A stretch of DNA of 64,000 bases from Promicromonospora umidemergens (lineage in GTDB: Bacteria; Actinomycetota; Actinomycetes; Actinomycetales; Cellulomonadaceae): assembly GCF_024171995.1 (NCBI RefSeq), contig NZ_JAMTCT010000010.1, forward strand, positions 124,001 to 188,000, given 5' to 3'. Made by a program: the position numbers and the translations under genes. Shown one piece after another: positions 1 through 64,000 of the stretch. Under the pieces are notes generated by a model. It was not told the DNA's origin. It saw only the letters and a program-made list of their open reading frames with translations, and made no database searches. Numbering within the stretch: the first letter of the stretch is position 1; each line of letters starts with the position of its first letter.

Positions 1-978
1 GTCGCGGACCGGGCGGCCCGCTACCAGGTCGACCAGCATGCTGGTGGCCGCGCCGACCATCTGCACCACCGGGTTGTGCACGGTGGTCAGCCGGGGCGAG
101 GTCGTCTCCGCGATCCCGAGGTCGTCGAACCCGACCACGGAGACGTCGCCGGGCACGGACCGGCCGCGATCGGCGAGCACACGCAGCGTGGCCTCCGCCA
201 TCAGGTCGGAGGCGGCGAAGATGCCGTCCAGGTCGGGATGCTGGTCCAGCAGCCGGCGGGCCGCGACGACGGCCCCGGCAGAGGTGAAGTCCCCCTCGAC
301 GACGGCGTCGTCGGGCAGGCCCGCGTCGCGGAGAGCATCCCGCCACCCGATCATGCGGTCCACCCCGGCGGGCATGTCGAGCGGCCCGGTGATGGTCCCG
401 ATGCGCCGTCGGCCGCGGTCGATCATCCGCTGGGTGGCGATGCGCCCGCCGGTGACGTTGTCGACGTCCACGTAGCGCAGGCCACGGGAGAACTGCGGGT
501 CGGGCTCGAAGAGCCGCCCCACGAAGACTGCGGGCAGCATGGTCGGGCCGAGCTCCGTCTCGAGCTGGTCGCCCTGGTGGTGCGACGCCACGATGACGCC
601 GTCCACGTGACCGCTGCGCAGGTAGCGGCCCACCCGCCCGCGCTGCTCGCCCGGCCGGGCGAGCAGCAGCACGAGCTGCAGGTCCGTCCCGGCCAGCCCC
701 TCGCTCACCCCCGCGAGGGTGCCGCTGAGGAACGGGTCGGTGAGGATGCGCTGGTCCGGCTCGGGCACCACGAGGGCTATCGAGTCGGTCCGCCGGGTCA
801 CGAGGGACCTGGCGGCGCGGTTCGGTGCGTACCCGAGGCGGGCGACGGCGTCGTCCACCGCCGCCTGCGCCTCGGGCGATACTCGCAGGCCACCGTTGAT
901 GGCGCGCGACGCAGTCGACCGGGATACCCCGGCCGACTGGGCCACGTCGTCCAGGGTGGGTGGGCCTGAGGTCGTCAC
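1..978 (-). CDS. LacI-family transcriptional repressor, CebR-like (3' end outside window)
   Basis: This is a sugar-responsive DNA-binding repressor. 326 codons are in the window and the C-terminus runs off the left edge. An N-terminal helix-turn-helix is clear at residues 8-27 (LDDVAQSAGVSRSTASRAIN), followed by the hinge and a periplasmic-binding-protein-like ligand domain with typical LacI stretches (DGVIVASHH, VDVDNVTGG, GFDDLGIAETTSPRLTTV). The start is a GTG (978-976) that overlaps the TGA of the beta-glucosidase (977-975), so the two are translationally coupled at the end of the operon. Two palindromes matching the CebR box (TGGGAGCGCTCCCA type) lie in front of the proximal binding-protein gene, so autoregulation of a cellobiose operon is the likely role. 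The ligand (cellobiose or cellotriose) is inferred from the operator and the GH1 neighbour. Confidence 0.93.
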   Translation of the reverse strand, partial: MTTSGPPTLDDVAQSAGVSRSTASRAINGGLRVSPEAQAAVDDAVARLGYAPNRAARSLVTRRTDSIALVVPEPDQRILTDPFLSGTLAGVSEGLAGTDLQLVLLLARPGEQRGRVGRYLRSGHVDGVIVASHHQGDQLETELGPTMLPAVFVGRLFEPDPQFSRGLRYVDVDNVTGGRIATQRMIDRGRRRIGTITGPLDMPAGVDRMIGWRDALRDAGLPDDAVVEGDFTSAGAVVAARRLLDQHPDLDGIFAASDLMAEATLRVLADRGRSVPGDVSVVGFDDLGIAETTSPRLTTVHNPVVQMVGAATSMLVDLVAGRPVRD

Positions 979-2570
979 GCCTTGGAAACCGCCTTGTCTC
1001 CGCCGTTGTCATCGCTCGTGTGCGGCATGGGCGTCGCCGATCGCTCCGGAACGGCGTTGGCCCGCGCGACCTGACCGTACCAGCGGCCGGACGCCTTCAC
1101 AGTGCGCTCCTGCGTCTCGAAGTCGACACGCACGAGCCCGAAGCGCTTGCCGTAGCCCCACGCCCACTCGTAGTTGTCGAGCAGCGACCAACCGAAGTAG
1201 CCGCGTACGTCCGCGCCCTCGTCGATGGCGTCCTTGACGGCGCGCAGGTGCACGTCGATGAACTCGAGGCGGTCCTGGTCGTCCACGGACCCGTCCGGCC
1301 CGGCGACGTCCTCGTAGGCGCTGCCGTTCTCCGTCACGTACAGCGCGATGCCGCGCGGTCCCGTGTAGTCCTGCTGCAGCCGCAGGAGGAGCCGGGTCAG
1401 GCCCTCTGGCTGGACCTCCCAGTTCTGGTCGGTGACGGGCAGGCCACGCGGGTGCGTGTACGCGCCGTCGCCGCCGGGGAACGGGGACGACGACGGGCGG
1501 GTCACCGGGGCGCCACCCTCCAGGGGTCGCTCGGCGGGCTTCGCCGAGACGGCGTTGCCGTGGTAATAGTTCACGCCGAGCGAGTCGATGGGCGTCGAGA
1601 TGATCTCGAGGTCGCCCTCCTTGATGTGCCGCTCGAGGCCGTACTCGCGCACGTCCTCCAGCACGTCCTCTGGGTAGGCGCCGCGCAGGATCGGGTCCGC
1701 GAAGATACGGGTGAACCCGCCGTCGAGCCGGCGCGCGGCGTCGACGTCGGCGGGGTCGTCCGGGTTCAGCGGGTCCTCGACCTCGAAGTTGAGCGTGATG
1801 CCGAGGTTCGCTTCCGGAGCCCGCTCACGCAGCGCCTCCACGGCCAGACCGTGGCCGAGCGAGAGGTGGTGCGCCGCCGCGAGGCCGTCCTCGCGGGACT
1901 GCCGGCCCGGTGCGTGCTGGCCGCCCGTGTAACCGAGGAACGCAGCGCACCACGGCTCGTTGAGCGTGGTCCACACGTCGACGCGGTCGCCGATCGCCTC
2001 GTGCATCGTGACGGCGTAGTCGCGGAACCGGTACGCGGTGTCGCGGTTCACCCAGCCGTTGGACTCGGCCTCGATCGCCTGCGGGAGGTCCCAGTGGTAC
2101 AGCGTGAGCCACGGCAGGATGTTCGCGCCGAGCAGCTCGTCCACGAGCCGGTCGTAGTACGCGAGACCCGCCGGGTTGACCTCACGGCCGCCGGGGACCA
2201 CGCGGGCCCACGACGTCGAGAACCGGTAGGCCTTGATGCCGAGGTCCTTCATGAGCGCGACGTCGGCGGGGTAGCGGTGGTACTGGTCGCAGGCGACCTC
2301 ACCGTCCTCCTGGCCGAGCACGGCGCCAGGGACCTTCGCGAACACGTCCCAGACGGAGTCCTCGCGACCGTCCTCGTGAGCGGCGCCCTCGACCTGGTAG
2401 GCGGCGGTGGCCGCGCCCCACAGGAACCCGTCGGGGAACGGGACGGTGCCGGCCGTGTTCGAGGTCGGCGTCGTCCTTGGCGCGGTCGGTGTGTACGGCA
2501 GGGCGATGCCGGGCGCGGGCGCCCGTAGCGTCCCTGTGGTCTTGACGTTCAACGTCATCTCCTGAGTCAT
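975..2570 (-). CDS. GH1 beta-glucosidase
   Basis: This is an intracellular glycoside hydrolase family 1 enzyme, expected to split imported cellobiose or other beta-glucosides to glucose. It has 531 aa; GH1 enzymes are usually 440-480 aa, and the excess is a low-complexity leader of about 45 residues before the conserved start of the fold (FPDGFLWGAATAAYQVEGA, residues 45-63). The acid/base Glu205 lies in TTLNEP and the nucleophile Glu414 in YVTENGSA; the C-terminal YEWAWGYGKRFGL aglycone motif is present. No signal peptide is seen. The ATG at 2570 overlaps the TGA of the upstream permease (ATGA) and follows GTGAAGGG; a second in-frame ATG at 2558 would remove four residues. The gene sits after the two permeases and before the LacI gene, the layout of a ceb-type operon. 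Confidence 0.95.
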   Translation of the reverse strand: MTQEMTLNVKTTGTLRAPAPGIALPYTPTAPRTTPTSNTAGTVPFPDGFLWGAATAAYQVEGAAHEDGREDSVWDVFAKVPGAVLGQEDGEVACDQYHRYPADVALMKDLGIKAYRFSTSWARVVPGGREVNPAGLAYYDRLVDELLGANILPWLTLYHWDLPQAIEAESNGWVNRDTAYRFRDYAVTMHEAIGDRVDVWTTLNEPWCAAFLGYTGGQHAPGRQSREDGLAAAHHLSLGHGLAVEALRERAPEANLGITLNFEVEDPLNPDDPADVDAARRLDGGFTRIFADPILRGAYPEDVLEDVREYGLERHIKEGDLEIISTPIDSLGVNYYHGNAVSAKPAERPLEGGAPVTRPSSSPFPGGDGAYTHPRGLPVTDQNWEVQPEGLTRLLLRLQQDYTGPRGIALYVTENGSAYEDVAGPDGSVDDQDRLEFIDVHLRAVKDAIDEGADVRGYFGWSLLDNYEWAWGYGKRFGLVRVDFETQERTVKASGRWYGQVARANAVPERSATPMPHTSDDNGGDKAVSKA

Positions 2571-3481
2571 CCCTTCACGGCTCCCTGCATGATGCCTGCC
2601 ACGAGCTGCTTGCCGACGAAGGCGAAGATCACCAGGAGCGGGAGCGTCACGAGGAACACACCGCCCATGACCAACGAGTAGTCCACGAAGTAGTTCGACT
2701 GCAGTGACTTGACGACCAATGGGAGCGTTGGATTCTCGGAGCTGAGCACGATGGAGGGCCAGAAGTAGTTGGTCCATTGCTGGACGAACGTGAACAGGCC
2801 GAGCATCGCGGCTGCCGGTCGCGCGGCGGGCAGCGCGATGGACCAGAACGTGCGGATCATGGAGGCGCCGTCGACGCGGGCGGCCTCGATGAGCTCGTAG
2901 GGCAGCGCTTCGGCGAGGTACTGCGTCATCCAGAAGACGCCGAACGCTGCGACCAGCGCAGGCACGATCACGGCCTGGAGCTTGCCGATCCACCCGAGGT
3001 CCGACATGAGGATGTACATCGGGATGACGCCGAGCTGGGTCGGGACGGCCATGGTCGCGATGACGAAGACGAGCAGGGGTCCGCGGCCGCGGAAGCGCAG
3101 CTTCGCGAAGGAGTATCCGGCCAGGGTGGAGAACAGCACGACGGATGCGGACACGACGATCGCGATGATCAGAGAGTTGCCCAGCGCGAGCCAGAAGTTG
3201 ATCTGGGTGGACTCGATGACGGTCGCGAACTGGGTGAACAGGCTGGTGTCCGGCAGCCACTGGGGTACCGGGTTGCGGGAGATCTCCACGGGGTCGGACG
3301 AGCCGAGCAGCAGCGTGAAGTACAGGGGGAAGACCGAGATCAGCAGCACGATCCCGAGCAGGATGTACACGACCGGCCCGGCGCGGTGGGTGGCGCTCCC
3401 GGACCTCCGTGTCCGGCGGCGGACGGCTGCCTTGGCGGCGTGCGGGCCGGCGGTCTGGGCGGTGACGGCGACGGAGCTCAT
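2567..3481 (-). CDS. carbohydrate ABC transporter permease, MalG/CebG type
   Basis: This is an inner-membrane permease of a CUT1-family sugar importer, 304 aa with about six hydrophobic segments. The cytoplasmic EAA loop that docks the ATPase is present (EAARVDGASMIRTFWSIALP). The start ATG 3481-3479 overlaps the stop of the other permease (ATGA); an open frame upstream of it is only the out-of-frame shadow of that gene. There is no ATPase gene in the cluster, so the transporter probably uses a shared MsiK-type ATPase encoded elsewhere, as known for ceb systems in Streptomyces (inference). Confidence 0.94.
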   Translation of the reverse strand: MSSVAVTAQTAGPHAAKAAVRRRTRRSGSATHRAGPVVYILLGIVLLISVFPLYFTLLLGSSDPVEISRNPVPQWLPDTSLFTQFATVIESTQINFWLALGNSLIIAIVVSASVVLFSTLAGYSFAKLRFRGRGPLLVFVIATMAVPTQLGVIPMYILMSDLGWIGKLQAVIVPALVAAFGVFWMTQYLAEALPYELIEAARVDGASMIRTFWSIALPAARPAAAMLGLFTFVQQWTNYFWPSIVLSSENPTLPLVVKSLQSNYFVDYSLVMGGVFLVTLPLLVIFAFVGKQLVAGIMQGAVKG

Positions 3482-4494
3482 GAGTTCCCCCCGGTGTTGC
3501 TCTTGCGCTTGGACTTCTTGGTGGGACCAGCCGACGAGATCCGCTGGGTGACCAGGAAGTTCACCAGGCCGATCACGACGATCAGGAGGAACAGCAGCCA
3601 CGCGACGGCGGAGGCGCGGCCGAGGCTGTGCTGGTTGCCCCAGGCGGTGTCGTAGAGGAAGACGACGGTGGTCATCCAGTTACGGTCGGGGCCACCGAGG
3701 CCGGTCGCGTCGAACAGTCGTACCTCGTCGAAGATCTGCAGGCCGCCGATGGTGGAGGTGATGACGACGAAGATGATGGTGGCGCGGATCTGCGGCACGG
3801 TGATGGAGAAGAACTGGCGCACCCGTCCCGCGCCGTCGATCACGGCGGCCTCGTAGAGGTCGCGGGGGACGGCCTGCATCGCGGCGAGGAAGATCAGGGC
3901 GTTGTAGCCCATCCAGCGGTAGTTGACCATCGTGGCGATCGCGACGTGGCTGGCGATCCGGTCGCCGTGCCACGCGATCGAGTCCAGCCCGATCGTGTTG
4001 AGCACCGAGTTGATCAGGCCGTACTGGTCGGCGAACAGGCGGCCGAAGATCAGGGACACGGCTACAGGCGCGACGACGTAGGGGATCAGGACGCCCATGC
4101 GCCAGAACGTCGCCGAGCGCAGGTTCTGGTCGAGCAGGGCCGCGATCGTGATCGCGATGATGACCTGGGGTATCGAAGAGAACACGAAGATCGAGAGCGT
4201 GTTGACCAGGGACTTCCAGAACGTCGGATGCGCCAGCACGTCCGCGAAGTTTTGCAGGCCGATGAAATCGCCCTGCCCGCCGAGCAGGCTCCACTCGTGC
4301 ACCGACACGAACGCGGTGTACCCGAGGGGGAACAAGCCGGTGATCGCGAACAGGATGAAGAACGGCGAGATGTACAGGTACGGGGAGAGCTTCACGTCCC
4401 AGCGGCCCAGCCGCTGGGAGAAGCCGAGTCTGCGCGATTCGCGCTGGGGCGCACCGGAGCCCGGTGCCGATCGTTGAGGTGTCAGGACAGCCAT
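3478..4494 (-). CDS. carbohydrate ABC transporter permease, MalF/CebF type
   Basis: This is the second permease subunit, 338 aa, with a first membrane segment at about residues 35-60 (YLYISPFFILFAITGLFPL) and an EAA loop (EAAVIDGAGRVRQFFSITVP). I chose ATG 4494, which has GGAAG six bases upstream; ATG 4530 in the same frame has no ribosome-binding site. It forms a tightly overlapping operon with the MalG-type permease, the beta-glucosidase and the repressor. It is separated from its binding-protein gene by 223 bp packed with palindromes and a dispersed repeat, which may lower permease output relative to the binding protein. Confidence 0.94.
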   Translation of the reverse strand: MAVLTPQRSAPGSGAPQRESRRLGFSQRLGRWDVKLSPYLYISPFFILFAITGLFPLGYTAFVSVHEWSLLGGQGDFIGLQNFADVLAHPTFWKSLVNTLSIFVFSSIPQVIIAITIAALLDQNLRSATFWRMGVLIPYVVAPVAVSLIFGRLFADQYGLINSVLNTIGLDSIAWHGDRIASHVAIATMVNYRWMGYNALIFLAAMQAVPRDLYEAAVIDGAGRVRQFFSITVPQIRATIIFVVITSTIGGLQIFDEVRLFDATGLGGPDRNWMTTVVFLYDTAWGNQHSLGRASAVAWLLFLLIVVIGLVNFLVTQRISSAGPTKKSKRKSNTGGNS

Positions 4495-4539
4495 TTCATC
4501 TTCCGCCGCGTCATCGTCGGTGCAGGTCATTTCGAGAGC

Positions 4540-4557
4540 GCGCGACCCTGGTCGCGC
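4540..4557. repeat. small hairpin, GCGCGACC-2nt-GGTCGCGC
   Basis: An 8-bp perfect inverted repeat with a two-base loop, just upstream of the MalF-type permease. It is the last of three hairpins between the binding-protein and permease genes. Confidence 0.7.
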
Positions 4558-4559
4558 AC

Positions 4560-4614
4560 GATCCGGTGGTCGAGCTCGTCGAGAGCAGGTCTCGACGAGC
4601 TCGACCACCGGATC
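4560..4614. repeat. perfect 25-bp inverted repeat, 5-nt loop
   Basis: The left arm (4560-4584) and right arm (4590-4614) are exact reverse complements around the loop GCAGG. The arm core is GGTGGTCGAGCTCGTCGAGA. The type resembles short dispersed extragenic palindromes common in actinobacterial intergenic regions (from memory). As RNA it would form a very stable stem between the binding-protein and permease cistrons, acting as an mRNA-stabilising or attenuating element or terminator. There is no U-tract. Confidence 0.85.
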
Positions 4615-4629
4615 ACGTCAGCCGCTGGT

Positions 4630-4720
4630 CAGGCTCAGCTCGTATCGGCTGAGCCTGCGGTTCCGCTTCGGGCGAGTACCTCGTTCCTCGGTCCTCACCC
4701 TGCGCTGCGCCTCCGGCTCA
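4630..4720 (-). repeat. dispersed repeat copy A, containing the binding-protein stop codon
   Basis: Read on the minus strand, this begins with the TGA stop of the sugar-binding protein and continues GCCGGAGGCGCAGCGCAGGG, ending in a 10-bp hairpin (CAGGCTCAGC 4630-4639 with GCTGAGCCTG 4648-4657). Related copies start at the stop codons of whiB2 (32137) and the DUF5719 gene (37319). Shared blocks in the order seen are TGAGCC-GAGG, AGCGCAGGGTG, CGCCCG and CCGCAGGCTC. Confidence 0.8.
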
Positions 4721-6043
4721 GCCGAGGGCCGCGGCCTTCTCGACGGCCTCGGTCCAGGACTCCTCGGCGTCCGTCGACTTCGTGATGTCGACGCGGTTGA
4801 GCGCGTTGGTGACCTCGTCACGGATGGCGAAGTAGTTGGCGCCCTTGTACGGGGCGCCGTCGATGTTCTGCGCGCGGGTGGAGAAGATCTCGCCCACCGG
4901 TGCGTCGTTGAAGAACGGGTTGGTGAAGCTCTGAACGGCCTCGGAGTCCTGCGCCTCGAGCTGCGACGGGAACGTGCCCGCCGACTCGAACGCCTTGGTC
5001 TGCTGTGCGGGGTCGGTCAGCCACGCGGCGAGCTCCTTGGCGGCCTCGGCGTTCTCGCCCGAGGCGGGGACGGTCAGGAAGGAACCGCCCCAGTTACCGC
5101 CGCCACCGGGGAAGACGTCGGCGATGTCCCAACCTTCGATGCCACCGGAGTTCTGCTCGATCGGGCCGGTCATCCAGGCCGGGCAGAGCATCGTGGCGAA
5201 GGCGTCGTTCTGGAAGCCGGCGACCCAGTCGTCACCCCACTGCTCCAGGCCGGCGGACAGCTCGTCGTCGACCGAGGCGGTGATCTCGTCGTAGATGCCC
5301 TTGACCTCGGTGTTCTCCCCGAGGTCTTTGGGCTCACCTGACTCCGGGTCCTCGAACGCCGCGGGCAGCTGGTTGACCATGCCCTGGAAGGTGCCGGCCG
5401 CGCTGTCGTACCAGGCGACGTCGGACTCCTTCACGAACTCGCGGCCCGCTGCGAAGTAGTCCTCCCACGTGGCGCTGTCGCCGCCGAGGAGCTCCGCGAC
5501 CTCCTTGCGGTCGGTCGGCAGGCCGGCCTTCTCGAACAGGTCGGCGCGGTAGCAGATGGCCTCGGGGCCGATGTCCGTGCCGTAGCCGATGACCTTGCCC
5601 TCGGGCGTCGTGGCCTGCTGAACCTTCCAGTCCACCCAGCGACCGTCGAGCTCAGGGTCGGCCATGTCGGTGAACAGGTCGGGGTACTGCATGAGCTCCG
5701 GCAGCCAGTCGACCTCGATGGCCTCGATGTCGGCCAGCCCCTCGCCACCGGCGGCGAGCTTGGTCGTCATGTTGCTGCGGGCGTCGTCGGTCGTGGCGGC
5801 CTTCACGTGCTCGACCGTGACGTTCGGGTGCTCCTCCGTGTACTCGGCGAGCATCTCCTCCGTGTAGCCGAAGTCGTTGAACGTCGCGACCTTCAGCGTG
5901 ATGGGGCCGTCCTCTTCGGATCCGCCTTCGGATCCTTCGGCAGCACCACAGGCGGTGAGGGCGAGGGCTACGGCGGCGACACCGGCGGTCGCCTGGAGGG
6001 TGCGGGCGGCGGTGCGCCGCGTGGGTCGGGTACTGCTCAGCAC
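4718..6043 (-). CDS. sugar ABC transporter substrate-binding lipoprotein (1)
   Basis: This is an extracellular lipid-anchored solute-binding protein of the CUT1 family, 441 aa. The N-terminus has an Arg-rich region, a hydrophobic stretch and a lipobox ending in LTAC, so the mature protein starts at that Cys. The body has the usual family features (DGPITLKVATFNDFGYTEE near the mature N-terminus, and a GGGNWGGSFL stretch). The start is GTG 6043-6041, with AAGGGAG six bases upstream; longer in-frame versions have no ribosome site. It is the operator-proximal gene of the ceb-type operon and is closely related to the protein encoded just upstream. The ligand is inferred to be cellobiose or a related oligosaccharide. 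Confidence 0.93.
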   Translation of the reverse strand: MLSSTRPTRRTAARTLQATAGVAAVALALTACGAAEGSEGGSEEDGPITLKVATFNDFGYTEEMLAEYTEEHPNVTVEHVKAATTDDARSNMTTKLAAGGEGLADIEAIEVDWLPELMQYPDLFTDMADPELDGRWVDWKVQQATTPEGKVIGYGTDIGPEAICYRADLFEKAGLPTDRKEVAELLGGDSATWEDYFAAGREFVKESDVAWYDSAAGTFQGMVNQLPAAFEDPESGEPKDLGENTEVKGIYDEITASVDDELSAGLEQWGDDWVAGFQNDAFATMLCPAWMTGPIEQNSGGIEGWDIADVFPGGGGNWGGSFLTVPASGENAEAAKELAAWLTDPAQQTKAFESAGTFPSQLEAQDSEAVQSFTNPFFNDAPVGEIFSTRAQNIDGAPYKGANYFAIRDEVTNALNRVDITKSTDAEESWTEAVEKAAALG

Positions 6044-6129
6044 TGGGGACTCCCTTGTCGTGCGGTCTGGGCTTGCGGTCGAGCTGTGGTGTGGTCGCCC
6101 GACGTGCGAGCACGTCGGCGTACCTGCGC

Positions 6130-6143
6130 TGGAAGCGCTCCCA
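6130..6143. promoter_or_regulatory. CebR-like operator 1, TGGAAGCGCTCCCA
   Basis: A 14-bp near-palindrome matching the CebR box of Streptomyces (TGGGAGCGCTCCCA) at 13 of 14 bases. It lies between a candidate promoter and the start of the proximal binding-protein gene, a repressing position. Confidence 0.85.
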
Positions 6144-6154
6144 TCACCAGGGTG

Positions 6155-6168
6155 TGGTAGCGCTTCCA
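6155..6168. promoter_or_regulatory. CebR-like operator 2, TGGTAGCGCTTCCA
   Basis: A second 14-bp near-palindrome, centred 25 bp from operator 1. Two boxes in tandem suggest tight repression by the LacI-family protein encoded at the end of the operon. Confidence 0.83.
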
Positions 6169-6177
6169 CGGACACTG

Positions 6178-6207
6178 ATCGTTGCGTCAGCCACTGTCCC
6201 GTGTCAA
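6178..6207 (-). promoter_or_regulatory. candidate promoter of the ceb-type operon
   Basis: On the minus strand TTGACA (6207-6202) is followed after 18 bp by AACGAT (6183-6178). The -35 is a perfect match and the -10 is weak. Transcription would start around 6171, directly at the operators. Confidence 0.5.
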
Positions 6208-6235
6208 GGGGAGCCCCGGGCGAAGACTGCGTATC

Positions 6236-7579
6236 TCATTCCTTCACCCGGAAGTCCTCAACCGTCTGCACCGCCTGGTTCCAGGCGATCTCCGGGCCGC
6301 TGCTGTCCGTGTCGACCGCGGTGAGGGCGTTGCCGACCTCGTCGCGGATGGCGAAGTAGTACGGCCCCTTGTACGGCGCGCCGTCGATGGACTGCGACCG
6401 CTCGGTGAAGATCTTGCCCACCGGTGCGTTGTTGAAGAACGGGTTGGTGTAGCCCTGGACGGCTTTGGAGTCCTGCGCCTCGAGCTGCGACGGGAACGCA
6501 CCCGCCTCGGTGAAGGCCCACGTCTGCTGCTCGGGAGCGGTGAGCCACGCGGCGAGCTCCTTCGCCTCCTCGGTGTAGGCGCCCGCTGACGGCACGGTCA
6601 GGAACGAGCCGCCCCAGTTGCCACCGCCGCCGGGAAAGACGTTGGCGACGTCCCAGCCCTGCACGCCCGCGGAATAGGACTCGATCGGGCCCATCATCCA
6701 GCCCGGGCACAGCATCGTGGCGAACGCGTCCTGCTGGAACCCGGCGACCCACTCGGGGGTCCACTGGACCAGCCCTGCCGATAGCTCGTCGCCGATCGCC
6801 GCCGTGATCTGGTTGTAGACCGAGCGGACCTCGTTGTTGGTCGAGAGGTCGGTCGGCTTCTGTGTCGCCGGGTCCTCGAACGCGGCCGGAAGCTGGTTGA
6901 TCATGCCCTGGAACATGCCGGTGGCGCCGTCGAACCACGCGGTGTCGGACTGCTCGTTGAACTGGCGCCCCACCTCGAAGTAGCGCTCCCACGTGGCGTC
7001 CTTGCCGCCGAGCAGGGCGGCGACGTCATCGCGACCGCTCGGCAGCCCGGCGGCCTCGAACAGGTCAGCGCGGTAGCAGATCGCCTCGGGACCGATGTCG
7101 GTCCCGTAGCCGAGCAGCTTGCCCTCCGGGGTCGTGGCCTGCGTCACCTTCCAGTCCACCCAGCGCTTGGTGACCTCTGGGTCCGTCAGGTCCTCGAAGA
7201 GGTCGGGGTGCTGCATCAGCTCCGGCATCCAGTCGACCTCGGCCGCCACGACGTCCGCGAGCTCCGCACCGTCACCCGTGGTGAACGCCTTGAGCATCTG
7301 CAGGCGAGCCTCGTCGGAGGTTGGGGCCACGATCTGCTCGACCGTGACGTTCGGGTGCTCCTTCGTGTACGCCGCGAGCAGCTCCTCGGTGTATCCGAAG
7401 TCGTTGAACGTCGATACCGTGAGCGTGATCGGTGCGTCGTCGCCCTCCGCGCCCGCCGGGCTCTGCCCCAGGAGCGAGCCGCAGGCGGTGAGGGGCAGGA
7501 CGAAGGCCGCGAGCGCGGCAAGTGCCGCGCGTCTGGGGGCGACGGTCCGGCTTCGGACCGGTCCGTGTTTGCTGGGCAC
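6236..7579 (-). CDS. sugar ABC transporter substrate-binding lipoprotein (2)
   Basis: A paralogue of the downstream binding protein, 447 aa, with a lipobox ending in LTAC after a hydrophobic segment and the same body motifs (ITLTVSTFNDFGYTEE, FPGGGGNWGGSFL). GTG 7579-7577 is the start, with GGAG five bases upstream. It reads towards the operator region and the rest of the transporter operon. The two proteins are very similar throughout, pointing to tandem duplication; they may bind different oligosaccharides or differ only in regulation. No CebR box was found in front of this copy. Confidence 0.92.
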   Translation of the reverse strand: MPSKHGPVRSRTVAPRRAALAALAAFVLPLTACGSLLGQSPAGAEGDDAPITLTVSTFNDFGYTEELLAAYTKEHPNVTVEQIVAPTSDEARLQMLKAFTTGDGAELADVVAAEVDWMPELMQHPDLFEDLTDPEVTKRWVDWKVTQATTPEGKLLGYGTDIGPEAICYRADLFEAAGLPSGRDDVAALLGGKDATWERYFEVGRQFNEQSDTAWFDGATGMFQGMINQLPAAFEDPATQKPTDLSTNNEVRSVYNQITAAIGDELSAGLVQWTPEWVAGFQQDAFATMLCPGWMMGPIESYSAGVQGWDVANVFPGGGGNWGGSFLTVPSAGAYTEEAKELAAWLTAPEQQTWAFTEAGAFPSQLEAQDSKAVQGYTNPFFNNAPVGKIFTERSQSIDGAPYKGPYYFAIRDEVGNALTAVDTDSSGPEIAWNQAVQTVEDFRVKE

Positions 7580-7660
7580 TGGGACTCCTCGTGATCGGGG
7601 CGCGTGTGTCGGGGCTGAAAGCGATATCAGAGCACAAAGCGGCCCACATCCGACACGAAT

Positions 7661-7713
7661 GTTCGTTCAGGTTCTAGCACCCGTCAGGCGAAATGGGCAG
7701 AGGCTGAACGAAC
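7661..7713. repeat. 10-bp inverted repeat upstream of binding protein 2
   Basis: GTTCGTTCAG (7661-7670) and CTGAACGAAC (7704-7713) are exact reverse complements 33 bp apart, in the region upstream of the distal binding-protein gene. They could be operator half sites of an unknown regulator; nothing else supports that. Confidence 0.5.
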
Positions 7714-7855
7714 CGCAGGTTGCAATTGGGAAACTATGTCCGAAATGGCGGGGATGTGCCAGGTCGGGGGAAGGGTTTCATCTGGAGTGGTCCGGCCACG
7801 GTGCTCGACGCGGCCGGCAGCGGGCGGCCCTGAGGGACGTCCGGAGCGGGTCGGC

Positions 7856-8380
7856 TCAGGCCGTACCCGTGCGCTTGCCCGCGAGCCAGTCCCGGCCTGC
7901 CTCCGCCTCGGTCTCCAGGGTCGTGCGTACCGCGCTCACCGCCGCTTCCTCGATCACCGCGCCGAACAGCGGCACGGTCGCTCGTACGTCGCCCGCATAG
8001 GTGAGCCGTGTCCCGCCGTCGGGCAGAGCAGTCATGGCGGCCGTGGCGGTGACCCGCACCGGTGCCCCCATGATCTCGACGGCCACCGTGCCGGTGCGCC
8101 GGCCCTCTGTCGCCGCCTCCCAGGCCTCGGCCTGGCGGATCTCGAGGTGCGCGCCCACGAAGGGACGTGCCTGCACCGGGATGATGTCGGTGGGAAGAGT
8201 CCGCCGGACCACCACGGTAAAACCGTCGGCAGCGCTACCGGTGACGTCGGCCTGCTCGACCGTGCCGTTCACGGATCCGGTGGAACGCTGGGCGCGCCAC
8301 CGCACGAACGACTCGTCGGCGAGCATCGCGGAGACGTCGTCGATGTTCGCGGGGAACGTCAGGTCCACTGTCAGGTGCAC
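7856..8380 (-). CDS. DUF2505 family protein (SRPBCC/START-like fold)
   Basis: A soluble 174-aa protein of the DUF2505 family, which is known only as a predicted SRPBCC-fold, ligand-binding type protein in actinobacteria. Visible features are the opening HLTVDLTFPANIDDVSAML, a central VVVRRTLPTDIIP strand pair, and a C-terminal helix (AVIEEAAVSAVRTTLETEAE) typical of the fold. The start is GTG 8380-8378 with GAGGAGG about eight bases upstream. It stands alone on the minus strand, divergent from pdtaS. Its ligand and role are unknown. Confidence 0.85.
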   Translation of the reverse strand: MHLTVDLTFPANIDDVSAMLADESFVRWRAQRSTGSVNGTVEQADVTGSAADGFTVVVRRTLPTDIIPVQARPFVGAHLEIRQAEAWEAATEGRRTGTVAVEIMGAPVRVTATAAMTALPDGGTRLTYAGDVRATVPLFGAVIEEAAVSAVRTTLETEAEAGRDWLAGKRTGTA

Positions 8381-8512
8381 GGGCTTTCCTCCTCGCGCCG
8401 ACGGAGCGTGCTGGTGGTGGAACTCTAACCGACGCGTTGCGCGCGTCCGATACGTACGTGCGGCGCCCCGGGTGCGCGCCGCGCACGCACCGGGCCATGG
8501 ACGGTTCCGGCA

Positions 8513-8518
8513 TAGGCT
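8513..8518 (+). promoter_or_regulatory. -10 box TAGGCT, leaderless pdtaS
   Basis: TAGGCT ends six bases before the GTG start at 8525; no ribosome-binding site precedes the start. This is the arrangement expected for a leaderless transcript. Confidence 0.65.
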
Positions 8519-8524
8519 GGGCGC

Positions 8525-10015
8525 GTGTCTGCGATGAGTGACCTGATCCTTGAGCACGCCGACCTCGAGCCGGCCGATGTGGAGTGGCTGCATCTGCTGG
8601 TCGGTGACTGGCAGGTGGTCTCGGACCTGGCGTTCGCGGACCTGGTGCTGTGGCTGCCCACCGACGACGGCCGGTTCGTCGCGGTCGCGCAGTGCCGTCC
8701 CTCGACGGGTGCGACGGTGCACTACGACGACATCGTCGGTTCGTTCGCACCCGAGGGGCAGCGCCCACAGCTCGCGAAGGCGATGGCGGAGGCCAAGGCG
8801 CAGCGTGCCCGGGAGCCGCGCTGGTTCGGCGCGTACGCGGTGCGGGAGGAGGCGATCCCCGTGGTGCACAAGGACACGGCCGTCGCCGTGATCGCGCGGC
8901 AGACCAACCTTGGTTCGGGGCGCACGCCGTCGCGGCTGGAGCTGAACTACGTCGAGGCCGCCGACGACCTCGTGGCGATGATCCCGCGCGGTGAGTTCCC
9001 CCTGCCGAACGCGGCCACGGGCTCGCGGCGTGGCGCCCCGCGCGTCGGAGACGGCCTCATCCGCCTCAACTCCGAGGGTGAGGTGCTGTACGCGAGCCCG
9101 AACGCCCTGTCGTGCTTTCACCGGCTCGGTGTGATCGGCCCGCTCGTCGGGCAGTCGCTCGTCGAGGTGACCGCGGAGATGGTCGAGCAGCTCAAGCCCG
9201 TCGACGAGTCGCTCCCGCTCGTGGTGATGGGCCGGGCGCCCTGGCGCACGGACATCGAGGCGCACGGCGTGTCGCTGTCTCTGCGGGCGATGCCGCTGAC
9301 CGACCGCGGGCAGCGCATCGGCGCCGTCCTGCTGTGCCGCGACGTGTCGGAGCTGCGCAGGCGCGAGCGTGAGCTCATCACCAAGGACGCGACCATCCGG
9401 GAGATCCATCACCGGGTGAAGAACAACCTGCAGACGGTGTCGGCGCTGCTGCGGCTGCAGGCCCGGCGGATGGACGTGCCGGCCGCGAAGGAGGCGCTCG
9501 AGGAGGCCATGCGGCGCGTCTCGACCATCGCCCTGGTGCACGAGAGCCTGTCGCAGACCCTGGACGAGCAGGTGGAGCTCGACGACATGGTGGGCCGGGC
9601 GCTGCGCCTCACGGCCGACGTCGCCTCGGCGGGCACCTCGGTCCGGACGGTGCGTACCGGTTCGTTCGGCATGGTGCCCGCGCAGGACGCGACACCGCTC
9701 GCCCTCGTGCTCACCGAGCTGGTCACCAACGCGGTGGAGCACGGGTTCGTGGGGCGTGCGGTGGGCACCATCGAGATCGGCGTGGAGCGGCAGCAGTCGG
9801 ACCTGCGGGTGGTGGTGGCCGACGACGGCGTGGGCCTGCCCGAGAACGGCGGTGTCGGCGGGCGGGGCCCTGGCAGCGGACTGGGCACGCAGATCGTGCG
9901 CACGCTCGTCACCAACGAGCTCGGGGGGACCATCGAATGGTCGACCCGCGAAGGTGGCGGCACCCAGGTGGAACTACAGCTGGTGCTCCGCGTAGCGGAC
10001 CCGGCGCGGTCCTGA
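8525..10015 (+). CDS. pdtaS: PdtaS-type sensor histidine kinase
   Basis: A cytosolic two-component sensor kinase of the HWE/HisKA_2 class, 496 aa. In order: an N-terminal GAF-like domain (about 1-150), a PAS domain (about 170-280), the phospho-acceptor region with EIHHRVKNNLQTVSALLRLQ (His295/296), and a HATPase domain (LVLTELVTNAVEHGF near 395, then DDGVGLP). In M. tuberculosis PdtaS works with the antiterminator regulator PdtaR; that partner is not in this window. As in M. tuberculosis, the gene faces whiB1, a conserved pairing. The GTG start agrees with a TAGGCT -10 box six bases upstream. Confidence 0.94.
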   Translation: MSAMSDLILEHADLEPADVEWLHLLVGDWQVVSDLAFADLVLWLPTDDGRFVAVAQCRPSTGATVHYDDIVGSFAPEGQRPQLAKAMAEAKAQRAREPRWFGAYAVREEAIPVVHKDTAVAVIARQTNLGSGRTPSRLELNYVEAADDLVAMIPRGEFPLPNAATGSRRGAPRVGDGLIRLNSEGEVLYASPNALSCFHRLGVIGPLVGQSLVEVTAEMVEQLKPVDESLPLVVMGRAPWRTDIEAHGVSLSLRAMPLTDRGQRIGAVLLCRDVSELRRRERELITKDATIREIHHRVKNNLQTVSALLRLQARRMDVPAAKEALEEAMRRVSTIALVHESLSQTLDEQVELDDMVGRALRLTADVASAGTSVRTVRTGSFGMVPAQDATPLALVLTELVTNAVEHGFVGRAVGTIEIGVERQQSDLRVVVADDGVGLPENGGVGGRGPGSGLGTQIVRTLVTNELGGTIEWSTREGGGTQVELQLVLRVADPARS

Positions 10016-10095
10016 GCCGACTGCCCAGAACGCCCCTGTCGGCGACATTCGGGCACGTCGATCGGGGCGCCCGGCGCACGGGCGAAAAGAATGAC

Positions 10096-10134
10096 GCGAG
10101 CCGCGCCCGGGCGGAGTGCTCGGGCGCAGCTCGC
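10096..10134. terminator. bidirectional hairpin between pdtaS and whiB1
   Basis: GCGAGCCGCGCCCG (10096-10109) and CGGGCGCAGCTCGC (10121-10134) pair over 14 bp with one mismatch around an 11-nt loop, in the 139-bp gap between two convergent genes. There is no clear U-tract, as is common in high-GC actinobacteria. Confidence 0.6.
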
Positions 10135-10154
10135 GGAGAAGGGTGGTGCGGAGG

Positions 10155-10403
10155 TCAGCCTGCGCGACGAGCGCGCGCGGTGCGACGCTTGAGCGCACGG
10201 CGCTCGTCCTCGCTCATACCGCCCCAGACGCCGGCGTCCTGGCCGGACTCGATAGCCCACTTGAGGCAGGTATCGACGACGTCGCAGCGACGGCACACTG
10301 CCTTGGCTTCCTCGATCTGCAGCAGGGCGGGGCCCGTGTTGCCGATAGGGAAGAACAGTTCGGGATCCTCTTCGAGGCATGCTGCGCGGTGGCGCCAGTC
10401 CAT
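10155..10403 (-). CDS. whiB1: WhiB1-type iron-sulfur transcriptional regulator
   Basis: A small regulator that binds a 4Fe-4S cluster and, in M. tuberculosis, the sigma factor region 4; the cluster reacts with nitric oxide. The four cluster cysteines are at 9, 37, 40 and 46, at the same positions as in M. tuberculosis WhiB1, followed by the GVWGG turn and a basic C-terminus (RRALKRRTARARR). 82 aa from ATG 10403 (MDWRHRAACL), which has AAGGAG nine bases upstream and matches the usual family start; a GTG two codons earlier (10409) is possible. It faces pdtaS. Confidence 0.95.
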   Translation of the reverse strand: MDWRHRAACLEEDPELFFPIGNTGPALLQIEEAKAVCRRCDVVDTCLKWAIESGQDAGVWGGMSEDERRALKRRTARARRAG

Positions 10404-10575
10404 GGTCACGTACTCCTTGGAAGGAACTACCCGCCGTCCGGCTCGCCAGGTGGGAGCATCATCGTCGTGCGTCTGGGGTGCACAGGTCTGGTTATGGATC
10501 GTTATTCCGATCCCTGTGCGCCAAGCGGCGACCGACGGGGGTTTGTTCGAGGGTGTGGTGGATTGCTGCGTCTAG

Positions 10576-10602
10576 GTTCACACGCTCGTGAACACTCGCA
10601 CA
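10576..10602. promoter_or_regulatory. overlapping palindromes upstream of whiB1, CRP/GlxR-like
   Basis: GTTCAC-N6-GTGAAC (10576-10593) overlaps CGTGAACACTCGCACA (10587-10602). The latter resembles the actinobacterial CRP/GlxR consensus TGTGA-N6-TCACA at 8 of 10 defined bases. whiB1 of M. tuberculosis is CRP-controlled, so this is a reasonable but unproven operator. Confidence 0.4.
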
Positions 10603-10647
10603 AGGGGTTACGGGCAAGTTTCTGCACAGTGAACCCTGAGGTATCCG

Positions 10648-10661
10648 TCACACTATTGTGA
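10648..10661. promoter_or_regulatory. palindrome TCACACTATTGTGA
   Basis: TCACA-N4-TGTGA between the divergent whiB1 and the membrane-protein gene, about 17 bp upstream of the latter's -10 box. A possible operator; the factor is unknown. Confidence 0.4.
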
Positions 10662-10677
10662 ATAGGCCTCTCACCAG

Positions 10678-10683
10678 TATCCT
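10678..10683 (+). promoter_or_regulatory. -10 box TATCCT before the small membrane-protein gene
   Basis: TATCCT lies eight bases before GTG 10692, with no Shine-Dalgarno sequence between; a leaderless transcript is likely. Confidence 0.5.
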
Positions 10684-10691
10684 AGTCCGTC

Positions 10692-11114
10692 GTGCCAGTA
10701 CTGGAAGCCTTTTTCGCGCGCCGTGTCCCGGCGTTTCTTCGTGCCCTCGTGATCGGCGTCCTGGTCGAGGTGATCGGACTCGTTGCTTTCGCCCTGGTGT
10801 TACTTGGCGAACTCCTTACGGGCGGTTCCTCATCGGTCGGCGTGAGCCTCTTTCTCGTTCTCTTCCTCCTGGGTGTTGCCTGGGTTCTCGTGGTGTCCGG
10901 CCGAGCGCTTCTGGCTGGCCGTCGTATCGGCCGCGGACCCGTCGTGACCTGGCAGCTCTTCCAGATCATCGGGTCCGTCGCGGCGATCGGCAGCGGCACG
11001 GGGATCGCCGTCGCCGGGGGCTGGGCGGCGCTCGTGATCGCCGTCGCCGTGGGTGCTCTGCTCATGACGCCCTCTGTCACGGCAGCGACGTCGGAGACCG
11101 GCTCCGCGGACTGA
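10692..11114 (+). CDS. small integral membrane protein, unknown function
   Basis: 140 aa with four hydrophobic segments (about 14-42, 50-70, 85-105 and 108-128) and a short polar tail. The layout resembles small actinobacterial membrane proteins found beside whiB1, but I do not recognise a named family. The start GTG 10692 follows a TATCCT box. Its 3' end overlaps the convergent FtsK-like gene by 38 bp. Confidence 0.72.
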   Translation: MPVLEAFFARRVPAFLRALVIGVLVEVIGLVAFALVLLGELLTGGSSSVGVSLFLVLFLLGVAWVLVVSGRALLAGRRIGRGPVVTWQLFQIIGSVAAIGSGTGIAVAGGWAALVIAVAVGALLMTPSVTAATSETGSAD

Positions 11115-14100
11115 CTCCCGGCTCCAGCACCTGGCAGAGCACCGGATCGCCACGGCCGCACCACGCGGCCCGACCCGGTGGGCCGCCCGAGCCGGCGACC
11201 GCGACAGGCGCCCCGAGCACGACGTCGGCCGCGCGGTCGGTGCCGAGCAGCACCAGACGGGGCCCGACCCGCGATGCCAGACCGCCCATCGACGGGGTGT
11301 CGGCCGTGAGGGCGAACGCGACCTCCGACCGCAACGCGCCGGGCGGCACGGTCGCGCGCGCGTCCTCGACGCCGTCGACGAGCACCAGGGTGCGGGCCTC
11401 GTCGGCGCGACCGGCGCGCTGCCGGGCGTCGTGCCCGCTGCCCTGCCCGGCGCCCTGCCCGGCGGTCGCGCCGGCCTCGGCGAGCAGCCGGGCCACTGCC
11501 TCGGCGTCGTCCGGGCGGACGGTCCCGCCGTAGCCGGGGTGGGCGGCCAGGGGTGCGAGCTCCGCGGGGTCGCGGGTGATCCCGTGCACGGCCCAGCCGA
11601 GCCGCAGCGCGCCCAGTGCGAGGGTGACCAGCGCGGTGGTGCGTCCGGAGCGAGCTCGTCCGACGATCGCGAGGTGACCGTCGCACGGGTCCCACGTGAC
11701 GGTCGTGCGGCGTTGCCGCTCCGGGTCGTCGCCGAGGGCGAGGACGAGCCCGGCCCGGTCCCGCCGGGTGGCTAGCGGGAGGTCCGCGACGCCGGCCCGC
11801 CGGGGGAGCTGCGGGAGCCACGGGGGAACCCCCGGTTCGTGGCCCAGCGCACCCGCGGCGCGACGGGCCGCATCGACCACGAGCGTGGCGACGTCGGGCG
11901 GCCCGGGACGGAGCCGGCTGCCCGGCGAGTGGCCACGGGGGCCGGGTGTGGTGCGCGCCGCCGCCGGGAGGACGCCAGGACCGCGGGGGCCCGCAGGCCA
12001 GGCCGGCGCACGGCGCACCGGTGGCATCTCGGCCTCGGGCGGCGTCGTGGCGTGCGCGCACTGCAGCGGCACGGGCGGCGCCGATCCCAGGCGCAGCACG
12101 GCTCGGCCCGGCGACGTGGCCGGGATGCGTGCGGCGGCGGGGTCGTCGAGCACGTCGCGCGACTCCAGCGGGTCGGTGACGCGGAGCGCGAGGCGCGCGC
12201 TGACGTTCGCGCGCAGGTCCGGCCCGACGGCTCCCCCTGGGCGCTGCGTGGCGAGCACGAGGTGCACGCCGAGCGACCGCCCTTGCGCTGCGACCCGCAG
12301 CAGGCCCGGCAAGAACTCGGGCAGGTCGTCGGCCAGGGCACGGAACTCGTCGATCACCACCACGAGCCGGGGGAGCGTTCCGGGTGGCAGCACGGCGACG
12401 TCGGGCACGGCGTGGGCGGCGAGGATCCGCTCGCGACGCCGCAGCTCCGCCCGCAGCCCGGCGAGCGCCCGCCCGGCGAGCCCTGGTTCGAGATCGGTGA
12501 CCTGGCCCACCACGTGCGGCAGGCCGGGGCAGGCGCCGAGGCTCGCACCGCCCTTGAAGTCCACCAGGACGAGGGCCAGGTCGGCGGGGGACCGGGTCAG
12601 CGCGAGCCCGAGCACGAGCGTCTGCAGCAGCTCCGACTTGCCCGACCCGGTGGTGCCCGCGACCAGCAGGTGCGGCCCGTCGCGGACCAGGTCGAGGCAC
12701 ACGGGTGCGCCGTCAGCTCCGACGCCGAGCGGTACCGCCCAGCCGGCGGAGCAGGACCACCGCGCTGCGAGCGACCGTGGCGCTGGTACCTCGGTGAGGC
12801 CGTGCGCCCTGGTCAGGGGGACGACCGCGGGCAGCTGGGGGCCGTCCGCGTGCCCGGCGGCGGTCCTGCCGAGCCGGGCGGCCCCGGCGAGCAGGCGGGC
12901 GAGGTGCTCGGCCCACTCCGTCGTGACGCCGACGAGGGGCACGGTGCGCGCAGCTCCGTCGGGCCCCGTGATCCGGACGCGACGGTCGTCAAGGACGCGC
13001 GCGACAGCGCGGCACCCGGGCGGGACCGTCCCGACGGACACCACGAGGTCGACGGCGGGCGGGGCGGCGGGTTCCGGCGTGCGTGCGGCACCGGGTACCG
13101 GGACCGCCCCGCCGGGCGGGTGGTCGGCCCAGGGGTCCGCCGTGCTGTCCAGCACCAGGACCAGCGGGCCGCCCTCGGGCAGCCAGCGAACCCAGGACCA
13201 GCCCGGTGCCCCGTCGCCGACCTGCACCGTCGCGCCCCGGGCCGCACGCCCTGCGACGAGCGCGCGGGCGACCGAGCGGGCGAGGCCGCCCGGCCCGAGC
13301 ACGGCGACGGAGCCATCGTGCAGCAGCTGCTCCCACGGGTCGTCGGGCGGCGTGGGCAGGAGGTGCACGGCCGCCCCTGCGTTCCCCGCCGGGCCAGGGG
13401 TGCGTGCGGCGGCGTGGGCCTCCCGCGCCGCCGCCCAGGCGCCCGGCGAGACGTGGAGCGCGGCGTGCGCGAAGGCCAGGAGCCTGCTCGGCCCCGGCAG
13501 CTCCCGCGACCGGACCTGCGTGGTGCCGCTGGTCGTCGCCCGCTGCAGGGCAGCGCGGAGCTGTGGGAGCGCCATAACCAGGCCTACCAGCGCAAACACC
13601 GCCAGGAGCGGTTGGCGTAGGGCCGCGGCGAGGGCCAGCGAGGCGGCAGCGGGAAGCAGCGTGAACATCCAGGGGACGCCGCCGGGCGGGGCCGTGGGAC
13701 GGGGCGCGAGCCACGCCGCGGGGCCCCGTGTCCTGCGGACCGCGAGGCGCCCGCCCGGCCGCAGCCGGGCCCAGGTCCGGAGCGCGGCAAGGGGACCGTC
13801 GGCGCCGACGGCCGTCCCGGCGTCGGGCCCGGTGACACGGGCGACGAGCCAGGGCCGGGCGGCCGCGGACCGGAGAGCTGGGCCGGGAGCCGGTTCGGCC
13901 ACGGACCTGCCCGGCCGCCGCACCCGGAGGACGGCGCCGGGCAGCAGGGGGCGCTCGCCGACCACCCGGTCGTCGGTCACGGGCACGCCGTCGACGGTGA
14001 GGGCGGCGTACCGGAGCTCCGGGCGCCGGGTGAGTGTCGCCAGGGGCGCGCGTAGGTCGGCCAGGCGGGTGCCCGGGCGGAGGAGCACGTCCTCGCCGGG

Positions 14101-14148
14101 GTGCAGGGTCATGCGCACTGCGCCGTCGGACGACGGGGGTCGGGTCAT
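11077..14148 (-). CDS. FtsK/SpoIIIE (EccC-like) membrane ATPase
   Basis: A 1023-aa membrane-anchored ATPase. The N-terminal ~110 residues look like a small beta-rich domain; two membrane segments follow at about 180-215 (VPWMFTLLPAAASLALAAAL, LLAVFALVGLVMALP). The first FtsK domain has Walker A GTTGSGKS near 495, Walker B LVLVDFKGGA, a DEFRAL motif and LATQRPGG. A second, weaker nucleotide domain has GRARSGRTTA near 830. The layout (two membrane helices and tandem FtsK domains) recalls EccC/EssC of type VII secretion, yet no WXG100, EccB, EccD or MycP gene is nearby. Start ATG 14148; upstream extensions lack a ribosome site. It could be an orphan secretion or cell-envelope ATPase. Confidence 0.88.
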   Translation of the reverse strand: MTRPPSSDGAVRMTLHPGEDVLLRPGTRLADLRAPLATLTRRPELRYAALTVDGVPVTDDRVVGERPLLPGAVLRVRRPGRSVAEPAPGPALRSAAARPWLVARVTGPDAGTAVGADGPLAALRTWARLRPGGRLAVRRTRGPAAWLAPRPTAPPGGVPWMFTLLPAAASLALAAALRQPLLAVFALVGLVMALPQLRAALQRATTSGTTQVRSRELPGPSRLLAFAHAALHVSPGAWAAAREAHAAARTPGPAGNAGAAVHLLPTPPDDPWEQLLHDGSVAVLGPGGLARSVARALVAGRAARGATVQVGDGAPGWSWVRWLPEGGPLVLVLDSTADPWADHPPGGAVPVPGAARTPEPAAPPAVDLVVSVGTVPPGCRAVARVLDDRRVRITGPDGAARTVPLVGVTTEWAEHLARLLAGAARLGRTAAGHADGPQLPAVVPLTRAHGLTEVPAPRSLAARWSCSAGWAVPLGVGADGAPVCLDLVRDGPHLLVAGTTGSGKSELLQTLVLGLALTRSPADLALVLVDFKGGASLGACPGLPHVVGQVTDLEPGLAGRALAGLRAELRRRERILAAHAVPDVAVLPPGTLPRLVVVIDEFRALADDLPEFLPGLLRVAAQGRSLGVHLVLATQRPGGAVGPDLRANVSARLALRVTDPLESRDVLDDPAAARIPATSPGRAVLRLGSAPPVPLQCAHATTPPEAEMPPVRRAPAWPAGPRGPGVLPAAARTTPGPRGHSPGSRLRPGPPDVATLVVDAARRAAGALGHEPGVPPWLPQLPRRAGVADLPLATRRDRAGLVLALGDDPERQRRTTVTWDPCDGHLAIVGRARSGRTTALVTLALGALRLGWAVHGITRDPAELAPLAAHPGYGGTVRPDDAEAVARLLAEAGATAGQGAGQGSGHDARQRAGRADEARTLVLVDGVEDARATVPPGALRSEVAFALTADTPSMGGLASRVGPRLVLLGTDRAADVVLGAPVAVAGSGGPPGRAAWCGRGDPVLCQVLEPGVSPRSRSPTSLP

Positions 14149-14451
14149 GTGCCCAGCCTCGTCCCGGACCGTCCCGGACCGGGGCCGGCGCTCGGGTCCC
14201 TGTGCACGACCCGAGCTTCCACAGGCCCGACGTCGTGCTCCGTGCGGCACGACCCCTGAGGGTGTGCCCCTACTCGGGGCGATCAGACGTACGACCAGGG
14301 GATGACACCGCCCAGGAAGGATCAGGCTGACACCCGATGTCCAGACGGCGCCCGGCTCCGTAAGTTCGTTTCTGCCGGCCGTACCGGGGTCGACCCCGGG
14401 AACGCCGGACCACTTTCAGGACCCAGCATCATCGATTCGAGGAGCAATCTC
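14149..14451. other. divergent intergenic region, FtsK-like gene / ABC ATPase
   Basis: This 303-bp region must hold the promoters for both divergent genes. I see no convincing -35/-10 pair. A frame open from 14302 continues in phase into the ATPase, but the segment before 14452 has no homology to the family and is treated as untranslated. Confidence 0.5.
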
Positions 14452-15273
14452 GTGGACACCACCGTGTACGTCCCGGCGGACCAGCCGGCCCCTGCGCCGG
14501 GCGGAGCCGCCCGCGCCGTACGGGCCCGGAGCCTGACGAAGACGTATGGCAAGGGTGAGGCCACCGTGCGGGCGCTGGACGGTGTGGACGTCGACTTCGA
14601 GCAGGGCCGGTTCACGGCGATCATGGGCCCGTCCGGGTCCGGCAAGTCGACCCTGATGCACCTCCTCGCGGGCCTGGACTCCGCGACCAGCGGACAGGCC
14701 TTCCTCGGTTCCACCGAGATCACCGGCCTGAACGACAAGGCCCTGACCCGGTTGCGTCGCGACCGGGTCGGGTTCGTGTTCCAGCAGTTCAACCTCCTGC
14801 CGATGTTCACCGCCGAGCAGAACATCACCCTGCCCGTCGAGCTTGCCGGTGGCACCGCCGACAAGGCCTGGTTCGACACCCTGGTCGACACCCTCGGGCT
14901 CGCGGGCCGGCTGACGCACCGCCCCGGAGAGCTCTCCGGCGGGCAGCAGCAGCGTGTCGCGATCGCCCGCGCCCTGATCGCGCAGCCTGACGTCGTGTTC
15001 GCCGACGAACCCACCGGCAACCTCGACTCCCGCTCCGGCGCCGAGGTCCTGTCCTTCCTGCGCCGCTCGGTGCGTGAGCTGGGCCGCACGATCATCATGG
15101 TCACCCACGATCCGTCGGCCGCGGCGTACGCCGACCGTGCCGTCCTGATCGCCGACGGCCGCATCGCCGGCGACATCAGCGACCCCACCCCCGAGTCCGC
15201 CATGGCCGGCCTCGACGCCCTGCGCACCCTCGAGCCCGAGGTCACGACGCGCCGGTCCGGGGCGGGTGCCTGA
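14452..15273 (+). CDS. ABC transporter ATP-binding protein (LolD/MacB type)
   Basis: The cytoplasmic ATPase of a MacB/FtsX-class exporter, 273 aa. Walker A GPSGSGKST is at 59-67, the Q-loop in FVFQQFNLLP, the signature LSGGQQQR at 161-168, Walker B VVFADEPTGNLD at 181-192, and the switch His in MVTHD. Start GTG 14452 is supported by GGAG eight bases upstream and by a second copy of the same start region at 17934. Its stop overlaps the ATG of the first permease by one base (TGATG). One ATPase apparently serves two tandem permeases. Substrate unknown; these systems export lipids or peptides or give resistance to envelope-active compounds. Confidence 0.95.
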   Translation: MDTTVYVPADQPAPAPGGAARAVRARSLTKTYGKGEATVRALDGVDVDFEQGRFTAIMGPSGSGKSTLMHLLAGLDSATSGQAFLGSTEITGLNDKALTRLRRDRVGFVFQQFNLLPMFTAEQNITLPVELAGGTADKAWFDTLVDTLGLAGRLTHRPGELSGGQQQRVAIARALIAQPDVVFADEPTGNLDSRSGAEVLSFLRRSVRELGRTIIMVTHDPSAAAYADRAVLIADGRIAGDISDPTPESAMAGLDALRTLEPEVTTRRSGAGA

Positions 15274-17876
15274 TGGCCACCTCCTTTCCCGCAGCGCGCC
15301 TGACGCTGGCGCAGATGCGCCGCAGCGCGGGCCGCCTCGCGTCAGCCGGTGTCGCCATCGCCATCGGAACGGCATTCGTCGCGGCCACGCTGCTGGCAGG
15401 CAACGTCATCACCAGCACGACGTACGGCCAGGTGGCGGCGGCCCTCGCAGACGCGGACCTGGCGGTCCTCGACGACAACCTGTCGCTGACCGAGGCCGAC
15501 CTCGACGCGGCGCGAGGCGTCGAGGGCGTCGCGGCCGCCGACGCGCAGGAGACCTCCTACACGGAGCTCAACCACGGTGGGAAGTCGGTCTACCAGCAGA
15601 TCATCGCTGTGGCGTCGGACGAGCGGCTCATGCCGCTCGAGCTGTCCGACGGCGCCTGGCCGGCGGCGAAGGACGAGGTAGCGCTCCCGCCGGACGTCGC
15701 GGACCGTCTCGGGGTCGAGATCGGCGACGTCGTCACCTCGTCCCGGTGGGTCATCGACGACGAGCCCACCACGTTCGACGACGGGAGCGAGGGGTACGAC
15801 GGCCATGACGTCGCCGAGAAGCTGACGCTGACCGGCCTCGTGGACGACCCCTACGCCGCGTACGCGGGCACGGGCGGCGCTGCCGTCATGAGCCAGGCGG
15901 CGCTGGCGCAGCGGGTCACCGACGGCCTCGAGCCCGGTACGGAGCGAACCGTAGGTGCGATCCTGGTCGCGCTCGACCCCGCCGCCGACCCCGCTGCCGT
16001 CGACGAGGCGCTCGCGGCCGCAGTCCCGGCCGCCACCGACGTCACGACGTCCGAGGCGTACGCAGAGAAGCAGGTGGCGCAGATGTCGGGCGGCGACACC
16101 ATCTTCCTCGTGTTCGTCATGGCCTTCGCCGCCGTGGCCCTCGTGGTCGCCGGCCTGGTCATCGCCAACACGTTCCAGGTGCTCGTCGCGCAGCGCGCCC
16201 GCACCCTTGCGCTCCTGCGCTGCGTCGGTGCGACCACAGGGCAGCTCTACCGCAGCGTGCTCCTCGAGGCAGCGGTCCTCGGCACGCTCGCGTCCCTCAC
16301 CGGCATCGTCATCGGCGCGGCGCTGGTCCAGGGCGGGCTCATGATCGCCCCCACCTTCGACCTCGGGATGCCCCTGCCGGAGGCCATCAACCTCACGACA
16401 CCGGTGTTCGTCGCGCCGCTCGCCGTCGGCATCGTCGTGACGCTCGCCGCCGCACTCGCACCAGCCCTCGCGGCGGCCCGGGTGGCCCCGCTCGCCGCCC
16501 TCCGCCCGTCCGACGCGCCGAACCTGCGCAAGGGCGCTGGGCGGCTCCGGGCCGTGCTCGCGACCCTCATGACCCTCGGTGGTCTGGCCCTGCTCGGCGT
16601 GGGCGTCGCGCTCGCGCTCGAGGGGGAGCTCGAGATCGGCCTGATGGCCACCGTCGGCGGTGGCTCCATGTCCCTGATCGGCGTGATCGTCGGCTCCGTG
16701 TTCTGGCTGCCGAAGGTCACGGCGGGCATCGGCAGGCTCGTGGGCACCGCAGGGCCGTCGGCCCGCCTCGCGGCGGCGAACACCCTGCGCAACCCCCGTC
16801 GGACGGCGGCGACCTCGACCGCGCTGCTCATCGGCGTCACCCTCGTCGGCACGATGACGACCGGCGCGGCCACCGCTCGCGTCGCCATGGACGACGAGCT
16901 GAACGCGATGTACCCCGTCGACGTCCAGATCTCGACCGCGATCTCCGACGGCGAGCAGGAGGCCGCCATGGCGCCCGCCGTCACCGACGCGATATCCGGC
17001 GTCGCCGGGCTCCGGGGCACCGCCGAGGTGACGTCGCTCTACGTGGAGACCTCCGACAGCAGGTGGCCGGAGATCCAGACGACCGTCGCGAGCCCGGACG
17101 ACCTGCGCGCCGTCGTGAACAACCCCGAGCGGTTCGACCGGCTGCAGCAGGGCACCCTCGTGGTCCCCGAGCAGCTCGCCAAGCACCACGAGCTCGAGGG
17201 CCTCGACGAGATCGAGCTCACCGGCCCCGGCGGGAAGACGACCCTCGACATCGCGACGATCGACATGCAGTACGGGTCGGCGTTCATGGTGCCGCAGGAC
17301 TTCCAGGCGATCTACCCCGACCTGCGGGCCAACATGATCTGGGCGGGCGTCGCCGACGGGGAGGACGCGGCGGACACGTTCGCCGCGGTGCAGGACGCCG
17401 TGTCCACCACCGACGAGGCGGTGGAGGTGGCCGGCGCCGTCGTGGACCGGAACAGCTTCCAGCAGCTCATCGACGTGATCCTCGGGATCGTCGTCGGGCT
17501 GCTCGCCGTCGCGGTGGTGATCGCGCTGATCGGCGTGGCCAACACCCTGTCGCTGTCCGTCATCGAGCGGAACCGGGAGAGCGCCATGCTGCGGGCGATC
17601 GGGCTCTCGAAGGGGCAGCTGCGAGCGACCCTCGCCATCGAGGGGATGCTCATCGCAGGGGTGGGCGCCGTGCTCGGCGTCGTGCTCGGCCTGCTGTACG
17701 GCTGGGCCGGGTCCGCCACCGCCCTGGCCGGCATAGGACAGGTGACGCTCGTCGTCCCGTGGGCCGAGATCGCGCTGATCCTCGGTGTGGCGCTGCTGGC
17801 GGGGCTCGTCGCCTCCGTCGTACCGGCGCGGGCCGCTGTACGCACCCACCCGGTGGCGGCGCTCGCCGCGGAGTAG
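15273..17876 (+). CDS. FtsX/MacB-like ABC permease (1)
   Basis: An 867-aa permease with two FtsX-like core domains. An N-terminal membrane helix (about 20-45) is followed by a large extracellular domain, three helices around 270-400, a further helix pair near 425-480, a second extracellular domain (about 530-720) and three C-terminal helices ending in VVPARAAVRTHPVAALAAE. The repeated motif RTLALLRCVGA / SAMLRAIGLSKGQ is the coupling-helix region of this family. It is translationally coupled to the ATPase. The next permease is a paralogue that aligns along its whole length, so the locus arose by duplication. Confidence 0.93.
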   Translation: MATSFPAARLTLAQMRRSAGRLASAGVAIAIGTAFVAATLLAGNVITSTTYGQVAAALADADLAVLDDNLSLTEADLDAARGVEGVAAADAQETSYTELNHGGKSVYQQIIAVASDERLMPLELSDGAWPAAKDEVALPPDVADRLGVEIGDVVTSSRWVIDDEPTTFDDGSEGYDGHDVAEKLTLTGLVDDPYAAYAGTGGAAVMSQAALAQRVTDGLEPGTERTVGAILVALDPAADPAAVDEALAAAVPAATDVTTSEAYAEKQVAQMSGGDTIFLVFVMAFAAVALVVAGLVIANTFQVLVAQRARTLALLRCVGATTGQLYRSVLLEAAVLGTLASLTGIVIGAALVQGGLMIAPTFDLGMPLPEAINLTTPVFVAPLAVGIVVTLAAALAPALAAARVAPLAALRPSDAPNLRKGAGRLRAVLATLMTLGGLALLGVGVALALEGELEIGLMATVGGGSMSLIGVIVGSVFWLPKVTAGIGRLVGTAGPSARLAAANTLRNPRRTAATSTALLIGVTLVGTMTTGAATARVAMDDELNAMYPVDVQISTAISDGEQEAAMAPAVTDAISGVAGLRGTAEVTSLYVETSDSRWPEIQTTVASPDDLRAVVNNPERFDRLQQGTLVVPEQLAKHHELEGLDEIELTGPGGKTTLDIATIDMQYGSAFMVPQDFQAIYPDLRANMIWAGVADGEDAADTFAAVQDAVSTTDEAVEVAGAVVDRNSFQQLIDVILGIVVGLLAVAVVIALIGVANTLSLSVIERNRESAMLRAIGLSKGQLRATLAIEGMLIAGVGAVLGVVLGLLYGWAGSATALAGIGQVTLVVPWAEIALILGVALLAGLVASVVPARAAVRTHPVAALAAE

Positions 17877-17933
17877 GCGACACAGCACGCCCGGTCAGCA
17901 CGCGGCAGCCGCAAGGACTCGAGGGAGAGAAAC

Positions 17934-17984
17934 GTGGACATCATCGTGTACGTCCCACCGAGCCGGGCCGCCTCCGCGTGCTGA
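17934..17984 (+). pseudogene. vestigial ABC ATPase start, now a 16-codon leader ORF
   Basis: GTG followed by 15 codons and TGA, encoding VDIIVYVPPSRAASAC. It matches the start of the ABC ATPase at 14452 (VDTTVYVPADQPAPAPG) in both sequence and preceding GGAG-rich ribosome site (CGAGGGAGAGAAAC versus CGAGGAGCAATCTC). The rest of the ATPase is missing. The TGA (17982-17984) falls just inside the next permease, whose GTG start is at 17978. This looks like the scar of a deleted ATPase from a duplicated ATPase-permease unit, retained as a short translated leader that could couple translation. Confidence 0.8.
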
Positions 17985-20587
17985 CCGCCGACCCCACCAC
18001 CCGCGTCGCGCTGGGCCAGATGCGCCGCAGCATCGGCAGGCTCGCCGCCGCCGGCCTCGCCATCGTCATCAGCACCGCGTTCGTGGCCGCGACGCTGCAG
18101 GCGGGCACCATCATCACCCGCACGACGTACGCCCAGGTGGCCGCCCAGTACGCCGACGCTGACCTCGTCGTCTTCGACCGGGACGGCACCATGGTCCCTG
18201 CCGACACCGACGCGGTGCGCGCCGTCGAGGGCGTCGCGGCGGCCGACGGGTTCCACGGCACGTACACGGAGCTCAACCACGGCAGCAGGACGGTCTACCA
18301 GTCGCTCGTCGCGACGCCCTCCGACCCGCGGCTCTCGCCGCTGGCCCTGGCGGACGGCACCTGGGCCGACGGCCCCCGCCGCATCGTGCTCCCCGTCGAG
18401 GTCGCGGAGCTCTTCGGCGTCGGCGTGGGCGACTCCATCGCGTCGACACGCTGCCTGCGCGGCGGCCACCAGGCCGTGGACGAGAACGGCGCGGAGTGCT
18501 ACGGCGGCCAGGAGGTCACTCAGCGGCTGACGGTGTCCGGCCTGGTCGACGATCCGCTCGGCACGTACGCAGCGGGCGGTGGCGTCGCGGTCGTCAGCCC
18601 GGCCGCGCTCGAGAGGCGACTCGCCGACGACGCGGGCGGCGCCCCGCCGCCCGGCATGAGGACGCTGGTCGTCGCCCTGGACCGGCCCGGCGACCAGGCC
18701 GCCGTCGAAGCGGTCAAGAGCGACCTCGCCGCGGTCGTCCCGTCCGCCACCGGGGTCACCACGCCGGAGGAGTACGCGGAGGACGTCGTCGCGTCGATCT
18801 CGGACGGCCAGAACATCGTCTATCTCGTGTTCGCCCTGGCGCTCGCGGCGGTCTCCCTGGTGGTCGCGGGGCTCGTCATCGCGAACACGCTCCAGGTCCT
18901 CGTCGCGCAGCGGTCGCACACCCTCGCGCTCCTGCGCTGCGTGGGCGCGAGCACCGGGCAGGTCTACCGCAGCGTCCTGCTCGAGGCGGCGATCCTCGGC
19001 GCGGTCGCGTCGGTGGCGGGCGTCGTCGTCGGCTCCCTGTTCGTGCGGGCCGGGCTCCTGGTCGCCCCGGGCTTCGATCTCGGGGTGGAACTGCCGCGGA
19101 CGATCACCCCGAGCCCGTCGGCACTCCTCGTACCGCTCGCGGTCGGCCTGCTGGTGACCCTTGTCGCCGCGCTCGCCCCGGCGCGAGCCGCCTCACGCGT
19201 CGCTCCGCTCGCCGCCCTGCGACCGGCCCAGGATCCCGGCCGGTGCGGGACCAGCCGTGCCCGCGCGCTGCTCGCGGGGCTTGCCACCGTCGGCGGGTTC
19301 GTGGTCATGGCGGGGGGCGTGGCCCTCGGGACGTCCGGCAGCATCGACGTCGGACTGTTCGCCGCGATCCTCGGCGGCTCCATGTCGCTGGTCGGCGTGA
19401 TCGCCGGATCCGTCTTCTGGCTGCCGCGGGTCGCCGCGGCCTTCGGCAGGTTCACGGGTGCCGGCGGGCCCGCGGCACGCCTGGCGTCGGCCAACACGCT
19501 GCGCAACCCTCGCCGCACGGCGGCGACGTCCACCGCGCTGCTCATCGGCGTCACCCTGGTCTCCATGATGACGACGGGCGCCGCCAGCGCGCGCGTCGCC
19601 ATGGACGACCAGCTGGACGCACGCTTCCCCGTCGACCTCCAGGTCACCAGCACCACGTACGACGAGAACGGCCAGGCCGCCGTCCCCGCCACCGTGACCG
19701 CCGCCCTCGACGGCGTCGACGGGCTGCGTGCCGTGACCGAGGTGACGAACGTGTCCGCCGAGCGGGCGGACGAGGGCAAGCCCGTGCAGGTCGCCGTCGT
19801 CGAGCCGGAGGCGCTGCGTGCCGTCGCGAACACGCCCGCCGACGCCGAGCTGCTGCGGCCCGGCACCATCGTGGTCCCGGAGCGGGCTGCCGCGCTCTAC
19901 GGCCTTGAGGGTCTCGACACCCTCGAGCTCACCGGACCGGACGGCGAGGTGACGCTCGACGTCGCGCACAGCGACTCCCAGGCCGACCGGGCCTACCTGA
20001 CACCGCAGGACCTCGCGGCCTTCGCCGCGGGGACGGCGGCCGGCGAGGTGTGGGCGGCGGTCGACGACGACCAGGACGCCGGGGAGGTCGTCTCCGCCGT
20101 GCAGGAGGCGGTCTCCACGACCGGCGAGACCGTCGGTGTCGCCGGCATCGTCGTCGAGCGGTCCGCCTACCAGGAGATCGTCGACGCGATCCTCGCGATC
20201 GTCGTCGGGCTGCTCGCCGTGGCCGTGGTGATCGCGCTGATCGGCGTGGCCAACACCCTCTCGCTGTCCGTCATGGACCGGTCCAAGGAGAACGCCGTGC
20301 TGCGGGCGATCGGGCTCTCGAGGCGCCAGCTGCGGGCCACGCTCGCCGTCGAGGGCCTCGTCATCGCGGCCGTCGGTGCGGTGCTCGGCGTCGTGCTCGG
20401 GCTCCTGTACGGCTGGGCAGGCGCCGCCACGGCACTGTCCACCCTTGGCACGGTGCCGCTCGTGGTGCCCTGGACCGAGATCGCCGTGGTGCTCGGCGCC
20501 GCCCTCGTCGCGGGCCTGATCGCCTCGGTGGTACCGGCGCAGGCGGCCGCCCGCACGCGCCCGGTGGCGGCGCTCGCGGCGGAGTGA
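17978..20587 (+). CDS. FtsX/MacB-like ABC permease (2)
   Basis: 869 aa, a full-length paralogue of the preceding permease (LGQMRRSIGRLAAAGLAIVI at the N-terminus, HTLALLRCVGASTGQVYRSV in the coupling region, and the same C-terminal VARTHPVAALAAE-type ending). GTG 17978 has no ribosome site of its own but overlaps the stop of the 16-codon leader that begins at 17934 with a good one, so re-initiation is likely. A much longer frame open from 17063 is an out-of-frame shadow of permease 1. The ATPase at 14452 is the probable partner. The convergent two-component genes downstream suggest stress-regulated export. Confidence 0.93.
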   Translation: MLTADPTTRVALGQMRRSIGRLAAAGLAIVISTAFVAATLQAGTIITRTTYAQVAAQYADADLVVFDRDGTMVPADTDAVRAVEGVAAADGFHGTYTELNHGSRTVYQSLVATPSDPRLSPLALADGTWADGPRRIVLPVEVAELFGVGVGDSIASTRCLRGGHQAVDENGAECYGGQEVTQRLTVSGLVDDPLGTYAAGGGVAVVSPAALERRLADDAGGAPPPGMRTLVVALDRPGDQAAVEAVKSDLAAVVPSATGVTTPEEYAEDVVASISDGQNIVYLVFALALAAVSLVVAGLVIANTLQVLVAQRSHTLALLRCVGASTGQVYRSVLLEAAILGAVASVAGVVVGSLFVRAGLLVAPGFDLGVELPRTITPSPSALLVPLAVGLLVTLVAALAPARAASRVAPLAALRPAQDPGRCGTSRARALLAGLATVGGFVVMAGGVALGTSGSIDVGLFAAILGGSMSLVGVIAGSVFWLPRVAAAFGRFTGAGGPAARLASANTLRNPRRTAATSTALLIGVTLVSMMTTGAASARVAMDDQLDARFPVDLQVTSTTYDENGQAAVPATVTAALDGVDGLRAVTEVTNVSAERADEGKPVQVAVVEPEALRAVANTPADAELLRPGTIVVPERAAALYGLEGLDTLELTGPDGEVTLDVAHSDSQADRAYLTPQDLAAFAAGTAAGEVWAAVDDDQDAGEVVSAVQEAVSTTGETVGVAGIVVERSAYQEIVDAILAIVVGLLAVAVVIALIGVANTLSLSVMDRSKENAVLRAIGLSRRQLRATLAVEGLVIAAVGAVLGVVLGLLYGWAGAATALSTLGTVPLVVPWTEIAVVLGAALVAGLIASVVPAQAAARTRPVAALAAE

Positions 20588-20597
20588 CGACGACGGT

Positions 20598-21305
20598 TCA
20601 GGAGTTCGGGCGGACCAGGCCCGTCTCGTAGGCGGTCACCACTGCCTGCACCCGGTCGCGGGCGTTCAGCTTCGACAGGATGCGCCCCACGTGCGTCTTG
20701 ACCGTCGCCTCGGCGACGAACAGGTCCGACGCGATCTCCGTGTTGGACCGCCCGCGCGCCATGAGTACGAGCACCTCGCGCTCGCGGCTCGTCAGCGCGG
20801 CGAGCGCCTTCTGGGGCTCCGCCGCCTCCTCGGGCGGCAATGTCGTGACCAGGCGCTCCATGAGCCGCCGCGTGGACGACGGCGCGATCACCGCGTCGCC
20901 CTGGTGCACCGTGCGGATGGCCGTCAGCAGCTCCTCCGGCTGGGCGTCCTTGAGCAGGAAGCCGCTGGCCCCGGCCCGGATCGCGTCGAGGACGTACTCG
21001 TCCAGGTCGAACGTGGTGAGCACGATGACGCGGGGATCACCCGCAGCCGCCGCGGCATCGTCGGCCAGGAGTGCGCGGGTAGCGGTCAGGCCGTCCATCG
21101 CGGGCATGCGCACGTCCATGAGCACGACGTCGGACACCGTGGTGGCCAGCCGGCGCAGCGCGTCGCGACCGTCGTCGGCCTCGACCACCACGCGCAGGTC
21201 GGGCTGGGAGTTGATCACCATGCGCAGACCCGCCCGGACCAGGGGCTGGTCGTCGACGAGCGCGACGCGCACCGGTCCGTCGGGTGCGTCCGGGCTGTAG
21301 GTCAT
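20598..21305 (-). CDS. NarL/FixJ-family response regulator
   Basis: A 235-aa two-component response regulator. The receiver domain has the acidic pair in ALVDDQ, phosphorylation site Asp64 in VVLMDVRMP and the conserved Lys in GFLLKDA. The LuxR-type helix-turn-helix follows at about 172-215 (LTSREREVLVLMARGRSNTE, ATVKTHVGRILSKL). ATG 21305 overlaps the TGA of the kinase gene (ATGA) and has AGGAAG upstream. Together with the kinase it probably controls the adjacent exporter. Confidence 0.95.
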   Translation of the reverse strand: MTYSPDAPDGPVRVALVDDQPLVRAGLRMVINSQPDLRVVVEADDGRDALRRLATTVSDVVLMDVRMPAMDGLTATRALLADDAAAAAGDPRVIVLTTFDLDEYVLDAIRAGASGFLLKDAQPEELLTAIRTVHQGDAVIAPSSTRRLMERLVTTLPPEEAAEPQKALAALTSREREVLVLMARGRSNTEIASDLFVAEATVKTHVGRILSKLNARDRVQAVVTAYETGLVRPNS

Positions 21306-22828
21306 CGTGCTTCCTGTTCGTCGTCCTGCTGTTCGTCGTCCTGGTCGGGTGTGTCGTCCGTCGTGTGGTCGGCGGGGCTCGCGCGGCCGGCGTCGGGCTC
21401 GCCCTCGGCGGGGTCCTCGAAGGCTCGGGGGATCGGCACGACGAACCGCACCGAGAACCCGCCACCCCTGCGGGGCCCGGCCGCGAGCTTCCCGCCGAAC
21501 ATCTCGGCGCGTTCGCGCATCCCCAGCAGACCGTATCCGGCAGTCGGCGCCGGTACGTCCGGGGTGGCGGGGTCGGCGGCGGCCAGACCGCGGCCGTCGT
21601 CCTCCACGCGCAGCTCCAGCTCGTCCTCGCCCCAGCGCAGCAGGACGGTGACCTTGGGCCGGGGGCCGGCGTGCTTGCGCACATTGGTGAGGGCCTCCTG
21701 GCAGACCCGGAACAGCGTGAGCCCGACGCCGGGCGGCAGGCGCCGCTCGGGGCCTACCCGTGCCCAGGAGACCCTGAGCCCGTCGTCGCGGGCCTGGTCG
21801 ACCAGCGTGCCGATGTCGGTCGCGCCGGGCTGCGGTCGCACGGGTGCCGTGCTGCCCGACGACGGCGCTGTCGCCGGCTGGGCGCTTCCCGGTCCACCGG
21901 TGCCGCGGACGGCGGCTCCCGGGCCGTCCACGGTGCTCGCGCGTCCGGGGCCGGTGCCCGCGGCGGACGCCGGCAGCACGAGCCGGGCCGGGGTGTCGTC
22001 GGGCGCGACCAGACCGAGAGGGGTCGTGGTGCCGGGATGGTCCTCCCGCAGCACCCCGAGCAGGCGACGCATGTCGGCCAGTGCCGCTCTGCCTGTCTCC
22101 GCGATGGTGCCGAGGGAGCGCTGGGCGGCGGCGGGGTCGGCGGCGGCGGCGTACCGGCCGCCGTCGGCCTGGGCGATGACCACCGACAGGGAGTGCGCGA
22201 CGATGTCGTGCATCTCGCGGGCGATGCGTGACCGTTCGGCGGCGGTGGCGATCTGGGCCTGCTGGTCGCGCTCGATCTCCAGGCGCACGGCGCGGTCGCG
22301 CATGGCCACGAGCATCGTGCGCCGCGACCGGCGCACGAGGCCGAACGCGAACGAGCAGGCCAGCAAGGTCATGATCATCACGACCATGCCGGCGGTCGGG
22401 GCAAGATCGGCCGTGAAGGACGCGCCCTGGACCCGGAGCCACATCGTCGTACCCAGGGTGAGCGGGCCGACCACGGCCATCCCGCACGCCATCAGGTAGG
22501 CCCAGCGGGGCCCGTAGACCGTGACGCAGTACATCGACACCAGCACGACCAGATCGGCCGGCAGCAGCACGGGGACGTTGAAGACGATGATCTGCACCAT
22601 GCACACCACGAAGACGGCGACGCACGAGGCGGCCGGGCGGGTGCGGCACCAGGCGAGCGGCGCGAGCACCGCGGCCGAGATCAGGGCAGCCTCGAGGGTA
22701 CTGAGCAAGTAGGGGGCGGCGTTGCTCGCGGTCGTCACCACGAGCAGGCCACCCAGCACGGTGAGAGCGAGGTCGACGAGGAACCGATACCGCTCCGACC
22801 ACTGTGCCCACCGCTCGTACCAACCCAT
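21302..22828 (-). CDS. DesK-like (HisKA_3) sensor histidine kinase
   Basis: A membrane sensor kinase, 508 aa. Several membrane segments lie between about residues 18 and 165, then a dimerisation domain with phospho-acceptor His207 in REMHDIVAHSLSVV, and a C-terminal HATPase (NVRKHAG, VEDDGRG, GYGLLGMRER). Unusual is a Pro/Gly/Ala/Thr-rich stretch of about 75 residues inserted between the two catalytic parts (about 270-345). The C-terminal tail is acidic and Gln-rich. It is followed with an overlap by its response regulator. Confidence 0.94.
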   Translation of the reverse strand: MGWYERWAQWSERYRFLVDLALTVLGGLLVVTTASNAAPYLLSTLEAALISAAVLAPLAWCRTRPAASCVAVFVVCMVQIIVFNVPVLLPADLVVLVSMYCVTVYGPRWAYLMACGMAVVGPLTLGTTMWLRVQGASFTADLAPTAGMVVMIMTLLACSFAFGLVRRSRRTMLVAMRDRAVRLEIERDQQAQIATAAERSRIAREMHDIVAHSLSVVIAQADGGRYAAAADPAAAQRSLGTIAETGRAALADMRRLLGVLREDHPGTTTPLGLVAPDDTPARLVLPASAAGTGPGRASTVDGPGAAVRGTGGPGSAQPATAPSSGSTAPVRPQPGATDIGTLVDQARDDGLRVSWARVGPERRLPPGVGLTLFRVCQEALTNVRKHAGPRPKVTVLLRWGEDELELRVEDDGRGLAAADPATPDVPAPTAGYGLLGMRERAEMFGGKLAAGPRRGGGFSVRFVVPIPRAFEDPAEGEPDAGRASPADHTTDDTPDQDDEQQDDEQEAR

Positions 22829-22835
22829 GCAGGTC

Positions 22836-22841
22836 AGAGTA
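22836..22841 (-). promoter_or_regulatory. -10 box TACTCT, leaderless kinase gene
   Basis: TACTCT on the minus strand ends seven bases before the ATG at 22828, without a ribosome-binding site. Confidence 0.5.
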
Positions 22842-22896
22842 GGTCGAACCGTTGCGTGAGCGCGTCATACCGTGGTAGCACTTGCGCCATACCCAT

Positions 22897-22918
22897 CTCA
22901 CCGAAAGGATTCGGTGAG
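22897..22918. promoter_or_regulatory. inverted repeat CTCACCGA-N6-TCGGTGAG
   Basis: An 8-bp perfect inverted repeat in the space between two divergent two-component operons, about 50 bp upstream of the OmpR-type regulator's -10 box. It is a candidate operator for either regulator. Confidence 0.5.
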
Positions 22919-22967
22919 GTGGTCGTCCCAGGGGTGCCCGGGTAGCGCCAGAGCGTCGGTTATGCCC

Positions 22968-22973
22968 TACGAT
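22968..22973 (+). promoter_or_regulatory. -10 box TACGAT, leaderless response-regulator gene
   Basis: TACGAT ends six bases before ATG 22980. The short gap and missing Shine-Dalgarno sequence indicate a leaderless mRNA. Confidence 0.65.
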
Positions 22974-22979
22974 GGCGAA

Positions 22980-23663
22980 ATGACTCACGTACTCCTAGCC
23001 GAGGACGACCCGGCCATTGCCGAGCCGTTGGCACGAGCGCTCTCCCGTGAGGGATACGACGTCGTCGTGCAAGGAACCGGCAAAGGTGCGATCGAGAGCT
23101 CGACCGGTGCGGACATCGTCGTTCTGGACCTGGGCCTTCCCGACATGGACGGGCTCGATGTCGCGCGCGAGATCAGGGCCAATGGCCTCACCGTGCCCGT
23201 GCTCGTGCTGACCGCCCGTGCCGACGAGGTAGACCTTGTCGTGGGCCTCGATGCCGGCGCAGACGACTACGTCACCAAGCCCTTCCGCCTTGCCGAGCTG
23301 CTCGCGCGAGTGCGTGCGCTCCTGCGCCGCTCGCACGGCGAGACCGGCGAGGAGGAGGAGCTGCACGCGCAGGACGTCCGCGTCGACGTCGCAGCGCACC
23401 GCGCCTTCCAGGGTGACCGCGAGCTGCACCTGACCACCAAGGAGTTCGACCTGCTGCGCGTCCTCGTGCAGAACGCCGGCTCCGTGGTCGTCCGGGACAC
23501 GCTGATGCGCGACGTCTGGGGCTCGGACCCGGTCGGTTCCACCAAGACGCTGGACATGCACGTGTCCTGGCTGCGCCGCAAGCTCGGCGACGACGCCAAC
23601 GCACCGCGCTACGTCTCGACCGTGCGCGGTCTCGGTTTCCGCTTCGAGATCGGGGCGAGCTAG
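22980..23663 (+). CDS. OmpR/PhoB-family response regulator
   Basis: 227 aa. The receiver domain carries AEDDPAI, phospho-acceptor Asp50 in VVLDLGLPDMDG and Lys in DDYVTKPF. The C-terminal winged helix has LTTKEFDLLRVLVQNAG, the loop around DVWGSDPVGSTKTLDMHVSW, and RYVSTVRGLGFRFE. The start at 22980 follows the TACGAT box; an upstream in-frame start at 22872 would add unconserved sequence. The sensor kinase gene follows after four bases. The target genes are unknown. Confidence 0.95.
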   Translation: MTHVLLAEDDPAIAEPLARALSREGYDVVVQGTGKGAIESSTGADIVVLDLGLPDMDGLDVAREIRANGLTVPVLVLTARADEVDLVVGLDAGADDYVTKPFRLAELLARVRALLRRSHGETGEEEELHAQDVRVDVAAHRAFQGDRELHLTTKEFDLLRVLVQNAGSVVVRDTLMRDVWGSDPVGSTKTLDMHVSWLRRKLGDDANAPRYVSTVRGLGFRFEIGAS

Positions 23664-23667
23664 CCAG

Positions 23668-25023
23668 ATGCGCGCCCGCGTGCTGCAGGCGACGATCGCC
23701 GCGGTTGCGGTCGCCGTCCTGCTCCTGGGTATCCCGCTCGCTATCTTCGGTGCCCGGTACATCTACGGCCAGGAAGTCCAGCGAGTAGAGACCCGGGTGC
23801 AGGACCTCCTGGCTTCCTCCGTCAACTCCTACGAACGCAACCGTTCGGCCGCCGAGGCAGGTTTCGTCGACCAGTCGGTCCTGGACCGGGCAGTGCAGCC
23901 GCAGGACGCGGACATCGTCGCCTACGTGACGGTGAACCAGCCCAACGGGGAGCAGCTGGTCTCGGGCGAGCCCGTCACCGGCGCAACGATCGAGCGGGGT
24001 CTCATCTCCGAGTCGCAGCCGGTCATGGGCGTGCTGGTCTCGGTATCGGCCTGGCCGGCGTACATCAAGGCGATCAACGTCGTCGTGCTCGTCGTGTTCG
24101 GCAGCGTGGGCGCGTTCGCAGCGGGCGCCGTCACGGCTGCCTGGCAGGCGAACCGGCTGGCGCAACCTTTCGTGTACCTCGCCGCGTCGGCCGAACAGCT
24201 CGGCGCGGGACAGGTGCGTCCACGGCTGGATCCGTCCGGCGTGGAGGAGATCGACCTGGTCGCGGCCGAGCTGGCGCGAAGTTCCGACCGGCTGGCGGCG
24301 CGGCTCGCCGTCGAGAGACAGTTCACCTCGGACGCCTCCCACCAGCTCCGCACCCCGCTCACGGCACTCACGATGCGGCTGGAAGAGATCACGTTCACGT
24401 CCAGCGAGCCTGACGTGCAGGAGGAGGCCCGGATCTCGCTCGAGCAGGTGGAGCGGCTGGTCGGTGTGGTAGATGACCTGCTCTCCCGCTCGCGACGGGC
24501 ACAGGGCGGCACCACGGAGTCCGTCGACGTCGCCGTCGTCTTCCTCCAGCAGGAGGAGGAGTGGCGTGAGTCGTTCGAGCGGGCGGACCGCCACCTGAAC
24601 GTCGAGGACTCGGGCGGCGCCCGAGTGCTGGCGACGCCCGGGGCGCTCGCCCAGGTGCTCTCCACGCTCCTGGAGAACTCGCTCAAGCACGGCGCCGGCA
24701 CCACCACCCTGCGGATCCGTGAGGGGCAGCGCGGCGCCATGGCCATCGAGGTCACCGACGAGGGGGCCGGCGTGCCCGAGGACATGCAGGGCAAGATCTT
24801 CGAGCGCGGTGTCACGTCGGGCGCGGGGACGGGCCTCGGGCTGGCCCTGGCCAAGGACCTCGTGGCGGCTGACGGGGGAAATCTCCAGCTCACCCAGCGC
24901 ACACCGCCGGTGTTCTCGGTGTTCCTCTCGGGTGTGCCCAAGACGCTCGACCCGCACCAGGTGCTCCCGGTGGGGTCGAAGGTCTCCAGCTTCGGCCAGA
25001 GGAAGGGCCGCGGCCGCCGGTAG
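23668..25023 (+). CDS. HAMP-type sensor histidine kinase
   Basis: A 451-aa membrane sensor kinase with one membrane helix at 8-30, an extracellular sensing domain of about 105 residues, a second helix at about 136-158, a HAMP linker, a HisKA domain with His225 in DASHQLRTPLTAL, and a HATPase domain (LLENSLKHG, VTDEGAGVPE, GTGLGLALAKDL). It pairs with the OmpR-type regulator four bases upstream. Its TAG stop forms the first three bases of the TAGGCT box of purK. Confidence 0.94.
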   Translation: MRARVLQATIAAVAVAVLLLGIPLAIFGARYIYGQEVQRVETRVQDLLASSVNSYERNRSAAEAGFVDQSVLDRAVQPQDADIVAYVTVNQPNGEQLVSGEPVTGATIERGLISESQPVMGVLVSVSAWPAYIKAINVVVLVVFGSVGAFAAGAVTAAWQANRLAQPFVYLAASAEQLGAGQVRPRLDPSGVEEIDLVAAELARSSDRLAARLAVERQFTSDASHQLRTPLTALTMRLEEITFTSSEPDVQEEARISLEQVERLVGVVDDLLSRSRRAQGGTTESVDVAVVFLQQEEEWRESFERADRHLNVEDSGGARVLATPGALAQVLSTLLENSLKHGAGTTTLRIREGQRGAMAIEVTDEGAGVPEDMQGKIFERGVTSGAGTGLGLALAKDLVAADGGNLQLTQRTPPVFSVFLSGVPKTLDPHQVLPVGSKVSSFGQRKGRGRR

Positions 25024-25026
25024 GCT
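25021..25026 (+). promoter_or_regulatory. -10 box TAGGCT upstream of purK
   Basis: TAGGCT overlaps the stop codon of the kinase gene and ends eight bases before GTG 25035; a leaderless purK-purE transcript is plausible. Confidence 0.5.
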
Positions 25027-25034
25027 TCACCGAC

Positions 25035-26348
25035 GTGAGCGCAACACTCGATCCCGTCCCGGCCGAACGGCCGTCCTCCTCTGGTGAGCCGTCCGGCGCC
25101 GCCCCGTCCTCGGTGGGACCACCCGTCGTCGCGGTGGTCGGCGGCGGGCAGCTGGCCCGCATGATGGCGCCGGCCGCCGGCGAGCTGGGCATCCGGCTGC
25201 GCGTCCTGGTGGAGGACCCGGCGTCGTCGGCGGCCCAGGTCGTGACGGACACGCCGGTCGGCGAGGCCGGGGACGAGGCGGCGATCCGCTCGCTCATCGC
25301 GCCCGACGCCGGCCGGCCGGCCTCGGTGCTGACGTTCGAGCACGAGCACGTGCCGAACGACCTGCTCACGGACCTCATCGAGCACGGGACGCCCGTGCGC
25401 CCCGGCCCGCACGCGCTCGTGCAGGCACAGGACAAGATCGTGATGCGGCACCGGCTCACCGAGCTGGGTGTGCCGTGCCCGCGGTGGGCGCCGCTGCCTG
25501 CGTCGTCCCCGGAGGAGGGGCGGGCCGCGCTGGCGAGCTTCCTGCGCGAGGTGGGCGGCTCCGCCGTCGTCAAGACGTCCCGTGGCGGGTACGACGGCAA
25601 GGGCGTCCGCGTGGTCTCGTCCGCGGACGAGGTCGACGACTGGTTCGCCGGGGTGGCGGCCGGCGGCCCGCAGCTGCTCGTCGAGGAGAAGGTGCCGTTC
25701 GTGCGCGAGCTGGCCGCGCTGGTGGCCCGGCGCCCGTCGGGCGAGGTGCGGGCGTGGCCCGTCGTCGAGTCGGTGCAGCGGGACGGCGTCTGCGCGGAGG
25801 TGATCGCCCCGGCGCCCGGCCTGTCCGCGGAGCTCGACGCACGCGCGCGCGAGATCGCGACGACCGTGGCGGAGGGACTCGACGTCACCGGCGTGCTCGC
25901 CGTCGAGCTGTTCGAGGTCACGGGGCCGGACGGCGTGCCGACGGTCCTGGTCAACGAGCTCGCCATGCGCCCGCACAACAGCGGGCACTGGACCATCGAC
26001 GGCGCCGTGACGAGCCAGTTCGAGCAGCACCTGCGCGCGGTGCTGGACCTGCCGCTCGGCGCCACCGGGCCGACGGCGGCCTGGACCGTCATGGCGAACG
26101 TGCTGGGCTCCGAGCTGACCGAGCTCACCGACGCGTTGCCGGAGGTGCTCGCCGCGTTCCCCGAGGCGCGCGTCAACCTGTACGGCAAGGACATCCGGCC
26201 GGGCCGCAAGCTGGGCCACGTGAACGTGAGCGGCGACGACCTGGACGAGGTGCGGCGTCGGGCGGTCGCGGCGGCGGCCATGCTGCAGGGCGAGGCGCCT
26301 TCGCGGGGCGAGCCGGTCGAGACCACAGAGGAAGAGGCGAACGCATGA
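25035..26348 (+). CDS. purK: 5-(carboxyamino)imidazole ribonucleotide synthase PurK
   Basis: An ATP-grasp enzyme of de novo purine synthesis that carboxylates AIR to N5-CAIR using ATP and bicarbonate. It has 437 aa, slightly longer than usual because of a Ser/Pro-rich N-terminus of about 30 residues. The nucleotide-binding opening [20 protein letters not shown] is followed by the ATP-grasp core ([36 protein letters not shown]) and the metal/substrate site [23 protein letters not shown] 25035 is the start. The stop overlaps purE (ATGA). Linkage of purK-purE to LCP and TIGR03089 genes is conserved in actinobacteria. Confidence 0.96.
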
Positions 26349-26854
26349 GCAGCAACCCGCAGGTCGGCATCGTGATGGGGTCGGACTCCGACTGGCCCGT
26401 GATGCAGGCGGCCGCCGAGGCGCTGGGCGAGTTCGACGTGCCGGTCGAGGTCGACGTCGTCTCGGCGCACCGTATGCCCACGGAGATGATCGACTACGGA
26501 CGGCAGGCCGCCGGCCGCGGCCTGCGGGTGATCATCGCGGGCGCGGGCGGGGCCGCGCACCTGCCGGGCATGCTCGCGTCGGTGACGCCGCTGCCCGTGA
26601 TCGGGGTGCCGGTGCCGCTGAAGTACCTTGACGGCATGGACTCGCTGCTGTCGATAGTGCAGATGCCGGCAGGCGTGCCCGTCGCGACGGTGTCGATCGG
26701 CGGGGCGCGGAACGCGGGCCTGCTCGCGGCGCGGATCCTGGCGTCCGGCACGGACGGCGAGTCGGCGGCGCTGCGGGAGCGCATGGAGGCGTTCCAGGCG
26801 GAGCTGAGCGCGGTCGCGCACGCCAAGGGCGAGAAGCTCCGCGCCCAGCTCTGA
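26345..26854 (+). CDS. purE: 5-(carboxyamino)imidazole ribonucleotide mutase PurE
   Basis: A class I PurE that converts N5-CAIR to CAIR, next step after PurK. It has 169 aa, the normal size. The substrate loop [19 protein letters not shown] and the [11 protein letters not shown] motif are all present. Its ATG overlaps the purK stop. A 63-bp perfect palindrome lies 13 bp after the stop. Confidence 0.97.
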
Positions 26855-26867
26855 CCGAGCCGCCCCC

Positions 26868-26930
26868 TTCGAGAATGACGTGAGGTACCGGATCCGCCAG
26901 GCGGATCCGGTACCTCACGTCATTCTCGAA
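26868..26930. terminator. perfect 31-bp palindrome between purE and the LCP gene
   Basis: Arms 26868-26898 and 26900-26930 are exact reverse complements around a single A at 26899. The arm contains GAATGACGTGAGGTACCGGA. It sits between convergent genes and would act as a bidirectional terminator, but the length and perfection are unusual. There is no U-tract. Confidence 0.75.
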
Positions 26931-26948
26931 GCGGACCCTCAGGTCCGC
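26931..26948. terminator. hairpin GCGGACC-CTCA-GGTCCGC
   Basis: A 7-bp perfect stem with a four-base loop immediately after the 63-bp palindrome, 10 bp beyond the LCP stop codon (minus strand). Confidence 0.5.
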
Positions 26949-26958
26949 GGGCGGCCGG

Positions 26959-28521
26959 TCAGGAGCCTGGCATGCCGCCGACCTTCTGGCCTGCCTCGTA
27001 GTCTCCGTCGCGGATCTTCGCCCAGAACTCGCCCACATGGTCCGGGTCGAGCTGGACCGCCGACGCGCCCGACGGCGTCCTGTAGTCGATGGTGGCGATC
27101 GGCGGGGTGCCGGTCACGCCGTCGTCGCCGTTCGCGGTCCGGAACGCGAGGCCCATCATCGCGATGTCGATGATGCCCGAGTTGGTATCGGTCACGAGGG
27201 CCGCCAGGCCGGCGTCGGCGAGGCCCACCTGGGTGGCCGGGTTGAGCAGGACGGCCGGGTCCGCGATCTTCTTGCCGACCTGGGCGATGACCTGCTGCTG
27301 GCGCTCTGCGCGGCCGATGTCGCCCGTCGGGTCGGCGTAGCGCATGCGCGAGAACGCGATAGCGGTCTTGCCGTCCGTCATGTGGCAGCCGGCCTTCCAG
27401 TCGAGCTTCGACTTCACGTCGTGCACGTCGTAGTCCAGGCACAGGCGCACGCCGCCGACGGCGTCCACGACACCCTCGACGCCGCCGAAGCCGACCTCGA
27501 CGTAGTGGTCGACGGTCAGGCCGCTGAGGGCCTCCACGCTCTGCACCAGCAGCGGTGCGCCGCCGTAGGAGTACGCGGCGTTGATCTTGTCACCGCCCAC
27601 GCCGGGGATCTCCGCGTAGGTGTCCCGCGGGATCGAGATGAGGGCCACCGGACCCGACGACGGCTTGTGCAGCAACATGATCGTGTCGGTGCGGGCGCCG
27701 CTGGTGGAGTCGTTGATGCCGCCGCTGCCGCGGGCGTCCGAGCCCGCGATCAGGTAGGTCGAGCCAGACGTACCGGACGCCTCGGACAGTGCCTCGACGT
27801 GCTGGATCTTGCCGTCGGCCCAGATCAGGAGCCCGATCGGCCAGGCGAGGACGGCGAGCAGCACCAGCACGGTGACCACGCCGAAGACTCGGCCCTTGCG
27901 GATGCGGATGTTGCCGCCGCCCCGTCCGCCGGACGCGAGGGCACGCGGCGGGTTGCCGCCGCCCCGGCCACCACCGGCCGGCGGACGGGGTGCGGTGCGC
28001 ACCGGCGTCGGGCGTACGGGGCCCGCGCTCGCCCGGACCGGGCGGCCCGGGGGGATGGCCTGTGGTGGCTGGCCGCCGGCCGGCGGCGCCGAGCGTGGCG
28101 GGATGGACCGCGGCGCCTGCCTGCCGGAATCGCCCCGCGCGGGCATCCCCGACCTACGTGGTGGGACGGGCGGGGGATTGTTTCGTTGGCCGGACACCGG
28201 TACCTCCCGAGAAGACTGTCTACGTATGCGTGGTTCGCTGCGGGCCCCGTCCGAGCCTTCCGGCCGTCCGATGCGGTGCGCGCCACCGACGCCGGGAACC
28301 CCGACGCCGGGGGTCTCCGCGTTCGTGAGCCCGCCCTGCTCCTTGCCCGCCGCGTCGGGCACGATACGCGGACGCTCGCCCGTGTCACCCACCGGGATCG
28401 CGTCGTCGGCCCCCGGACGCCCGCTCACGCCCTGCGGCGTGAAGCTCGGCGGTATCCGGACACGCGTCACGTCGTCGTCGGACCCTCGGGCCGGACGGTT
28501 CGACGTTCTGGGATCTGACAT
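26959..28521 (-). CDS. LCP (LytR-CpsA-Psr) family glycopolymer ligase (1)
   Basis: A membrane protein expected to transfer undecaprenyl-linked glycopolymers onto peptidoglycan. The 520 residues consist of a Pro/Gly/Arg-rich cytoplasmic region of about 205 residues, one membrane helix (VVTVLVLLAVLAWPIGLLIW, about 212-232) and an extracellular LCP domain with TYLIAGSDARG, SGARTDTIMLLH, ISIPRDTYAEIPG, KINAAYSYGG, VDAVGGV and AIAFSRMRYADP...IGRAERQQ. The conserved Arg and Asp residues of the family are present. ATG 28521 is two bases after the stop of the next LCP gene upstream. The long disordered N-terminus could bind cytoplasmic or divisome proteins (inference). Confidence 0.94.
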   Translation of the reverse strand: MSDPRTSNRPARGSDDDVTRVRIPPSFTPQGVSGRPGADDAIPVGDTGERPRIVPDAAGKEQGGLTNAETPGVGVPGVGGAHRIGRPEGSDGARSEPRIRRQSSREVPVSGQRNNPPPVPPRRSGMPARGDSGRQAPRSIPPRSAPPAGGQPPQAIPPGRPVRASAGPVRPTPVRTAPRPPAGGGRGGGNPPRALASGGRGGGNIRIRKGRVFGVVTVLVLLAVLAWPIGLLIWADGKIQHVEALSEASGTSGSTYLIAGSDARGSGGINDSTSGARTDTIMLLHKPSSGPVALISIPRDTYAEIPGVGGDKINAAYSYGGAPLLVQSVEALSGLTVDHYVEVGFGGVEGVVDAVGGVRLCLDYDVHDVKSKLDWKAGCHMTDGKTAIAFSRMRYADPTGDIGRAERQQQVIAQVGKKIADPAVLLNPATQVGLADAGLAALVTDTNSGIIDIAMMGLAFRTANGDDGVTGTPPIATIDYRTPSGASAVQLDPDHVGEFWAKIRDGDYEAGQKVGGMPGS

Positions 28522-28523
28522 GG

Positions 28524-29840
28524 CTAGCCGCAGACCTTGGTGGTGTCGGCGCCGGTGAAAGCTTCTTCACCGGCCTGCTTGATCTCGGTCGACTCCGGCG
28601 TGGGCTCGGTGGCGCCACTCGTGCCGCTGTCGGTACCGGTACCGGTCTCGGTCCGGGCATCCGCACCGGCCTCCGTGCTCGCACCATCCGTCGGAGCGGA
28701 GGCCGAGGCGTCGGGCGACGGGGCGTCCGGGTCGGAGCCGACCGGCCTGTCGTGCTTGATGTCGTCCCACAGCTGTACGGCCTCGTCGGTCCAGAGGACG
28801 TTGGCCGTCTGGACCGGGTCGAACTCGTTGGGGACAGTCATGAAGGTGATCGTGTCAGGCCGTACGTTGCGCATGGAGTAAGCCAACCCGGCGAGTCCGT
28901 CGATGCTGGTGAGCTCCTTGTTCATGGTGAGCGAACCGGTCACCGCGTCGAGGAACCTGAGCGTCTTGGCTGGGTTGGTCAGCACCTCCTGGCTCAGCAC
29001 CTTGCGGGCGAGCGAGGCCATGACCTCCTGCTGCCTGCCGATGCGGCCCAGGTCGGTCCCGTCGCCGAGCCCGGCGCCCGTACGCGCTCGTGCGTAGTCC
29101 AGCGCCTTGACGCCCCGGAGGGTGTGCGTACCCGCCTCCAGCTCCAGGTGGTTCGCCTTCGCGGAGTAGATGGCCTCCTCGACGCAGACGTCGATGCCGC
29201 CGACGGCGTCGATCATCGAGGAGAAACCGGCGAAGTCGACGACCACGAAACCGTTCATGAAGACGCCGGTCAGCTCCTCGACGGCCTTGACGGTGCACAG
29301 CGCACCCGACGCGACGTCGCCGCCGTACTGCACACCCTGGGAGAACGCGGCGTTGAACTTGGTGCCGTACAGCTCGGGGGTGGTGGTGCCGTCCTTCGTC
29401 GTGCAGCTCGGGAGGTCCACCGTGGAGTCCCGGGGGATGGAGATCATCTCGACCCGGGACCGGTCGCCCGAGATGTGCATGACGACGGTGGTGTCGGAAC
29501 GGGCACCCATCTCGCCGCCGCCCGCCAGGTCCGCGTTGTCGCCGCCGCGCGAGTCGCTGCCCATGATCACGATGTTCAGCGGGGTGCCCGCGTTCGGGTC
29601 CTTCGGCAGCACCACCTTCGGACGGTCCGGCCCGAGGACGGTCATCTCCGCGGTCTCGATGTTCCCGGTCAGCTGGGTCACTGCCGCCGCACCGCCCGTG
29701 ATCGCCAGCGAGAGCACCGCGACGAGCGCCAGTCCGACCGTGCGGGAAGCGCCGCTACCCAGTCCTTTCAGCGTCCGGGCATGCGACGGTCCCTCGGCAG
29801 AGGTCGTCGCACCTGCGGCGCTGAAGTCAGGGAACGTCAC
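28524..29840 (-). CDS. LCP (LytR-CpsA-Psr) family glycopolymer ligase (2)
   Basis: 438 aa. A short cytoplasmic region is followed by one membrane helix at about 33-57 and an LCP domain (LNIVIMGSDSRGG, GARSDTTVVMHI, ISIPRDSTVDLP, FNAAFSQGV, IDAVGGIDVC, DYARART...LGRIGRQQEV). The C-terminal ~80 residues are a Ser/Thr/Glu-rich low-complexity tail ending in VCG. GTG 29840 is the start, eight bases after a TAGGAT box; a GTG two codons earlier is possible. It forms an operon with the other LCP gene. LCP linked to a TIGR03089 gene is the arrangement of M. tuberculosis Rv3267-Rv3268. Confidence 0.93.
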   Translation of the reverse strand: MTFPDFSAAGATTSAEGPSHARTLKGLGSGASRTVGLALVAVLSLAITGGAAAVTQLTGNIETAEMTVLGPDRPKVVLPKDPNAGTPLNIVIMGSDSRGGDNADLAGGGEMGARSDTTVVMHISGDRSRVEMISIPRDSTVDLPSCTTKDGTTTPELYGTKFNAAFSQGVQYGGDVASGALCTVKAVEELTGVFMNGFVVVDFAGFSSMIDAVGGIDVCVEEAIYSAKANHLELEAGTHTLRGVKALDYARARTGAGLGDGTDLGRIGRQQEVMASLARKVLSQEVLTNPAKTLRFLDAVTGSLTMNKELTSIDGLAGLAYSMRNVRPDTITFMTVPNEFDPVQTANVLWTDEAVQLWDDIKHDRPVGSDPDAPSPDASASAPTDGASTEAGADARTETGTGTDSGTSGATEPTPESTEIKQAGEEAFTGADTTKVCG

Positions 29841-29848
29841 GGCCACCG

Positions 29849-29854
29849 ATCCTA
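29849..29854 (-). promoter_or_regulatory. -10 box TAGGAT upstream of LCP (2)
   Basis: TAGGAT on the minus strand ends eight bases before GTG 29840, with no ribosome-binding site. Confidence 0.5.
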
Positions 29855-30068
29855 GATGCTGGGTGTCGCACGGCGGCGCGCCCTCCGAGGTCGGACCGTA
29901 GAGGGTTCGTGGAGAAGCCCGAAGACCCTGTGCGGCCAGTGCGAAAGGGCGTGCGACCGGACATTCGAACGCGTGGATACCCGGCATCCTCGAGTCGTTC
30001 GCCGCGCTCTCCGGCGGGCCGGACCTACCGGGCGCTCGGCGGGCGCCGAACGGCCGCGCTCGTCCGTG

Positions 30069-30806
30069 TCACCGCTGAGCCTGCTCGGTGCTCAGCAGCC
30101 GGGCCAGGCGGGCGTCGTCGTGCTCCAGCTCTGCGGCGGTCGCCGGGGAGGTGAGGACCACGGAACCGCCACCGGCCCAGACGCCGAGCAGGTGCCGCAG
30201 CAGGTCCGCGACCGCACCACGCCCGTCCACCAGCACTCGGGCACCGGCTCCGGGCTCTGGGACCAGGTCCTTGTGCCCGACGGTGCCCGCGGCGGTCACC
30301 AGGGCGTCCTGCTGGGGTTCTACCTCGGGCACCCAGCCGATGGCGTCGCCGTAGGTCATCACGGCCGAGGCCGCGTCGATGGCGCCGGGAGGCAGGTCGC
30401 CGTCGTACCGGCGGGCCAGCGCGGGCAGGGAGACGGCGACGAGGTCGGCCCCGCCGTCGGCCCAGCGCTCCGGGCTGTCGGTGACGACGACGTCCGGCTG
30501 CGCGACGGAGGCGTCGGGCACGGCGATGGTCGCGCCGGTACGCCAGGCGGCCAGCGCCCACACCGCGGTGCGCCAGTGCACGGGCAGGTCGACGACGACG
30601 CTGGTGCCCGGCCCGACGTCGAACTCCTCGACGAGCAGGTTGACGGTCTTGCTCGCCCAGTTGGCGAGGACGGCGCCGGAGAGCTCGACGCGTTCGCCGT
30701 CGTCGCCGTACCAGGTGAGACGGGGGCGACCGCCGTCGGCGGCGAGGCGAGCGAGGAGCGAGGCGATGTCGGGCACGGGGCCGCCGCTGCGGGACGCGAT
30801 CTGCAT
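30069..30806 (-). CDS. TIGR03089 family protein
   Basis: A 245-aa actinobacterial protein of the TIGR03089 family, related to the N-terminal part of AMP-forming acyl-CoA synthetases but too short to be a complete enzyme. Visible stretches include PRLTWYGDDGERVELSG, NLLVEEFDVGPGTSVVVDLP and HWRTAVWALAAWRTGATI, which correspond to the start of the adenylation fold. The ATP-binding and adenylate motifs further along that fold are absent. Start ATG 30806 follows a TAGGCT box by six bases. Its conserved place beside LCP genes suggests a cell-envelope link; the molecular function is unknown. Confidence 0.88.
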   Translation of the reverse strand: MQIASRSGGPVPDIASLLARLAADGGRPRLTWYGDDGERVELSGAVLANWASKTVNLLVEEFDVGPGTSVVVDLPVHWRTAVWALAAWRTGATIAVPDASVAQPDVVVTDSPERWADGGADLVAVSLPALARRYDGDLPPGAIDAASAVMTYGDAIGWVPEVEPQQDALVTAAGTVGHKDLVPEPGAGARVLVDGRGAVADLLRHLLGVWAGGGSVVLTSPATAAELEHDDARLARLLSTEQAQR

Positions 30807-30812
30807 GCCGTC

Positions 30813-30818
30813 AGCCTA
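30813..30818 (-). promoter_or_regulatory. -10 box TAGGCT, leaderless TIGR03089 gene
   Basis: TAGGCT (minus strand) ends six bases before ATG 30806; same box and spacing as in front of pdtaS. Confidence 0.65.
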
Positions 30819-30860
30819 TGAGTTCGGATCTCCACCCGCGGACCGATGACTCCGGCGGCC

Positions 30861-31217
30861 GCCGAACCGCAACTTGTTCCGCCCCTGGCGGCGCCGAACC
30901 GCAAGTTGCGCGGGTTGGGGTCCGCCGAGCCGCAAGCTGCGCGGGTTGGTGCTGCCGAACCGCAAGTTGCCCGTGCTCAAGCGGCCGGTATGTCGCCGAA
31001 CCGCAACTTGCTCGTCACGGGCCGCGCCGAACCGCGAGCCACGTGTCGATCAGGGCCCGGATGGACCATCTTCGTTCGGTTCGGCGTCGATGAAGAAGGG
31101 GAACTTGCGGCTCGGCGTTCGTCGGGCCGCTGGAGGACCACTAACTTGCGGCTCGGCGCCACGCTGCCCGCATCAACTTGCGGTTCGGCGACCAGCACGA
31201 GCAACGTGCGGCTCGGT
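30861..31217. repeat. mirror-symmetric array of a 16-bp unit (GCCGAACCGCAAGTTG)
   Basis: Six direct units start at 30861, 30893, 30924, 30954, 30995 and 31026; five inverted units start at 31070, 31101, 31142, 31174 and 31202. The core is GCCGARCCGCAASTTG. Intervals between starts are 32, 31, 30, 41, 31 and then 31, 41, 32, 28. The two halves mirror each other around 31055/31056: unit pairs 31026/31070, 30995/31101 and 30954/31142 are exactly equidistant, and the next two pairs are off by two bases or fewer. Sequences between units are not complementary although their lengths are. It is non-coding (31-bp period). Confidence 0.85.
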
Positions 31218-31237
31218 ATCTGTCGGGTGGCGGCCCG

Positions 31238-31337
31238 CTGATCGGCCGGACTGATCGACCGGACTGATCGGCCGGACTGATCGGCCGGACTGATCGACCG
31301 GACTGACCGGACTGACTGACCGGACTGACTGACCGGA
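31238..31337. repeat. tandem 13-bp repeat CTGATCGRCCGGA
   Basis: Five perfect-length units of CTGATCGGCCGGA or CTGATCGACCGGA (31238-31302), then a shortened 9-bp unit and two CTGACTGACCGGA units. It begins about 20 bp after the mirror-symmetric array. The period is not a multiple of three, so no conserved protein is encoded. Confidence 0.9.
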
Positions 31338-31340
31338 CAG

Positions 31341-31396
31341 ACTTGCCGACTTGCCGACTTGCCGACTTGCCGACTTGCCGACTTGCCGACTTGCCG
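31341..31396. repeat. tandem 8-bp repeat ACTTGCCG x7
   Basis: Seven perfect head-to-tail copies of ACTTGCCG, followed by a GCCG-rich stretch. Perfect identity suggests recent expansion or slippage. Confidence 0.95.
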
Positions 31397-31420
31397 GCCG
31401 GCCGGCCGACCTGTCGACCC

Positions 31421-31460
31421 ACCGATCCACCGATCCACCGATCCACCGATCCACCGACCC
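31421..31460. repeat. tandem 8-bp repeat ACCGATCC x5
   Basis: Four perfect copies of ACCGATCC and a fifth with one change (ACCGACCC). A further GGCCGACCTGTCGACC motif occurs on both sides (near 31405 and 31479). Confidence 0.9.
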
Positions 31461-31797
31461 ATCAGCCACCGACGCACCGGCCGACCTGTCGACCGACCGA
31501 CACCGATCCCGGCCCTGGCGGCGGTTCGCCGGTGCCCGGGGATATGAAAAGCAGGAGCTCTGAGTGAGACGTGCGCCACGACCTGCGGAAGGACTCGTGA
31601 ATTACCCGTGGAATCCGTGGGCGATAGCACATTTCCGCTTGACGACTCCAGGCGACACGCGTGTAATTCCATGTATGCAGTTTTCGTAGCGCATACGCAA
31701 CGGGGCCTGGAGACTGCAGGTCTGGCCAGCCACGATGACCGGTATGGGTCGGGCCGGCAAGGCCCCGGAGCACGGACACGGCATGGAGGGGCACGTC
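31461..31797. other. upstream region of whiB2
   Basis: 337 bp without a supported gene. The first part is a decaying continuation of the tandem repeats; from about 31560 the GC content drops noticeably and a good promoter is present at 31639-31667. Confidence 0.6.
31639..31667 (+). promoter_or_regulatory. candidate whiB2 promoter, TTGACG-N17-TGTAAT
   Basis: TTGACG (31639-31644), a 17-bp spacer and TGTAAT (31662-31667) match the housekeeping consensus at five of six bases each. Transcription would start near 31674, leaving a 5' leader of about 120 nt before whiB2. Confidence 0.6.
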
Positions 31798-32139
31798 ATG
31801 TGGAACATTCTGGAATCGGACGTGAAGTTCCCGACTGACGCGGAAATCGCGGCGGTGCCGGTGGCACCGGTCCTGCCGCTTTTCGGCGAGCTGTACGAGC
31901 TGACGGAGCCGGACGAGTCGCTGCTCGGTTGGCAGGAGCGTGCCCTGTGCGCGCAGACCGACCCGGAGGCCTTCTTCCCGGAGAAGGGCGGGTCCACCCG
32001 CGAGGCCAAGAAGGTCTGCTCCGGCTGCGAGGTCAGGGCCGAGTGCCTGGACTACGCGCTGGAGAACGACGAGCGGTTCGGTATCTGGGGCGGTCTCTCG
32101 GAGCGTGAGCGGCGCAAGCTGAAGCGCCGCGCGGTCTGA
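31798..32139 (+). CDS. whiB2: WhiB2/WhmD-type iron-sulfur regulator
   Basis: A WhiB-family regulator needed for septation and cell division in mycobacteria (WhmD). 113 aa from ATG 31798, which has GGAGGGG six bases upstream; starts at 31735 and 31783 are in frame but lack one. Cluster cysteines are at 51, 74, 77 and 83 (ALCAQTD, VCSGC, AEC), followed by GIWGG and the basic tail RRKLKRRAV. The acidic/proline-containing N-terminus of about 45 residues is typical of the WhiB2 group. The stop codon is the first base triplet of a dispersed repeat. Its place next to the LCP and mannose genes is the same as in M. tuberculosis. Confidence 0.93.
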   Translation: MWNILESDVKFPTDAEIAAVPVAPVLPLFGELYELTEPDESLLGWQERALCAQTDPEAFFPEKGGSTREAKKVCSGCEVRAECLDYALENDERFGIWGGLSERERRKLKRRAV

Positions 32140-32229
32140 GCCGGAGGTGAAGCGCAGGGTGGGAGCCGAGGAACGAGGCGCCCGCCCGAACAAGAACCGC
32201 AGGCTCGGACCGTACGGAAGGGTCTGAGA
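32137..32229 (+). repeat. dispersed repeat copy B, containing the whiB2 stop codon
   Basis: Starts TGAGCCGGAGGTGAAGCGCA and continues AGGGTGGGAGCCGAGGAACG, as in copy A; ends with an imperfect 8-bp hairpin (CTCGGACC with GGTCTGAG). It fills most of the gap between whiB2 and the next gene. Confidence 0.8.
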
Positions 32230-32294
32230 ATTTCACCCCTCGACGGCGCGTCTGCGGCGTGTCGGCGCAGGCGCGCCGCATGATGTGAAGCGAG

Positions 32295-35200
32295 ATGAGC
32301 GCTCCACGTACCGACAGCCTGTCGGCTCCCAGCCCGGACCGGGGCCCCCACGAGGCCACGGCCGGGCCAGCGTGGGCCAAGGTTCCGGCCCAGCCCTCCG
32401 CCCCCGCGCCGGTCGCCGTCACGGTGACCGCGGTCGTCGTGACGCGCGGCAGCAGCCCCTTCCTCGCCGCGACGCTCGCGGCCCTGCGGACGCAGTCCCG
32501 CACCCCCGACGACGTGGTCGTCGTCGACGTCGACACCGCCCCGGCGACGTCGGGCCACCCGGGCTCGCAGCTCGGTGGCGCGCGCTACGTGGCCGGTGCG
32601 GGCGCTCGCACCTTCGGTGACGCGGTCACCGTGGCCCTCGCCGCGACCGGCGCCCCTGAGCACGGCTGGCTCTGGTTCCTGCACGACGACTCCGCCCCCG
32701 CTCCAGGAGCCCTGGCAGCGCTGACCCGTGCGGTGGAGCACTCGAACGCCGTCGCCGTGGCGGGCTGCAAGCAGCGGCACTGGGAGACGGGCCCGGACGG
32801 CGAGCCGTTCGACCCGGAGCTGTCCGACCGGGGAGTGCTCGTCGAGGTGGGCCACACCGTGTCGCCGCTCGGCCGGCGCATGACCGGCATCGACGACACG
32901 GAGATCGACCAGGGCCAGCACGACTCGCGCGAGGACGTCCTCGCCGTCGGGCTCGCCGGGGCGCTCGTGCGGGCGTCGGTCTGGCGCGAGGTCGGCGGCA
33001 CCGATCCTGCCTACGGCCAGCTCGGCGACTCGACCGACTTCTGCCTGCGCGTGCGCCTTGCCGGCCACAGGGTGGTCGTGGTGCCCGACGCCGTGGTGCG
33101 GCACGCACAGGTCGCCCTGCACGCCCCTGGGTCGTCCGGCGCACGGCGCCGCAGCCAGCTCTACCTGCGGCTGACGTCCGTCGCGCCCTGGATCCTGCCG
33201 TTCGCGATGCTCGCGATGCTGGTCTGGGCGCCGTTCATGGCGAGCTACCGGCTCGCCATGAAGCAGCCCCACCTGGCTCGCGACGAGCTCCTCGCGCCGC
33301 TGTGGGCGGTGTTCCGCCTGGGGCCGCTGCTGCGCGCCCGGCGCCGGACCGCGCGCACGTCGACAGTGCCCCGCAGCGTGCTGCGCCCGCTGCTGGGGAC
33401 CTGGCGCGAGGTGGCCGCCGAGCGGCGCGACGAGCGGCTCGCCCGCGGTGAGGCTCATCGGGTCGACGCCGCGCCGTCCGAGCTGGAGCAGGCCGAGCTG
33501 CAGGCCCTGGCCGTCCGGCGCAGGACGGCGCTGAGCGTGGTCGTGCTCGCCGCCGTCGGCCTTGCGGCAGCACTGTTCGGGCCCGCCCTTGGTGCCCTCG
33601 CGGCGGGTGGCCGGCTGGTCGGCGGGGCGCTGCTCCCGGCGGGCGGCACGACGGCGACCGCGTGGTCGGCGGCGACGTCCGGCTGGGTGCGGGACGGGCT
33701 CGGCGCCGCCGCGGCGGCCGACCCCTTGCTGTTCGTCCTGTCCGGCCTGTCTGTCCTGGTGGGCGGCTCGCTGCAGCATGCGGTGGACGCGGTGCTCCTG
33801 CTGGCGCTGCCGATCGCCGCCGCCGGCGCGTGGGCCGCGGCGGGCACGGTGACGCGTTCCGTGTGGCTGCGGATGCTCGCGGCGCTCGCGTGGACCGTCA
33901 CGCCGGCGTTCCTCGGGGCGCTGGACGGCGGCCTGTTCGGCGGCGTGCTGGCGCACGCACTGCTGCCCTGGACCGCTGTCGCGCTCGTCCGCGCGGTGGG
34001 TGCTCAGGCGGTCGACCGGCTCGGGCCGCCCGACGGCGCTGCCGAGGAGCAGGCCGGTGCCCGCGCACGCCCGTCCCGGACGGGCGCCGGTTCGCTGGGC
34101 GCGGCGGGCGCGGGCGGCCTGCTGCTCGCCTGCGTGGTGGCCGGTGCGCCCGCGCTGCTGCCCGCCGCCGTCCTGGTGCTGAGCGGTGCCATGCTCGTGG
34201 CGCCGCGCCGACGCGGCTACCTTGCGCTCACGCTCGGACCCGCCCTCGTGGTCGGTGTGCCCCTGTGGTGGACGGCGGTGCGGGACGGCGACCGCAGGCT
34301 CCTCACCGCCGAGCCGCTGGTCGGCTCCGGGGCCCCCGCGCCGGGGACGGCGTCGGGCCTCGAGCTGCTGCTCGGCCTGCCTGCGGCCCCCGACCCCTGG
34401 TTCGACGTGCCCGACGGCGGCACCGCGCTCCTCACCGCCCGCGCGATCGTGACGGCGGGCCCGTGGGCCCTCGGCGTGCTGGTGCTCGCCCTCGCGGTGG
34501 TCGGCCTCGTCGCCGCACTGCTGGGCATCGGCCGCAAGCGGGTGGCGGACGCCGGGCACCACGTCGCCGCGACGGCACCGGTGGGCTGGCTGGTCGCGGC
34601 AGCGGGACTCGGCGTGGCTGTGCTTTCCCAGTACGACGGCCGGTGGTCCGGACCCGGGCTGTCGCTGCTCCTCCTCGGTCTCGGCACCGCGGCCCTCGCG
34701 GGTGCCCGGGTGCTCTCGGGTCGGGGGGCGGCACGCCGCGGCTTCCTCGGCTCGGCACGCCGGGTCGCCGTCGCCGGGCTGGTCGTGCTCGCGCTCCTGC
34801 TCCCCGCCGCGCAGGCGGCCGCGTGGCTGACCGGCTCCGGGAGCGTCGCCGACGCCGGACGGGCCGGGACGCTGCACGTGACGACCGACGCGGTGGTGCC
34901 CGCCGTCGGGCAGCAGATGCAGGCGCCGCCGAGGCAGGCCCGCGTGCTGGAGGTCGGGTTCGCCGCGGACTCCGAAGGCACCGTCGAGTACGCGCTCCTG
35001 CGGGCCGACGGCTCCCAGCTCGCCGACGTCTCGGCGGCGGCCAGGGCGGCGTCGGACGACCGCCTCGCCGAGGACGACGGACCGGAGAGCGCGCTGGACG
35101 CCGCGGTCGCGGCGCTGGTCTCCGGCGCCACCGAGGGGGTGCCTGAGCAGCTGGCGGACCTGGGCATCGGCGCGGTGCAGGTCCGGTCCGCGGCCGTGGA

Positions 35201-35669
35201 CGCAGGGTCGGGCGCCACGCGCGCCGTCGGCGACCTCGCGGCCACGCTCGACATGGTGCCAGGCCTGAGCCGGGTCACCGAGGGGCAGGAGGTCTCGGTG
35301 TGGCGGGTCGCGCCCGTCGACGAGCCGGCGCCCGGCTGGGCCCGCGTCGAGGAGGACGGCACCACGCGCGAGGTGCTGCCGTCCGCAGGCACGACCGTCC
35401 GCGCCGACGTCGCGGCGGGCGACGCGGACCGCACCGTCGTGCTGGCGGAGACCGCGGGCTCGGGCTGGCACGCGACCCTGGACGGCCGCCGGCTGGAGCC
35501 GGCGGCCGAGGAGGCAGGGCTGCAGGCCTTCGCGCTCGGGCCCGACGCCGGGCAGCTGGTGGTGCGCTACGAGGCGCCCCACCGCACGGCATGGCTGGTG
35601 CTCACGACGTTCACGCTGGTGGTCTTCGCCCTGCTGGCGCTGCCGGTGGGCCGTAGGAGGGTTCGATGA
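32295..35669 (+). CDS. GT2 glycosyltransferase fused to a large polytopic membrane region
   Basis: 1124 aa. The cytoplasmic N-terminal GT-A domain (about 43-290) has VTAVVVTRGSSPFLAATLAAL, VVVDVDT, FLHDDSAP as the DXD-like metal site, and DFCLRVRLAGHRVVVVPDA. About ten hydrophobic segments follow from residue 300 to 850, then an extracellular C-terminal domain (about 860-1090) and a final helix before a basic end. Proteins of this build next to WhiB2 and DUF5719 are typical of actinobacteria and are probably envelope glycan synthases; the substrate is not known. ATG 32295 is the start. The stop overlaps the next gene (ATGA). Confidence 0.9.
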   Translation: MSAPRTDSLSAPSPDRGPHEATAGPAWAKVPAQPSAPAPVAVTVTAVVVTRGSSPFLAATLAALRTQSRTPDDVVVVDVDTAPATSGHPGSQLGGARYVAGAGARTFGDAVTVALAATGAPEHGWLWFLHDDSAPAPGALAALTRAVEHSNAVAVAGCKQRHWETGPDGEPFDPELSDRGVLVEVGHTVSPLGRRMTGIDDTEIDQGQHDSREDVLAVGLAGALVRASVWREVGGTDPAYGQLGDSTDFCLRVRLAGHRVVVVPDAVVRHAQVALHAPGSSGARRRSQLYLRLTSVAPWILPFAMLAMLVWAPFMASYRLAMKQPHLARDELLAPLWAVFRLGPLLRARRRTARTSTVPRSVLRPLLGTWREVAAERRDERLARGEAHRVDAAPSELEQAELQALAVRRRTALSVVVLAAVGLAAALFGPALGALAAGGRLVGGALLPAGGTTATAWSAATSGWVRDGLGAAAAADPLLFVLSGLSVLVGGSLQHAVDAVLLLALPIAAAGAWAAAGTVTRSVWLRMLAALAWTVTPAFLGALDGGLFGGVLAHALLPWTAVALVRAVGAQAVDRLGPPDGAAEEQAGARARPSRTGAGSLGAAGAGGLLLACVVAGAPALLPAAVLVLSGAMLVAPRRRGYLALTLGPALVVGVPLWWTAVRDGDRRLLTAEPLVGSGAPAPGTASGLELLLGLPAAPDPWFDVPDGGTALLTARAIVTAGPWALGVLVLALAVVGLVAALLGIGRKRVADAGHHVAATAPVGWLVAAAGLGVAVLSQYDGRWSGPGLSLLLLGLGTAALAGARVLSGRGAARRGFLGSARRVAVAGLVVLALLLPAAQAAAWLTGSGSVADAGRAGTLHVTTDAVVPAVGQQMQAPPRQARVLEVGFAADSEGTVEYALLRADGSQLADVSAAARAASDDRLAEDDGPESALDAAVAALVSGATEGVPEQLADLGIGAVQVRSAAVDAGSGATRAVGDLAATLDMVPGLSRVTEGQEVSVWRVAPVDEPAPGWARVEEDGTTREVLPSAGTTVRADVAAGDADRTVVLAETAGSGWHATLDGRRLEPAAEEAGLQAFALGPDAGQLVVRYEAPHRTAWLVLTTFTLVVFALLALPVGRRRVR

Positions 35670-37321
35670 GGCGCAAGAGGCTCGCGGTGCCGGCGCCCGC
35701 CCGCCGGACGGCCGCTGCGGTGGGCGGCCTGTTGTGCGCGATGGCGGTCGCCGCGCTCGTCGTCACCGACGACGCGGGGCACGTCGCTGTCCCGCCGGAG
35801 GACGGCGTGCACGCGGTGCCCGTTGCCGCCGCCGAGACCGGTCTGGTCTGCCCAGCGCCCGCCGAGCTGCAGCAGCCGGACGTCGGCGACGACGAGTTCA
35901 GCGCAGCTCCCGTCGAGACCACCACGTCGCTGACCGCCGCCGTGCTGACCGCCGCCCTGCTGCACGGTGCGGTGCTGGACGGCGCGGTGCCGGACGGTGC
36001 TGACGGTGCTGACGGTGCGGAGCCCTCGGTCACCACCCTCGACGGGGACCGGTCGGCGGGCCTCACCGGCCCGCTCGAGGCCGGCGACCTCGCCCAGGTG
36101 CGCGCGGGCGAGGCGGACGGCGCCCGCACGGTGCGCGTGACACCGGGCGGCGCGACCTACGCGACGGGCACGGTGGCGTCCGTGACCACCGACGGCGACC
36201 TGCGCGGCCTGGTCGCCGGACCGTGCGCGGTGCCGGCCGTCGAGCACTGGCTGGTGGGCGGCGGCACCTCGGTGGGTTCGAGCGGTCGCCTGGTGCTGCA
36301 GAACCCCGGCCGGACGCCCGCGACCGTCAGGCTGGAGGCCTGGGGCGCCGCCGGTCCGGTCGTGCTGGGGAGCCAGTCGCTCGTCGTGGTGCCGCCGGGC
36401 GAGCAGGTGGTCACCATGCTCGAGGCCGTCGCGCCCGGCCAGAGCCGCCTCGCCCTGCACGTCACCGCAGAGGGCGGCCGGGTGGGCGCCTACGTCCAGC
36501 ACCACCGGATCGAGGGCCTGGTGCCTACCGGTGCCGACCTCGTCGTGGGTGGCGGCGCCCCGTCGCGCGCGACGGCGGTGTCGGGTGTTGTCAGCACCGG
36601 CGAAGCCGTCGACGACCCGCACGCGCCCCGCCTCGACCTCCTGACGCCCGGCGATACCGCGGGGACGGCGCGCCTCTCGGTGCTCGGGCCCGACGGGCCG
36701 GTCCGGCTGCGTGGTGGCGAGGAGATGGCGCTCGAACCGGGCCGGCTCAGCACCCTGCCCCTTGGCGGGCTGCCCGAGGGCGCCTACACCGTGGTCGTCG
36801 ACGCCGACGTCCCGGTCGTCGCAGGTGCCGCCGTCGACCGCAAGGGCGCCGCCGCCGCGCGCGCGGTGATCGACGACGACCCGTACGACAGGGCCTGGCT
36901 GGCCGGGCAAGCGGTACCCACGGCGGGCCTCGTGGCCGACGGCGCGGTCGCCGTCCCCGAGCACGTCTCCTACGGGGTGACGCTGAGCGGCGTGCCCGAC
37001 GAGCGTGACCCGGAGCAGATCCAGGACGTGGAGGGCAGCACCGAGGTGGCGCTGCGCGGCGTCGGGCCGGACGGCGACGAGGCCTGGACCCGCACGGTCG
37101 ACGTGCCCACAGGGGAGACCGTCGAGCTGGACCCGGCCGAGCTGTCAGAGCTCGGCGACGCCGTCGCGGTGGTCGCGGAACAGTCGGCGGACGAGCCCGG
37201 CGTGGTCTGGTCGGTGAGCATCGCGGAGACCGACGACACCTCCCTGTTCTCGGTGCTGGCGCCCACGGCCCCGCTCGCGGCGGGCGGGGACGTGCGCGTG
37301 CGCCGGGTCGACGCCGGCTGA
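35666..37321 (+). CDS. DUF5719 family envelope protein
   Basis: 551 aa. An N-terminal membrane helix or uncleaved signal (about 13-35, RRTAAAVGGLLCAMAVAALVV) precedes a large extracellular beta-rich region rich in Val, Thr and Asp with repeats such as GRLVLQNPGRTPATVRLEAW. This is the DUF5719 family, always found with the GT2-membrane fusion upstream. It is coupled to that gene by an ATGA overlap, with GGAGGG before the start. A partner or accessory role in the same glycan pathway is inferred. The stop codon lies at the start of a dispersed repeat. Confidence 0.87.
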   Translation: MRRKRLAVPAPARRTAAAVGGLLCAMAVAALVVTDDAGHVAVPPEDGVHAVPVAAAETGLVCPAPAELQQPDVGDDEFSAAPVETTTSLTAAVLTAALLHGAVLDGAVPDGADGADGAEPSVTTLDGDRSAGLTGPLEAGDLAQVRAGEADGARTVRVTPGGATYATGTVASVTTDGDLRGLVAGPCAVPAVEHWLVGGGTSVGSSGRLVLQNPGRTPATVRLEAWGAAGPVVLGSQSLVVVPPGEQVVTMLEAVAPGQSRLALHVTAEGGRVGAYVQHHRIEGLVPTGADLVVGGGAPSRATAVSGVVSTGEAVDDPHAPRLDLLTPGDTAGTARLSVLGPDGPVRLRGGEEMALEPGRLSTLPLGGLPEGAYTVVVDADVPVVAGAAVDRKGAAAARAVIDDDPYDRAWLAGQAVPTAGLVADGAVAVPEHVSYGVTLSGVPDERDPEQIQDVEGSTEVALRGVGPDGDEAWTRTVDVPTGETVELDPAELSELGDAVAVVAEQSADEPGVVWSVSIAETDDTSLFSVLAPTAPLAAGGDVRVRRVDAG

Positions 37322-37438
37322 GCCAGAGGTGAAGCGCAGGGTGGGGCCGCAGCGAAGCAAGGCTCCCGCCCGGAGCGGAGCAAGGCTCCCGCCCGGAGCG
37401 GAGCCGCAGGCTCAGCCGATACGAACGGAGGCTGAGCC
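37319..37438 (+). repeat. dispersed repeat copy C, containing the DUF5719 stop codon
   Basis: Starts TGAGCCAGAGGTGAAGCGCA, as in copy B. Internally a 23-bp segment beginning GCAAGGCTCCCGCCCGGAGC is tandemly duplicated. It ends with the 9-bp hairpin GGCTCAGCC (37409-37417) / GGCTGAGCC (37430-37438), just before the convergent metallopeptidase stop; it probably terminates both genes. Confidence 0.82.
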
Positions 37439-37442
37439 GGGC

Positions 37443-38084
37443 TCAGGACCGGTCGCCGAAGTTCGGGTCGATCTCTTCGGGCGCGCGGGCCAGCATGTGC
37501 GCCACCTGCTCCACGACGACGTCGCGCACCAGGTCAGCGAGGTCCTCCCGGTCGAAGGCCCGCACCTCGACGGGCCGCCGGTAGACCACCACGCGGCCCG
37601 GCCGGCCCGCCTCCGCCGGAAAGAACCGGCCGAGCAGCACGCCGCCGTCCTCCCACGGCGCGGGGTCCGACGGCGGAACGTCCTCGACCGCGAACTCGGT
37701 ACCGCGCAGCTGCGTGGCCCAGGCCCGGTCCAGATCTTCGACGACGTCGAGCACGAGGTCGTCGAACCGCTGCGCGCGCGTGCGGTGCGCGGGCGTGCCG
37801 GGCGGGAACATGGGGCCGCGCGGGCCGCGGCCGCGGCGGTCCCTGCGTCGGGGGCGGGCGGACCCACCGGAGGCGTCACCCGGCTGCCCGCCGGAGTCGC
37901 CGGGGCGGGTCGCGGCGAGCCGGAGCAGGTCGGCCTGGGAGGCCTTGGGGATGCCGGACGAGCTGCCTGGACCGGGGGAGCCGTTGGCGCCGGGAGAGCC
38001 GCTGGGGGTACCGGGGGAGCTGCCGGCCGGGCCGGGGCCGCGGTCCGACCGCCGGTTCCGGCCACGAGGAGAAGACGAAGGCAC
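37443..38084 (-). CDS. metallopeptidase-like family protein (Rv3259 type), no HExxH
   Basis: 213 aa. The first ~95 residues are Gly/Pro/Ser/Arg-rich and probably disordered; the rest is the conserved domain (RFDDLVLDVVEDLDRAWATQ, VVVYRRPVEVRAFDREDLAD, LVRDVVVEQVAHMLARAPEE). Family members are annotated as zincin-like metallopeptidases, but where HExxH would be expected the sequence reads VVVEQVAH, so zinc binding and catalysis are doubtful. GTG 38084 is the start, six bases after a TATCGT box. It corresponds in position to M. tuberculosis Rv3259 beside whiB2. Confidence 0.85.
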   Translation of the reverse strand: MPSSSPRGRNRRSDRGPGPAGSSPGTPSGSPGANGSPGPGSSSGIPKASQADLLRLAATRPGDSGGQPGDASGGSARPRRRDRRGRGPRGPMFPPGTPAHRTRAQRFDDLVLDVVEDLDRAWATQLRGTEFAVEDVPPSDPAPWEDGGVLLGRFFPAEAGRPGRVVVYRRPVEVRAFDREDLADLVRDVVVEQVAHMLARAPEEIDPNFGDRS

Positions 38085-38090
38085 CTACCG

Positions 38091-38096
38091 ACGATA
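38091..38096 (-). promoter_or_regulatory. -10 box TATCGT, leaderless metallopeptidase-like gene
   Basis: TATCGT (minus strand) ends six bases before GTG 38084. Confidence 0.6.
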
Positions 38097-38145
38097 CGTC
38101 CGATCGGGGGTGGGGTCGGGCACCGCCACGGTTGCTGCGACGCCT

Positions 38146-38219
38146 GCACGAGGTTGGCACCTGGCATCGAGATCGGCACAGCGCTGGACCGATCTCGATG
38201 CGGAGTGCCGACCTGGTGC
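38146..38219. repeat. large imperfect palindrome in a divergent promoter region
   Basis: Inner arms GCATCGAGATCGG (38164-38176) and CCGATCTCGATGC (38189-38201) are perfect; outer arms (38146-38160 and 38205-38219) match at 13 of 15. It sits midway between divergent leaderless genes and could be an operator or an extragenic hairpin. Confidence 0.65.
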
Positions 38220-38274
38220 GAAGCTGCCGACTTCGAAGTGTTCACCAGCACGGGAGACGACGGCTGGGCACCCC

Positions 38275-38280
38275 TATCCT
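38275..38280 (+). promoter_or_regulatory. -10 box TATCCT, leaderless DUF2142 gene
   Basis: TATCCT is followed by GTGACC and then GTG 38287, a six-base gap; this favours the second GTG as start. Confidence 0.6.
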
Positions 38281-38286
38281 GTGACC

Positions 38287-39951
38287 GTGCGAGACGATCC
38301 CGCCGAGGCGGCGTACCGCCGGGCGCTTGCCCTCATCACCGCACTCGTCACCCTGGTGGGTGTGTGCTGGGCGGTGCTGACCCCGGCGTTCCGGGCACCT
38401 GACGAGCCGCAGCACGTCAACAGCGTGCTGCGCCTCGCGTACGGCGGCGGCTGGCCCGCCGCCGGCGAGGCTCTCGTCGGCCCGGCGATGGACGAGGCGC
38501 GCGACCAGGCGGCGCTCACGACCGACGTGCCCGGCCGACACCTCGACCGGGAAGGCGTCCCCGCGTTCGTCGCGGTGCCGCCGACCCGTGACGTCGACCG
38601 TGGCACGGTCACCCGCGACAACGCGCTGGCGGACCCCGTCCCGCCAGGCACCAGCACCCGCGGGCTGGAGCCCGAGGCCGTCGACCAGATGACGCAGCAC
38701 CCGCCGCTGTACTACGCGGTGGCGGCCGGCGTGCTGCACCTGACGGGCACGGCCGAGGCACGCTGGGACGTCCAGCTCCTGGTGCTGCGGCTGTTCGACG
38801 TCGCGCTCCTGCTGCCTGTGCCGCTGCTGACCGCCGCGGCCGTGCGGCGCCTGGCCAGGTCGCGCGCGGCGGCGCTGGTGGCGGCATCGTTCACGCTGTT
38901 CGTGCCGCAGGTGGGGCACATCATGGGCAGCGTCACCAACGACGCGCTGGTCACGGTCAGCGGGGCGATGATCACCTACCTGAGCGCCCGGGTGGCCACG
39001 GGCGATCTGCGGCCGCGCACGGCGGCCCTGCTCGGTGCGGCGGTCGGCCTCGGGCTCCTCACCAAGGTCATGGCGGCGTTCGCGGTGCCAGTGGTGGTGG
39101 CCGCCTACCTGCTGGCGCCCGGGCCACGCGCCAGGCGCGGGGCGGGGGTGCTCATCGCGGGCGGTGCGGCGCTCGCCGTCGGCGGCTGGTGGTGGCTGCG
39201 CAACCTGCTGGTGCTGGGGACGGTCCAGCCGGTCGGTATCCCGGACCGGTTCGTCGAGGACGAGCCGCACGGCCTCTGGTACTTCGTCCGGGTCGTGGTG
39301 ACGAGCCTGACCCGGTCGTTCTTCGGCAACCTCGGCTGGCTGGAGCTCCGCGTGCCCGACGCCGTGTTCTGGACCGCCGCCGTCGTCGTCGCGGCGCTGT
39401 GCGGCCTGGCCGTGGTGCGCGGCCCGGCGCGCCGGGCGACCGCGGTGCTCCTGCTGCTGCCCGCCGCGCTGTGGTGCGGCGTCCTGGTCAATGCCTGGCC
39501 CGACTACTCGGCCCACGGCTGGATCTCCGCGGTGCAGGGCCGGTACCTGTTCGCGGGGCTCCTGGCCCTCGGGACCGGGACTGCGCTGGGCCTGCACGCG
39601 CTGCTCGGCACGCGGCTGCGCAGCGCAGTGCCCTGGGTGACGGGAGCTGCGGGCGTGACGGCGGCGAGCGGGCTCGGGTTCGGCTTCTGGGGGTTCTACC
39701 AGGGCCCGGGGCAGTCCGTGGCCGACGCCGCGGCCCGCTGGGCCGGGTGGAGCCCGCTGACCGGCCCTCAGCTCGTGCTGGTCGGGTCCGTGACGGTGGT
39801 CGTGGGTGCCGCTGCCGTGGTGGCGTCCGTCCGGTTCGCGCGCGCCGCGCTGAGCTCGCGGACCGCACGGAGCGCGAGCACCGCGGAACCCACGATGGTC
39901 GCCGCCGCCAGCACCCCCACGACCGCCGCGGGCAGGGACGCCTCGGCGTAG
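38287..39951 (+). CDS. DUF2142 family polytopic membrane protein (A)
   Basis: 554 aa with roughly eleven hydrophobic segments. It carries the two motifs shared by the three DUF2142 proteins of this cluster: an acidic DExxH in the first loop (RAPDEPQHVN, about 38-47) and QHPPLYY (near 140). DUF2142 proteins are uncharacterised; the loop acidic motif and topology recall GT-C glycosyltransferases that use polyprenyl-phosphate sugars (inference). The start at GTG 38287 fits the TATCCT box; a GTG two codons earlier is also in frame. Its last 184 bp overlap the convergent paralogue B: the final helix of A is antisense to the tail of B and vice versa. Confidence 0.88.
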   Translation: MRDDPAEAAYRRALALITALVTLVGVCWAVLTPAFRAPDEPQHVNSVLRLAYGGGWPAAGEALVGPAMDEARDQAALTTDVPGRHLDREGVPAFVAVPPTRDVDRGTVTRDNALADPVPPGTSTRGLEPEAVDQMTQHPPLYYAVAAGVLHLTGTAEARWDVQLLVLRLFDVALLLPVPLLTAAAVRRLARSRAAALVAASFTLFVPQVGHIMGSVTNDALVTVSGAMITYLSARVATGDLRPRTAALLGAAVGLGLLTKVMAAFAVPVVVAAYLLAPGPRARRGAGVLIAGGAALAVGGWWWLRNLLVLGTVQPVGIPDRFVEDEPHGLWYFVRVVVTSLTRSFFGNLGWLELRVPDAVFWTAAVVVAALCGLAVVRGPARRATAVLLLLPAALWCGVLVNAWPDYSAHGWISAVQGRYLFAGLLALGTGTALGLHALLGTRLRSAVPWVTGAAGVTAASGLGFGFWGFYQGPGQSVADAAARWAGWSPLTGPQLVLVGSVTVVVGAAAVVASVRFARAALSSRTARSASTAEPTMVAAASTPTTAAGRDASA

Positions 39952-41330
39952 TACCCCGGCTCAGAGGGCGTGGCCAGCTCGACCGACAGCCAGACCGCCA
40001 GGTCGAGGACGGTCACAGCGGTCCAGGCGGGAACGAGCAGCCGGGGCCGTACCGCGAGGCCCGCTGCTATCGCCAGGCACAGGGCGACCGAGACCACCAG
40101 CAGGTAGCGCGGGTACACGCCGCCGCTGCTGGCGGCGTACGCCACCTGCACCGATACCGAGACGAGCACCGCGATGACGGGCAGGGCGCGCAGCAGGAGC
40201 TCGTCGGTGCGGCGGGTCTCGGCGTGCTCGGCCGGCGGGGCCTCGACCAGCGGGGCCTCGACCGGCGACTCGCGGCGTCGGACCGCTGTGATGAGCGCGA
40301 CGATCATCGGCGTCCACACGAGCAGCAGGGCCGTGACCACGAGCGTCGTGACGGTGAGGGGCGTGCTCGGCGGGAGCCGCCCGGCCCACCAGAAGATGTC
40401 GGGCAGGCGGAGCCAGGTCTCCGGGTCGGCCAGCACCGCCCACACGGGCCGTTCCTGCCGGTTCTGGTTCGCCAGCGCCCAGTCAAAGTGTGACCCCGTG
40501 ACGGTGCCGGTCAGCTGCACGTTGCGCAGGTAGAACCATCCGCTGGTGGCCAGCACCGCTCCCGGTCCAGCCAGCGCCAGCGCGACGACGTGTACCCACC
40601 GGCCGCGGCCCTGCCCGGCCCGGATCGCGCCGGCGGCCAGGGCGACGGCGGCGACGACGGCGGCGATGAGCGCGGCGGACAACCGGGTGAGCGCACACGT
40701 CGCGGCGACGAGCGACAGCCACATGATCAACCGGGGCTCGAGCCCACGCCGCACCGCCGTCGCGGCCAGCCCGAACAGCACGGTGACTCCGGTGGCGGCC
40801 AGCAGGTCGTTGTAGGCGTTGCCGCCCACGTGCGCGGTGGCGGGCATGGCGCCGGCGAGGAACGCGACGAGCGGGGGCAGCACGCTGCCCGGCCGCGTCA
40901 GGCGTCGGGCGCTCCACCAGGCAGCGAGCACGAAGGCGCCGCTGAGCAGCACGTTCACACCGCGCGCGGCGTAGACGGCGGCGACCGGGTGCCCGGCGTC
41001 CGCCAGCGGGCCCACCAGCGGGGCGACCAGCAGGTAGTACAGCGGTGGGTGCTGGGCGGTCCACTGCACGGGTGCGAGCCAGGCGCCGTCGGGCCGCAGC
41101 TCGAGCCCGTCCTCGAAGACCGGGAGCTCGCCGTGCCACACCTGGTAGGCGTAGTCGACGTGCGGTGGTTCGTCGCCGGTCGCGTACGGGGCGTCGGCGA
41201 GGGCGACCAGCAGGGCCAGGAGCATTCCCGAGACCACAGCGCAGAGGACGGCGACCTGCTCGGCCTGCCCGCCGAGCCGTGGCCGGTACCGGGAGACGGA
41301 CCGGGAGACGGACCGGGCGAGCGAGCGCAT
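39768..41330 (-). CDS. DUF2142 family polytopic membrane protein (B)
   Basis: 520 aa, about eleven membrane segments, paralogous to A and C, with TGDEPPHVDY (about 51-60) and AQHPPLYYLL motifs. The C-terminal tail is Thr/Ala-rich and polar. ATG 41330 overlaps the stop of gene C by one base (TGATG), so B and C form an operon reading leftwards. The 3' end overlaps convergent gene A by 184 bp. A cell-surface glycosyltransferase role is inferred from its neighbours (DPM1-like synthase, GT4). Confidence 0.87.
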   Translation of the reverse strand: MRSLARSVSRSVSRYRPRLGGQAEQVAVLCAVVSGMLLALLVALADAPYATGDEPPHVDYAYQVWHGELPVFEDGLELRPDGAWLAPVQWTAQHPPLYYLLVAPLVGPLADAGHPVAAVYAARGVNVLLSGAFVLAAWWSARRLTRPGSVLPPLVAFLAGAMPATAHVGGNAYNDLLAATGVTVLFGLAATAVRRGLEPRLIMWLSLVAATCALTRLSAALIAAVVAAVALAAGAIRAGQGRGRWVHVVALALAGPGAVLATSGWFYLRNVQLTGTVTGSHFDWALANQNRQERPVWAVLADPETWLRLPDIFWWAGRLPPSTPLTVTTLVVTALLLVWTPMIVALITAVRRRESPVEAPLVEAPPAEHAETRRTDELLLRALPVIAVLVSVSVQVAYAASSGGVYPRYLLVVSVALCLAIAAGLAVRPRLLVPAWTAVTVLDLAVWLSVELATPSEPGYYAEASLPAAVVGVLAAATIVGSAVLALRAVRELSAARANRTDATTAAAPTTTVTDPTSTS

Positions 41331-42958
41331 CACGTGGCCACCAGGGAGCCGGCGTCTGCCTGGGCGGGATCCGGCCGCCGTGCGCCGAGGGCGGACCGGG
41401 CGAGCGAGACGGCGACGGCGGTGCCGAGCGCCAGGCCTGCGACCGCCAGCGCGACCAGCACGGCGCTCGGGAACGCGTACCAGTGGCCCACTGCGGCCAG
41501 AGCCCGGACGAACGCGCCCGGTCCGGCGTCGTGCGGCATCCAGTACAGGTGCCACACGTCGTGCTGGAAGGCCAGGTGCATGCCGCCCGCGAGGGTCAGC
41601 ACCGCGAGCGGCACGAGCCTGCGCCACAGGGGCCGTAGCACCGCCGCGCCGGCGAGCGCGACGACCAGCAGCCCCACGAGGCCGGTGTAGAGGTACCGGC
41701 CCTGCTGGGCGGCGCCGAGGTCCTGGAACGCCGCGAACTGCTCCCACGAACCGCGGGCGACGATCCCGGTAAGGGCGGGCACCGGGAACAGCAGGACGAG
41801 CGCGTCGAGCGGGCGGAGGGGGCGGCGCACCAGGGCGGTGCCGAGCCCCGCGAGGATCACGACGAGCGCCACGCGGGCCATCCACCAGGAGGCGTCGTGC
41901 TCGCGGGCTGCCGCGTGGTCCTGGACGAAGAAGAGCGTGACCATGCGTTCGGTGAACCGGCCGAGCCACGCGAAGCCGCCGTCGGACCAGCCGTAGACCG
42001 GGGTGAGGTCGGGCGGGGTGGCATGCGTGCCGTGCGGCTGCAGCATGCCGTGCACCACCAGGTTGCGGACCCACCAGGCGACGCCGGGCAGGGCGACTGC
42101 GGCGGCCACCAGCAGCGACGTCACGGCGGTCCGCAGGCGGGCCCGGTGCCGGTACCCGGCGACGAGGTAGGCGAGCAGGATCCACGGGGGGAACATCAGG
42201 GCGAAGCCCTTGGTCAGCAGCGCGAGCATCGTGACGAGCCCGAGGAGGGCTGCGGTACGCCGGCTCAGGTCACCGGTGAGGACCCGCGTCACCAGGAACG
42301 TGGCGCACGCCCCGAGGACCACCAGAAGGTTGTCGTTGTTCACCGCGGACGCCAGGTGCGTCAGCTCCGGGATGCCGAGCGGGACCAGCGCTGCGGCGAC
42401 CGGGAGCGGCTCGGGCAGGCGCAGCCGCCGTGCGGTGGCGAACAGCAGCAACGGCAGGGGGAGCGCGAGCAACGCGTTCCACCAGCGCAGGAGCAGCCAC
42501 ACCTGGTCCAGCGGCGCGTCCGCCCAGCCGGGCACCAGGCCGACGACGCCTGCGCCGAGCAGGTAGTACAGGGGAGGGTGCTGTACGAGCTGGTTGAACA
42601 CCGGCTCGGCTCCGCCGTCGGGCAGCTCGGCCGTCATCGTGGCGGAACCGCCGCCCGCCAGGTACGAGGGCCGCTCGCCGCGGGGCGGGACGTCCTGGCG
42701 GTCCGCCAGGTGCAGCGGGCCGTCCAGGCTGTCGGCCTCGACGAAGCCGCCTGCCGTCACGCCCTGGGTGACGTACGTGGTGCCGGGGCCGGGCCACGGC
42801 CAGGCGTCGCCCTGCAACACCTGGAGGACCAGGTCCACGTGCTGGCGCTCGTCGGGCGAGCGGACGTTGGGGAAGACGGCGGTCTGGCCGAGCAGCACCG
42901 CGAGGTGCAGGAGCACGATCAGCCACACGACGACCGGGACCGTGCGGGGTCGGGTCAC
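41330..42958 (-). CDS. DUF2142 family polytopic membrane protein (C)
   Basis: 542 aa, about eleven membrane segments; first loop SPDERQHVDL (about 32-41) and VQHPPLYYLL (near 125) match its paralogues. A conserved stretch (SAVNNDNLLVVLGACATFLV, LALLTKGFALMFPP) aligns with gene A (SVTNDALVTVSG, LGLLTKVMAAFAVP). GTG 42958 is the start, six bases after a TATCCT box. It heads the leftward operon with gene B, divergent from the DPM1-like gene. Confidence 0.88.
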   Translation of the reverse strand: MTRPRTVPVVVWLIVLLHLAVLLGQTAVFPNVRSPDERQHVDLVLQVLQGDAWPWPGPGTTYVTQGVTAGGFVEADSLDGPLHLADRQDVPPRGERPSYLAGGGSATMTAELPDGGAEPVFNQLVQHPPLYYLLGAGVVGLVPGWADAPLDQVWLLLRWWNALLALPLPLLLFATARRLRLPEPLPVAAALVPLGIPELTHLASAVNNDNLLVVLGACATFLVTRVLTGDLSRRTAALLGLVTMLALLTKGFALMFPPWILLAYLVAGYRHRARLRTAVTSLLVAAAVALPGVAWWVRNLVVHGMLQPHGTHATPPDLTPVYGWSDGGFAWLGRFTERMVTLFFVQDHAAAREHDASWWMARVALVVILAGLGTALVRRPLRPLDALVLLFPVPALTGIVARGSWEQFAAFQDLGAAQQGRYLYTGLVGLLVVALAGAAVLRPLWRRLVPLAVLTLAGGMHLAFQHDVWHLYWMPHDAGPGAFVRALAAVGHWYAFPSAVLVALAVAGLALGTAVAVSLARSALGARRPDPAQADAGSLVAT

Positions 42959-42964
42959 GCGAGC

Positions 42965-42970
42965 AGGATA
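42965..42970 (-). promoter_or_regulatory. -10 box TATCCT, leaderless DUF2142 gene C
   Basis: TATCCT (minus strand) ends six bases before GTG 42958; same box and spacing as for gene A and manA. Confidence 0.65.
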
Positions 42971-43066
42971 ACCACGGCCCGACGGCTGTTCCCGGCGGTG
43001 CGATAACGGCCGGATAACAGTAGCTCCATGGCACCTGATGTTCACGCTCCGGTCATGTCTCGTGCT

Positions 43067-43072
43067 TAGGCT
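43067..43072 (+). promoter_or_regulatory. possible -10 box TAGGCT upstream of the DPM1-like gene
   Basis: TAGGCT lies about 50 bp before ATG 43123; no good -35 is visible. If used, the transcript would have a leader of about 43 nt and depend on the weak CAGGG ribosome site. Confidence 0.35.
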
Positions 43073-43122
43073 TGTGATGCCACTCACTGCTTGCCCAAAG
43101 CCGCGACTGAAAGCACAGGGCC

Positions 43123-44130
43123 ATGAAGCTGTTCGTGCAGATTCCCTGCTTGAACGAGGAAAAAACCCTTCCTCTGGTGCTTGCCACAATTCCCCGCAAC
43201 ATTCCGGGGATCGATGAGATCGAGATCCTGGTCGTCGACGACGGGTCCACGGACGGCACTGTCGAGGTGGCACGTCGCCTCGGCGTGCGGCACTTCGTGC
43301 ACCACACCCGGAACATGGGTCTGGCCAGGTCGTTCAGGGACGGTGTCGACTACGCGCTCCGGCACGGGGCCGACATCGTGGTGAATACCGACGGCGACGA
43401 CCAGTACCCGCAGGAGCGGATCGGCGACCTGGTGATGCCCGTGGTGCTCGGCGACGCCGACATCGTGATCGCCGACCGGCAGACCGGCACGATCGAGCAT
43501 TTCTCGCCGCTCAAGAAGGCGCTGCAAAGAATAGGCAGCAAGGTCGTGAACTTCGCCGCGGGAACCGACCTTCCCGACGCCGCGAGTGGTTTCCGCGCGT
43601 ATTCCCGTGGGGCGCTGATGCGCCTCAACGTCGTCACACAGTTCAGCTATTGCATGGAGACGATCATCCAGGCCGGGCACAAGCGGCTGCGGATCCAGAG
43701 CCTGCCGGTCACCACCAACCCGAGGACCCGCGAGTCGCGGCTGTTCACGAGCATGTGGCAGCACATCGCGAAGTCGGCCCAGGCGATCAGCCGGTCCTAC
43801 GTGATGTACAAGCCGCACGCCGTGTTCATCACGCTCGGCCTCGTCTTCGCGCTCGGTGCCGCGGTCCCGTTCAGCCGGTACGCGGTGCTCCTGGCCGCCG
43901 GCACCGGCGGTCAGCACCTCCAGTCGATAGTGCTCGGCGCGGCGTCCCTCGTCGGGGCGCTGCTCAGCTTCGCGCTGCTCGTCCTGGCCGACCTCCAGCG
44001 CACCAACCGGGTGCTGCTCGAGGAGACGCTGGAGCGGCTCAAGGACGTGCAGTACGGCACGACGGCTGCACCGGCCGCGACCGGATCGGCAGAGAACCGG
44101 ACCACGGACGTCGCGGCGGCCGTGCAGTGA
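43123..44130 (+). CDS. DPM1/ArnC-like GT2 glycosyltransferase (polyprenyl-phosphate sugar synthase)
   Basis: 335 aa. The N-terminal GT-A domain has VQIPCLNEEKTLPLVLATIP, VVDDGSTDGT and the metal site TDGDDQYPQERI; two membrane helices close the protein (about 225-245 and 263-288). Enzymes of this type move a sugar from a nucleotide donor to polyprenyl phosphate on the cytoplasmic face. The product would serve membrane GT-C enzymes, which fits the adjacent DUF2142 genes. Start ATG 43123. It is the first of three genes joined by 4-bp GTGA overlaps. Confidence 0.9.
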   Translation: MKLFVQIPCLNEEKTLPLVLATIPRNIPGIDEIEILVVDDGSTDGTVEVARRLGVRHFVHHTRNMGLARSFRDGVDYALRHGADIVVNTDGDDQYPQERIGDLVMPVVLGDADIVIADRQTGTIEHFSPLKKALQRIGSKVVNFAAGTDLPDAASGFRAYSRGALMRLNVVTQFSYCMETIIQAGHKRLRIQSLPVTTNPRTRESRLFTSMWQHIAKSAQAISRSYVMYKPHAVFITLGLVFALGAAVPFSRYAVLLAAGTGGQHLQSIVLGAASLVGALLSFALLVLADLQRTNRVLLEETLERLKDVQYGTTAAPAATGSAENRTTDVAAAVQ

Positions 44131-45227
44131 TCGCGTTCGGTACGTACGACGCCGCACGGCACCCGCGCATCGCCGTCCTCGTCGCCGGGCTGCGCGCCCA
44201 CGGCGTCAAGGTCACCGAGCTGAACCGGCCGCTCGGCCTCTCCACCGCCGAACGGGTCCGCATGCTCCAGCAGCCGTGGCGGCTGCCCGTCCTCGCCGCT
44301 CGGCTGCTGCGCTGCTGGGCGGGCCTGGTGGGCGACGCAGCACGGCAGCGACGAGCGGAGGGCCGGCCCGGTGCCGTGCTCGTCGGATACCTGGGCCACT
44401 TCGACGTACTGCTCGCCCGGCTGCTGTACCCGCGCTCGGTGGTCGTGCTCGACCACCTGGTCTTCGCCGGGGACACCGCCACGGACCGGGGAGCGGCGGG
44501 CCTGCGCGTCCGGCTGCTGACGGGCCTGGACCGGCTGGCCGTCTCGTGCGCCGACCTGGTCGTGACCGACACCGAGGAGCACCGCCAGATGCTCCCCCAC
44601 CCCGGCAAGGGCGTGGTCGTGCTCGTCGGTGCCCCGGACGCCTGGCGTGCGGTGGGCTCACGCTCAGCCGCCGAGGTCGACGCCGGTGGCCTGTCCGTGG
44701 TGTTCTTCGGGCTGTACACCCCGCTGCAGGGCGCACCGGTCATCGCAGAGGCCGTGCGCGACGCCGTCGCGGCCGGTGCTCCGCTGCGCGTGACGATGGT
44801 CGGCTCCGGCCAGGAGCTGCCCCGGGCACGCGACATCCTGGCGCGGACGCCGGGTGTGACCTGGCACGACTGGGTGGAGCCTGCCGAGCTCCCCGCCCTC
44901 GTGGCAGGTCATCAGGTGTGCCTCGGCATCTTCAGCGACACCCCGAAGGGCGTCCGGGTGGTGCCGAACAAGGTGTACCAGGGCCTCGCCGCGGGCTGCG
45001 TCGTCATCACCTCCGACACGCCACCGCAGCGCCGGGCGGTGGGGCAGAACGTCGAGCTGGTCCCGGCGGCCGACCCCGGGGCGCTCGCGGACCGGCTCGC
45101 CGAGCTCTGCGACCCGGCGGTGCTGGCGGCCGCCCGGATCCGCGCCGCGCACGGCCGTGACCGGATCCGTCCGCGGGTGGTCACCGAGCCGCTGGTCACG
45201 GAGCTGCGCCGCAGGAACGCGCTGTGA
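44127..45227 (+). CDS. GT4-like glycosyltransferase (GT-B fold)
   Basis: 366 aa, cytoplasmic. An N-terminal Rossmann-type half (VIAFGTYDAARHPRIAVLVA, GYLGHFDVLLARLL) is followed by a donor-binding half with VVFFGLYTPLQGAPVIAEAV, RVTMVGSGQELPRAR, WHDWVEPAELPALVAGHQVC and VPNKVYQGLAAGCVVITSDT, the last being the GT4 donor-site pattern. GTG 44127 overlaps the previous stop. Donor and acceptor are not readable from the sequence. It works between the polyprenyl-phosphate synthase and a UPF0104-like membrane protein. Confidence 0.9.
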   Translation: MIAFGTYDAARHPRIAVLVAGLRAHGVKVTELNRPLGLSTAERVRMLQQPWRLPVLAARLLRCWAGLVGDAARQRRAEGRPGAVLVGYLGHFDVLLARLLYPRSVVVLDHLVFAGDTATDRGAAGLRVRLLTGLDRLAVSCADLVVTDTEEHRQMLPHPGKGVVVLVGAPDAWRAVGSRSAAEVDAGGLSVVFFGLYTPLQGAPVIAEAVRDAVAAGAPLRVTMVGSGQELPRARDILARTPGVTWHDWVEPAELPALVAGHQVCLGIFSDTPKGVRVVPNKVYQGLAAGCVVITSDTPPQRRAVGQNVELVPAADPGALADRLAELCDPAVLAAARIRAAHGRDRIRPRVVTEPLVTELRRRNAL

Positions 45228-46225
45228 CGGCAGGCCGGGCCGGCACGACGGCGACGGGCGCCGGACGCTCCATGGTGCGGGGCGCCCTCGCCACGCTCCG
45301 GTCGCCGTGGGTGCGGTGGGGCTTCCTCGCGATCGCCCTGGTGCTGGCCGTCTGGTACGTGCTCGGCAACGCAGCGGCCCTGGCCCGGGCCGCGGCCGAC
45401 CTGTCCGCGACCGATGTCGTCCTTGTCGTCGTGCTCGGGGTCCTGTACGTGTGGTGCACCCTGCTGGCGTGGCGCGCGGTCCTCGCGGACCTGGGGTCGC
45501 CCCTGTCGCTGCGGAGGGCCGTCGCGGTGTTCGGGATCAGCCAGCTCGGCAAGTACGTGCCGGGCGGTGTCTGGAACATCGTGGCCGCCGCGGAGGTCGG
45601 CGCGGGACACAGCGTGCCGCGCAGCCGGTCGGCCGTCTCGATGCTGGTGGCCGTCGCAGTGTCGGTCGCGTCGGGTGCCGCGGTCGGCGCTGTGGCGCTG
45701 CCGTTCGTCACCGCCGGCACACTGGGCGCCTGGTCCTGGGTGGCGTGGGCGGCGCCGGCGGTCGTGGTCGTGCTGGCCCCGCCCGTGCTGAACCGGCTCA
45801 TCGGTCTGGCGCTGCGGGTCGCCCGGCGGGGCGGGCTTGACCATCCGATGACGTGGGGCGGTCTGGGTCGCGCGGCGGCCTGGTCCGTGGCCGGGTGGCT
45901 CGTGGCGGGGGCGCAGCTCTGGGTGCTCTGCGCGGGGCTCGGCCTGCCGCCCACCGTGCGGACCTTCGCCCTTGCGACCGGCGGCTGGGCGCTCGCCTGG
46001 ACCGCCGGGTTCCTGTTCGTGGTCGCGCCTGCCGGTGCGGGTGTGCGTGAGGTGGTCCTGGCGGCGGTCCTCGCCGGGGCGCTGCCTGCCCCCGCCGCCG
46101 CGCTCGCCGTGCTCGTCAGCCGGGTGGTCCTCACGGTGATCGACCTGCTTCTCGCGGGTGCGGGACTGCTGGTGGCACGCGGGGTGCGGCGCACCGGTGC
46201 GCAGCTCCCGCCGTTCCGGCCGTGA
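45224..46225 (+). CDS. UPF0104 / lysylphosphatidylglycerol synthase TM-type membrane protein
   Basis: 333 aa with about eight membrane segments and the conserved cytoplasmic-face motif SQLGKYVPGGVWN (near 105) plus a later APAGAGVREVVL motif, both diagnostic of the LPG_synthase_TM/UPF0104 family. It lacks the soluble aminoacyl-transferase domain of MprF, so it is not a lysyl-PG synthase; stand-alone members are often found in glycan clusters and may flip lipid-linked sugars (inference). GTG 45224 overlaps the preceding stop. Confidence 0.88.
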   Translation: MTAGRAGTTATGAGRSMVRGALATLRSPWVRWGFLAIALVLAVWYVLGNAAALARAAADLSATDVVLVVVLGVLYVWCTLLAWRAVLADLGSPLSLRRAVAVFGISQLGKYVPGGVWNIVAAAEVGAGHSVPRSRSAVSMLVAVAVSVASGAAVGAVALPFVTAGTLGAWSWVAWAAPAVVVVLAPPVLNRLIGLALRVARRGGLDHPMTWGGLGRAAAWSVAGWLVAGAQLWVLCAGLGLPPTVRTFALATGGWALAWTAGFLFVVAPAGAGVREVVLAAVLAGALPAPAAALAVLVSRVVLTVIDLLLAGAGLLVARGVRRTGAQLPPFRP

Positions 46226-46265
46226 CCGTCCGGGCGTGTTCGGCGCGTCGTGCCCGGTCAGGGCG

Positions 46266-46271
46266 TAGTGT
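46266..46271 (+). promoter_or_regulatory. -10 box TAGTGT, leaderless DUF3499 gene
   Basis: TAGTGT ends six bases before GTG 46278. Confidence 0.6.
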
Positions 46272-46277
46272 CGGCGC

Positions 46278-46640
46278 GTGAGATCGGTGAGACAGTGTTC
46301 GCGCTCGGCCTGTACAAACGCGGCCGTGGCGACACTCACGTATGTGTACGCGGACTCGACAGCGGTACTGGGCCCGCTTGCGCACCTGGCCGAGCCCCAC
46401 AGCTACGACCTGTGTGCGGAGCATGCTGAACGGCTGACCGCGCCGCGTGGGTGGGAGGTGGTCCGCCTCATGCCCGAGTTCGAGGACGCCGGGCCCAGCC
46501 CGGACGACCTGTCCGCACTGGCCGACGCCGTGCGCGAGGCCGGACGGGTACGCCGTCCGGCGGAGCCGCCGTCGGTCACCGAGACGGCGCGCCGCGGCCA
46601 CCTGCGCGTCCTGCGCGCCGACGACAGCCCGTCAGCCTGA
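46278..46640 (+). CDS. DUF3499 family zinc-ribbon-like protein (Rv3258c type)
   Basis: 120 aa. The N-terminal half has the family pattern CSRSAC (Cys7 and Cys12), a beta strand segment (ATLTYVYADSTAVLGPLA) and CAEH near 46, which together would bind a metal; the C-terminus is polar. Function is unknown, but the gene is conserved beside whiB2, manA and manB in actinobacteria (M. tuberculosis Rv3258c). GTG 46278 follows a TAGTGT box by six bases. An eight-kilobase glycosyltransferase block separates it here from the metallopeptidase gene that usually adjoins it. Confidence 0.9.
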   Translation: MRSVRQCSRSACTNAAVATLTYVYADSTAVLGPLAHLAEPHSYDLCAEHAERLTAPRGWEVVRLMPEFEDAGPSPDDLSALADAVREAGRVRRPAEPPSVTETARRGHLRVLRADDSPSA

Positions 46641-46699
46641 CGCCGCCTGACGAACCATAGGAGCGTCCTTTTACCGATCACTCGCCTGCGGTACGAAGG

Positions 46700-47938
<1,239 letters not shown>

Positions 47939-47942
47939 CGCG

Positions 47943-49115
47943 TCAGGATAGCCCGGGGTTGCGGAGCACATGTGAGGGCTGTCTGTGACTGCCGGTCTTC
48001 CTCGTGTCGACCGGCAGGTCGAAGCCGATCGCCAAGCCGTTCGCGACATCGGCGTCGAGGCGCAGCTGCGCCTCCTGCCAGAAGCGCCCGAGGAGCAGGT
48101 CATGGTCGTCCGTGTAGTGCTGTGGTTCCCCAGGGCACGGCGTCAGCTCGCCGAAGACCACACCGTTGCGCGTCTGGTAGAGGTCCACCCGGACGAACGC
48201 AAGACCGGTCGCTCGCGAGATCCTCTCCGCGGTCGCGATCGTCTCCTCGAACCGATCAGGGACCGGGATCGTCGGATCTGACTCCCGGCCGGTGGAGACG
48301 TCACCGAGGTCGTTCCCGTCCGCTCCGAGATACCGGTATCCGACGCCCGAGCGCTCACCGTGACGGGCGACGCGGCGGAGCAGCACCTGACCGACGCGCC
48401 CATAGAACGTGTAGACCTTGACGTCGACCGGGATCTCGGAGCTGTCGCTCAGATCCTGGACGAACTCCTCCGCGTAGAAGGGCGGCCTGATCCGGTCGTA
48501 TGACGGTCGCGCGGTGTCCTGCTCCATGTAGGCGCGAATTCGTGTCCGTATCTCGTCGAGCGTGGTGACATCGCCGGTGCTGATCAGTCGGTACTCACCA
48601 GCAACCCTGCGAAGCGGGAAGACGCCTCGGGACGACGCTCCGCCGACGGACTTGATCACGAACTCGTCGGGGAGCGAGCCGAGCTCGATGCGGTCGAGAT
48701 CCGGCCAGACCTGCAGCTCCGCCGGGACCCGGACGCCGAGCGAGTCCGCGAGTGCCTTCGAGAAGAGCTTGTCGGAGACCCTGCTGCGTGGTGAACGGTC
48801 GGGGTGCTCGTGCGCGGCGTGGGACAGGCCGCGCTCAGTGACCAGCATCCGGCGGAACGAGGGTCGGTCCTCGACCGAGCGCTGGTGCTCGCTCACGGCG
48901 ACTGCCGTAGCCAGCTGCTCACGAAGCTCCGCGAGCTGGGCCCGCAGACGCCGTGCGCGCCCCCACCCCACCCGGCGTTCAGCATCCAGCTCCTCGACCT
49001 TGGCCTGCAGCTCCGTCACAAGCTCGTCACGAGCCGCGAGGAGCTCGTCACGTCGTCGTACGGCTGGAAGGCTGTCGACCAGTCTCCGAGCGAGCTCTTT
49101 TTCCCGGCCGGTCAT
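47943..49115 (-). CDS. TupA-like ATP-grasp protein with N-terminal coiled coil
   Basis: 390 aa. Residues about 20-80 are a Leu/Glu/Arg heptad-like coiled coil (LVTELQAKVEELDAERR, RLRAQLAELREQLATAVAV). The rest is an ATP-grasp domain of the TupA-like group, with SDKLFSKALADSLGVRVP, FVIKSVGGASSRGVF, YAEEFVQDLS, DVKVYTFYGRVGQVLLRR and the late metal site FVRVDLYQTRNGVVFGELTP. TupA itself makes teichuronopeptide; this family links amino acids to envelope polymers (inference for this gene). Start ATG 49115; the nearest AAGG lies 13 bases upstream, so translation may be weak. It separates manA from manB, which are normally closer. Confidence 0.85.
   Translation of the reverse strand: MTGREKELARRLVDSLPAVRRRDELLAARDELVTELQAKVEELDAERRVGWGRARRLRAQLAELREQLATAVAVSEHQRSVEDRPSFRRMLVTERGLSHAAHEHPDRSPRSRVSDKLFSKALADSLGVRVPAELQVWPDLDRIELGSLPDEFVIKSVGGASSRGVFPLRRVAGEYRLISTGDVTTLDEIRTRIRAYMEQDTARPSYDRIRPPFYAEEFVQDLSDSSEIPVDVKVYTFYGRVGQVLLRRVARHGERSGVGYRYLGADGNDLGDVSTGRESDPTIPVPDRFEETIATAERISRATGLAFVRVDLYQTRNGVVFGELTPCPGEPQHYTDDHDLLLGRFWQEAQLRLDADVANGLAIGFDLPVDTRKTGSHRQPSHVLRNPGLS
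47945..47950 (-). promoter_or_regulatory. -10 box TATCCT, leaderless manA, inside the end of the ATP-grasp gene
   Basis: TATCCT (minus strand) overlaps the last codons and stop (47945-47943) of the ATP-grasp gene and ends six bases before GTG 47938. manA can thus be transcribed alone. Confidence 0.65.
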
Positions 49116-49158
49116 GACAACGCATCTGCCTTCTGACGGTTTGGCGGTGGTACCGGCA

Positions 49159-49164
49159 AGCCTA
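49159..49164 (-). promoter_or_regulatory. possible -10 box TAGGCT of the ATP-grasp gene
   Basis: TAGGCT (minus strand) lies 43 bp before ATG 49115, giving a short leader that includes the distant AAGG. Confidence 0.35.
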
Positions 49165-49229
49165 AGGGCATTTGTCGGGATGGAGAGCCGCTCGTCGGCG
49201 CGTGGGAAGGGGGCGACCCGGTGCTCGCG

Positions 49230-49235
49230 TACGCT
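49230..49235 (+). promoter_or_regulatory. -10 box TACGCT, leaderless manB
   Basis: TACGCT ends six bases before GTG 49242; this argues for that start rather than GTG 49221, which lies upstream of the box. Confidence 0.6.
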
Positions 49236-49241
49236 GTCGCC

Positions 49242-50741
49242 GTGGCTCTCGACCTGCGCAAGATCATCAAGGCCTACGACGTACGGGGGCTGGTACCCGA
49301 GGAGTTCTCGCCGGAGGTGGCGCGCGCCATCGGGACGGCGTTCGCCCGGGTGGTGGTGCTCCCGGAAGCGACGGGTGACGCCCGCCCGGCTGTCGTCGTC
49401 GGGCGGGACATGCGGGACTCGGGTCCTGGCCTCGTGGACGCGTTCGCCGCCGGGCTGACGGCCGAGGGCGTCGACGTGATCCGCATCGGCCTGTGCTCCA
49501 CGGACGGTCTGTACCACGCATCGGGGGTGCTGGGAGTGCCGGGAGCCATGTTCACCGCCAGCCACAACCCCGCCGAGTACAACGGCATCAAGCTGTGCCG
49601 GTCCGGCGCCAGGCCGGTGGGGGAGGCCACGGGCCTCGCCGAGGTCCGCGAGGCCGCACAGGCCTTCCTGGACGACGGCGCGGCGGGTGGCTCGCCGATG
49701 TCGGACGGCGGCACCGCGCAGGTGACCGACCGCGACATGCTGAACGACTACGCCGCGTTCCTGCGGGACCTGGTGGACCTGTCCGGAGTGCGGCCGCTCA
49801 AGGTCGTCGTGGACGCAGGAAACGGCATGGCCGGCCTGACGGTCCCGGCCGTGCTCGGCACGGGCGGCGGGCTGCCGGAGCTGCCGCTGGACCTGGTGCC
49901 GATGTACTTCGAGCTGGACGGCACGTTCCCCAACCACGAGGCGAACCCGCTGGAGCCGGCCAACCTGCTCGACCTGCAGACCGCGGTCGTCGCGAACGGT
50001 GCCGACATCGGGCTGGCGTTCGACGGCGACGCCGACCGCTGCTTCGTGATCGACGAGAAGGGCGTGCCGGTCTCGCCGTCCGCGATCACCGTCCTGGTAG
50101 GCCTGCGGGAGGTCGAGAAGGAGAAGGCGGAGGGGCGCACGCCGACGGTCATCCACAACCTGATCACGTCCCGTGCCGTGCCGGACCTGCTGTCGGCCGC
50201 CGGTGCCGAGGTGGTCCGCACGCGGGTGGGGCACTCGTTCATCAAGGCGCAGATGGCGTCGAACGAGGCGGTGTTCGGCGGCGAGCACAGTGCGCACTAC
50301 TACTTTAGGGACTTCTTCTTCGCCGACACGGGGATGCTGGCCGCGATGCACGTGCTCGCGGCGCTCGGCACGCAGTCGCACCCGATGTCGGAGCTGTCGG
50401 AGATGTACGAGCCGTACGTGTCCTCCGGCGAGATCAACTCGCGCGTCGCCGACGCGGCGGCCGCCACCGATCGGGTGCTCGACGCCTATCGTCTCGCGTA
50501 CCCGGAGATCGACGTCGACACCCTCGACGGGGTGACGGTGTCGAACTGGGACGGCCACCCGCAGTGGTGGTTCAACCTGCGGGCGTCCAACACGGAGCCG
50601 CTCCTGCGGCTCAACGTGGAGGCAGCCGACCAGGACATCATGGAGAAGGTGCGCGACGACGTGCTGTCGCTCGTGCGTGACAGCGAGGGCCGGCCGCCGG
50701 GCGACGACCCGGACGAGGCAGGGACAGGAGCAACGGGATGA
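49242..50741 (+). CDS. manB: phosphomannomutase/phosphoglucomutase
   Basis: An alpha-D-phosphohexomutase that converts mannose-6-phosphate to mannose-1-phosphate. 499 aa, slightly longer than usual. Motifs in order: IIKAYDVRGLVPEE at the N-terminus, the phosphoserine loop FTASHNPAEYNGIK, the metal loop LAFDGDADRCFV, the sugar loop GGEHSAHYYF and the phosphate-binding RASNTEPLLRLN. GTG 49242 is supported by a TACGCT box six bases upstream. Its stop overlaps the Trm112-like gene (ATGA). ManA and ManB together supply activated mannose for the surrounding glycan genes. Confidence 0.95.
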   Translation: MALDLRKIIKAYDVRGLVPEEFSPEVARAIGTAFARVVVLPEATGDARPAVVVGRDMRDSGPGLVDAFAAGLTAEGVDVIRIGLCSTDGLYHASGVLGVPGAMFTASHNPAEYNGIKLCRSGARPVGEATGLAEVREAAQAFLDDGAAGGSPMSDGGTAQVTDRDMLNDYAAFLRDLVDLSGVRPLKVVVDAGNGMAGLTVPAVLGTGGGLPELPLDLVPMYFELDGTFPNHEANPLEPANLLDLQTAVVANGADIGLAFDGDADRCFVIDEKGVPVSPSAITVLVGLREVEKEKAEGRTPTVIHNLITSRAVPDLLSAAGAEVVRTRVGHSFIKAQMASNEAVFGGEHSAHYYFRDFFFADTGMLAAMHVLAALGTQSHPMSELSEMYEPYVSSGEINSRVADAAAATDRVLDAYRLAYPEIDVDTLDGVTVSNWDGHPQWWFNLRASNTEPLLRLNVEAADQDIMEKVRDDVLSLVRDSEGRPPGDDPDEAGTGATG

Positions 50742-50926
50742 ACGTCGAGCTGGAGCCTTGGGTGCGCGAGATCCTGCGCTGCCCCGTGACGGGTGCCGAG
50801 CTGGTGGACGGTACCGGTCCGTCCGGTGAGCCGGAGCTGCACTCCACCGATCCCGACCGGCCGCTGGCGTACCCGGTCAGGGACGGGATCCCGGTGCTGC
50901 TGGAGTCCGACGCGCGAGAGCTGTGA
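50738..50926 (+). CDS. Trm112-like small protein
   Basis: 62 aa. It has the Trm112/UPF0434 signature ILRCPVTGAEL near the start and LAYPVRDGIPVLLESDARE at the end. Trm112 proteins usually activate methyltransferases and bind zinc through two cysteine pairs; here only one Cys is kept, so zinc binding is unlikely. Its ATG overlaps the manB stop, an arrangement conserved in actinobacteria. The role is unproven. Confidence 0.88.
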   Translation: MNVELEPWVREILRCPVTGAELVDGTGPSGEPELHSTDPDRPLAYPVRDGIPVLLESDAREL

Positions 50927-50961
50927 GCAGCACCCGGCCGTGACGCGCGGTCGGGCTGCGC

Positions 50962-51003
50962 GGGCCACCGGGTGAGCGGATGCTGCCGCTCACCCGGTGG
51001 CCC
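50962..51003. terminator. bidirectional hairpin, perfect 18-bp stem
   Basis: GGGCCACCGGGTGAGCGG (50962-50979) pairs exactly with 50986-51003 around a six-base loop. It lies between the convergent Trm112-like and glycosyltransferase genes and so can end both transcripts. Confidence 0.8.
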
Positions 51004-51015
51004 TCCGTCATCGGC

Positions 51016-53661
51016 TCAGGTCGCTGCCGGCGCGTCGCGCCGTGCTCGGGAGCCGCTCGGCAGCAGGCCCGTCACGAGCTTGAGGAACCGGTCCGCTGCG
51101 TGGTGCGTCTCGAGGTGGTGCGCGCCCGCACGCGCCAGCTCGGAGCGTTCCGCGGGGTGCTGCTCCAGGTGCCGGACCAGCTGCAGGACGCCGTCGGGTG
51201 TCGCGTAGGCGGCCGCGTCCCCGTAGAACGGGCGGAAGCGTTCCGGAACGATCACCACTCTGCCTGCGGCCATGGCGCGGGTCAGGTACGCCGGGGGCTG
51301 CTTGACGTCGTCGGAGGGGAAGCACGGGACGTAGTCGAGCTGGAGGAACAGCTCGCGCTGCGAGAGGTCACCGGGACGGTAGATCAGCCACTCCATCGCA
51401 GGCCGGCTGGCCGGTGTGCGACCGATGACGCTCCAGACCTGCTCGAGCGCCCCGAGCAGGCGGACGTCCACGTCGTCCTCGGTGGGATATGCGGCAAGGA
51501 AGTCGTCCTTCGACGCCGGCCACAGATCGGCTCCCTCGAACGATGCGAACCCGACGACCGGCTGAGCGGACGGCGTGCGCAGGCGGCGCGCGTCCCACAG
51601 GTGAGGCAGGACGGGATCGACGGCATCCGTGTCGTGCACCACCAGCCCGGGCACGGCCGCAAGCTCTGCTCGGACGGCGGGGCCGGCCGGGATCCAGGTG
51701 GGCTCCTTCCCGAACAGGTCCCGGGCCGCCACGGTGACGTCCCTCGCGGACCAGAGCGCGCCACCGGTCGACTCGGCGCCCCCGCGGTGGGCGAGGATCG
51801 CCACCCTCTCGGCGTCGAGCGCCTGGGCTTCGGTGGGCGGAAGCTGGAGCACCGCGGGGTCGTGGATCAGCAGCAGGTCGGTGTGCGCTTCTTCGGTCTG
51901 CAGGACGTGGACCACGGTGCCCTCGTCGACCATCCGGCGGAACTCGGGCGACATCCGCTGCGGGATGGTCTCCGGTCGACCGGCGAGCTCTATGTGCATG
52001 ATGCCGACCCGCACGCCCTGCTCGACCAACGCGACAAGCTCGTCGTACAGCGGCGCCATGGTGTACGAGTCGGCGCGGAAGTCGCCGGCCAGGACCACCT
52101 CGAGGTCGGGCGACTCGACGGTGATCCCCGTGTCCTGGGCGAACCTCCTTGGTGCCTGGAAGGACCGTTGCGCCGGATCGGGCGAGACGAACGGGTCCGC
52201 ACCTGCTCGGATCGCCTTGTGCCACGTCTTGTAGGACTCCGTGTATTCGTGGCGCGACGGGTGGACCCAGCGTGCGCGGAAGTCCCCGCGGGAGAGCGAA
52301 CCTGCCGTCAGCCGGACGAACGCGAGCTGGTCGTCGAGCAGGATCTGTTCGCCCGGGAGTGCCGCCGCCAGCCGTTCGATGAATTCCGAGTCGGCGCTCT
52401 TGCGGATGGGGTCGAACGCGCCGAGACGTTCGATGATCGCCCGGGGGAACATCAGCGACGACGCGTTCTTACGGCTCGTCTGCTTCGCCAGGTGCTGGAA
52501 GCCCAGGTCCTCCGTTGAGCGGATGGACCGGCTGATCGTCGAGTGCACCGTCCCGCTCTCCAGCAGCGGCCGCACCTGCCGCGCGATGCGCTCGGGGTGC
52601 GACCAGTCGTCGGAGTCCTGGAACGTGATGAACTGGCCGCGCGCCTCGCGGACGGCGCGGTTCCGCGCGGCGTACGTCCCGCGGTTCTGCGGTTGGACGA
52701 GGACCCGGATCCGCTGGTCGAGGCGGGCAACCTCGGCGAGAACGTCTTGGAACTCAGGGCCCGAGGCGTCGTCAAGGACGAGCAGCTCGAGGTTGCCCCA
52801 GGTCTGGTCGAGGATGGACCGCACGGCCGAGAAGATCTCCGGTCCAGGACGGAACGCGGACATCACCACCGTGACCAGCGGGCCGTCCTCGGTCCCGCTG
52901 GGCCCGGGGGCGGCGAGGCTGTCGAACGGCGTGCGGCCGTCGCGGGTCAGGCGGACGGGGCGCACGCCCCAGCGCCCCACGAGGTCGTCGAGCTTGCGGT
53001 TCCACTCCTCGCTGCCCACGCCGTGCCTGGCAGCGGCGAGGTCGACCGCGAGCGTCAGGCGGTCTTCCTCCAGGAGCTCGTGGACCGCGGTGAGCTCCGA
53101 CTCCAGCTCGTCGACCGCTCCGGTGAGCTGGAGCACCTGGAGATACAGCCGCGTCTCGTCAGGGCGCCATTTCCCGCCCGGCGCCATGTGCCTCGCGACC
53201 CGGTACAGGTGGGCCGCGTCGGTCAGGTCGTCCGGGGTCAGATTCTGGTAGCCGACCGTCATGGCGAGCGCACGCCACCAGCCGGGCCGCTTGCGCCCCA
53301 GGCCCGCGGCGGTGCTCGCGGAGCTGCGCGCCGCGTCCCGGAGCTCCTCGTAGGTCAGGTCGGGCGCGATGCCGGCAGCCACGACCCGTCGGTACGAGTC
53401 GGCTTGCGTCCGCCCCGCGGTGTACGCCATCGCGCGAAGGTGGTCGCGGCGCCTGATGGTCTGCTCGGCCAGGCCGCGCGCGACGTCGGCATCGACGGGT
53501 CGGACGGTGGCGTCCGTGGTGGCGCTGGTGGCGGCTGCTGCGGTCGTCAAGGGGTTCCCTCCGGAAATGCCGGAGGAACCAACGCCTCGGGCGGCCCCAT
53601 CTTCACCGCTCGGAACGGAGCCTGACAACTCCGTCGAAGGGTCAGGTCTCATCTTAGCCAC
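51016..53661 (-). CDS. two-domain glycosyltransferase, GT2 plus GT4-like (1)
   Basis: 881 aa, no membrane helix seen. A mostly helical N-terminal region of about 260 residues precedes a GT2 domain (about 275-480) with VTVVMSAFRPGPEIFSAVRS, LLVLDDASGPEF, GTYAARNRAV and ITFQDSDDWSHPERI, where DSDD is the metal site. The C-terminal third is GT-B-like (VVIVPERFRPFYGDAAAYAT near 815). The start GTG 53661 is uncertain; an ATG three codons later (53652) is equally possible and no ribosome site is obvious. The protein is paralogous to the one at 57734. Both probably extend a surface polysaccharide. Confidence 0.88.
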   Translation of the reverse strand: MAKMRPDPSTELSGSVPSGEDGAARGVGSSGISGGNPLTTAAAATSATTDATVRPVDADVARGLAEQTIRRRDHLRAMAYTAGRTQADSYRRVVAAGIAPDLTYEELRDAARSSASTAAGLGRKRPGWWRALAMTVGYQNLTPDDLTDAAHLYRVARHMAPGGKWRPDETRLYLQVLQLTGAVDELESELTAVHELLEEDRLTLAVDLAAARHGVGSEEWNRKLDDLVGRWGVRPVRLTRDGRTPFDSLAAPGPSGTEDGPLVTVVMSAFRPGPEIFSAVRSILDQTWGNLELLVLDDASGPEFQDVLAEVARLDQRIRVLVQPQNRGTYAARNRAVREARGQFITFQDSDDWSHPERIARQVRPLLESGTVHSTISRSIRSTEDLGFQHLAKQTSRKNASSLMFPRAIIERLGAFDPIRKSADSEFIERLAAALPGEQILLDDQLAFVRLTAGSLSRGDFRARWVHPSRHEYTESYKTWHKAIRAGADPFVSPDPAQRSFQAPRRFAQDTGITVESPDLEVVLAGDFRADSYTMAPLYDELVALVEQGVRVGIMHIELAGRPETIPQRMSPEFRRMVDEGTVVHVLQTEEAHTDLLLIHDPAVLQLPPTEAQALDAERVAILAHRGGAESTGGALWSARDVTVAARDLFGKEPTWIPAGPAVRAELAAVPGLVVHDTDAVDPVLPHLWDARRLRTPSAQPVVGFASFEGADLWPASKDDFLAAYPTEDDVDVRLLGALEQVWSVIGRTPASRPAMEWLIYRPGDLSQRELFLQLDYVPCFPSDDVKQPPAYLTRAMAAGRVVIVPERFRPFYGDAAAYATPDGVLQLVRHLEQHPAERSELARAGAHHLETHHAADRFLKLVTGLLPSGSRARRDAPAAT

Positions 53662-53812
53662 GGTCCCGGGTGAAATGGGTGATATCGCGTAGGTGTCGGT
53701 CTCATCTGAGTGGTGAGCGGCCTAGGATGCTCAGGGCCGGGATCGACCGCCCCCCATACGCGGGGCCGGCGGGTGTCCAGGTCACATGATTCGGAACGCG
53801 AGAGGCACAGTC

Positions 53813-55072
53813 ATGTCGATGTTGGTCGTCGTGGGACTCGGGTACGTCGGTCTCCCCCTGGTGCAGGCCGCCGTGAGCGCTGGGTACGACGTGGTGGGCC
53901 TGGACGTGAACGAACGGGTAGTGGCGGACCTCAATGCCGGGCGGTCCCACGTCGACGACCTGTCCGACGACGCGATCGCCGGGCTCCTCGCCGAGGGGTT
54001 CCGTGCGTCGGCCGACGAAGCGGTGATCAGGTCCGCCGACGTCGTGGTCGTGTGCGTGCCGACGCCGCTCTCCGCCGACGGTGGACCCGACCTCGGCGCC
54101 GTGACCGGTGCGACGCAGGCGATCGCGCGCAACCTTCGTCCGGGGACGCTCGTCGTCCTCGAGTCCACTACGTACCCGGGCACCACCGAAGAGGTGGTTC
54201 AGCCGATCCTGGAGTCGGTCAGCGGGCTCGCGGCGGGCACGGACTTCCACCTGGCGTTCTCGCCGGAGCGCATCGATCCCGGCAACCCGGTCTACGGCAT
54301 GCACAACACCCCGAAGGTGGTCGGCGGTTCCACGTCGGAGGCCTCGCAGCGGGCGGCGGACTTCTACGGGAAGTTCGTGGAGACCGTGGTCGTGGCCAAG
54401 GGCACGCGTGAGGCGGAGGCCGCCAAGCTGCTGGAGAACACCTACCGGCACATCAACATCGCGCTGGTGAACGAGATGGCGCGCTTCTGCCACGAGCTCG
54501 ACGTCGACCTGTGGGACGTGATCCGCCTCGCCAAGACCAAGCCGTTCGGCTTCCAGGCGTTCTACCCCGGGCCCGGCGTCGGCGGGCACTGCATCCCGAT
54601 CGACCCGAACTACCTGAGCCACAACGTGCGGTCCCGCCTCGGCTACCCGTTCCGGTTCGTGGAGCTTGCCCAGGAGATCAACGCGACGATGCCTACGTAC
54701 GTCGCCCGACGGATCCAGGACCTGCTCAACGAGGACAGCAAGTCGCTGCGAGGATCCACCGTCCTGCTGCTGGGCGTCACCTACAAGCCGAACATCGCCG
54801 ACCAGCGCGAGTCGCCGGCGCGGCCGCTCGGTGAGGCGCTCCTCGCACAGGGCGCGCACCTGGCCTTCCACGACCCCGCGGTCGAGGAGTGGCAGCTCGA
54901 CTCGGCCTCCCTGAGCCGGGTCCCGGACCTGGACCAGGCGGTGGCGGACGCCGACCTGGTGGTGCTCGTGCAGAACCACCGCGCCTACGACGTCGACGCC
55001 CTGGCGGCGTTGTCCAAGCGCTTCTTCGACACCCGCGGAGTCACGACGGGTGACTCGGCGCACCGGTTGTGA
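53813..55072 (+). CDS. nucleotide-sugar dehydrogenase (WecC/WbpA/UDP-glucose dehydrogenase family)
   Basis: 419 aa. This NAD-dependent enzyme oxidises a UDP-sugar to its uronic acid. The Rossmann start VVVGLGYVGLPLVQAA, VCVPTPL, the FSPERI motif and the catalytic Cys260 in GVGGHCIPIDP are present; the C-terminal domain has GVTYKPNIADQRESPA, a pattern nearer to UDP-N-acetylmannosamine or UDP-GlcNAc dehydrogenases than to UDP-glucose ones. ATG 53813 has GAGAGG seven bases upstream; an earlier ATG (53786) lacks one. It overlaps the acyltransferase gene (GTGA). It would supply an acidic sugar to the polysaccharide. Confidence 0.92.
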   Translation: MSMLVVVGLGYVGLPLVQAAVSAGYDVVGLDVNERVVADLNAGRSHVDDLSDDAIAGLLAEGFRASADEAVIRSADVVVVCVPTPLSADGGPDLGAVTGATQAIARNLRPGTLVVLESTTYPGTTEEVVQPILESVSGLAAGTDFHLAFSPERIDPGNPVYGMHNTPKVVGGSTSEASQRAADFYGKFVETVVVAKGTREAEAAKLLENTYRHINIALVNEMARFCHELDVDLWDVIRLAKTKPFGFQAFYPGPGVGGHCIPIDPNYLSHNVRSRLGYPFRFVELAQEINATMPTYVARRIQDLLNEDSKSLRGSTVLLLGVTYKPNIADQRESPARPLGEALLAQGAHLAFHDPAVEEWQLDSASLSRVPDLDQAVADADLVVLVQNHRAYDVDALAALSKRFFDTRGVTTGDSAHRL

Positions 55073-57147
55073 CGGGCCTGGCCGCGCCTGCGGCCTCGGT
55101 CGACGGTCCGACCCGGAGCACGTCCGGCGGCGGGTTTCGCGCCGACATCGAGGGTCTGCGCGCCGTCGCCATCGGGCTGGTGCTCCTGTACCACGCCGAC
55201 GTCCCGTTCCTTCCGGGCGGGTACGTCGGCGTCGACATGTTCTTCGTCGTCTCGGGCTACCTCATCACCGGGCTGCTGGTCCGTGAGGTGGAGCGCACGG
55301 GCCGGGTGTCGCTGGCCCGGTTCTACGCGCGCCGCGCCAAGCGGCTCCTGCCCGCTTCCGCCCTGGTGCTGGTGGTATCGGCGCTGCTGATGTGGGCCAC
55401 CGCCTCCGTGGTCCAGTGGCGGGCCTTCGGCCACGACATCGTGGCGGCGGCGCTCTACGTGGTGAACTGGCGGATGGCCGACCGGTCGGTGGACTACCTC
55501 GCCGAAGGCACCGGCGCGTCGCCCGTGCAGCACTTCTGGTCGCTCGCGGTCGAGGAGCAGTTCTACCTGGTCTGGCCCTTGGTGCTCGTGCTGGTGGCGC
55601 TCGTCGCGCGGCGGTATGGCCTTCGGGTGCGGCCCTTGATGGGCGTGGGGCTCGCGCTGATCGTCGTTCCGTCGTTCGTCTGGGCGCTGTCGACGTCCGG
55701 GAGCCCTTCCGGGTTCTTCGTGACGACGACGAGGCTCTGGGAGCTGGGGGTCGGCGCGCTCGTCGCGGTGGCCGGGGCGGTCGCGCTCCCTCGGGCGGTC
55801 GCGCGCATGACCGGCATCGTCGGCCTGACCCTCGTCGTGGGCAGTGCCGTGCTGCTCGACCACACCACGCCATGGCCCGGCGCGTGGACGTTGTTGCCGG
55901 TGCTCGGCACGGCCGCGGTGATCTTCGCAGGTACGTCCCACGAGCGCGGTGCTCCTCGGGTGCTCCAGCTGCCCGCCGTCGTGTGGATCGGTGGCCTGTC
56001 CTACTCCCTGTACCTGTGGCACTGGCCGCTGCTCGTCGCTGCGGAGAACGTCGCCGGCGAGCTGTCCGTGATCGAGCGGCTCGTCGTCGTCGCCGTATCG
56101 GTGGTCCCAGCCTGGCTCTCTCTTCGGTTCGTCGAGAACCCCGTCCGGTTCTCAGGCCGTCTGGCCGGCTCGAACCCGGTCACGCTCGGCCTCGGAGCCG
56201 GCTTGACCGCGGTCGGAGTGATCGCGGGTCTGCTGCTCGCCGCTGCTGTGCCGAACGCACCGACCGGCTCGGCTGCGGCAGGTGCCGCAGCACTCGTGTC
56301 CAAGGGGGGTGCGATCACCCCGCCGCAGGCGGTCGCCCAGGGGGCGGTCACCCCGTCGGCGGCCCTCGCAACGGACGACGTGCCTGCGCCCTACCGGGAC
56401 GGCTGCGAGGTCGCCATGGACGAGGTGGAGCTGGAGCTCTGCGTATACGGCGATCCACAGGGCAGCAAGACGATGGTCCTGGCGGGGGACTCCAAGGCAC
56501 TGCAATGGTTCACGCCCCTGGAGTCCATCGCGCGGGAGAACGGCTGGCGGCTCGTGCTGGCGACCAAGTCCGCCTGCGGGTTCGCCGGGGCTGTCCGCCC
56601 AGGAGCGGACGGTGCCCCGTACACCCTCTGCGGGACGTACAACGAGGCGCTGCTGGCCGAGCTGCTCGAGGTGCGCCCCGACGCGGTGATCACCTCCCAG
56701 GTCCACGACACGGCGTACGACGCCACAGGTGAGCTCACCGAAGACGCGATGACCGAGGGCCTCACCTCCTACTGGTCCCAGCTGGAGGAGTCGGGGACCG
56801 ACGTGATCGCGCTGCTCGACAACCCGCAGCCGCACGATGTCCCCGTGGGCGGCTCCGAGGTGTACATGTGCGTGGCGGAGTTCCCCGACCAGCTCGACCG
56901 GTGTGCGTTCTCGAGCCCCGAGAGGGCGACGTCGGGTGGGAGCGGAGCTCAGGTTGCTGCCGCGGCAGAGGTCGAGGATGCCGACGTCGTGGACATGAAC
57001 GACCTCGTGTGCAACGAGGACGTCTGCCCAGCGGTCATCGGCGGTGTGCTTGTCTACCGGCAGGGATCGCACCTGACGGACAGCTATGTGAGATCGATGA
57101 CTCCCGTCCTCGAGGAGCGGCTCCTGCCGTTCGTCGAGAACCGGTGA
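55069..57147 (+). CDS. OafA-like acyltransferase with SGNH domain (1)
   Basis: 692 aa. An acyltransferase-3 membrane domain of about ten helices (about 20-400) opens with FRADIEGLRAVAIGLVLLYHADVPFLPGGYVGVDMFFVVSGY in two parts: the catalytic His of LLYHA and the GVDMFFVVSG helix; QHFWSLAVEEQFYLVWP follows. A linker leads to an extracellular SGNH domain (about 440-690). There the nucleophile motif reads AGDSK rather than GDSH, and the final block reads YRQGSHLTD, with Gln where the catalytic Asp usually stands. GTG 55069 overlaps the dehydrogenase stop. It probably acetylates the surface polysaccharide, perhaps with altered final transfer chemistry. Confidence 0.91.
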   Translation: MTGLAAPAASVDGPTRSTSGGGFRADIEGLRAVAIGLVLLYHADVPFLPGGYVGVDMFFVVSGYLITGLLVREVERTGRVSLARFYARRAKRLLPASALVLVVSALLMWATASVVQWRAFGHDIVAAALYVVNWRMADRSVDYLAEGTGASPVQHFWSLAVEEQFYLVWPLVLVLVALVARRYGLRVRPLMGVGLALIVVPSFVWALSTSGSPSGFFVTTTRLWELGVGALVAVAGAVALPRAVARMTGIVGLTLVVGSAVLLDHTTPWPGAWTLLPVLGTAAVIFAGTSHERGAPRVLQLPAVVWIGGLSYSLYLWHWPLLVAAENVAGELSVIERLVVVAVSVVPAWLSLRFVENPVRFSGRLAGSNPVTLGLGAGLTAVGVIAGLLLAAAVPNAPTGSAAAGAAALVSKGGAITPPQAVAQGAVTPSAALATDDVPAPYRDGCEVAMDEVELELCVYGDPQGSKTMVLAGDSKALQWFTPLESIARENGWRLVLATKSACGFAGAVRPGADGAPYTLCGTYNEALLAELLEVRPDAVITSQVHDTAYDATGELTEDAMTEGLTSYWSQLEESGTDVIALLDNPQPHDVPVGGSEVYMCVAEFPDQLDRCAFSSPERATSGGSGAQVAAAAEVEDADVVDMNDLVCNEDVCPAVIGGVLVYRQGSHLTDSYVRSMTPVLEERLLPFVENR

Positions 57148-57192
57148 CGGCGCGACCGTGCCCGTTCACTCGAACCCCAGAAAGGGATGCCC

Positions 57193-57600
57193 ATGCGTCG
57201 CCCGTCTGTTTTCGTCCTGCTGATCGCCGCGCTCCTGCTCGTCGGCGTCGCCACAGCGATCGTGGCTGCGGCGGACGGTTCCGCCGCGCCGGCGCTCGTT
57301 GGCGTCGGTCTTGCGCTCTTGGCCGGAGCGACCTACGTCGCCGACCGGCGTACCCAGACGGCCCGGAAGTCGCTCGAGCTGCGACTTGAGAAAGGTATCG
57401 AGGCGACCCGTCAGGACCTGGCGGCTGCCCGCAAGGACCTGCCGGACGTCGCCACTCGCGAGGATCTGGCCGAGGTCGCGGAACGGCTGGACCGGTTGGA
57501 CGCACGCCTCGACACCACACAGCGACGCCTGGTCGCTTCGTCCGACGCGGCTCGTCTCGAAGCGGCGGAGCGCGAGTCCAGGATGCGCCCAGCACTCTGA
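57193..57600 (+). CDS. small membrane-anchored coiled-coil protein
   Basis: 135 aa, not a family I recognise. Two adjacent hydrophobic segments (about 6-27 and 34-50) form a membrane hairpin, followed by a charged, heptad-like cytoplasmic helix (LELRLEKGIEATRQDLAAAR, LAEVAERLDRLDARLDTTQ). ATG 57193 has AGGG six bases upstream; ATG 57187 directly abuts that site. Its place between an acyltransferase and a glycosyltransferase, plus its form, suggests a scaffold or chain-length factor, without direct evidence. Confidence 0.72.
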   Translation: MRRPSVFVLLIAALLLVGVATAIVAAADGSAAPALVGVGLALLAGATYVADRRTQTARKSLELRLEKGIEATRQDLAAARKDLPDVATREDLAEVAERLDRLDARLDTTQRRLVASSDAARLEAAERESRMRPAL

Positions 57601-57733
57601 GCGCTGAGCCTCGTCGGTCCGGCGGGCCACGTCTCCCGGCGGGCGCGGCGAGGTGGTTCGCGCAGTGCCGCGCCGGCCCCTTTCACCCGGGAAGGCGCGT
57701 CGCCGAGTGGTCCGCTCTGACAGAATCATTCGG

Positions 57734-60154
57734 ATGCGGCGCGACAGCGCGCCGCCAGAGCCGAGCGAGGACATGACGAACGACCGGTCCGACCTTCCCG
57801 TTATCGCTGCCGAGCTCCAGCAGCTGCAGGCGCACGCGTTCACCATCGCAGATGTCGCACGACGCGTTGACTCCCGGTCCCACCTGGACCTGATGGCGCT
57901 CCTTCGGGACTCGTCCCAGGGGCTTGAGCGGAACCGCTGGTCCGTGGCCCGCGCCCATGTGCTGGGAGTTGCGCCGGACGGCGACGACGAGCTGGACGAG
58001 GCACTCGAGACGTTGCTCGAGGCTGCGTCGCGCAAGTCCCGCGCCATCGGGCCGCGGCCCTCCCACCTCCTCGGTGACCTGCTCATCGAACGACGTCGCC
58101 CCGCGGACCTGCGCAGAGTGCTGCCGCGGCTCCCGTTGCTCGAGCACCATGCGGAGCAGCTGCGCATCGACCTGGCCAACCCGGTCGTCGACCCGTCATC
58201 GGACTACGAGTCCTGGACCGACGTGTTCAACGAGCTGGTCCTTGGCGGGGTGTCCCCGATCCACCTGCTGCCCGCGGAGGATGGCGCGACGCCGTTCGAC
58301 AGGCTGCACTCCGACCTTCCGGCGGGATCGGTGGGTGGCGACCTCGTGACCGTGATCGTCAGCTCGTTCCGGCCCGGGCCGGAGCTGCTGACCTCTGTGC
58401 GGTCTGTCGTGCGGCAGACGTGGCGCGACCTCGAGATCGTCGTCGTCGATGATGCCTCGGGCCCGGAGTACGCCGACGTGTACCGGGAAGTCGCCGACCT
58501 CGACCCGCGGGTCCGGGTCCTGGTCCAGGCGGAGAACGCGGGCACCTACGCGGCCCGGAACCATGCGATCGACGAGGCCGAGGGCGTCTACGTCACCTTC
58601 CAGGACTCGGACGACTGGGCCCACCCGGAGCGGATCGAACGCTCCGTGGCGGCCTTCGGGGCCGGCCGGCTGGTCAGCGCGGTGCGCACCAACGCGGTGA
58701 AGCTGTCTGACGACCTGGTGCTCGCCCGACGGACTAACGCGAACCGCAAGCCGGCCGCAGCGACCCTGATGTTCCGGCGGGAGCAGGCGTGGGCGAGCCT
58801 CGGGTCGTTCGACCTGGTGCGGAAAGCGGCCGACACGGAGTTCCACCTCCGGGTGGAGGCCGCACTGCCCGGCCGGACCGTCGACCTCGACGCGGCACTC
58901 CAGCTCGTGCGCATGAGCGCCGGCTCGCTCTCGCGCGACGAGATCCGCTCCGGGTGGCGTCACCCTGCGCGCTTGCTCTACCACTCTGCGACCTCGACCT
59001 GGCACGACGAGATCAGGCGCGGCGCGTCCGCGTACCTGGGGCGGGACGAACGCCGGTTCCCCGCGCCGCGACGCTTCGGGGCCGGCTCTCTGCCGCACCC
59101 TGTCTACGACATGGTGGTGCTCGGCGACTGGCGGTCGGACGGTCCGCTGGAACGTGACGCCGCGCAGTGGATCGAGATGCTCGCTACAGCGAACCCTTCC
59201 CGGCGCATCGCCCTCGTACATGTCGAAGGATTCTCGCTCGAGTCGCGTCGCGAGCAGCGCTACGGCAGCTCGGTGCGGAGGATGCTCGCCGCGGGAGTGG
59301 TCGAGGGCCTGGCCTATGACGAGGACGTCCAGGCAGAGCGCATCGTGTGTATCGACCCGACCGTGCTCTCGTACCTGCCCAGGCTGCGGTGCGGACTGCG
59401 TGCACCGCAGGTGGTGGTGATCGCCGACCGGCCAGAGGACACGCCACGGGCACCGTTCGCCCGGTACGACGCCGACTTCGTCGAGCGCATCGCGAAGACC
59501 ACCTTCGGCGGTTCCGTGGTGTGGAGCCCTCGCGGTGTCGACACCAGCGAGGTACTGGCGGTGGACCGCAGCATCGTGGGCCCTGGTCTCCCGGTGGTGC
59601 TCGTGCCGCAGGAGAGCGCTCGGATCAGTTCCCAGGTGGGCGTCGTTGCCGTCGCACTGGGCGTGCTGAGCGAGCAGGCGCTGGCTGAGGCGTCGGTGAT
59701 GGTTCGGGCGCTGGTCTCGGCCGGGCTCGACGTGCGGATGAGGACCATCGGCTTTGTCAAGCGGCGGATCGAGCGCGATGTGCGGGAGACCCTGGAGCGG
59801 GCGGAGATCGATCCCCGACGCCCGCCGATGATCTTTCTGCCGCACGAGGTCACGGACAGCGTGGTGGCGGCTGCTGCTCGTGACCTGGTGGTGGTCGCAC
59901 CGGGCTGCTCGACGGCGCACCTCAGGACCGTCGTCGAGGCGCTGTCGGTCGGGACCCGCGTCCACGTGCCCTCGTCCGCGCCGTCGACGGCGCTGCCGAC
60001 CAGCACGTACGAGAGCTCCGACGTGCTCGCCCGCCAGCTCGCCGGGCCGTCCGTGCGCCTCGACAGCTGGACCCCGGACCACCACAGTGCGGCGGATGCT
60101 GCCGCCGTCGAGGCGTGGTACGCCGGTCTGAGCCAGCCGGTCAGCGCAGGATAG
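57734..60154 (+). CDS. two-domain glycosyltransferase, GT2 plus GT4-like (2)
   Basis: 806 aa. A helical N-terminal region of about 180 residues, then a GT2 domain with VTVIVSSFRPGPELLTSVRS, VVVDDASGPEY, GTYAARNHAI and VTFQDSDDWAHPERI (DSDD metal site), then a C-terminal GT-B-like part. It aligns with the 881-aa protein at 51016 over the GT2 domain almost without gaps. The start is uncertain: ATG 57734 lies seven bases after CAGAAT, which could be a -10 box; ATG 57773 and a GTG at 57653 are alternatives. The paralogues flank the dehydrogenase-acyltransferase pair. Confidence 0.87.
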   Translation: MRRDSAPPEPSEDMTNDRSDLPVIAAELQQLQAHAFTIADVARRVDSRSHLDLMALLRDSSQGLERNRWSVARAHVLGVAPDGDDELDEALETLLEAASRKSRAIGPRPSHLLGDLLIERRRPADLRRVLPRLPLLEHHAEQLRIDLANPVVDPSSDYESWTDVFNELVLGGVSPIHLLPAEDGATPFDRLHSDLPAGSVGGDLVTVIVSSFRPGPELLTSVRSVVRQTWRDLEIVVVDDASGPEYADVYREVADLDPRVRVLVQAENAGTYAARNHAIDEAEGVYVTFQDSDDWAHPERIERSVAAFGAGRLVSAVRTNAVKLSDDLVLARRTNANRKPAAATLMFRREQAWASLGSFDLVRKAADTEFHLRVEAALPGRTVDLDAALQLVRMSAGSLSRDEIRSGWRHPARLLYHSATSTWHDEIRRGASAYLGRDERRFPAPRRFGAGSLPHPVYDMVVLGDWRSDGPLERDAAQWIEMLATANPSRRIALVHVEGFSLESRREQRYGSSVRRMLAAGVVEGLAYDEDVQAERIVCIDPTVLSYLPRLRCGLRAPQVVVIADRPEDTPRAPFARYDADFVERIAKTTFGGSVVWSPRGVDTSEVLAVDRSIVGPGLPVVLVPQESARISSQVGVVAVALGVLSEQALAEASVMVRALVSAGLDVRMRTIGFVKRRIERDVRETLERAEIDPRRPPMIFLPHEVTDSVVAAAARDLVVVAPGCSTAHLRTVVEALSVGTRVHVPSSAPSTALPTSTYESSDVLARQLAGPSVRLDSWTPDHHSAADAAAVEAWYAGLSQPVSAG

Positions 60155-60256
60155 GGGCGCCGCCGATCTCCTCGAGCATGCGCCGGTCGGCACTCACCGA
60201 ATCGTCGTGCGCACCCGTCGGCGCTCGTTATAGCGGCGGAGAGGTGCCCGGATCGC

Positions 60257-60262
60257 TATCGT
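60257..60262 (+). promoter_or_regulatory. -10 box TATCGT, leaderless amidase gene
   Basis: TATCGT ends six bases before ATG 60269. Confidence 0.65.
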
Positions 60263-60268
60263 CGGGAT

Positions 60269-62161
60269 ATGAGGCATCCTGTGCGCCACGTCACAGCTCC
60301 GGCCATGGTGGTCGTGCTCGCGGTCGGCGGCGTCGTGCTGCCCGTCGTGTCGCTGCCCGTGCCCGAGGCCGTGGCCGTGCCGCCGGAGGTCGACGAGCTG
60401 CGGCTGGCCGGCGTCGACCCGGCTGCCCGGCGGGACCCGACGGCGCTCGACGACGTGGTGGGACACGACCATGACGATGACGATGACGATGACGACCACC
60501 CGGAGCCCGGGCGGCTCGCGGCACTGAGCGCCAGGACCGGGACGCTCGAGTTCCTCGTGGCCGGCGCCACGTGGGACGCGGACGCGGCCGACGAGGTCAC
60601 GGAGGTCGCGCTGCGGGTACGGGAGGACGGTACCTGGGGCGACTGGCAGGCGGTGGGGTTCGACGACGCAGAGGAGGTCGGCGGCCGGGCCGGTACCGAG
60701 CCGTTCGTCTCCACAGGGGCCGACTCCGTCCAGGCGAGAGTGCGCACCGTCAGCGGGAAGCCGCCGCCGGGCCTCCGGGTCGTGGTCGTCGATCCAGGCA
60801 CCGCGGCGGCCGATGCGACGGTGGGCCCGGCTGCCGGCCCTGCCGCGTCGGCCGACGCCGCGACCGGCTACGAGATCCGGCCCCGGACGGTCAGCCGCTC
60901 CGCGTGGGGTGCCGACGAGTCCCTGTCCGAGCCGTGGCCAGAGGTCTCTGGTGACCTGCAGGCGATGTACGTGCACCACACGGCAGGGACCAACTCGTAC
61001 AGCAGGAGCCAGTCGTCCGCGATCGTCCGGGGCATCTACGCCTATCACACACGGTCCCGGGGCTGGCCGGACATCGGCTACCAGTTCCTCGTCGACCGGT
61101 TCGGCAGGATCTTTCAAGGACGCACCGGCGCGGTGTACGACAACCCGGTCGGAGCGCAGGCCGGCGGGTTCAACACCGGCACGATCGGCGTCTCCGCGAT
61201 CGGGAGCTTCGACACGGCGCGGCCGTCGTCGGCCCTGATCACCGGGATGGTCCGGGTGTACGCCTGGAAGGCGTACCAGTACGGGATCAACCCGTGGGGG
61301 ACCACGGTCCTCACCGACCGAGGGACGGCCGGCGACACGTCACGCACCTCGCCGGGCGACCGGGTTCGAGTGCCGAGCATCCTCCCGCACCGGGCGACCA
61401 ACTCCACGGTGTGCCCGGGCCGCTACCTGAACCAACGGCTGGGTGACATCCGCCGTGCGGTCAACGACCGGGCCGACGCCGCGACAGCACGACACGGGCG
61501 GCCCGAGCTGCGGCCGGCGCCGGTGGTGCACGAGCCCACCTCCCTGCAGGCACCGATCCAGTGGAGCGCGAAGCAGCGCTACAGCTGGGACCCCGTACCC
61601 GGTGCGACCCGCTACCAGATCCTCGCGCGGACGGCGCGCTACTCCGCGGACATGCCCACCTGGCCGTACTGGTACTCGGTGCGCACGGTGACCGGTACGT
61701 CGGCGGTGCTCGAGACGGATCCCGGGCGATCCGCCTGGTACGCGGTGCGGGCCCTCGACAGCGAACATCACCGGGGCGCGATGCGGACGCTCGTACGGAC
61801 GTCTCGCGAGACCATCCCGGCACAGTGGTCGATCGGCTCCGGATGGCGCAAGGTCACGGATTCGGGTTACCACGCGGGATACGCCTACCGCGTCGCGCGC
61901 GACGGCGCGCGGATCAAGGTCAGCAACGTCCGGCAGGCTTCGCACGTCCGGGTGGTGGCACCTACCGGCCCTGGTTACGGTCGCATGCGGGTGATCTTCG
62001 CCGGATCGAGCGTGGGTGTGATCGACCTCTCCGGAGCTGCGTCCGGCCGCAAGGTATTCTCCATAGGCCTCGAAAGCGGCCGCAGCGGGGGTGTCGCCCT
62101 CGAGACGATCGGCTCGCAGGAGGTCCGTGTGAGTGGCATAGGCCTGGTCCGCGACTTCTGA
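60269..62161 (+). CDS. secreted PGRP-type N-acetylmuramoyl-L-alanine amidase
   Basis: 630 aa. An N-terminal signal peptide (about 1-36, hydrophobic VVVLAVGGVVLPVVSLPV) precedes a pro-region with a striking His/Asp run at about 64-76. The amidase_2/PGRP domain (about 205-400) has SRSAWGADESL, the zinc ligands in YVHHTAG (near 235), DIGYQFLVDRFGRIFQGR and PHRATNSTVCPG (near 375-385). A C-terminal region of about 220 residues shows a fibronectin-like repeat (YSWDPVPGATRYQILART) and a beta-rich end. ATG 60269 follows a TATCGT box by six bases. It should cut the peptide-muramyl bond of peptidoglycan outside the cell. Confidence 0.93.
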   Translation: MRHPVRHVTAPAMVVVLAVGGVVLPVVSLPVPEAVAVPPEVDELRLAGVDPAARRDPTALDDVVGHDHDDDDDDDDHPEPGRLAALSARTGTLEFLVAGATWDADAADEVTEVALRVREDGTWGDWQAVGFDDAEEVGGRAGTEPFVSTGADSVQARVRTVSGKPPPGLRVVVVDPGTAAADATVGPAAGPAASADAATGYEIRPRTVSRSAWGADESLSEPWPEVSGDLQAMYVHHTAGTNSYSRSQSSAIVRGIYAYHTRSRGWPDIGYQFLVDRFGRIFQGRTGAVYDNPVGAQAGGFNTGTIGVSAIGSFDTARPSSALITGMVRVYAWKAYQYGINPWGTTVLTDRGTAGDTSRTSPGDRVRVPSILPHRATNSTVCPGRYLNQRLGDIRRAVNDRADAATARHGRPELRPAPVVHEPTSLQAPIQWSAKQRYSWDPVPGATRYQILARTARYSADMPTWPYWYSVRTVTGTSAVLETDPGRSAWYAVRALDSEHHRGAMRTLVRTSRETIPAQWSIGSGWRKVTDSGYHAGYAYRVARDGARIKVSNVRQASHVRVVAPTGPGYGRMRVIFAGSSVGVIDLSGAASGRKVFSIGLESGRSGGVALETIGSQEVRVSGIGLVRDF

Positions 62162-62248
62162 CCAGACCGCCCGCACGCAGCAACGTCTATACACTCGATC
62201 GGTTCGAACGACCAACGGCCCTTCGTGTCCGTGAGCGAGAGGCATATT

Positions 62249-64000
62249 GTGGATGGTTCTGTGGCTGGCCCTGTGGACGTGCAGGGCCGGATGCCGACCG
62301 GCGAGACGCACGGGGCTCGGCGACGTTTTCTGCCGGAGGTCCAGGCGCTCCGGGCAGTGGCTGTCGCGCTGGTGGTCATCTACCACCTGGAACCGAACAT
62401 GCTTCCCGGAGGCTTCATCGGGGTCGACGTCTTCTTCGTCATCTCCGGGTTCCTGATCACCGGTCACATGCTCCGCGAGGTGGAGCAGACCGGCAAGCTC
62501 TCGCTCACCCGGTTCTGGGCCGGCCGTGCGCGGCGCATCCTGCCCGCCAGCCTCGTCGTGATCGCAGCGACCGCCGTCTTGGCGACCGCGGTGGTTCCTG
62601 TCACCGAGTGGGCGAACCTGCAGCGCCAGGCACTGGCCTCGGTCTTCTACGTGCAGAACTGGGTGCTCGCGGCAGACGCTGTCGACTACCTGGCCGCCGA
62701 CAACGTCGCCACCCCGTTCCAGCACTTCTGGTCCCTGGCGGTCGAGGAGCAGTTCTACCTGCTCTGGCCGATCGTGGTCGTGGGCGCCGCGCTCGCGGTA
62801 CGCCGCGCCCGGGGTGACCGTACGCGCGCCCTGCGCCGGGTGGTGCTCGTCCTGTTCGGCCTGATCGTCGCCGCGTCGTTCGTCTGGAGCGTGCGCGAGG
62901 TGAGCGCCGGCGATCCTGCGGCCTACTTCGCGACCACCACCCGGCTGTGGGAGCTGGGCGTCGGTGGTCTCCTCGCGGTCGTGCTGCGCCACACCGACCG
63001 GTTCGCGCTCGCTCGGTCCGCTCTGGCCCTGGCCGGGCTGGCGACGATCACGGTGGGCTCGTTCCTCCTGACCGCGGCCAGCCCGTTCCCTGGCGTCGCG
63101 GCTCTGGTGCCGGTGCTCGGGGCGGTAGCGATCATCGCAGCGGGTCGCACTGTCGGTGCGGGCTCGCTGACCTGGCTCGTCGACCGGTCATGGGTGCAGT
63201 GGCTCGGCAACGTCTCGTACTCGCTCTATCTCTGGCACTTCCCGATCATCGCCTGCTTCGAGGTGTGGGCGGACCGGAGCCCCCGGCCCCTGGAGTCGCT
63301 CGGACTGCTAGCGCTCTCGTTGCTCCTGGCCCAGCTCAGCTATGTGTGGGTGGAGCGGCCGGTGCGCCTGGGGCGCTGGGCCCGGCCGAACGGCCGGATG
63401 CTGGTCGCCGCGGCGGCCGCGATGGCAGTGACCGCAGGAATCTCCGTGACCCCGATGATCAGGGCCGAGATCCTCGAGCGGGAGTGGCGCCAGGCGGCTG
63501 CGGGCGTCGTCGTCGGCCCGGGATCCGGGTTCGGTGCGGAAGCGATCGCCGGCAAGCATGTTCCCGCCTTCGTCACGCAGGTTCCGGTGATCGTGCCGAA
63601 CCTCGAGGACGTGCACAAGGAGCTGAGCCGGACGTACGCGGCCTGCGCGAGTGGTGCGGCATCCAATGTCACTCCCACCTGCGAGTTCGGCGACCCGGAG
63701 GGTACCAAAACCATCGCCGTGGTGGGCGACTCCCACGTCCGCATGTTCGCCTCACCGATCGTGAGCGCAGCGAAGGAGCAGGGGTGGCGGGTCGTCACGT
63801 ACCTGCACAACTCGTGCACCTTCTCGCTCGACCCCAGGAAGATGCGGTTCGCGGAGGCCTGCCTGCAGGCCAACGCGGATACGCTGGACGCGCTCCGCGC
63901 CGACCCCGCCGACATCGTGGTGACGGGCATCTACGGTGACTCCGAGTTCGACAGCCCGTCCGGCGGCGTCGACGGGCTCGTCCGGATGTGGGACGCGCTC
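62249..64000 (+). CDS. OafA-like acyltransferase with SGNH domain (2), 3' end outside window
   Basis: 584 codons are visible and the frame is still open at the window end. The acyltransferase-3 domain starts with FLPEVQALRAVAVALVVIYH (catalytic His), GGFIGVDVFFVISGFLITGH and QHFWSLAVEEQFYLLWP, as in the 692-aa paralogue. The SGNH domain begins near residue 470 and has an intact GDSH motif (VVGDSHVRMF). GTG 62249 is the start, with GAGAGG six bases upstream. It is the canonical partner of the paralogue, whose GDSH is altered. Its termination lies beyond the window. Confidence 0.92.
   Translation, partial: MDGSVAGPVDVQGRMPTGETHGARRRFLPEVQALRAVAVALVVIYHLEPNMLPGGFIGVDVFFVISGFLITGHMLREVEQTGKLSLTRFWAGRARRILPASLVVIAATAVLATAVVPVTEWANLQRQALASVFYVQNWVLAADAVDYLAADNVATPFQHFWSLAVEEQFYLLWPIVVVGAALAVRRARGDRTRALRRVVLVLFGLIVAASFVWSVREVSAGDPAAYFATTTRLWELGVGGLLAVVLRHTDRFALARSALALAGLATITVGSFLLTAASPFPGVAALVPVLGAVAIIAAGRTVGAGSLTWLVDRSWVQWLGNVSYSLYLWHFPIIACFEVWADRSPRPLESLGLLALSLLLAQLSYVWVERPVRLGRWARPNGRMLVAAAAAMAVTAGISVTPMIRAEILEREWRQAAAGVVVGPGSGFGAEAIAGKHVPAFVTQVPVIVPNLEDVHKELSRTYAACASGAASNVTPTCEFGDPEGTKTIAVVGDSHVRMFASPIVSAAKEQGWRVVTYLHNSCTFSLDPRKMRFAEACLQANADTLDALRADPADIVVTGIYGDSEFDSPSGGVDGLVRMWDAL

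Follow-up and report, generated by a model that had tools for sequence, protein, structure and literature searches.

Dispersed repeats of bacterial chromosomes are usually described either as palindromes or as simple tandem repeats. A different arrangement is known from plasmid centromeres, such as parC of plasmid R1 and sopC of plasmid F, where a protein multimerises on regularly spaced repeats; in parC, two repeat blocks lie around a middle. Among the chromosomal repeats, binding of IHF, gyrase and DNA polymerase I has been reported for REPs and BIMEs (PMC2817692). The CGTC-tagged REPs are palindromes scattered over the genome, for which no dedicated transposase is known; their stems measure 8-9 bp and their loops 4-5, and a CGTC tag at the end stays unpaired. 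The main text of that paper lacks the word “actinobacteria” but mentions REP-like sequences in M. tuberculosis (PMC3733652). Insertion sequences known to target REPs belong to the families IS3, IS110, IS4, IS256 and IS5 (PMC1525189).

Here we analyse an array of 16-bp units found in a window of 64,000 nucleotides (the whole stretch of DNA that was analysed), together with its counterparts in the window's own Promicromonospora genome (G000, 6.6 Mb) and in other genomes. The nearest kind are the REP/BIME repeats, yet several of their defining features fail. As in REPs and BIMEs, there are many dispersed intergenic copies and regularly spaced clusters, which serve as insertion-sequence targets; such targeting, common though not universal for REP/BIME repeats, is seen here in three of three IS30-family left ends, all of which abut units. 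REP units, however, are themselves palindromic, whereas the 16-mer of the arrays is non-palindromic and only the core is a palindrome. BIMEs alternate in orientation, while the arrays consist of one direct and one inverted block about the core (77 of 90 arrays), and the Y1/RAYT transposase of the GTAG-type REPs is missing from all 14 genomes searched here. The arrays resemble the CGTC-tagged REPs in a CRCGTC tendency after their units, but the CGTC lies within a core of about 60 bp and does not form an end tag. With the plasmid centromeres they share the regular spacing, and with parC also the two blocks around a middle; parC and sopC, in contrast, are present as a single copy beside a partition operon, whereas about 40 sites are found here and no flanking family recurs often. 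Among the matches listed for titles and abstracts of openly accessible literature, there was no description of such arrays. The letters of the 11-mer shared by the units, or their complement, occur in three papers, which are on other subjects judging by their entries.

The array in the whiB2 gap

Eleven 16-bp units, six on the plus strand followed by five on the minus strand, occupy positions 30861-31217 of the window and are mirrored about the axis 31055/31056. All of them were found where the earlier note had placed them, and the mirror symmetry that it had described was confirmed: outward from the axis, the steps are 31, 41, 30, 31 and 32 bp in the left arm and 31, 41, 32 and 28 bp in the right arm, and the innermost pair (31026/31070) is 44 bp apart. 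The array sits in a divergent gap between a gene for a TIGR03089 family protein and a gene for a WhiB family regulator, the whiB2 of the earlier note. The units, the core centre and the flanking genes are listed below.

30069-30806, minus strand: flanking gene, TIGR03089 family protein (NCBIfam TIGR03089, E 2.9e-61)
30861-30876, plus strand: unit, left arm, outermost; GCCGAACCGCAACTTG, 0 mismatches
30893-30908, plus strand: unit, left arm; 0 mismatches, step 32
30924-30939, plus strand: unit, left arm; 1 mismatch, step 31
30954-30969, plus strand: unit, left arm; 0 mismatches, step 30
30995-31010, plus strand: unit, left arm, first outer; 0 mismatches, step 41
31026-31041, plus strand: inner unit, left core half, degenerate; 10.9 bits, step 31
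31042-31069, no strand: core centre of 28 bp, semi-palindromic, with a tendency to CRCGTCNATCNGG then CCNGATGGACNNG (column frequencies, 32 G000 rows); dyad 31055/31056
31070-31085, minus strand: inner unit, right core half, degenerate; 12.2 bits, 44 bp from 31026
31101-31116, minus strand: unit, right arm, first outer; 1 mismatch, step 31
31142-31157, minus strand: unit, right arm; 1 mismatch, step 41
31174-31189, minus strand: unit, right arm; 0 mismatches, step 32
31202-31217, minus strand: unit, right arm, outermost; 2 mismatches, step 28
31735-32139, plus strand: flanking gene, WhiB family regulator (Pfam Whib, E 1.4e-27)

Nine of the eleven units differ from the 16-mer by at most two mismatches. 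The two innermost units are degenerate, with four mismatches each, and still stand on the ladder (bit scores in the list are from the motif matrix). If up to three mismatches are allowed, the window holds 17 matches to the 16-mer versus 3.5 expected, and 17 was reached in none of 100 shuffles. The spacers had been called unrelated in sequence and matched in length. The first two steps are of equal length in both halves; the sequences are not wholly unrelated, as the bases following a unit lean to CRCGTC (32 G000 rows). This tendency is strongest in the core, with 97% for the G of GTC.

The interval from the array to the whiB gene holds three distinct short tandem repeats, which lie back to back at 31231-31486 and have repeat units of 13 bp (CTGATCGGCCGGA), 8 bp (GACTTGCC) and 8 bp (CGATCCAC). 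By eye, they are absent from the other whiB gaps compared.

Recurrence and geometry of the arrays

A 15-mer of the unit, searched in G000 at up to one mismatch, occurs at 113 places, compared to eight for a reversed-pattern control. Among the matches listed, 36 stretches were taken by the 15-mer motif only, and therefore their geometry is unselected. Thirty of these stretches and the window together contain 32 arrays of at least three units, while six stretches hold fewer units. Plus-then-minus polarity is found in 23 of the arrays; five are one-sided, four are composite or include a stray unit, and none is reversed. The 154 same-direction steps fall into two narrow classes, 72 of 30-33 bp and 73 of 40-43 bp (145 in all), with a single step of 34-39 bp and eight elsewhere. 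Plus and minus neighbours are 44 bp apart in 14 and 75 bp apart in 12 of 29 cases, the 75-bp centre being 44 + 31 bp with one inner unit under the threshold.

A sequence model of the array with 122 positions yields at least 140 matches in G000, corresponding by hand count to at least about 40 places (both strands and split halves included). Mirrored arrays, for which a search of the genome and its relatives had been suggested, recur in G000 with 31/41-bp spacing, in other species and, with steps mostly of 30-33 bp, in a second genus. In all, 96 stretches and the window gave 90 arrays, ten stretches being without any array of at least three units. Among these 90 arrays, 77 are plus-then-minus, five are one-sided and eight are composites or include a stray unit; a minus-then-plus order does not occur. 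Only the core counts of G000 are unbiased, since the loci from G002, G008, G004 and G025 came from a model that fixes the central geometry, and the 90 arrays are not independent, because several are mutual orthologues. The order of the steps is also regular: in 28 arrays, where only steps of 26-47 bp were sought, 51 of 55 arms begin, going outward, with a step of three helical turns, and a four-turn step comes second in 27 of 37 arms.

Arrays within the genus

Across 59 genomes including G000 itself, the 122-position model (E <=0.001, strict filters, each strand counted separately) gave 69 matches in G000, 70 in G002, 49 in G008, 47 in G025, 15 in G004, 14 in G003 and four in G012, as well as one or two each in G015, G019 and G055. 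By eye, the G012 loci resemble degenerate remnants and those of the latter three genomes are not array-like. The model found zero arrays in seven of 12 congeners (G001, G005, G006, G007, G009, G010 and G011), or in six of 11 if congeners at least 90% complete are considered. A small tree of 12, which is only weakly resolved, does not unite the array-bearing species in a single clade.

The gap upstream of whiB2 contains an array in two of 13 genus members, G000 and G008, and is without one in the other 11. The tie to whiB2 implied by the earlier note consequently found no support, and a general regulatory role at whiB2 was rejected. Absence from relatives with the same flanking genes, which had been put forward as evidence against the element, is indeed seen at this locus but not genome-wide, as 14 G000 arrays are matched by an array next to the same genes in a relative (our own count, in 40 stretches of G002, G008 and G004). 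In the orthologous pairs aligned, among those listed, the core is kept and the number of units per arm differs. Thirteen such pairs with a located core allowed 25 arm comparisons: the first step spans three turns in both partners in 21 of them, differs by one turn in three and measures 27 bp on one side in the remaining one. Given that the array is missing from the whiB2 gap in 11 of 13 members and that the model detects none in seven of 12 congeners, its function is dispensable.

By eye, a CCGGCGTGTC palindrome is present near the whiB promoter in six of the 13 gaps (L117, L118, L123, L124, L125 and L129), and several other whiB gaps harbour a CCGGCGTGTC-like variant without GTGTC. GACAC is the WhiA motif of Streptomyces.

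Arrays in a second genus

G025, a one-contig genome of 4.7 Mb from another genus of the same family, carries about 37 array places (hand count, E <=0.01). Twenty of its stretches gave 21 arrays with the layout known from G000. Of 21 pairs of plus/minus neighbours, 20 have a centre of 45 bp, and 84 of 96 steps are 30-33 bp long, with none at 40-43 bp. The outer GYCGAACCGCA is common to the arrays of G025 and Promicromonospora, while the core sequences differ; the outer 11-bp sequence, a putative recognition sequence, is thus kept between genera, and the middle of the core would be exchangeable. Three core types were seen, two of them in G025 (TGAATCGTGCC and GGGACACGCC) and a third in G000; cores of the GACACGCC type are present in G002 and G008, too. 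Arms like GACACGCCG / CGGCGTGTC mark a core type that is common to the two genera and was noted at L151, L156, L157, L160, L161 and L163 in G002, at L153 and L110 in G008, and at L135, L141, L143 and L149 in G025.

The reach of the element beyond the two genera is only roughly known. A model of the G025-type core matches four of 221 genomes of the family and misses G000 with its third core type. An exact generic core pattern matches two of 396 genomes of the order, G000 and G025; it caught only eight cores in G000, which was the sole row of its genus listed in that search. Three flanking gene families are common to both genera (81-87% identity). Two of these are immediate neighbours of arrays on both sides, with the array at opposite gene ends between the genera; in Promicromonospora, the third (88 aa aligned) is the second gene from the array. 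Comparison of the fetched stretches revealed no array site orthologous between the genera. Along the G025 chromosome, where dnaA lies at 12.5 kb, array places are denser toward the origin (KS p 0.003; 0.038 with places within 20 kb merged), an observation that is suggestive only.

Position relative to genes

Genes were called with a crude codon-usage caller, which recovered the expected neighbouring genes of the window array. Of the 90 arrays, a single one shares more than 30 bp with a called gene. Four arrays are at contig ends, and the remaining 86 were classified as lying in convergent (26), tandem (46) or divergent (14) gaps; the corresponding numbers for the remaining gaps of these stretches, if 60 bp or longer, are 29, 118 and 72 (chi-square p 3.5e-4; with all gaps as the reference, p 0.0046). 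The distance to stop codons (n = 98) has a median of 46.5 bp, that to start codons (n = 74) one of 116 bp. These location counts take in orthologous arrays more than once. When flanking genes were compared without annotation, the largest recurrent family had eight members, some of them mutual orthologues. A scan that requires a T run detected no terminator-like site in 30700-31750, and an intrinsic terminator at the window array was rejected on this basis.

Pairing between the two arms

The earlier note had offered a giant hairpin as an alternative to protein binding. In 28 G000 arrays, mirrored columns are paired in 74.4% of cells versus 75.5% with partners shuffled, and all five pairing measures fall under the shuffled mean. 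In-register pairing drops to 29-38% when the columns are slid by 1-3 positions, an excess that is due to the symmetry of the consensus. The RNAalifold covariation term of the G000 arrays is -0.07, and tests of identity between the two halves were null in this genome (p 0.75, 0.89 and 0.99). Neighbouring units within an arm, in contrast, are more alike than shuffled ones (p 0.008), and over the 90 arrays the numbers of units in left and right arms are uncorrelated (r = -0.005). The window array folds well as a single sequence (z -5.2 vs shuffles) because of its dyad symmetry, and a search of Rfam returned nothing at gathering score within the window. For the window's type of array, a giant hairpin or structured RNA was accordingly dismissed.

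Mirrored bases without covariation, similarity of neighbours within an arm and uncorrelated arm counts in G000 point to a constraint on duplex sites: the array arms behave as independent rows of such sites. The cores of G025 differ in this respect. In 21 of them, 92.2% of the positions are paired versus 80.4% after shuffling, and none of 500 shuffles was as high; the covariation is due in part to four rows of the second core type, and the first outer units of G025 arrays (20 tested) do not display it. Palindromes tend to correct themselves, and either such self-correction or a hairpin function may additionally maintain the complementarity of the G025 core.

Insertion sequences and mobile carriage

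The arrays are targets of an IS30-family element (NF033563, E 6.6e-33). Its left ends occur in G000 at three places (up to one mismatch), and all three abut an array unit. In each case the shared GTTGTC begins 19 bp past the unit; the distance is 15 bp if the preceding GCCC/CCCC belongs to the element. On contigs C3, C7 and C13, right ends lie at the contig edge and likewise abut arrays, and one array is flanked by one left and one right end, its G002/G008 counterparts lying on one stretch. Copies of the element were also noted inside arrays at assembly breaks of G000 (L180, L181, L182, L033, L017 and L039).

The IS30 transposase was found in two of 15 genomes, G000 and G001. As it is missing from the array-rich G002, G008 and G025, the element uses the arrays and does not make them, and it was discarded as the array maker, also with regard to the three copies in G001, which is array-free by the 122-position model. 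These three transposase copies are located at L183, L185 and L187. The Y1 transposase (PF01797) was detected in none of 14 genomes searched, while a control search was positive in five of 14 well-known genomes; a REP with RAYT was thus rejected. One generic core pattern had no match in viral contigs, and one core query had no match in plasmids, which led us to reject carriage by phages or plasmids.

Proposed explanation and alternatives

A protein that has to sit on one helix face needs just such a ladder, polar and mirrored, whose steps are 31 or 41 bp with almost none between; RNA pairing does not predict it. The protein-binding array suggested by the earlier note is supported in this respect, as three- and four-turn steps prevail genome-wide and the arrays extend to other species and a second genus, the protein itself being putative. 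Judged from the sequences, belief and doubt are about evenly balanced as to whether the array is an oriented, helically phased binding site on a dyad core for a putative sequence-specific DNA-binding protein.

The array would then constitute a chromosomal assembly site for this protein. In the most economical model, the dyad core, which is about 60 bp long and has two half sites of 30 bp, would be bound by two molecules placed head to head, and further molecules would join head to tail outward, one per 16-bp unit and always oriented toward the core. Steps of three turns (31 bp) or four turns (41 bp) would place every molecule on one and the same helix face, and the arms would lengthen or shorten through tandem gain or loss of units. 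The position mostly near gene ends and the excess in convergent gaps suggest that the complex would most likely be an architectural or boundary element, which bridges DNA or blocks transcription or the spread of supercoils, and not a promoter element. Three observations speak against a binding array: it is dispensable within the genus, the covariation of the G025 core is not needed by a plain duplex site, and the arms grow and shrink like any short tandem repeat. That the arrays represent a new chromosomal nucleoprotein system, in which the putative protein nucleates on the dyad core and extends along both arms per three- or four-turn step, is put forward tentatively.

The strongest rival is a selfish repeat akin to REPs and BIMEs, an account that we deem rather unlikely. 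Its palindromic core would spread as a hairpin-forming miniature element, the outer units would be half copies generated by tandem duplication, and the phasing would reflect the length of the half core (30-31 bp) and not a bound protein. Such a repeat explains the spread and location of the arrays, which are dispersed, intergenic, biased to gene ends, patchy between species and, like REPs, targeted by insertion sequences; the half-core length is near the unit step, and in G025 the core arms covary while the first outer units do not. It accounts less well for the 41-bp steps and their usual second place, which the half-core length leaves unexplained, or for the retention of many arrays at orthologous sites. 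The absence of the Y1 transposase from the genomes searched, the lack of matches for the generic core in viral contigs and for one core query in plasmids, and the G000 cores without covariation also argue against it.

Bidirectional transcription terminators at gene ends would fit the enrichment in convergent gaps relative to other gaps; they are improbable nonetheless, given the empty T-run scan around the window array, the 14 of 86 arrays (the window's included) in divergent gaps and a phased ladder that a terminator does not require. Even harder to credit is a structured RNA or a long single-strand hairpin formed by the whole array. The low fold energy and the in-register pairing seem to favour it, though dyad symmetry and a symmetric consensus alone would yield both, and the covarying G025 core is a genuine point on its side; the G000 arrays, on the other hand, lack covariation, the arm counts are uncorrelated and the window has no Rfam match at gathering score.

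Implications

Across species and in a second genus, the arrays keep their spacing, polarity and step order while most of the spacer letters change. Because these properties outlast the spacer letters, a physical requirement on the helix face is indicated. The binding-array model predicts that every unit is protected on one helix face by a protein. If such a protein is found, it would be a new actinobacterial architectural protein, or the arrays would form a new class of selfish repeats imitating the sites of one. If the model is true, about 40 sites per chromosome, denser toward the origin in one genome, would amount to an unrecognised chromosome-organising or boundary system.
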